Below, piece by piece: positions 1 to 25,926 of a stretch of 25,926 bases of DNA. Location: IMG/VR virus record IMGVR_UViG_3300046001_001496, positions 1 to 25,926 of that record; one strand, written 5' to 3'. Both the position numbers and the translations under genes were made by a program. This DNA comes from a virus. Below the pieces are notes generated by a model. It made no database searches. It saw nothing but the letters and a program-made list of their open reading frames with translations, and was not told the DNA's origin. Each line of letters opens with the position of its first letter. Within the stretch, counting starts at the first letter, position 1.

Positions 1-3000
1 GGAGTTGCGCATGGAGTACCCCTCGTTGGCCATTCGGAACGTGGACATCACGTCGCTCACACCCTTCGGCATGGCCTTCTCCACAGCCTTGTACGGCTCT
101 CCATCTCTGGCCAACCCCACCGCATCCGCCATCTTGCCTGCTACAGCACCCGTTGGGCCGAGGGCGATGCCGCCTGCGGTCTTGAACAACCCCGCAGCAC
201 TGTCAAGCTCGAAGTCGGTGTACGGCGCGATGGAGATGATGTTCTGCTGCCCCAGCTTGGCGGACGCATCCAGCCCAAGCATGGAGAAGGGCCCCTTCAG
301 GATCAGGTCAGCCGCAGCGCCACCACCAAGCTGTTCACGCATCCAGCGTTCCAGGTCTGCAGGCTCGTCATCGTCGCCACCCATGAAGGCGAACGCCATT
401 GCCGCCAGGTTCATCAGCGGCAGGCCCAGTGCGCCAGCAGCCATGGAGGCGTGGAACAGCATGAACCCGAGGGTCTTCCGTCCTAGCGCCTTGGTGTTGG
501 CGTCATCATTCATGAACGCCTGACCGAACGCCTTGGCGTAGATACCCGCCATCAGCATCTGGTACTTACGGTACTGGCCGGTCACCTTCGGTAGCTTCTT
601 GAGCAGCAACGGCGCAGCGTTTCGGCCAAAGTTACCCTGCGTGTCGGTGACCATCTCCACTGCATAGCCTGCGGGGTCTTTCATTTTTGCAGCAACCGCC
701 AGGTTGTACGCTGCGGTCACCGTGGATACCCGGTTGTATGCCTCCACCAGACGCGCTATCTGATACAGCTTGTGGACAACTGCGGCCACTACCCCAGACG
801 CACCGTCAATCAGCTTGTACCCCGTACGGAACCGGCTGAAGCTGGACAAGTCCTCCTCCATACCCACATCGAGCACACCCATCAACTGGGCACGCTCCAG
901 CGCTTCCCGCAACCCCTTCGGCACCTTGCTGAGGTCAATCCCGACTTGCAGGCGCTTCGGATCGAAGGACACCACGCCATAGGCCACTTTGTAGCCGTTG
1001 ATGAGGGCACCCATAGACGGGGTGTAGCCGAATTGTGCAGCCAGTTTAGGCAGGGCCACCATGAATGTCTGCGTGGCGTTGGCCACGTGGTAGCCCAGGC
1101 TGGTGGTAAGCAGCCAGACCGTTGTGGCCGCAGCGAGGCGGTCCTGAATCGGGGTATCCACACGGGTCAGCATGTCGGTGTAGTGCGCTGTGATCAGGTT
1201 CATCGACTCCGTGTCGCGGGTAGCCCTGGCCTGGTCGTGCATCTCACTGTAGGCTTTGTTGGTAGCGGCACCGAACTCCATGTTGGCAACGAACGATGCC
1301 TCAGCCTTCGACTGACTCAGGAACGACCGGATCATGTCCTGATCGTAGCCCGCACGGTTTAGACGCTTGATGCCGGTCAGGCGGGCGTTGTTCTCATCCA
1401 GTGACTGGAAGTACATGTCGGTGATCATCTTCTCGAATGCCTTCTTCGCTGCCGGGTCCAGGTTCTTGTCGGCACCCAGCGCACCCATCACCTTCTCCAG
1501 CACGGTGTAGTTCGGCGCACGTCCATCCTGCTCACGGTCTGCGCTGACGAAGTTCTCTGCCGAAGCATAGTTAGCCGCATTGGCACGGACGAAGTTGCGA
1601 GCCTGCCCCGCCGTGTCGAAGTAAGACACCATGAACTCAGCCGGGTTGGACTTCAGAGCATCGACCGCATCCTGGTTGGCCTTGGTCTTGTTCTTCTCCA
1701 GTGCAGCTTCAGCAGCCAGCACCTTGGCAGATTTCAGCAAGCCGACGTGGCTACCAAAACGCTTCAATGGAGCATACGGCCCCACCAGTTTACCCAGTCC
1801 GAAGAACTCACTGCTCACGCCAAACTTCTTGGCGATCTCCCGCTTCAGGGTGTTCATCTCCTCGCCGTGTGCGAACACCTGCTTGACGATGGCCTGCTGC
1901 TTCGGGTTCAGCTTGTTGAACTCACGCGCCATCGCTGGGTCGACCGTCACCGTCCGCCCCTTGAACTTCGGGTCATAGCCCCACTTGCCCTGGAACGTCG
2001 AGTCGCCGATGAACTTGTTGACGTCTTTCAGCTCGGCGCTGCTCAGCTCGCGGGCCTGGGTGGCGACCACCTCGGCCTTCTTCTCCAGTTCGGTGCGGCG
2101 CATCTGCGCCCCGTTGATCGCTTCCAACCACTTCGGTGCTGAGGTCAGGGTTTTGGACACGTCCTTCACCAAGGTGTGCAGGAACTTCACGTTGCCAGCC
2201 GCCTGTTTAAGCACCGACTTGAGGTCCGCGTACATGGACACCCCCGTCTTACCCATCACCTTGGCGATGTGGTCCTCGGCAGCGATGGAGAACAACCGGC
2301 TCTCGGGTTTCGCCCCGGCTTCGGTGAAGATGCGCTGGATGTTCTCATCGTTGAATACGACGATGTTGCGAGTTTGGTCCGCTGGAGCGTTGTACCAGTT
2401 AAGGTACGCAACGAACTGCTTATCCAGTTCTGGCGACAGTTCGTAGTTGCGGCGCATCGCATCTATGCCATCTGAACGAAGCGCGTCCATAACCTCGGAC
2501 ATATGGTCAAAACCTAGGTACTCGTCCGCGCGAATGGCGTCGAGCAGCGCAAAGTTGCCGGGGTAGCTTGTTGTGGCTCTGAGGTTGCCTCGGCTGTTCG
2601 CATCCAGGAACTTGATACCCTTGACCCCGATGGAGTCGAGGTACTCGCTGGCGGCTTTCTTGCCGTCCGTACCCATGTTGTTGTACTTCATGTTGTCCAC
2701 AAGGTCTCTGTAGATGCCCTTGCCGGTGTTTCCATCGACGGTTACATCCATAGAACCTGAATCGTTGGCAGCGTTTAGCGCGTCTCGCACCGCTTGTGGT
2801 TGCTGGTCAAACCTGGCGTCCCAGTCCAGCAGCTCGTCATCCTGGATCGACGTATCGACGCGCATTAGCGCGCCCTCTGGCTTTTGTTTTTTACCAATCT
2901 TGGCGGGGTCCAGTGCCATGAACTCAGTGAAAACTGGATCGCTCTCAGCGTAGCCAAATTCGCGCATCAGATCACGTTTCGTATACGCATCCAGCGTCTT

Positions 3001-6000
3001 TACTGGGTTTCCTACCGTCTGGGTGGCCCAGTCGTACGCGCGCTTTAGTTCGCGGATAGCCTTCCCTCTGGGGGTGTCGTCGTCCTTGGCGATGGGCGTT
3101 CCGTCGTAGGTATCCGCTGCTTTACGCCGCACGTCCTGTTCCCAGTACTCACGACCAATGCCCACGCGCTGAGCCAAGTAAGTACCCCAGCCGTATGCCT
3201 GCGCGCCCTCACCGGACCCCATGTAGTCGTGGTCGAACTTGCGGAAGCGGGCAGCGGTGCCGTGCCATGCGGCGTTCAGCTCCATCCGGGCTGCGCCATA
3301 GGCCAGATCGACAACGTGCTGGGCTTTCATCTTCTCGGGGGTCATGCCGAGCTTGCGGATGGCGACCTTGACTGCAGCCCACAAAGATCGGAACCATTGC
3401 TGCAGCGTGCCGCCGCCTTTGACTGCGGTGGGGTCAATACCCATCGCCACGGCTTCTTCGACGAAGTACGCCAGCAGTTCCTCGCTCTCGGTCTCACGGG
3501 ACATGGGCTTCTCGCCCATCTCGGCAACCTTGGCCTTGGCTTTTTCTACCCGCTCGCGGGCCTTGGAGATCAACTTGGCCTCAGTGGTGGTGTCTCCGCT
3601 CATCGCGTCGATCTCCCACATCTCCAGCTGCTTGATCAGGCGGTCGTACATATTCTGGCCGAGCAGATTCTTCATGCCCATGTGGACACCGACTTCGTGC
3701 AGTAGTACCGACAGCTCCCGACCTTCCGGGATGTTGCTGGCGATCATGTAGACCTTGTTGGTCTCCGGGTAGAAGAACCCTTGCACCTTGCCCGGAGTCT
3801 CGGACAGCACCTTGCGCTCACCTGCCGGTAGGTTGGCGTCGTTCTCGTCCTGCACCACCGTCACCGCCCGGTTGAAGAAGTACGGGCTGTTGAAGAAACC
3901 CTTGAGCTTGGCTTCGAGCTGCGCGGCAGGTTGACCCCGGGTGGTGGGGGCGACGGAGCGCTTGGTTACCGCATTGTCTGCATTTCTTCCATCCGCAGTT
4001 TGGACAGCACCGGAGTCATTTCCTCCACGAACTTGCGATCCTTCGGCTCCGTTGACCCCTGCATCGTTCCCAGCAGCTTCTCCAGCTCGTCCGCTGTCAG
4101 CGACACTCGGTGTGTCGGCGGTGCCTTCGGGGCGGGCGACGACCCGCCGCTTTTTTGTTTTGACAACAGCGCTTGTTGTCGGGTTGCTTGCGGTCCAAGT
4201 CGGCTCGCTTCCAGCCACGCTTTCAGCTTCGGCTTGTCTGCTGCCACTGCGTCCGCCGCCGCTGGGTCCATCTTCTCCAGCCTCGTCGCTACGTTCAGAA
4301 ACTTCGGTGTAACCGGCATTTACGACCCCCTCAAATTGATTGTGCAGCCATGTTAACGACTTCCCGTCCCACGAGGTGTATGCGGCAACTACTGCGGCAG
4401 ATTCATCAGTGGACAGCTCGTCAGCGTTCGGTACCTCTCCGCCATCTTTTCTGTGCAGGTGGGCAAAGCTGTTGTACGCTTGGGCCGCATGTATAACGTC
4501 CATTGTATCCACACCAATATCCGCTGTGGTACCAAGCTCCTCCGCCGCTTGTGCTTCAGCTTCTGTAACGTCCCCCTCCTCGCCCTCAGTCACCTCTTCA
4601 CGTGTATTTCCGGCGGTGGGGTCGAACTCGTCACTCTCAGCACGAATCTCCTTAACACCGTCGCGCTTACGGAAGGACAACCCTGCCTGAGCGGCAGCGG
4701 CGTCTGAGATAGGCACAACATCCAACGCGTCGTTCTTAGCCAGACCAAGTTGCTCAAGCGCGAGCTTCTCAGAGATTCCTGCCTTCGATGCCGCATGGCG
4801 AATCAATGCTAGTGTGTTCTCGTTCCAATTCTTAACGGTCTGATGAGACACCCCGAATTTCTTGGCGGTAGCGCGAAGCGAGGACGGCCCCTCATCAGAA
4901 TCTTGGGTCAACAATGCCAGTTGGTTACCCACCTTCAGTTCATCGGACCTGTTAGGCGTCGCGCGGCCAGACCGTTGCAGCTGCTCCTTCATGAGCAGCG
5001 AGTGCATCTCTAGGGTCTGCTCTGGGGTCATGCCGCCATTAGCCACACCGTGGAAGTACTTAACCGCGTCCCACTTTTTTGGGGCTACAGCGGAAATAAG
5101 GTACTCCTCGACTTTACCAACGCTTTCAGGTGCTGGCGCTGTGGGGTCGACTATCTTACCTACGCGTGGCCCGCCCTCAACCACTGGGGCACTCGGCTCA
5201 TTCCAGGCTACCACCTCCTTGCCCTCAGCGTCGAACGTGACCTTCTTGACCTGGCCCTTCGCCAAGCGCTGCTCGTCCGTCAGGGGGGCTTCCACAGCAA
5301 CTTCCGGTGCGACGTACTTAGACATTAATGCCCGAGCGTCAGCAATCTTGTTCTTGTTGATGAGCCTCTCGATGACGCCACGTTTCTTCTCGGGAATCAG
5401 CTCTGTCTTGGCGGTGAGTTCTTCGTACGCGGCGGTGCGCTCCTGCAGCTGCTCGTCTGCACGCTGCTCCGGTGTCGGCTTGGCGGGCTTGGCCTGAGGT
5501 GTTGCCGATGGGGCGGGTTGCTGCGAGATTTTTGCCAGCGCGTCTTCAACAGCGGGCGCATTGTTCTGGTAGAACTGGATGTCCTCCGGTGTTTCCAGCT
5601 TCTTGCCGGCAGCGATCTCCTGAGCGAAGGACTCCGGGGTGCGTTCCTGAACTGAGGTTTGAGTACCCCCCTGGTCGTGCTCGAACATATCTTGACGGGC
5701 CTGCATCTCCTGGCCAAGTGCTTCGCGTAGGTGCGTGCTGGTCGGGTCATCCCGTTCCAGTAGCATGTTGTGCATATTGACCAGCTGCTCGTCCTGCATC
5801 CAGCCAAACATGGAGTCGCGTACTTCACCGGCTTTCCGTGCCAGACGGGCGTCGGCTTCTGCGGCGGGATCAACACTGAGTTCATACAGGAACTGCTCAA
5901 ACCCACTGGTCGTAGTCTTGGGTACCCCATCGGCGACGAACGCCTGTTCCTTCGCGTCCCAGTGCCCCTGGATGGCTGTCGGGTCGATTGCCCCCTTGAA

Positions 6001-7086
6001 TGCCTCAGTGGCGTCCTTCCGAGACGGCGGCTTCGCACCAATGCCCAGCATCTGGTTGATGTGGTCTTGCAGGTGTACTTCCGGCGTGATGATGTTCTGC
6101 GTAATGTCGTACGCATTGGGGTCCGCTGCTGGCGCGGGAGCTGTGGCCGGATCAGTTGTGGGTGTAGGTGCTCCGCCCTGCCGGTTCAACGCGCCCATTG
6201 CGCCGCCCATCATACCGCCAAGCACTACGCCCTGAGCTGCAGCTTCCGGTACGCCGCTCATGAGTGGGTTGTTGTACGCGAGGTTGCTCCACATCTGCTC
6301 CGTCGCAGACTGGCCCATTTCCTCGAACAAGCCTTCCTGAACCATGCCTTTGCCCACACGGGTCAGCAGTGACTGCCCACCATTGCTCGCAGCCCGCGCG
6401 ATCAGGTCAGCATCAACGTCACCTAAACCGAGCTTGGCACCCAGCGCGCCGCCAGCCCGCCCGATCAACGCCGTGGTAGCGCCAGAACCTAAAGACGAAA
6501 GGTACGCGTCGCCCAGACCGACGTTGGGGTCCGAGGAAAGCTGCTGCATAGACGACCCGGCCTGCTGCAAACCTTCGCCAGCGGAGAACACCCACGGTGC
6601 CAGCTTCTTGGCTGTTTCAGGGCCGTACTTCTCCCCGATCTTGGCAAGTGCCATCCGGCCAGTGCCATACAAACCTGCAAGCTGCGGAACCATCTCCACA
6701 GCGCCACCCAAGATGGTGGACGGGTTGGACACCATCGCGCCGACAGTGGGCATGAACCCTTCAGCGTCGGCTACGGCTTTGTTCGCAGCTTGGCGCTCGT
6801 TTGAGTACCACCCGTCTGCAATCTTCTTGGTGGCTTCCGGGTCGTACCCGGTTACTTTGTTCAGCGCTTTGGACGCAAGCCCGCCGGTGGCCAGATCACC
6901 GATACCTACAGCCGTCTGCCCCAACCCAACCGCGCCTTTGAGCGCATCCACACCCACATCGGTGAAGCGGTTACCCCATGAGTCGGGTTCAGGCACCACA
7001 GGTGCTGCTACTGGTGCGGGCCGAGGTTGGCGCATCTCGGCACGGATTTCGTTACGGCGACGCTCGATGTCTTCTAGTATGCCCAT
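1..7086 (-). CDS. Giant polyvalent virion-associated protein, C-terminus beyond window (at least 2362 aa)
   Basis: I read this frame line by line from ATG at 7086 (Shine-Dalgarno AAGGGG eight bases upstream) to base 1 and found no stop: 2362 codons, with the end outside the window. Visible layout: Gly/Ala-rich hydrophobic N-terminus (about 40-300, including VVLGGMMGGAMGA near 287), Pro/Ala linkers (303-322, 523-542), a helix-turn-helix-like stretch (735-755), an acidic, low-complexity linker (about 780-1041), a zincin-like region with HEVGVH at 1130-1135 and ESEELLAYFVEEA at 1200-1212, an ADP-ribosyltransferase module (1274-1585: WHG, GSGEGAQAYGWGTYL, GIKFLDANSRG, NIVVFND), then a helical region whose end (about 1983-2362) includes LLTTSLGYHVANATQTF. 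This mix matches the polyvalent proteins of phages, which enter the cell with the DNA and act on host targets. It follows the adaptor gene, so it is probably a late virion protein. Activity is inferred, not shown. Confidence 0.85.
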   Translation of the reverse strand, partial: MGILEDIERRRNEIRAEMRQPRPAPVAAPVVPEPDSWGNRFTDVGVDALKGAVGLGQTAVGIGDLATGGLASKALNKVTGYDPEATKKIADGWYSNERQAANKAVADAEGFMPTVGAMVSNPSTILGGAVEMVPQLAGLYGTGRMALAKIGEKYGPETAKKLAPWVFSAGEGLQQAGSSMQQLSSDPNVGLGDAYLSSLGSGATTALIGRAGGALGAKLGLGDVDADLIARAASNGGQSLLTRVGKGMVQEGLFEEMGQSATEQMWSNLAYNNPLMSGVPEAAAQGVVLGGMMGGAMGALNRQGGAPTPTTDPATAPAPAADPNAYDITQNIITPEVHLQDHINQMLGIGAKPPSRKDATEAFKGAIDPTAIQGHWDAKEQAFVADGVPKTTTSGFEQFLYELSVDPAAEADARLARKAGEVRDSMFGWMQDEQLVNMHNMLLERDDPTSTHLREALGQEMQARQDMFEHDQGGTQTSVQERTPESFAQEIAAGKKLETPEDIQFYQNNAPAVEDALAKISQQPAPSATPQAKPAKPTPEQRADEQLQERTAAYEELTAKTELIPEKKRGVIERLINKNKIADARALMSKYVAPEVAVEAPLTDEQRLAKGQVKKVTFDAEGKEVVAWNEPSAPVVEGGPRVGKIVDPTAPAPESVGKVEEYLISAVAPKKWDAVKYFHGVANGGMTPEQTLEMHSLLMKEQLQRSGRATPNRSDELKVGNQLALLTQDSDEGPSSLRATAKKFGVSHQTVKNWNENTLALIRHAASKAGISEKLALEQLGLAKNDALDVVPISDAAAAQAGLSFRKRDGVKEIRAESDEFDPTAGNTREEVTEGEEGDVTEAEAQAAEELGTTADIGVDTMDVIHAAQAYNSFAHLHRKDGGEVPNADELSTDESAAVVAAYTSWDGKSLTWLHNQFEGVVNAGYTEVSERSDEAGEDGPSGGGRSGSRQAEAESVAGSEPTWTASNPTTSAVVKTKKRRVVARPEGTADTPSVADSGRAGEAAGNDAGVNGAEGSQVRGGNDSGAVQTADGRNADNAVTKRSVAPTTRGQPAAQLEAKLKGFFNSPYFFNRAVTVVQDENDANLPAGERKVLSETPGKVQGFFYPETNKVYMIASNIPEGRELSVLLHEVGVHMGMKNLLGQNMYDRLIKQLEMWEIDAMSGDTTTEAKLISKARERVEKAKAKVAEMGEKPMSRETESEELLAYFVEEAVAMGIDPTAVKGGGTLQQWFRSLWAAVKVAIRKLGMTPEKMKAQHVVDLAYGAARMELNAAWHGTAARFRKFDHDYMGSGEGAQAYGWGTYLAQRVGIGREYWEQDVRRKAADTYDGTPIAKDDDTPRGKAIRELKRAYDWATQTVGNPVKTLDAYTKRDLMREFGYAESDPVFTEFMALDPAKIGKKQKPEGALMRVDTSIQDDELLDWDARFDQQPQAVRDALNAANDSGSMDVTVDGNTGKGIYRDLVDNMKYNNMGTDGKKAASEYLDSIGVKGIKFLDANSRGNLRATTSYPGNFALLDAIRADEYLGFDHMSEVMDALRSDGIDAMRRNYELSPELDKQFVAYLNWYNAPADQTRNIVVFNDENIQRIFTEAGAKPESRLFSIAAEDHIAKVMGKTGVSMYADLKSVLKQAAGNVKFLHTLVKDVSKTLTSAPKWLEAINGAQMRRTELEKKAEVVATQARELSSAELKDVNKFIGDSTFQGKWGYDPKFKGRTVTVDPAMAREFNKLNPKQQAIVKQVFAHGEEMNTLKREIAKKFGVSSEFFGLGKLVGPYAPLKRFGSHVGLLKSAKVLAAEAALEKNKTKANQDAVDALKSNPAEFMVSYFDTAGQARNFVRANAANYASAENFVSADREQDGRAPNYTVLEKVMGALGADKNLDPAAKKAFEKMITDMYFQSLDENNARLTGIKRLNRAGYDQDMIRSFLSQSKAEASFVANMEFGAATNKAYSEMHDQARATRDTESMNLITAHYTDMLTRVDTPIQDRLAAATTVWLLTTSLGYHVANATQTFMVALPKLAAQFGYTPSMGALINGYKVAYGVVSFDPKRLQVGIDLSKVPKGLREALERAQLMGVLDVGMEEDLSSFSRFRTGYKLIDGASGVVAAVVHKLYQIARLVEAYNRVSTVTAAYNLAVAAKMKDPAGYAVEMVTDTQGNFGRNAAPLLLKKLPKVTGQYRKYQMLMAGIYAKAFGQAFMNDDANTKALGRKTLGFMLFHASMAAGALGLPLMNLAAMAFAFMGGDDDEPADLERWMREQLGGGAAADLILKGPFSMLGLDASAKLGQQNIISIAPYTDFELDSAAGLFKTAGGIALGPTGAVAGKMADAVGLARDGEPYKAVEKAMPKGVSDVMSTFRMANEGYSMRNS
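3966..4319 (-). CDS. Nested out-of-frame gene inside the giant ORF, 117 aa, unknown function
   Basis: This ORF lies wholly within the giant gene in a different minus-strand frame. ATG at 4319 is preceded by GAGGGGG (4332-4326) with a six-base spacer, an excellent ribosome binding site. The product starts MPVTPKFLNVATRLEKMD and is helical and charged, with a central Ser/Pro/Ala stretch, then VSLTADELEKLLGTMQ and a Lys/Glu/Met-rich end. It has no membrane segment or signal peptide. By hand count, third-position GC is about 70% (82 of 117 codons) and 11 of 13 leucines use CTG. The giant frame over the same bases has only about 47% GC3 and encodes a Gly/Ser/Ala/Asp/Glu-rich linker (residues 923-1041). 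The nested frame therefore looks like the one under protein-level selection here. I do not recognise the family. A chance ORF in a relaxed linker remains possible. Confidence 0.6.
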   Translation of the reverse strand: MPVTPKFLNVATRLEKMDPAAADAVAADKPKLKAWLEASRLGPQATRQQALLSKQKSGGSSPAPKAPPTHRVSLTADELEKLLGTMQGSTEPKDRKFVEEMTPVLSKLRMEEMQTMR

Positions 7087-7096
7087 ACAACCCCTT

Positions 7097-7110
7097 GCTT
7101 ACATGTAAAC
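7097..7110. repeat. Near-palindrome of the GTTTACATGTAAAC family (adaptor/giant junction)
   Basis: Plus-strand GCTTACATGTAAAC differs from a perfect 14-bp palindrome at one position. It sits in the 27-bp gap between the adaptor stop (7114) and the giant-gene start (7086), just before that gene's Shine-Dalgarno sequence. Its closest relative is at 10834-10847. The stem is too short, with too small a loop, to make a good RNA hairpin, so a protein binding site in DNA is the more natural reading. Confidence 0.55.
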
Positions 7111-7113
7111 AGC

Positions 7114-7746
7114 TCAGGTGGTCTTCGGGAACTCCACCGTCTCGCCAGTTCGGTAATTGTACACTTCCCGCTTGGCATCTCGTAGTGCGGTCAGCCAGCG
7201 CATGTCAAAGTCAGCTGCGGCTTTCGGGTTGCCTGCATCGGAGTCAATGTGCGCCGTCAGTCGGGAGCAAGCGTAGAACGCCAGCTCGGGCACGTACTCT
7301 TCCGGGATGACCGGTTCAGATGACTCAGAGATAACGTCGCTCGGTCGGACAGCAGCCATTAACTCGATCTCATAAGCAGCGTCAGGCACCGGCAAGAGCG
7401 CAAGCGTACGTACACCGTAGTCCATCGCGTAACAGATCGGCATTCCCCTGGATGACGAGTACAGCAGCTTGCGTGGGTGGGCGACAACAGGCACTAGCCC
7501 GCTGGCTTCCCCAGATACCCGAGCGCCGTAGACACGCAGGATGTGCTTGTCCAGCGGGTACACCGCTGTGTCGGCTTCAGTTGTTACTGTGTACGTGGTG
7601 TGGTCCACCAGCACATGTGTGGCTTGGCAGAACTTGATCTGCGCTTCCGTCAAGTGCAAGTAGATCGACTCGTCGGTAAACAGGTAGGGCTGCACGTTGT
7701 CGCGCAGCATCTCTCTCACCCGCTGCAGCAGTTCTGCGCTGGTCAT
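7114..7746 (-). CDS. Head-tail adaptor/connector protein, 210 aa
   Basis: The product would sit under the portal as the ring joining head to tail. It has the usual adaptor build: an N-terminal helical part (TSAELLQRVREMLRD, then a segment ending EAQIKFCQATHVL), a middle beta-rich part (TYTVTTEADTAVYPLDKHIL), and a C-terminal helical part (VPELAFYACSRLTAHIDSD, then a Lys/Arg-rich helix ending REVYNYRTG). Length of about 200 aa is typical of podovirus and siphovirus adaptors. ATG at 7746 overlaps the stop of the preceding 72-aa gene in an ATGA, so translation is probably coupled. Its place after portal, scaffold and capsid genes supports the call. I assign it by pattern and position, not by a precisely recalled family. 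Confidence 0.65.
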   Translation of the reverse strand: MTSAELLQRVREMLRDNVQPYLFTDESIYLHLTEAQIKFCQATHVLVDHTTYTVTTEADTAVYPLDKHILRVYGARVSGEASGLVPVVAHPRKLLYSSSRGMPICYAMDYGVRTLALLPVPDAAYEIELMAAVRPSDVISESSEPVIPEEYVPELAFYACSRLTAHIDSDAGNPKAAADFDMRWLTALRDAKREVYNYRTGETVEFPKTT

Positions 7747-7961
7747 TCTTCTTCGTCCGAGCTAGGGAACACCAGAGGGGTGAACACCGGGGCGGGGGTA
7801 ATCTTGATGGCCTTGGCACGTTGGGCTTTCGGCTTGACCGGCTCCGGCGTAGCAACTTCAACCGGGGCGCTAGGAATCAGTTCCATGTCTGCGCGAGCAG
7901 CCAGGGTTTCGGTAAAGATGTACAGATCGCCAGTAGGAACATGGCGCAGCATATCGGACAT
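7743..7961 (-). CDS. Small Pro/Ala-rich protein with acidic tail, 72 aa, unknown
   Basis: ATG at 7961 follows AGGAG with a six-base spacer, and the stop overlaps the adaptor start (ATGA). The N-terminus MSDMLRHVPTGDLYIFTETL looks ordered. The rest is Pro/Ala/Lys-rich, and the protein ends in SSDEEE. Small proteins of this kind (an N-terminal motif with 'TGDLYIFTE' flavour and a Pro-rich remainder) often sit between capsid and adaptor genes in podovirus-like genomes, but their role is not known to me. It may be a minor head component or assembly factor. No membrane segment is visible. Confidence 0.7.
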   Translation of the reverse strand: MSDMLRHVPTGDLYIFTETLAARADMELIPSAPVEVATPEPVKPKAQRAKAIKITPAPVFTPLVFPSSDEEE

Positions 7962-7982
7962 ATTGACTCCTGAATGAGGGAA

Positions 7983-8002
7983 GGGGCTACCGAAGTAGCC
8001 CC
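7983..8002 (-). terminator. Stem-loop with UUCG tetraloop after the capsid/decoration genes
   Basis: On the minus strand the RNA reads GGGGCUAC-UUCG-GUAGCCCC: a perfect 8-bp stem closed by the very stable UUCG loop, extended by flanking Gs. It lies 19 bp past the decoration-like stop and ahead of the 72-aa gene. Only two Us follow the stem (UUCCCUC), so it is a weak or partial intrinsic terminator at best. It may instead protect the 3' end of capsid mRNA. Placement after the most highly expressed late genes fits either role. Confidence 0.65.
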
Positions 8003-8020
8003 CTGTTCAGCTAGGCTGGA

Positions 8021-8455
8021 TTACGAATCCAGGTAGGTGCCGAAGATACGCACGCGCAGCTTCGCAGTGCCCAGGCCAGCGGTGTTCTGCTGCAGGGTCA
8101 GGGACGAAGCGGAGCCAGCGGTTAGCACCGAGTTGGCCGCAGTAGCCAGCTTGATGGTGCCCGCGACAGCGTCGGTAGCAAAGGCGGTGAGGCCCGTGAT
8201 GTCCGTACCAGCGATACCAATGTCACAAGTACCGGTGGCAGTACCCGCAACAAGAACCTCAACAGACGCGGCGGAGACAACAAACCCGGCGTAAGTCGGG
8301 ATGTCGTACATCGTCACGATGTCGGCAGCGGCGATGGCCTTTTTAGCGCCATCAATCAGGTACTCCAACATCACCGGACCCGGCGTGCTGGCAGCATCCA
8401 TCGAAGCCGGGAGAACCCCGGCGGCTTTCATTTGTGCAGTGGTAAACGTAGCCAT
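8021..8455 (-). CDS. Capsid decoration-like / head protein, 144 aa
   Basis: Directly downstream of the major capsid gene, with its own ribosome site (AGGAG ahead of ATG at 8455). The first 55 residues include a short helical part (MATFTTAQMKAAGVL; LIDGAKKAIAAADIV). The rest is Ala/Thr/Gly/Val-rich and predicted to be beta-structured: YAGFVVSAASVEVLVAG, then repeated Thr/Ala strands, ending RVRIFGTYLDS. This build and place fit a beta-sandwich decoration or head-stabilising protein that binds the capsid exterior. A minor tail-tube role is a less likely alternative. The stem-loop at 7983-8002 follows it. Confidence 0.55.
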   Translation of the reverse strand: MATFTTAQMKAAGVLPASMDAASTPGPVMLEYLIDGAKKAIAAADIVTMYDIPTYAGFVVSAASVEVLVAGTATGTCDIGIAGTDITGLTAFATDAVAGTIKLATAANSVLTAGSASSLTLQQNTAGLGTAKLRVRIFGTYLDS

Positions 8456-8468
8456 GTGTTAGCTCCTA

Positions 8469-9386
8469 TCACTTATAGACATAACCGCGAGCCAGCATGG
8501 AACCGTCGATGACTTTGTAGCCAAAGACTTGCAAGCCGCGCATGATGTTGCCGAAGGTGGACTCTGCACGCAGGGTCTCGGTCTTCACCAGCTGAGAAGC
8601 GAACGTGAGTCCGTTCTTGTGACCGGCCAGAATGTCATAGCACTGGTTAGCGCCATCAGTGACACGCGGCAGGTTGTTGCTGGTGTACGCAGTGAAGCGG
8701 TCGATCATACCGATGCGGCCATTGCGCATGACAGAGGTGCTGTCGCCAGTCAGAGAGGCGTCCTTCAGGTCGGACTTCTTGAGCAGGTTAACCGCCCAGA
8801 AAGGCAACAGGAGGAAACGGCCAGCTTCAGGTACGTTCTGCTCATCCAGCACGGAACCCAAGTCAACGATGTACTCCAGGATGGTGCTCTTGGACAGCTG
8901 GATCGGAGTGCCGGTGACGCCAAGGCTGTATCCACCTGAGACTTTACCTGCAGTAGCACCTTTGTTGGCCGCAGCCACGTCGGGAGCAATGCCGCCCAGA
9001 ACGGAACGGTCGATGGCGATCTTCATCTGCTCGGAAGCGTCGGAAGCCCACATGTTCATCAAGCCGATGTCGGACTGGACAACCTGCACATCGTCAACGA
9101 TGGCAGACCAGTATTTGCCTTGGTCGATCAGCAACTCGACATTGCTGCTTTCCGGGCGTTGGTTGACCAGGGTCTGGCCCGACTTGTAGTCGTTGATTTC
9201 CAGGCTGGGGATGGTGCGAATCTTGACCTTGTCGCCTTGGCCTTTGATCTCGCCCTCGTAGTTGGTGTTGGAGATCGCTGCGAGCACGGTGGCGTCGTAG
9301 AACTTCTCGATCAATTTGGAAGACCAAATCTCCGGGATGAAGGTACCGCTATAGCTGGGGCTGCCAGCTGCATTGGGATAAGCCAT
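8469..9386 (-). CDS. Major capsid protein, 305 aa (HK97-fold type)
   Basis: The product forms the icosahedral shell. Recognisable family stretches are FIPEIWSSKLIEKFY (residues 16-30), then SNTNYEGEIKGQGDKVKIRT, LLIDQGKYWSAIVDDVQVVQSD and DASEQMKIAIDRSVLGGI, all typical of a widespread podovirus/siphovirus coat family of about 300-350 residues. Later parts include FLLLPFWAVNLLKKSDLKD and the C-terminal GLQVFGYKVIDGSMLARGYVYK. A strong Shine-Dalgarno (AGGAG) precedes ATG at 9386. The gene lies between scaffold and decoration genes, the usual order. No N-terminal prohead-protease signal is visible, consistent with a separate scaffold protein upstream. Confidence 0.92.
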   Translation of the reverse strand: MAYPNAAGSPSYSGTFIPEIWSSKLIEKFYDATVLAAISNTNYEGEIKGQGDKVKIRTIPSLEINDYKSGQTLVNQRPESSNVELLIDQGKYWSAIVDDVQVVQSDIGLMNMWASDASEQMKIAIDRSVLGGIAPDVAAANKGATAGKVSGGYSLGVTGTPIQLSKSTILEYIVDLGSVLDEQNVPEAGRFLLLPFWAVNLLKKSDLKDASLTGDSTSVMRNGRIGMIDRFTAYTSNNLPRVTDGANQCYDILAGHKNGLTFASQLVKTETLRAESTFGNIMRGLQVFGYKVIDGSMLARGYVYK

Positions 9387-9403
9387 GTTTAGCTCCTAAA
9401 CAA

Positions 9404-9423
9404 TGTGATTACGTGTAAGCACA
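9404..9423. repeat. 20-bp near-palindrome between scaffold and capsid genes
   Basis: Plus-strand TGTGATTACGTGTAAGCACA pairs with itself at 8 of 10 positions (TGTG.TTAC..GTAA.CACA). It begins immediately after the scaffold stop (9424) and ends 17 bp before the capsid start. Its core resembles the GTTTACATGTAAAC element found at other junctions of this operon. Candidate regulator binding site; function unknown. Confidence 0.5.
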
Positions 9424-10383
9424 TCACGCAGCAATCCTGCCGTCGTTCTGTGCCGCAAAGATGTCGCGCTCAAACTCATCAAACGCTTTCTGGGTGATAC
9501 GATTTTCCCGCTTGTCGCTGTAGAGCTTGGCGATCTCGGCTCGGGTCCACACTCGCTTACCTGCCGACTCAACGCGTGCTGCAGAATTCTTGGCTTTGCC
9601 CGGTGCCACCAGCTTCGCAATCTTGCTGCTCTGCTGTTCCGGTTCCGGCTCGTTACGGTACAGACGCTTGAACTCAAGGAAGAACGCCGCAGTGCGGGCC
9701 ACATCCTGTTTGCCAAAGGCATGCTGCAACAGCTCCATGCGGGTCGCCCCGGTGAACTGATCCGTCTCGTTAAGCCATGCAAGGAAACCTTCGTCGACAT
9801 TGATTGCTTCCCAATCCGCTACAGCGCTGACGAGGCCATCGAAGAACTGATCCTGGGAAGTTTTCGCAGCGACCTGCTGCACTCCCTGAACGGAACCCTC
9901 CAACTTGGAGAGCCTGTCTTCAATCGACTTCATGATGCGCGGCATCTCTGCCTGAAGTACGGACAAGCTGGCGCGTTTGGTCATGTCGATGAGGTCTTCA
10001 CCGAACGAACTCGCATCGTCAGCGGTTAGCAGATTCACGGGCTGAGCAGCAGACGCTTCCACGTCGGCCTTCGGAGCGCTGACCTGCGCGAGCAGGGATC
10101 GCAACGTCTCGATCTCGGAATCTTTCTTGTCAACCATACCCTGCAGTACTTTCCAGCGCTGTTCCGCCTGCTGCATCTGCTTGGTAAGGGCTTCCAGTTT
10201 CTGACTGGTGTCGTCTTGCTGGAGGGTGGCGTCGGTAGTACCTGCGCCTTGGTCGTCGTTAGACGTTGGTCCGTCTTGCACGATGGCTTCCGTTGTGTCC
10301 ACGGCCTGATCTTCAGCACTGGGCTGATTCAGTTCGTTGATCATTTTGTCGGCCTCTTCGCCTGCTGCTTTAGGGTCAAACAT
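9424..10383 (-). CDS. Scaffolding / capsid assembly protein, 319 aa
   Basis: The protein would form the internal scaffold of the prohead and leave before or during DNA packaging. The N-terminal third is acidic and disordered (Asp/Glu/Gln/Thr-rich). Residues about 58-105 form a heptad-like coiled coil (KLEALTKQMQQAEQRWKVL, then DKKDSEIETLRSLLAQV). A second helical part is near LQAEMPRIMKSIEDRLSKLE. The C-terminus is basic and ends with WTRAEIAKLYSDKRENRIT and FERDIFAAQNDGRIAA, a motif style I associate with scaffold C-termini that bind the coat protein. ATG at 10383 follows GAGGAG. It lies between portal and coat genes as expected. Confidence 0.85.
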   Translation of the reverse strand: MFDPKAAGEEADKMINELNQPSAEDQAVDTTEAIVQDGPTSNDDQGAGTTDATLQQDDTSQKLEALTKQMQQAEQRWKVLQGMVDKKDSEIETLRSLLAQVSAPKADVEASAAQPVNLLTADDASSFGEDLIDMTKRASLSVLQAEMPRIMKSIEDRLSKLEGSVQGVQQVAAKTSQDQFFDGLVSAVADWEAINVDEGFLAWLNETDQFTGATRMELLQHAFGKQDVARTAAFFLEFKRLYRNEPEPEQQSSKIAKLVAPGKAKNSAARVESAGKRVWTRAEIAKLYSDKRENRITQKAFDEFERDIFAAQNDGRIAA

Positions 10384-10430
10384 TGTGTCTCCTCGATGCC
10401 CGCTAGTGCTTTTCCGTAGATGCCACTGAA

Positions 10431-10646
10431 CTAGGCTTTTCGCAGATAATCAGAGGCGTTCTCAATTTCGCCGATCAGATCGGACAGTTCTTGAGCACGC
10501 CCTTGCGCCCATCGCACCGTAACCTCGTCACGCTGCAGCACCACGTCGCCGTGGTACTTCCCGAGCTTGTCTTTCAACTTGCTCAGAAATTCTGGGTGCT
10601 CGAACTTAATCCGAGCACACGATTCATAAAATGCCTGGTCCCGCAT
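10431..10646 (-). CDS. Small charged protein, 71 aa, unknown
   Basis: ATG at 10646 follows the stop of the 49-aa gene directly (TAAATG), so it is probably translated by coupling. The sequence (MRDQAFYESCARIKFEHPEF start, ELSDLIGEIENASDYLRKA end) is helical and mixed-charge with no membrane segment or cysteine motif. It sits between portal and scaffold genes, where head-assembly helpers are common. I do not recognise the family. The 47-bp gap to the scaffold gene contains only that gene's ribosome site. Confidence 0.7.
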   Translation of the reverse strand: MRDQAFYESCARIKFEHPEFLSKLKDKLGKYHGDVVLQRDEVTVRWAQGRAQELSDLIGEIENASDYLRKA

Positions 10647-10796
10647 TTAGCAGACCTTGCCGCCCTTCTTGAACGGCATGAAGCCTTTCTTGGCTTCCTT
10701 CTTCTCCACCGCGCCGCGCGCTTTAGGGGCCATCTTGGCTTCCTTCTTCTCTTCGCGTTTCGGCTCTTTACCTTCACTCAAGAACTTGGGTTTCAT
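10647..10796 (-). CDS. Small Lys/Glu-rich protein, 49 aa
   Basis: A short gene with a clear ribosome site (TAGGAG, then ATG at 10796), ending one base before the next start. The product begins MKPKFLSEGKEPKREEK and ends GFMPFKKGGKVC. It is highly basic overall, with the hexapeptide EKKEAK occurring twice (residues 16-21 and 31-36). Very basic small proteins with an 'FKKGG' tail occur next to phage portal genes, but no function is established to my knowledge. It could bind DNA or acidic scaffold. The 54-bp gap upstream holds the perfect palindrome at 10834-10847. Confidence 0.7.
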   Translation of the reverse strand: MKPKFLSEGKEPKREEKKEAKMAPKARGAVEKKEAKKGFMPFKKGGKVC

Positions 10797-10833
10797 ACGA
10801 TCTCCTAAATTGTTCATAACCTAACATATTGGC

Positions 10834-10847
10834 GTTTACATGTAAAC
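10834..10847. repeat. Perfect 14-bp palindrome GTTTACATGTAAAC
   Basis: GTTTACATGTAAAC is its own reverse complement and lies three bases past the portal stop, in the longest gap of the head module (10797-10850). It is the best copy of a family seen also at 7097, 9404 and 12884. On the minus strand it contains TTTACA, which could pass for a -35 box, but no good -10 box lies 16-18 bases on. A DNA-binding protein site is more likely than an RNA hairpin. Confidence 0.65.
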
Positions 10848-10850
10848 AGG

Positions 10851-12875
10851 TTACACGCTGCGCATGGAGTTAGGGCTGAAGTTGTCGGTCACCGCTGCGC
10901 CGTTTTGCAGAGTTTCCTGGTTAGCCGCCGGAGGCTGTTGACCCCCCGGTTGCGGTTGCGGAGGTGCCGGTTGCTGCAGTTTCTTAGGCACCACTTTGTT
11001 GATGTCCATCTGTAGACCCTTGGCCACTTCACGCAGAATCTCCGCACGACCTTCAAGTCCGACAATCTGGGAGTCCATCGGATTGGCTGTCGCGGTGAGG
11101 AATTCGTTACGACGAAGCTGCAAAGTCTCCAGCTGCATCAGCGACACAGCGCCACGGGCTACGACAGAGGCGTCGCCCTTCAAGGTCTGGTCATCCGAGT
11201 ACAGCATGTTGTTGGTGTACTGCATCTCCAGCGTCGGGGAGATGACGCGGGCGTCGATGGTGGACACCACACCCTTCAACCCCTTGTTCGCCGCGCTGAA
11301 CAGCATGGACAGCCCGGAGGCGGTACGACCCACCTCACCCATGCCACCGGCACTGCCGCCCATGTAGCGTGGGATCAGAGACCAGTCGTCGGCGAACTGG
11401 TAGAACTTGTCCAGTACAGCAATGATCTCGCTGATGTTTGAGTTCGGCTGGAAGAAGTCTATGGGCGGTGCGCTGGAGCCGAACTGGCTCTCCTGAACTT
11501 GCCAAACCTTCCACGGGTGCATCGCTGTCAGTTCTTCACCGGGGGGCAGGCGGTCGACGTTCACGGCAACTTGTGGGCCAGAGGCCATCGCCATGTTGTT
11601 GACCAAAGCACGGATCGCAGCGTTCACTACGCCAGACACGTCAGCTAGGGAGTCGGGTAGCCCCTGGCCCCAGTACTCGCCGGGAATCTCTTCCCACGAT
11701 GCCTTGCGGATCGGGCGGCGGTTGAGCGGGTCATAGTTGAGCTGGGCCTTGATCACCCAACGGCCAATCAGCCAGACGCAGGACTCGTAGTCACGGTCTG
11801 CATCAGTCACTTCCTCTGCTGCAACGCCCCATTCGATCAAGTCTTTGCCAGACACCGGGCCGTGGAACTCCAGACAGTCAATCTCAACATCCGGGTTCTG
11901 CGTGTTGTTGGTGGACTTCTCGGACTCGGCAACGGACGCATCGGTCAACCCAAGCCAGGTGCTCAGTCCACCACTGGTGTTCTCCCGCAGCACTTCACGG
12001 ATGGACTCCTCACTGAACCCCTCGGCACCGATCAGGTCGTACAGCTCGCCGCGAGATAGTGTGATGTGCTCGATAAAGTAGCCGCTCTGCGGGCCGGTAG
12101 AGCCTGGGGATGGGTATGCGCGGAACGGGTCGATGCGGCTGAATTCCGGGGCGACAATCTCTGCCACCTGGGGTTGCCACTGGCCATCAGCTCCCTGCTT
12201 CCACTGCACTTCGGTGCGCTTGCGATATATCGGCCCCTTGAAGTGTGCAGCGGGGAACGTCGTGAAGTCGTTGAGGAACTCGCCCAGTGCGTCGTGGAAG
12301 CCGCCTTGGGTCAGCTGGTCGCCAATCACCCGCTCCATCCGCTCAACGGCCTTACGGGAGTCATCCCGGATACGTTCCTGAACGGCGTCTTCCAGCTCGG
12401 CAGTGCGCGCGGCGACGATGTCCGCCGCTGGCGGCTCACTGGTTACTGCGAAGACTTCCGCCAACTCCATAGACAGGGCGGCACGCACCTTATCGCGCTC
12501 GGTGTCAGGTACCGAAGGGCTTGGTGTAGGCACCAGCGTCCACGGCTGCTCTGTCTGACCAAGGTAAACGTCACGCAGCCATGCCTCGGCGATGCGGCAC
12601 TTGTTGGATACCACCCGGCCATACTCCTCCGAGCCGCCTAGCTTGCGAATCTCCGCCAGAACACTGGCAGCGTACTCACCTCGCCGTGCCCGCTGCGCGG
12701 TCAGCAGCCGCTCAAGGATAGGAGACTTGGCAGTGCGTGCCGCCTCCCAACACTTGCGTACGTGTCCAGCCAGCCCCTGGAGCAGCGGTGCGTTGTTGGC
12801 GTCCTCTGCGGACTTGAACCCGGCGTTTGCCGGATCGGTCTGCGCCGTGTTCGTCGGGTCTATGGCAAAGTTCAT
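10851..12875 (-). CDS. Portal protein, 674 aa
   Basis: The portal forms the twelve-subunit ring at one capsid vertex through which DNA is packaged and ejected. The sequence shows the pattern of large P22/podovirus-type portals: an N-terminal helical part (about 60-120, with GRVVSNKCRIAEAWLRDVYLG), GYFIEHITLSRGEL near the middle, the EIPGEYWGQGLPDSLADVSG-type stretch, then ALVNNMAMASGPQVAVNVD, and a C-terminal helical 'barrel-like' part. The last 40 residues are Gln/Pro-rich and disordered. Length fits portals of 650-750 aa. The ribosome site is modest (CAGGTAA before ATG at 12875). The gene begins the head module and is followed by scaffold and coat genes. Confidence 0.92.
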   Translation of the reverse strand: MNFAIDPTNTAQTDPANAGFKSAEDANNAPLLQGLAGHVRKCWEAARTAKSPILERLLTAQRARRGEYAASVLAEIRKLGGSEEYGRVVSNKCRIAEAWLRDVYLGQTEQPWTLVPTPSPSVPDTERDKVRAALSMELAEVFAVTSEPPAADIVAARTAELEDAVQERIRDDSRKAVERMERVIGDQLTQGGFHDALGEFLNDFTTFPAAHFKGPIYRKRTEVQWKQGADGQWQPQVAEIVAPEFSRIDPFRAYPSPGSTGPQSGYFIEHITLSRGELYDLIGAEGFSEESIREVLRENTSGGLSTWLGLTDASVAESEKSTNNTQNPDVEIDCLEFHGPVSGKDLIEWGVAAEEVTDADRDYESCVWLIGRWVIKAQLNYDPLNRRPIRKASWEEIPGEYWGQGLPDSLADVSGVVNAAIRALVNNMAMASGPQVAVNVDRLPPGEELTAMHPWKVWQVQESQFGSSAPPIDFFQPNSNISEIIAVLDKFYQFADDWSLIPRYMGGSAGGMGEVGRTASGLSMLFSAANKGLKGVVSTIDARVISPTLEMQYTNNMLYSDDQTLKGDASVVARGAVSLMQLETLQLRRNEFLTATANPMDSQIVGLEGRAEILREVAKGLQMDINKVVPKKLQQPAPPQPQPGGQQPPAANQETLQNGAAVTDNFSPNSMRSV

Positions 12876-12883
12876 AAATTACC

Positions 12884-12897
12884 TGTTTACGCGTTAG
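12884..12897. repeat. Imperfect palindrome at the stop codon of the 533-aa gene
   Basis: Plus-strand GTTTACGCGTTAGC matches the left arm (GTTTAC) of the 10834 palindrome exactly, and the right arm has two mismatches against GTAAAC. The TAA stop of the 533-aa gene lies inside it. It is the weakest member of the family and could be coincidence. Confidence 0.35.
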
Positions 12898-14488
12898 CTT
12901 GTTGGCCCTTGCGAGCGGCGGCAACCATCTTGGTCAGTCGATCCAGGCCAAAGTGCTGCACAGCTTCCACTGGCATCACAAATTCCCCCGTCGACAGCGC
13001 CGCAGGGCGCTTGCCGTCTATGATAGCAGGGATGGAGTCCGACTTCCCGGTACCCGGCCCGAGGACTTGCTGCCCCTCAACCTCAATAGCCCCACCCGCA
13101 GCATACCCTTGCGGCTGACCCGGCTGCGCCCCGGCTGGTGCCTGCTGCATCTTCGCCTGCGTCGCGGCCAGCAGACCGACGAACTTCTCCATCGGCAGCG
13201 GCTGCACCCCCGCCTGCATAGCGGCATGAACGTACTGGCCATAGCGGGCGGTCATTGGGTCTTGCTGCGGGGCTGCACCAATGGCACCGATCATGCCGCC
13301 TTCAGCGAAGTTCTCCGGAGTGGCTGTGAATGCGAACTCAGACATCTTGGTCATCTCGTCATCCAGTCCCTGCACCCGCGCCAAATACTTCTGGTACATG
13401 GGGTTTGCAGCGTCCTTCTTTGGGTCTCCGGTACTCATCGTGGCCAGCTGGTCCACCAGGGCTTTGTACTGTTGCGCCTTCCCGGCCACTCCGACGCGTG
13501 CGGCGTTGGTGCCTGCATTGGTTCTTGCCGCAGCGCCTTGAGAATCGTAGTACCGCGCCTGAGCATCGGCTTGTCTGATCTGCGCCGGCCCGTACAGCGC
13601 CTGGTGCGCAGCTTCCTGGTTGGCCTTGTCCCGCTGGGTCAGTGCGCCCATTGCGCCGACCATGTTTGCAGTAGCGTCTCGCGCCATGCTGCCCATACGG
13701 GGTGCCATAGCCTGCAGCCTGTCTTCCATCGAAAGCGCCTGCGGCTTATTGGCGTGTGCCACCCACGCGTTCCAGTCAGCGTTGCTCTTGGCGGACTCAC
13801 GCGGCTCTGCTCTCGGTGCTGGTTTCTCTGCGACTGCAATCTTGGCAGGGGGCTGAATCGCTGCGGCTGGAGCTGAGCGGGGCACGGCTGGTTGCGCCCC
13901 GGCTTCTTGGGCGTATGTTGGCTTGTACCCAGCCAGCTCTCGAAACTCTTTGGCGCGGTATTGATTGGGCGTGTACTTGTCGCCGGTGAACCCAGACCGC
14001 GCTCCGGACACAAGTGCTGACGCGTCATTTGCCCACCCAGCCATAGACTCCCCACCTGGGATATTCGAGCGCCCCACGTCCTTGGCCAGCGCTTTACCAC
14101 CTTCCCACAGGGTGCGTGCGCCTCCTCCGACGTACTTGGCGGCGTCAACAAACCCACCAGCTGCGTACCGCTGCCCCATAAACTGATCGGTCGAGTACCC
14201 CGACCGCTGAAGGTCTTGCGCGTTGGTGCTGTTGTTCAGGTTACCGGCAACGGCCTGAGACCCGTACAGAGACGCTTGGCTCCGCGCCAGCGCACCTTGG
14301 TCCGCTCCGCGTTTGGCTTCGGTATCCGCATTCTTCCAGCCAATACCACTCTGGTTAGCCCGGTAATCCGCTTGGGAGCTGATGTCTGCCCCGTGCCAAG
14401 CACCCTCCTGGTTCGTCTTGAAGGTCTCCGCAGCCTGCTTCGCCATGTAGCTCTGGTTCGCCGCCTCAAACTGTCTACTGAAACTCAT
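12887..14488 (-). CDS. Internal virion / tape-measure-like protein, 533 aa
   Basis: A longer start at 14629 is open, but it would overlap the preceding gene by 131 bp. ATG at 14488 (MSFSRQFEAANQSYMAK) follows AAGGGG and matches the gap after the previous stop, so I choose it. The body is Ala/Gln/Gly-rich and helical, with a Pro/Ala linker in the middle. Near the C-terminus are FAEGGMIGAIG, YAAGGAIEVEGQQV and, from about residue 477, GPGTGKSDSIPA...LSTGEFVMPVEAV. This 'GPGTGTSDSIPA-LS-GE-V' block is a recurrent C-terminal module of phage tape-measure, tail-length and internal virion proteins. In a portal-proximal podovirus setting an ejected internal protein is most likely. Exact role not shown. 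Confidence 0.7.
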   Translation of the reverse strand: MSFSRQFEAANQSYMAKQAAETFKTNQEGAWHGADISSQADYRANQSGIGWKNADTEAKRGADQGALARSQASLYGSQAVAGNLNNSTNAQDLQRSGYSTDQFMGQRYAAGGFVDAAKYVGGGARTLWEGGKALAKDVGRSNIPGGESMAGWANDASALVSGARSGFTGDKYTPNQYRAKEFRELAGYKPTYAQEAGAQPAVPRSAPAAAIQPPAKIAVAEKPAPRAEPRESAKSNADWNAWVAHANKPQALSMEDRLQAMAPRMGSMARDATANMVGAMGALTQRDKANQEAAHQALYGPAQIRQADAQARYYDSQGAAARTNAGTNAARVGVAGKAQQYKALVDQLATMSTGDPKKDAANPMYQKYLARVQGLDDEMTKMSEFAFTATPENFAEGGMIGAIGAAPQQDPMTARYGQYVHAAMQAGVQPLPMEKFVGLLAATQAKMQQAPAGAQPGQPQGYAAGGAIEVEGQQVLGPGTGKSDSIPAIIDGKRPAALSTGEFVMPVEAVQHFGLDRLTKMVAAARKGQQANA

Positions 14489-14498
14489 AGTGATCCCC

Positions 14499-16442
14499 TT
14501 ACCTAGATAATGACTTGCTGCGCGAGTGCGAGTAGCTGCGTGACAAACTTCCGTTGTAACCCAGCGAGTTGTTTTCACTGGCAGAAGTGCCTGCACTGGC
14601 GTTCGCGTTGATCGAAACGCTAGTGCCAATCACTGAGTAAGCCGCCTGCGCCAAGCCCGCCATAATTGTAACAGTTGCGCCCAGTCTTCCCGCTTCTAGC
14701 CGCGTTTCATCAGCCTGTGCGCTGGTTCGTAAGGTGTCCTGCGTCAACTGAACTTCTGCGTTGTTAAGCTGCACCGACATATCGAATGCGCTCCACGCGG
14801 CGAATGCTCTGTTGTATGACGAGGTGTAGCTGCTCACCGTGTCCATGCTGGAGAGGTAGGTACTGAGCGCTCGCACAGAAGCGTTGACCTTATCTGACAT
14901 CGTGGCGATGTACGACCGTTGTGCAGCGGCATAGTCCTTGTACTCTGCCATCTCTGCGTTGATCACGCTGGATGCTGCATTCGCCCAGTTCTCGTAAGCG
15001 CCTGCTCGCGCACGCTCTGCGGACCAGAAGCTGCTGTAGCTCTGAATGTTCGCTTCCGTCACCTGAATCTTCGCGCTCTCCGCGCCGACGTAATCTGCGT
15101 AGGCAGACACATAAGCCACGTCGGTATCAATCGACTTCGAGTACGCGCCTACGGCAGTGCGGTACGCTTCCAGGTTCAGCTTGATCATCTTGATGTTGTT
15201 GTCCACCGCACCGATATAGGCTTCGTATTCCTTCACCGCAAGCAGCGCGTCCTCGACCTTTAGCGTGTTGATCCGGGCGATAGACTCTATCGTTGAGACC
15301 TGAGCTGAGTACGCATCCGTCTCGGCTTTGAAGGTCATCACCTTGGCGTTGATCGCGCCGAGTTCAGCATTGTGGCCGGCGTACTGTTCCAACACGGCAC
15401 GGATGTAGGCGCTGTACGCGCTCACCTGAATATTCAGTACCTTCACCTTGGCGTTGAACAATGCCGCGATTGAGTCGAACAGCGTGACGTGCAGTTTGAT
15501 ATTGTACTTCTGTGTCTCCAGCAGCTGCGCGTAATACTTCAACTGGACAGACGAGTGCTTGAGTTCGAGTGCCATCGCCTTCGCAATCGCAGTGTCGACC
15601 TGAGCGCGAGTGATTTTGTAGGTCTCGTCGCGCACCGCCTCCGCCGCTTCTAGGCGGGTGTATGCTGACTTCTTCGTCATCTCCAGCATCTTCGCCGTCG
15701 CCGCACCGTTGGGTAGTGAGAAGCCACGCGCGGCTGACTCGCCCATGATCTGCTGCTCGGCAACAATTTCGCTGTCGGTGATGACTTCGTTCGCCTGCTG
15801 GTACATCAGCTCGCGTGTGAGGAGGTCCAGTGCGGGCGAGCCTGCCATGACTTCAGTCAGCTTGGCGACGAGTGCGTCATCGTTGCGCGACAACACCAGA
15901 GGCAGCGCGTCATCCAGCGGTGTAGCGTCTACCGCGCCAGTCACAGGAACTGCGGCGTTGAACAGGTCAACGTCTGCCTCGATAAAGCCGCGCGTCAGAA
16001 TCTCCAGCATGGCTGGCCGGTCGCCGACACTAATTGAAGGTGCTAATTGCGTCACTAGACCCGCGCTGTCAGGGATGCTGATCAGACCAGCCTCTGGGTA
16101 CTGCGTGGGTGCGCCTGTCGCAGCTTGGTAGACCAGCGACGGAACTAATGGCGCTGTGCTGTAGGTCGGAGTGACCGCCATGTCTGGGTTTATAAAAGCA
16201 ATGACTTCCGTAGCCGCTGTGTAGGACGCGGCTTTCGCGTTCTCAGCCATGACGCCGAACGCGGGCACGGTATCTGTTGTGTAATCCGGTTGATCAGGCT
16301 GCGCCACCGGCTCAGCGACTTCAAGCTGGATAACCGGAAGATCGAACTCGGGCAGGTCAAGTTCGTAGTCGCCAGCTGAAGGCAGTTCGAGCCTGCCAGT
16401 GACACTGGTGTAGAGGGCGGGAATGGGTATGCTGAAGCTCAT
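14499..16442 (-). CDS. Large Ala-rich helical structural protein B, 647 aa (paralog of upstream gene)
   Basis: ATG at 16442 overlaps the stop of the 682-aa gene (ATGA). The N-terminus is acidic and Pro-rich (ELDLPEFDLPVIQLEVAEP). The body from about residue 230 to 560 is one long run of Ala/Tyr/Glu-rich helix with recurrent Tyr-x2-3-Ala spacing (QVSAYSAYIRAVLEQYAGHN; KEYEAYIGAVDNNIKMIKLN), suggesting a very long coiled coil or helical bundle. After LAQAAYSVIGTSVSINANAS it ends in a Ser/Gly/Asn tail, SYSHSRSKSLSR. Architecture and tail match the 682-aa neighbour. Likely a virion protein, for instance an internal/ejection or tail-shaft component, but I recognise no family. Confidence 0.65.
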   Translation of the reverse strand: MSFSIPIPALYTSVTGRLELPSAGDYELDLPEFDLPVIQLEVAEPVAQPDQPDYTTDTVPAFGVMAENAKAASYTAATEVIAFINPDMAVTPTYSTAPLVPSLVYQAATGAPTQYPEAGLISIPDSAGLVTQLAPSISVGDRPAMLEILTRGFIEADVDLFNAAVPVTGAVDATPLDDALPLVLSRNDDALVAKLTEVMAGSPALDLLTRELMYQQANEVITDSEIVAEQQIMGESAARGFSLPNGAATAKMLEMTKKSAYTRLEAAEAVRDETYKITRAQVDTAIAKAMALELKHSSVQLKYYAQLLETQKYNIKLHVTLFDSIAALFNAKVKVLNIQVSAYSAYIRAVLEQYAGHNAELGAINAKVMTFKAETDAYSAQVSTIESIARINTLKVEDALLAVKEYEAYIGAVDNNIKMIKLNLEAYRTAVGAYSKSIDTDVAYVSAYADYVGAESAKIQVTEANIQSYSSFWSAERARAGAYENWANAASSVINAEMAEYKDYAAAQRSYIATMSDKVNASVRALSTYLSSMDTVSSYTSSYNRAFAAWSAFDMSVQLNNAEVQLTQDTLRTSAQADETRLEAGRLGATVTIMAGLAQAAYSVIGTSVSINANASAGTSASENNSLGYNGSLSRSYSHSRSKSLSR

Positions 16443-18487
16443 CTTGATAGGCTCTCTTGGACGCTCTCACCGTATGAGTACCCGGTCGAGCTGCTACTTG
16501 ATTTGGACAAGCTCCAGCCACGGTTGCCGCCGATACTTGCACCTGCGCTCGCAGAAGTTGAAGCCCTGAAGCCAGCCAGCCGGCCCTGTTCGATGGCTGC
16601 ACCGGCACGTCCAGCAGTCTCTGCCAGTTGCGCCTGAGCGGTAGCGACTTGCGTACCTACCTGCTGCGTCAAGCGTGCTGCTCTGGCGTAGGACTCTGTG
16701 CTGCGGGTCATGTAATTCTGTGCCGCGTTTAGGTAGAGTTGCGTGCCTTCAAAGGCAGACGCGCGCTGCTTATACCCGACAGACCACTGCGCCACCTGAG
16801 CTGAGTAGTTCGCAGCCGCGACGTTATAACCGGCGCTGATAGCACTGTTCTGCTCGATGACGTGCGTGTGTTCAGCGGTCTTGCCGGCCAGCTCAGCCTT
16901 AATCCTCGCTGCCTTGACACTCACTCGTGCAGCTTCAATCTGAGCCTTCGCTTCAACACCTCGATTATCCGCCACGGTCACGCTCTGCTTGGCCGCTTCG
17001 CCGCGCATCTGCGCCACGATGCCCTTAGTCTTTGCAGAGTACAGGTCGTAGTTAGCAGCGATGTTCTTCAGGTCGGCTTCCCACTCGATAACGCTGGCCT
17101 TGTAGTTTTCTACCACGGCTTCCTGTTGCATGACTTGCCCAGCCAGTGCGCGCAGACTCGCGGCGTAAGCACTGACCTTTGCAGCCTGTACCTTGATCTT
17201 GGCGTCGTAGAGCGCGGCCTGCACACCCTTGCTGCGTTCCTCGGCAGAGAAGGCTTCGGAGCGGGATGTGTTAACCCGGCCCTTGAGTTCTTCCAGTGCC
17301 ATCTCGCTCTTGTACTTCTCCACGTCGGCAGAGAGCTTGGCGAGTTCGCCGTTGTAGACTTCCGCCTCTGCTGCGTAGATCGACACGTTGGCGTTGTAGA
17401 GCGCAACAGCGGCCTTCGCCATCTCAAGCTGCGCGTCAGCCTGCATCATGTTGGCCTGGAAGCGCATGTCGTAGATGCTGCTCTCGATGTCGATCAACAT
17501 GCTGTGCGCAGCCACGCCGAGTTCCATTCCGGTGATCAAGGCTTCCGCTGTCCACTTGGCCTGCTGGATCGTGTTGCTGCGGTCTACACGAGCCGAGAAC
17601 TTATCGTGCATTACGTTGGAGTAGGTGTACGACTCTGGTGCATCGTGCTGGCGCTTGCTCCACATGGCATCAAGGCGACTGGTGTGCGGCTTGGTAATCT
17701 TGTCGGCATCAACCAGGATGTCAGCGGTCTGGATACCTGTTGCAGCCAGTAGCGAACCCACCGCATCGAACACCAGTGGAATGTGATAACTGTAATCAGG
17801 CAGCACCACGGACGACAGGGCGAGTGCAGTACGCAGCCGCGCAGCTGCTGTGTCGAGGTCAGTCGAGTCGATATGGGTGAACGTCGCCGTCTGTAACGGC
17901 TGGTAGCTCGCCACTACATCTACGTCGACCAGTGTCGGAACAGCAGGAGCGGCAGGTACATCATCCACCACGACGCTGAATGTCGGTGCGTTGCTCACGG
18001 TTAGCGTCGTGCCACTTGGAGCGGACGGCGTGCCGCTGGAGCCGCCTAGCCCGGCTGGATCGCTGATAGCTATAACACCGGAAACTGGCGCAGCAACTGA
18101 ACCTTCACTCAATGTAGCGCTAAGCTGCTTCGGCGCGTACACAGTGAGTGCCTCTGGTGCCAAGTACGCAGCTACAGCAGGCACCTCGCCGTACTCACCA
18201 AGCTCGAACTCAGGCTCGTCAAACTCAGGTGTGTTGGATTCTACTGGGTCAAAAGCAGGTTTGAACGCCAGGGCTGCTTTGATCGCAGCTTCTGCATCTA
18301 GCGCCGCGTCTGCTGCACGCTTCTCCAACTCAGTTACTAAGTCTGCTATTTCCTCGCCAAGTGACTCGGCTTCAGAGACTGCCTGGTCAGTTGAGAACGG
18401 GGTGTTCTGATCCCAGATCGACGCAGTAAAAGGGCCATCAATACCTTCTAGGACAAGGCTGTCACCTATTCCACCGTTGTCAGCCAT
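16439..18487 (-). CDS. Large Ala-rich helical structural protein A, 682 aa
   Basis: ATG at 18487 follows AAGGAG and overlaps the previous stop (TGATG). The acidic, Pro-rich N-terminus includes EFDEPEFELGEYGEVPAVAA, comparable with the ELDLPEFDLP stretch of the 647-aa product. A long Ala-rich helical body follows from about residue 300 (DMRFQANMMQADAQLEMAK; EVYNGELAKLSADVEKYKSE). The tail is Ser/Gly-rich (SLSKSSSSSTGYSYG) and ends VQESLSR, with the same last four residues as its neighbour. This points to an old tandem duplication or two subunits with a common anchor. No membrane segment is evident. Function unknown; a structural virion role is inferred from position and build. Confidence 0.65.
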   Translation of the reverse strand: MADNGGIGDSLVLEGIDGPFTASIWDQNTPFSTDQAVSEAESLGEEIADLVTELEKRAADAALDAEAAIKAALAFKPAFDPVESNTPEFDEPEFELGEYGEVPAVAAYLAPEALTVYAPKQLSATLSEGSVAAPVSGVIAISDPAGLGGSSGTPSAPSGTTLTVSNAPTFSVVVDDVPAAPAVPTLVDVDVVASYQPLQTATFTHIDSTDLDTAAARLRTALALSSVVLPDYSYHIPLVFDAVGSLLAATGIQTADILVDADKITKPHTSRLDAMWSKRQHDAPESYTYSNVMHDKFSARVDRSNTIQQAKWTAEALITGMELGVAAHSMLIDIESSIYDMRFQANMMQADAQLEMAKAAVALYNANVSIYAAEAEVYNGELAKLSADVEKYKSEMALEELKGRVNTSRSEAFSAEERSKGVQAALYDAKIKVQAAKVSAYAASLRALAGQVMQQEAVVENYKASVIEWEADLKNIAANYDLYSAKTKGIVAQMRGEAAKQSVTVADNRGVEAKAQIEAARVSVKAARIKAELAGKTAEHTHVIEQNSAISAGYNVAAANYSAQVAQWSVGYKQRASAFEGTQLYLNAAQNYMTRSTESYARAARLTQQVGTQVATAQAQLAETAGRAGAAIEQGRLAGFRASTSASAGASIGGNRGWSLSKSSSSSTGYSYGESVQESLSR

Positions 18488-20439
18488 CAGATTCTCCTTG
18501 ATCCCGCCTGAATTACAGGCTCGATGTGCTCAACCGTGAACGCTCCGCTACCTCTGACGGTGAACTGATAGTTCGTGCTATGGAAGCCTTTACCTAGGTC
18601 ACAGCGCACCATGCGCGAGTCGTCCGCACTACGGTTCATCTGCGTGTAGCTATAAGTCTGGCGTAGCCCACGCACATCGGCGGTGACGTCGACCTCCATC
18701 GCATTCGCGCGATCACCGTAGAAGTACAGGTTCGATACCGTCTTCTTGACCGACGCGCCCAGACGGGTGACGCCCGTGGTGAAGCTGCCGTCAGCGTACT
18801 GCCCGCTCGGTGCGAAGATGCCGTCCTCGCCCAGCGCGTAGCTGTCGTTGAAACTCTCCAGCGGGAAGTTCTCGTAACGTGACATGGCCCAGGTCTTGAC
18901 GTTCGCCGTCCACACTTCGCCTTGGCTGATCAACGACACCGCGTCTGAGATAAATCCGCGCTCACGCACGACAACTCTGGTCGTGCTGAGGTTCGTTGCA
19001 CTGTCATTCAGGACGGCGCTGTCGCGTACTGTCTCAACACCGCTCACTACATCTGCGTAGCTGTCATTCAGTACAGCAGCGTCGCGTACATCCTGCACTG
19101 TGCGCGTGCGCAGCGTCACAGCATCATTCAGAGCCGCGACTTCGCGCGTCGTGTAGATGCTGGCGGTGTCGATACGATCACCACCCTTGAAGGTCTCGCG
19201 TACATCGCGTCGGGCAACGGAGATTGCCGTCGCTTCACTGACGATCGGTGCAGTCTCGCGTACATCGTTGCGGTAGTTGTACAGCGTCGTCTGGTCGTCC
19301 AGTACCGCCGTCTCAGTCACGTCATGCGTTGAGCGTGCCGTTGCGTAGTCGCGGTCAGCCAGTTTGGCCTTCTCGCGCAGATCACGCTTGACAGTGACGA
19401 TACTGGTTGCGCGGTCGTTCAGTACAGCCGTCTCGCGGAAGTCGCTGAACACACGGTACTGCGCGCGGCTGACAATGACTGCCGACTCTTTGACGTAGTT
19501 CTCGGCGCTGATGCCCATCATAGCTGGCAAGATGACCGTGAATGTCGGACCATCGCGGGTGTGCTTGCCGTGCAGGCTCAGGCCGATCGGCGGGAACGAT
19601 GCGTTGATTGCGGCAATCGGGACGCTGCCAGCAGCGTAACACCCCATCGGCGGGAGTCTCGCGTTGACACCGAATCCAGCCAGCACATAGCCGCCAAGTG
19701 CATCGACCCGCATCGGGTGCATCGAAGCGTTGACGCCGACCACCGTAGGCACGAGGTCGTATATCGAAATTCCCAGCGTCATCGGCTGGAACGACAGGTT
19801 GCAGACGTTGATCGTCGTGCTGCCCTGCGCGTACAGTCCCATCGGCTTGAATGAGGCGTTCACACCGACTGGATGTGTGCCGCCAATCTCCAGCGTCATT
19901 GGCGGGAAGGAAGCATTCACCGCAGCTATTGTCGTGCTGCTGGCAGCGTAACACCCCATCGGCAAGAAGCTTAGGTCTGATCCGTTCGCCGGCTGCGTCA
20001 GCAGTGCGTCAGCTTCAGTGACGATAGACGCTTCGGTAATCTCATCCAGCTGGTAGAAGAACGCCGAGTCGAGGAATACGTCGACCAGCGACGGCGTGGC
20101 GCTGGTGTAGACAACCGCACCGGGTAGCAGGAACGGCACACCGACCACGAAGGTCTTGGTCGTGCCGACGCAGTAATAGACCGTGCCGTTGTATCGCGCA
20201 ACACTGAACTGCGTGGTACTGGTGAATGAAGCGGATGCTGTCTTCGGTACGCCTTTTTCGAGCACCCGGTACTTGCCCGACTCCATGAAGAAGCCGTGCT
20301 CCATCTCATCGAGTTCGTTGGTGTCCGCGTCGTTGAATCCAACGCGAACCCCGACCGCGCCGGCAGCGACGACGAAGCCGTACCAGCCGTTGCCGTAGAG
20401 GGTGGCGATACTGCGCGCGCCTGCGTTCCAGTCACTCAT
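18487..20439 (-). CDS. Repeat-rich tail/fibre-type structural protein, 650 aa
   Basis: I place the start at 20439 (MSDWNAGARSIATLYGNGW), where ATG overlaps the TGA of the polyproline gene. A start 15 bp upstream is open but lacks support. The N-terminal domain (about 1-150) is globular and beta-rich. Two abutting repeat arrays follow: N-A-S-F-x-P-M units of about 19-24 residues (19980-19513), then nine units of about 20 residues with consensus VRETAVLND (19440-18910). The last 140 residues form another globular region (SRYENFPLESFNDSYALGED; a C-terminus with FTVRGSGAFTVEHIEPVIQ). Regular 20-residue periods suggest a solenoid or fibre shaft between two domains. Probably a tail or head-fibre protein; the family is not recognised. 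Confidence 0.65.
   Translation of the reverse strand: MSDWNAGARSIATLYGNGWYGFVVAAGAVGVRVGFNDADTNELDEMEHGFFMESGKYRVLEKGVPKTASASFTSTTQFSVARYNGTVYYCVGTTKTFVVGVPFLLPGAVVYTSATPSLVDVFLDSAFFYQLDEITEASIVTEADALLTQPANGSDLSFLPMGCYAASSTTIAAVNASFPPMTLEIGGTHPVGVNASFKPMGLYAQGSTTINVCNLSFQPMTLGISIYDLVPTVVGVNASMHPMRVDALGGYVLAGFGVNARLPPMGCYAAGSVPIAAINASFPPIGLSLHGKHTRDGPTFTVILPAMMGISAENYVKESAVIVSRAQYRVFSDFRETAVLNDRATSIVTVKRDLREKAKLADRDYATARSTHDVTETAVLDDQTTLYNYRNDVRETAPIVSEATAISVARRDVRETFKGGDRIDTASIYTTREVAALNDAVTLRTRTVQDVRDAAVLNDSYADVVSGVETVRDSAVLNDSATNLSTTRVVVRERGFISDAVSLISQGEVWTANVKTWAMSRYENFPLESFNDSYALGEDGIFAPSGQYADGSFTTGVTRLGASVKKTVSNLYFYGDRANAMEVDVTADVRGLRQTYSYTQMNRSADDSRMVRCDLGKGFHSTNYQFTVRGSGAFTVEHIEPVIQAGSRRI
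18910..19440 (-). repeat. Tandem array of nine ~20-residue repeats, consensus VRETAVLND
   Basis: Nine units, mostly 20 residues, begin FRETAVLND, LREKAKLAD, VTETAVLDD, VRETAPIVS, VRETFKGGD, TREVAALND, VRDAAVLND, VRDSAVLND and VRERGFISD. At DNA level ctgtcattca recurs at exact 60-bp spacing at 19001 and 19061, with gcatcattca at 19121, so some units are recently duplicated or homogenised and others have diverged. Confidence 0.85.
19513..19980 (-). repeat. Tandem array of about seven NASFxPM repeats
   Basis: Units of about 19-24 residues carry a core like N-A-S-F-P-P-M followed by GLYA or TLEI and a G-S-T-x-I-A/N-V end: LSFLPMGCYAASSTTIAAV, NASFPPMTLEIGG, NASFKPMGLYAQGSTTI, NLSFQPMTLGI, NASMHPMRVDALGG, NARLPPMGCYAAGS and NASFPPIGLSLHG. 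The array directly precedes the VRETAVLND array in the same protein. Confidence 0.85.
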
Positions 20440-20795
20440 AGCCGCTGATCCCATATGCTAGAGCACAACTCCTGCGCGTCATACGCCTGGCTGTTCGCGT
20501 ACTTCAAAAGACACGCTTTCTTCTGCTTTGCGGCTTGCGCCGGGGTGTACGAGAAAAAGTAAATTGTTGCTATATCGCAGCCTAACGCCATGACTGTGAA
20601 GTCAGCCCAAACCTGATAAACCCTTATTCCGCAGTTTGTCGGAGTCGGTATTGACGGCTTTGGTTTTGGCGGAGGCGGCAGAACTGGTGGCTTTATAGGT
20701 GGTGGAGGTGGCGGAGGTGCCGGCGGAGGTGGCGGCTCATACGGAGTCGGTTTTACAACCGGCTTCGGTTCAGCGACCCGATAGAGCTTCGCCAT
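20436..20795 (-). CDS. Polyproline protein, 119 aa, unknown
   Basis: ATG at 20795 lies three bases after the previous stop, and the stop overlaps the next start (ATGA). Residues about 9-52 are almost entirely Pro with Lys, Glu and Ala (runs such as PPPPPAPPPPPPP). The rest, from about 53, is a compact, Cys-containing part: CGIRVYQVWADFTVMALGC, then TIYFFSYTPAQAAKQKKACL, with four cysteines in all. A Pro-rich stalk followed by a small globular head could make a spacer or an attachment peptide. Long proline runs stall ribosomes and normally need EF-P. The family is not recognised. Confidence 0.7.
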   Translation of the reverse strand: MAKLYRVAEPKPVVKPTPYEPPPPPAPPPPPPPIKPPVLPPPPKPKPSIPTPTNCGIRVYQVWADFTVMALGCDIATIYFFSYTPAQAAKQKKACLLKYANSQAYDAQELCSSIWDQRL

Positions 20796-20798
20796 GAC

Positions 20799-21239
20799 TT
20801 AGTACGTCGGGAGGTCGACGTTAAAGTAATTCAGGGTAAATGTAGCTGCGGAAGTAAACGTAGCTGTCGCTAGATTCATGTCACCAGTACCCGCAGCACT
20901 GAGCGTACCCTGAACGCGCGGAGCGCTAGTGCTCAACGTACCATCGTCAGCGGCGGCTACAAAGCGAAAGAACGTACCCGTTCCGGTTGCAGCATTAACA
21001 CCACTCCACGTCTCTGCTGCAGCTTTAGACAGCACCCCTGCTGCGGGTGCGTCAAACGTAACACCCGTTCCAGTACTAGCGTTTGACACCGTGCAGAGCA
21101 GTGTTGCGCCGCCAAGCGCAGCATCCGCGTCAGCCGGTACAGTACCAGAGTAAATCTTGAGAAAGCCGCTGTTCAGCGCGGTCTTAGCGCCAGTCGCGTT
21201 GAGCATCCCTGTGCGCAAACCTGTAGAAAACTTAGCCAT
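20799..21239 (-). CDS. Small tail/virion protein, 146 aa (paralog of the 148-aa protein)
   Basis: AAGGAG precedes ATG at 21239. The product begins MAKFSTGLRTGMLNATGAKT and shares a clear pattern with its upstream neighbour: K-x-S-x-G-L-R at the start, LNxG...YSGxxPxxAD, TWxGV...FRFV (here TWSGVNAATGTGTFFRFVA), PRxxG and SAAT near the end. It is Ala/Thr/Gly-rich and predicted to be all-beta. I know similar 'MAKFSTGLR' proteins only as hypothetical phage structural proteins. Likely a minor virion component. Confidence 0.7.
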   Translation of the reverse strand: MAKFSTGLRTGMLNATGAKTALNSGFLKIYSGTVPADADAALGGATLLCTVSNASTGTGVTFDAPAAGVLSKAAAETWSGVNAATGTGTFFRFVAAADDGTLSTSAPRVQGTLSAAGTGDMNLATATFTSAATFTLNYFNVDLPTY

Positions 21240-21250
21240 GTAGGTACTCC

Positions 21251-21697
21251 TTAGTGAGCCGGAAATTCAAGATAGAAATTGGCGATAGTGGTGCTGGTCG
21301 CTGCACTGACAAAGCTATCTGCCATCGTGAAACTATCTCCAAACGAGCCGTCGATACGCGGCGTTGTCTCTGAGAAAGTGTTAGAGTCATGCAAATTCCA
21401 AACGAACCGCCACCAGCCAATGACGCCAGACGCCACCCCAGTCAGCACCCAGGTTCCCGACTTCTCCAAAGAACCTGCGTTTTCGCCTGCAGCGATGATC
21501 AAGCCACCTGTCTCAAACCCTGGTTCTGGGATGTCACCGTTGTCGCTGATAAAGCCGAGCAGAGTGCCGGTAGGTGCGTCGTCGGCTGAATTAGGCTGCG
21601 CTCCAGAATAGACATAGATGCGCCCATAGTTCAGCATTGCCTGAAGGCCGTACTGTGTCACCATCGCGTTGCGCAATCCTGAGCTAAGTTTGATCAT
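21251..21697 (-). CDS. Small tail/virion protein, 148 aa (paralog of the 146-aa protein)
   Basis: ATG at 21697 overlaps the stop of the 1037-aa gene (ATGA), with GGAG upstream. It starts MIKLSSGLRNAMVTQYGLQ, and the shared motifs include YSGAQPNSADDAPTG, TWVLTGVASGVIGWWRFVW and TTPRIDGSFGDSF. Compared with the 146-aa product it has more aromatic residues. The two probably arose by tandem duplication and have diverged strongly. Beta-rich; no membrane segment. Role unknown, probably virion structural. Confidence 0.7.
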   Translation of the reverse strand: MIKLSSGLRNAMVTQYGLQAMLNYGRIYVYSGAQPNSADDAPTGTLLGFISDNGDIPEPGFETGGLIIAAGENAGSLEKSGTWVLTGVASGVIGWWRFVWNLHDSNTFSETTPRIDGSFGDSFTMADSFVSAATSTTIANFYLEFPAH

Positions 21698-24600
21698 ATA
21701 ACTCCATACGGGAAGATGTTGTCATCAAGATCGCCCACCCCTGTGATGGCCTTCAAGTCAAGCGATGATACCACATAGTGTTCTTTAAGCGGTGTGTCAA
21801 CCGCTCTAGGGTATCCACGGCTTTCTGGCCCAAACAGGTTAAAACGCTTGACGCTAGTAATCGCCCCGTCGTTCCTTATCAAACTCGCTGCCGTGATGTG
21901 CTCACTGTTGTAGTGCAGCGCACTGGCTACTATTGCAGACTGGAATCCGACTGACGTATCGCCACCAGTTCTAGGCGCAATAGAGATCAGCCTTGTTAGC
22001 GCTGTCTGACTGCTCAAAACAGCGTTCGAGAATCCAACCTCAGACAGCAGCGCCGCGTGCGTTACCTTGCAGACATCTGCGTAGTTCTGCATCCCTACTA
22101 CGGTAGACTCTGATTGAGCAAAACCTGAAGCCACTACACCTACAGGCCCAAATGTCCTCCAGTGCGGATAACCGTCTTCTTTTTGGACGAATGTTCTTGT
22201 TGGCGACATAGAAGTTGCGTAACCCCCTCTAAAGCAGGTTGCCGTGTACTGGTCGTTGAAGCGCTCGCCGATATCGTCAAACGAAACAACACCATCTCCG
22301 CGAATAGTTACGCTGGCGTCTATCTTCTGCGTCGTTCCTTCCGCCGTTGGAGCCGCCCGCATGGATAGGTTTAACTTTGACGTAACGGCTTCACTCGGGC
22401 GCAATATGTCCAAATGCTCAAACTGCATGACGAAGCCGGTCATCGTGTTTGCTGATCCAGCGCAGTTCGTGTGGACCACGTTTGTGCTATCCGGGAAGTA
22501 CAGTGTGGCTGTGTGTGTTTGAACCACCGTTCCTGTGCTTGAAGGATCGGAGCTATTAATCGGTATCGTATCGCTACCGTATGGTGCATAGACGCACGTT
22601 TGGTTTGCTACTATTTCAACGTGGTTCGTCGCAAATACAAGATCATCCACATCGTATGCGGCGAAGCAGCGGTAGCTAGCAGATACGGAGCGGTTCAGCG
22701 TGTTTCGCTTGTCCGCCCCTTCGTCTACTGTATTGCACTGGTTGACGCTGACATCGACCAATGACGTGTGCGCAACAGACGCAGTTGCTGTTACCGCGTC
22801 TTCTATCTCAAACTCAACGAAGGCGAGCGAACTACCAAACCCAACAGCTCCTTCTGCCAGTGTTGAATTGACGTTGAAATTGACTTGATTGTGCAGAACG
22901 TACTGGTTCGGATGCCGAACCACGTCGGATACCGTAACCACCGCTTTTAGGCCATTATGCGAAAAGATCGCCCTGCCATTTTCAAATGCCGTTGTTGTGA
23001 GTGCGTGCTCAGCAACAATCCAGCCATCACCACCCTGCAGCGGCTTGACATACATCTGCAACGAGGGTGACTCAGCGGCACTGAAGGGTGCGTACAAAAC
23101 AACCGCTGACACGTAAACAGGATCACTAAACAGTGTGTCGAATATGGCCTGATCATCCGGTGTCAGTTTAGTTCTGAACGCAACCTCTTCCTCGGTGAGC
23201 ACGTACTGAACAGAAAACAACCCTGCGCCCATTACGCGACGGTGCGCTGTTGGTGTGCTAGGGTGCTCGAAGATGCGAACGGTTCGACCTTTGTGGTAGA
23301 CGACGTTCTGCGACCAGTCGTATATGTCCATGCCCTTTGTGCGCTGGTCAAGCACCGCCTCGGACGCGCATGGGTTTGGCAATCCGTTCCATGAAACCGT
23401 TCCCATAGCACCTGTCCAATACGCTGAAGCCGCATCCACCCAACGCGAACGCCCGCGAAATATCTGCGTTGCGTAAAGACCGCCGAACGTCGGGTAAATC
23501 GGTGTCGGCTCGCCCGTATAAAGTGGCGGTGTTTGAGCGGCAGTAACCGTGCCGCCACCTAGCGAAAGCTCCAGAAATCCTTCTGTCAGCGCTGGGTACG
23601 CTGGGTCTTTGTACTCGTAAGTCATGCCGTAGTAATGCGGCGGCGAGTTTCGCCAACTCAATGTTCTGGCGATACCAAAACGTCGCTGATAGTTCACCTC
23701 AGTTTCATCAGGAAGCCGTGGCAAGTTGGTGATGCCGATGTTTTCCGCCGAAGCTACTTGATCTTCTACGCCCGCACGATGTAGTAGCCGGTCTAGAAAA
23801 CTGCGGTAGCCAAGTCGGTACAACACAGTTTCATGCGCCATGACCTTCGCGCGCTGCATCTCGTAGATGATCGCATTCGCCACAGCGTTGTAATACCCCC
23901 TGAGCGGCGGCAGTAGCGGGGGTCGACTTACTTCCGCGCGGTACGCATTAGTCTCGTTGAAGATCGTCTTCATGGTGGTGGAAACGAAGGCGGTACTCGC
24001 CGTGGTTTCTTCACCAGAGTCGATGTATGGAACCACTTCCGGGCGATGACAGAACCATTCAGCAGATTGCACTGAGAATCCAGGCTCAAGCTGCGTACGA
24101 TTCCACTTCGTTGTCTGCCGCTTGAACGCCTCCACCAGTTCTTTCAACGTCGTCGGGATGACCGCTTTCAGGTAAACACCGATGGCCTTCAAGTTGAAAC
24201 TGCGAATCGACCCAGCAGGCTTTATTGGAACCTTTACAATATTCCCATTGCTGACAGTCCACCCACCACCAGTCTCTTTTGTCGTGTACTCGAAGAAGCT
24301 CACACCTTCGTTGGTGAAGAACACCGGCTCTGATCTATATGGAGCCACTGCGTCTGCATTGGATGTAACGTACTGAACGTCAGGGTAAAGGTTGTCGGCG
24401 TAGCGGTTGATGACAACATCACGAATCGGCTTACCGGGTTTTATCGAGCCGTCGGTGTCCAGCCCCCAGCCGTCAGGTGCGGCGGAAGGACTGCGCGGCG
24501 TAATCACGAAACCTTCAGGCAACCACACCATGCGCGAAGAGAAGCTGTCGAACTTCTCGATTTCTTCCTTCAGCTTCTTTTCGTCAAACGTCTCGCCGGT

Positions 24601-24807
24601 CTTCGCCGTGATGGTGACTCGTGTGTTGTGGTCCAGGCTTTCAACCCGCACATGCCCGCCGCCCGGTACGTCGAACTCCTTGATCGAAGTCTTGATGCCG
24701 AACGTCACCTTGTTCGCGTCAACAATGTTTGCACAGTGCTGCGCGTAGGGAATCAGGCGCTCACATGCCGCCTGCGCGCCCTGGAAGATGAACGAGGCGG
24801 GCTGCAT
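21694..24807 (-). CDS. Large tail/structural protein, 1037 aa, family not recognised
   Basis: ATG at 24807 lies three bases after the preceding stop, with no strong Shine-Dalgarno, so re-initiation is likely. Residues 1-130 are mixed alpha/beta (MQPASFIFQGAQAACERLIP). About 270-400 is helical (YYNAVANAIIYEMQRAKV; LGYRSFLDRLLHRAGVEDQ) and includes LPRLPDETEVNYQRRFGIAR. The long remainder is Thr/Ser/Val-rich and beta-structured. Size, beta-rich end and position before the repeat and small virion genes suggest a tail hub, baseplate-like or adhesin-carrying protein. Codon and base composition appear more AT-rich than in the head genes, as often seen for receptor-binding modules. No enzymatic motif was seen. 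Confidence 0.6.
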   Translation of the reverse strand: MQPASFIFQGAQAACERLIPYAQHCANIVDANKVTFGIKTSIKEFDVPGGGHVRVESLDHNTRVTITAKTGETFDEKKLKEEIEKFDSFSSRMVWLPEGFVITPRSPSAAPDGWGLDTDGSIKPGKPIRDVVINRYADNLYPDVQYVTSNADAVAPYRSEPVFFTNEGVSFFEYTTKETGGGWTVSNGNIVKVPIKPAGSIRSFNLKAIGVYLKAVIPTTLKELVEAFKRQTTKWNRTQLEPGFSVQSAEWFCHRPEVVPYIDSGEETTASTAFVSTTMKTIFNETNAYRAEVSRPPLLPPLRGYYNAVANAIIYEMQRAKVMAHETVLYRLGYRSFLDRLLHRAGVEDQVASAENIGITNLPRLPDETEVNYQRRFGIARTLSWRNSPPHYYGMTYEYKDPAYPALTEGFLELSLGGGTVTAAQTPPLYTGEPTPIYPTFGGLYATQIFRGRSRWVDAASAYWTGAMGTVSWNGLPNPCASEAVLDQRTKGMDIYDWSQNVVYHKGRTVRIFEHPSTPTAHRRVMGAGLFSVQYVLTEEEVAFRTKLTPDDQAIFDTLFSDPVYVSAVVLYAPFSAAESPSLQMYVKPLQGGDGWIVAEHALTTTAFENGRAIFSHNGLKAVVTVSDVVRHPNQYVLHNQVNFNVNSTLAEGAVGFGSSLAFVEFEIEDAVTATASVAHTSLVDVSVNQCNTVDEGADKRNTLNRSVSASYRCFAAYDVDDLVFATNHVEIVANQTCVYAPYGSDTIPINSSDPSSTGTVVQTHTATLYFPDSTNVVHTNCAGSANTMTGFVMQFEHLDILRPSEAVTSKLNLSMRAAPTAEGTTQKIDASVTIRGDGVVSFDDIGERFNDQYTATCFRGGYATSMSPTRTFVQKEDGYPHWRTFGPVGVVASGFAQSESTVVGMQNYADVCKVTHAALLSEVGFSNAVLSSQTALTRLISIAPRTGGDTSVGFQSAIVASALHYNSEHITAASLIRNDGAITSVKRFNLFGPESRGYPRAVDTPLKEHYVVSSLDLKAITGVGDLDDNIFPYGVI

Positions 24808-24810
24808 GGG

Positions 24811-25734
24811 TTATGGCGGGCACAGCACAACATCGGTAATAGCGATCTGCGTTGTAGATATTGGCGTTATCATTGGCGGTCCTTCGCCGCCGCCGCCGAG
24901 CGGACCGCTTAATAGCATTACTATCGTGAATTCCCCCGTATGCGTAAAAGTAACCGGAAGCGTAATTGAGCCAGTACCTGATCCCGCAGATACAGACTCA
25001 ATAACTACAGAATGATTCTCATAATCGTACGGGTTTGCAGAAGCGCCCATCTGTAAATTCGCAGCGTCACTCAAACCAGAATAGCTATAATGAACCGTTA
25101 TTGATGTTGGCTCGCCAGTAAATGCTGAGGCTGTTTCAATTAATGGGCCTTGATTGATACCGTCCGGTCCTTGAGCACCAACAACAAACTTATCCGTGCT
25201 CCACGTAGTATCTTCGTTCGACGGTATCCAGTTTGTGTTGTTGAACTCAAGGCAACCAGGAGCCGCCGAGCACTCCTCGATCACTTTGATCTTGTCGGTC
25301 CAGAAACAGGGTGTACCGGGCGGACCTTCAGGTTGAACAAAGAAAAAATCGTCAACGTGCATAATACGGTCGTATGCAGAATAATTTTTTGCGTACAGAC
25401 TCTCAACCACGCCTGAGACAACTGTCACAGGATTCGTTTCCCAATCTATAGTGTCTGGAATTATGACAACACCATCCACTGTAACTTCAGGGTGAATGTA
25501 GGCGCATGTTGGGGTCATAGGCCACAACCCGGTAACATTCAGCGGTGTCGTCGGCTCAAATATCGCCTCAGCGCCAGAAGAAAATATCCAACCACCTAAA
25601 GGACCGCCGAAGTACGAGCTTTCGAATCCGGCATCCCACGTCACCGTCCCATACAATACAGAGACAAGCGTAAAACCAGATAAATTAGGGTAGCTAGGGC
25701 GTGGATCAGGTAGTGATGTTCCGCATCCGGGCAT
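24811..25734 (-). CDS. Beta-rich putative adhesin / tail protein, 307 aa
   Basis: ATG at 25734 follows GGGAG and overlaps the stop of a 26-codon ORF (TAATG). The product is Gly/Pro/Thr/Ser-rich, aromatic and acidic with few basic residues, and reads as beta-sandwich material (GWIFSSGAEAIFEPTTPLNV; ITVHYSYSGLSDAANLQMGA; GSITLPVTFTHTGEFTIVML). Six cysteines are present. The C-terminus includes a GPLGGGGEGPP linker before a last strand, TTQIAITDVVLC. The layout resembles carbohydrate-binding or fibre-tip domains, but I recognise no family. Together with the 1037-aa gene it forms the most AT-rich part of the window. Confidence 0.6.
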   Translation of the reverse strand: MPGCGTSLPDPRPSYPNLSGFTLVSVLYGTVTWDAGFESSYFGGPLGGWIFSSGAEAIFEPTTPLNVTGLWPMTPTCAYIHPEVTVDGVVIIPDTIDWETNPVTVVSGVVESLYAKNYSAYDRIMHVDDFFFVQPEGPPGTPCFWTDKIKVIEECSAAPGCLEFNNTNWIPSNEDTTWSTDKFVVGAQGPDGINQGPLIETASAFTGEPTSITVHYSYSGLSDAANLQMGASANPYDYENHSVVIESVSAGSGTGSITLPVTFTHTGEFTIVMLLSGPLGGGGEGPPMITPISTTQIAITDVVLCPP

Positions 25735-25814
25735 TATGTAGGCTCCCTAGAAAGCGGGTCAGCGCCAGCAGCCACTTCGTCGTCTGTCGGTGTTTGGTAA
25801 GTTACGTGGTTCAT
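25734..25814 (-). CDS. Possible 26-aa leader-like peptide
   Basis: A short ORF, MNHVTYQTPTDDEVAAGADP and six more residues, ends in a TAA that shares one base with the ATG of the 307-aa gene (TAATG). The sequence is acidic and looks protein-like. Its own ribosome site is weak (TTAAGAC before the ATG). It may be a real small protein translated in coupling with the next gene, or only an open stretch holding that gene's ribosome site. Confidence 0.4.
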   Translation of the reverse strand: MNHVTYQTPTDDEVAAGADPLSREPT

Positions 25815-25926
25815 GTCTTAACCCGCAGTCATTAATCGGTTAATGCATAAGGGCGCATCTGACAAGTTGATACGAAACATACTCACCGGGAATCGGTTCA
25901 TATTTCACGCACTGATTCGACAATCC
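25815..25926 (-). other. Window-edge segment with two competing short frames
   Basis: Reading in from the edge, one frame stays open for 28 codons and ends at 25840 (...KYEPIPGEYVSYQLVRCALMH), and could be the C-terminus of an upstream gene. A second frame contains ATG-AAC-CGA at about 25899 and runs 27 codons to a TAA just before the 26-aa ORF (...MFRINLSDAPLCINRLMTAG); GGTGAG precedes its internal ATG. Third-position GC is similar in both (roughly half), so I cannot choose from this window. No promoter or terminator is evident here. Confidence 0.3.

Follow-up and report, generated by a model that had tools for sequence, protein, structure and literature searches.

Genes that lie inside another gene and are read in a different frame are well known in bacteriophages, as in Rz/Rz1 of lambda and genes B, E and K of phiX174. 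These are single fixed pairs. The locus examined here lies in a gene of another kind, which encodes a polyvalent protein of the class described by Iyer et al. (2017, PMC5512222), a multi-domain giant with an HEXXXH zincin. HEXXXH zincins are one metallopeptidase class described for such proteins in that paper, and a search of its text turned up nothing on genes that are nested or overlap.

We analysed a stretch of 25,926 nucleotides of phage DNA (hereafter, the window), in which a 117-codon ORF, with the predicted product P0001, is enclosed in the +1 frame of such a giant gene. In its arrangement it resembles BA3_0004, a small +1 gene in BA3_0002, which is a giant hypothetical/DarB-like late gene by the head module. 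The family of BA3_0004 (family A) is under selection, but its protein sequence is unrelated to P0001 and the linker that it occupies is different. The MPFKS family (family C) likewise encodes a small protein nested at +1; it also occurs as a standalone gene and has no similarity to P0001. Family B, found in the giants L091, L092/L013 and L126/L134 and probably in L106, is read in the same frame as P0001, and in L091 and L092/L013 its linker, Shine-Dalgarno (SD) sequence, start and stop correspond in position to those of P0001. Its members are 46-54 aa long (104 in L106) and show no detectable similarity to P0001. Unlike Rz/Rz1 and the phiX174 genes, the inner genes of polyvalent giants vary between related hosts, one family can be both standalone and nested, and several genes per host gene are possible. 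No description of this recurrent gene-in-linker pattern was found in the open-access literature searched. Nested genes are already known singly; what these papers did not yield is a recurrent set of differing small genes in one class of giant gene and in one frame.

The P0001 reading frame and its host gene

The late genes of the window are on the minus strand, and the giant gene is located in the head module (Table 1). The giant protein has a distant likeness to DarB-like and polyvalent proteins and meets the criterion for the latter, the HEVGVH motif and the PLxRFG domain being clear and the ART-PolyVal signal only weak. Across the P0001 interval, the giant frame encodes a linker rich in G, S, R, D and N. 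Scans of bacterial genomes found no relatives of the zincin domain or of the whole giant. Rhizobium phage TM29 was considered as a relative and rejected; its capsid is related, but the giants have only the C-terminal domain in common.

Table 1. Coordinates of the P0001 ORF, its host gene and neighbouring features in the window
Feature	Position	Strand	Remarks
Putative nested +1-frame gene, 117 aa (P0001)	3966-4319	-	ATG at 4319, TAA at 3966; predicted all-helical, with a disordered stretch in the centre
SD-like GAGGGGG	4326-4332	-	6-nt spacer to the P0001 ATG
Host giant, polyvalent/PLxRFG (tail-700, DarB-like), at least 2362 aa	1-7086	-	runs off the window; downstream of the capsid gene
Host-frame PLxRFG/tail-700 domain	10-1626	-	NF032893, E 1e-58
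Host-frame region that distantly matches giants of other phages and of plasmids	2563-3273	-	weak ART-PolyVal signal
Host-frame zincin-like metallopeptidase domain	3343-3969	-	after the P0001 ORF; HEXXXH class in PMC5512222
HEVGVH active-site motif (HEXXXH)	3682-3699	-	
Host-frame short helical domain	4312-4509	-	before the P0001 ORF; inferred by eye; weak W/F-x-x-L motif common to relatives
Major capsid protein	8469-9386	-	PHROG head protein match

The P0001 ORF has a complete start, stop and ribosome site, all of them enclosed by the giant ORF, and in this respect it qualifies as a nested gene. Codon 17 is another ATG that is also led by an SD sequence. A sigma-70-like promoter was looked for just upstream and none was found. 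The structure model of P0001 is helical but mediocre (mean pLDDT 67, low confidence), and it gave no match in a fold search. An independent contig (L001) is 99.86% identical to the window over 10.96 kb and is identical in the P0001 region, a finding that speaks against an assembly error. This identity adds no evolutionary information. Of the 15 differences between the two sequences over the 10.96 kb, 14 lie within 317 bp of the capsid gene (8861-9177), and 13 of these 14 are synonymous, a clustering that suggests a recombination patch.

Elsewhere in the window, the 467-bp gap that separates a 319-aa from a 674-aa ORF holds a 19-bp direct repeat (TCTTGGCTTCCTTCTTCTC), at 10688-10706 and, 45 bp away, at 10733-10751. 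A 580-aa ORF at 12887-14629 of the minus strand is listed with a TTG start and in this form shares 131 bp with its upstream neighbour (14499-16442); its real start is probably located further downstream. An Rfam search of the window gave no hit, although novel RNA elements would escape it.

Evidence on whether P0001 is coding

An earlier note, made from the sequence alone, had described the 117-codon ORF, its GAGGGGG with a six-base spacer, a GC3 of about 70% and the use of CTG for 11 of 13 leucines, and all of these claims held. The GC content at the three codon positions (GC1/2/3 of.64/.47/.70) follows the same pattern as that of the genuine genes of the window. The claim that the other alternative-frame ORFs are unlike P0001 also held for those of at least 60 aa in the giant, among which only P0001 shows the high-low-high pattern; the other +1 ORFs show the reversed, shadow pattern (.35-.50/.57-.77/.57-.69). 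The codon log-odds score, for which 63 giants served as the training set, favours coding by 24 bits. As had been claimed, the giant frame passes through a low-complexity linker here and its GC3 is 0.47, compared with 0.71 gene-wide. The dip is partly regional, because it begins a few hundred bases upstream of P0001, where the giant GC3 is already about 0.52-0.55 from position 4785. Nevertheless, the giant third position is the second position of the nested frame, and its GC of 0.47 is to be compared with the 0.67 +/- 0.04 predicted by the codon use of the giant. Over the same interval, nested GC3 equals giant GC1.

The length of the ORF alone is no evidence of coding. When the giant was shuffled synonymously 1000 times, 26% of the shuffles contained an ATG-started +1 ORF of at least 117 aa, and 6.7% left the P0001 interval free of stops. 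The suggestion that 354 bp, being a multiple of three, hints at an insertion failed, since this is true of every ORF. Neither insertion nor de novo origin, the two possibilities that had been raised, is favoured for P0001; the MPFKS family shows both standalone and nested states.

Searches with P0001 of PHROGs, Pfam, NCBIfam, the PDB and phage records gave nothing significant, and an exact-peptide scan across viral contigs returned the near-identical contig only. No divergent homologue was found in family libraries, phage records or viral contigs, which is how the homology check proposed in the earlier note came out. P0001 has no convincing similarity to the nested ORFs at the same linker, and its sequence is not similar to that of family B (core W..FK..F...VR; z of 0.2 to L091 and -1.0 to L134), with which it agrees in position and frame only. 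It has no match to phrog_1375 and lacks the MPFKS core (MPFKSxAQRxxMxxxxPExAKxWxxETP). The same note had proposed that stops in this frame in related phages would refute the gene. The sole homologue is near-identical, and what the close relatives have at the matching site is another +1 gene, of 54 aa, and no broken copy. Because there is no divergent homologue, the selection on P0001 itself, its expression and its function are only inferred.

Small +1 genes in other polyvalent giants

A profile of the zincin domain, built from the window and L013, yielded 61 loci. The nearest giants with a nested ORF at the matching linker are L091 and L092, the latter being the same contig as L013, with a zincin identity of about 45%. 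In both, the two host domains that border P0001 also border a +1 ORF of 54 aa that is led by an SD sequence. Its start, like that of P0001, directly follows Phe-(Ser)-Glu of the host frame, and the two genes end within host GCG GTA (A/G). In L090, which is nearer (51%), the sequence starts only 608 bases before the motif and contains no such ORF; nor was a nested ORF found at this linker in the related giants L098 and L103-L105. Protein-like small +1 linker ORFs were found in other giants (L097/L099, L106, L115, L118, L126/L134, L128, L133, L136, L146, L148 and L305), and all nested ORFs that were scored as coding across the giants are at +1. In L129, a GTG-started, protein-like ORF of 93 aa (MSLDALRIALQGAGFPLSPIQLAVQGLLDELKK...) lies in the +2 frame, some 690-410 nt ahead of the zincin motif. 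It could be an exception to the +1 rule, or it could be an upstream neighbouring gene, because no more than 155 aa of the host ORF precede the motif.

The SD core was found at 28 of 62 nested starts and at 247 of 2842 (8.7%) other +1 ATGs, a fivefold enrichment (p 1e-13), which is somewhat biased in that some starts were picked by codon score and one list also by SD. In a control comparison with genes of 700-1500 aa, the counts were 15 in 434 kb for the giants and 1 in 199 kb for the controls. An earlier control on shorter genes was discarded, as false long ORFs and 5′ overlaps contaminated the set.

Constraint on a +1 protein would be expected to freeze host third positions (nested second) and to leave host first positions (nested third) freer. 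In 43 of 43 pairwise comparisons, nested ORFs had fewer host third-position substitutions than the flanking parts of the host. In 13 pairs chosen without common sequence, the pooled changes were 56/685 (8%) inside and 1236/3541 (35%) in the flanks (combined p about 4e-57). The nested gene of L097/L099 had 1/54 such changes inside and 61/300 outside. The synonymous-constraint check that had been proposed for the giant genes thus showed depletion inside the nested ORFs of other giants; the result for L091/L092 (2/55 inside versus 32/297 outside, p 0.07) is only suggestive. An ORF-blind synonymous-constraint scan of 68 giant pairs, not all of them independent, gave 80 informative segments. The +1 frame alone was open in 43 of these, +2 alone in one, both frames in five and neither frame in 31; among random segments, 19% are open in +1 alone. 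We had supposed that the +1 bias arises from fewer host-frame stops, but their frequency did not bear this out (4.45 vs 3.95 per 100 codons). For the genes of the window, +1 placement gives a more hydrophilic host linker than the other choice (GRAVY -0.92 vs -0.52), and this explains the bias only partly.

L127, L136, L115 and Thalassomonas phage BA3 all carry family A as a nested +1 gene. In BA3 it is the annotated BA3_0004; Vibrio phages vB_ValP_FGH and VvAW1 have it nested as well, but without an annotation. All 10 of its viral-contig matches are nested at +1. Between BA3 and FGH, the host third-position change is 0.23 inside family A and 0.57-0.74 outside, and most of the changes inside fall at the third position of the nested frame. 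The other nested CDS annotated in BA3, BA3_0003 (NC_009990.1, 5036-5380), has a TTG start and no coding-like look and, unlike BA3_0004, is probably a spurious call. Family C has the consensus MPFKSxAQRRWMxxNxPExAKxWEKETPK and a weak match to phrog_1375. Among its 80 loci, 44 are standalone small genes and 36 are nested in a larger frame, mostly in giants; all 36 nested copies are at +1. In many instances of the family, it is the nested third position that changes most often. The neighbours of four standalone copies (L156, L175, L202 and L230) look portal-like and terminase-like, by eye and with no profile test. Taken together, these results give good support to the view that polyvalent giants contain nested +1 genes that are under selection.

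In one clade of giants (L093, L101, L108, L116, L172, L168 and L141), the constraint scan also brought out three candidates in addition to MPFKS, likewise nested at +1. Their consensus sequences are KQLPGWEQYQSKAEQDKQMxExxGMYNPAxFNPSxQEVSLxDRLASKLDS (family D), MTFLQTLKNLGGMISSAVDKLTLLLLSKLSVKVLNLLAQRWPTKGLRQRALLELLKR (family E) and MNKPAKALWVAGKHPVNPSKPVQP (family F). Single giants can, therefore, hold several nested genes.

Interpretation and rival explanations

We think it likely, with a probability of about 0.8, that the P0001 ORF is a genuine nested gene with a separate small protein, its translation and its own selection being inferred. The position, frame, signals and composition of the ORF match this reading, as do the +1 genes of relatives at the same linker. 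The earlier note's proposal of a separate small protein beside the giant is, accordingly, supported by coding statistics, the SD sequence, the relatives' +1 genes and selection.

One could envision three alternatives. The ORF might be a chance open frame that is not translated, in which the host-linker codons starting with G yield a high nested GC3 and many CTG codons. The equality of giant GC1 and nested GC3, the absence of homologues of P0001 and the 26% of shuffles with a +1 ORF of this length speak for it. We regard it as unlikely, as the second-position GC (0.47 rather than the expected 0.67), the SD sequence and the codon log-odds argue against it, and so do the +1 ORFs that recur at this site in close giants and those under selection in other giants. 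Another scenario is that the ORF is a decayed remnant, a once-separate gene that was read through upon fusion into the giant and remains as an unused fossil that looks coding. The giant frame over the interval does resemble the out-of-frame translation of a gene, and the SD sequence, start and stop are spaced as in a gene. Families A and C, however, keep the nested start and stop over large divergence, unlike a fossil, and we consider this explanation very unlikely.

A third possibility is that the constraint seen in the relatives reflects an RNA element or regulation, such as a frameshift signal, and no nested protein. Synonymous depletion alone is no proof of a protein, and novel elements are missed by Rfam. 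Against this, substitutions fall most often on nested third positions in family A of BA3/FGH and in many family C copies, amino-acid similarity holds across phages of very different GC, and MPFKS homologues that stand alone are small genes of the ordinary kind. This possibility also seems very unlikely.

In the nested-gene reading, ribosomes would initiate internally at the GAGGGGG-ATG on the giant's own mRNA, and the +1 frame would give a separate, mostly helical protein of 117 aa. The same DNA in the giant frame would encode a hydrophilic, disordered linker from the small helical domain to the zincin-like peptidase domain of what would be a polyvalent DNA-ejection/anti-host protein. P0001 may be co-expressed with the giant late in infection. 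The most economical guess for its role is in virion assembly or as an accessory or partner of the giant, because the giant is in the head module and standalone MPFKS homologues can adjoin portal-/terminase-like genes; this, too, is inferred. The linker before the zincin would be a recurrent site that holds different small genes in relatives, at the matching place and likewise at +1. Thus one gene family can take the place of another, whereas the placement of a gene in the linker is retained. P0001, at +1 in an inter-domain linker of a polyvalent giant, meets the criterion for the gene-in-linker class as defined here.

A bolder reading, towards which we lean only slightly, is that the linkers of the giants are replaceable docking sites that capture unrelated, separately translated +1 genes, often several per giant, with one stretch of DNA serving as linker and second gene; P0001 would be an orphan example. 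The recurrent set of nested genes implies that gene callers that bar long same-strand overlaps miss small phage genes, and it accounts for odd linkers of polyvalent proteins as shadows of other genes. It also offers natural pairs for testing how a gene enters another gene, and the nested products are testable partner candidates for the poorly understood injected giants.
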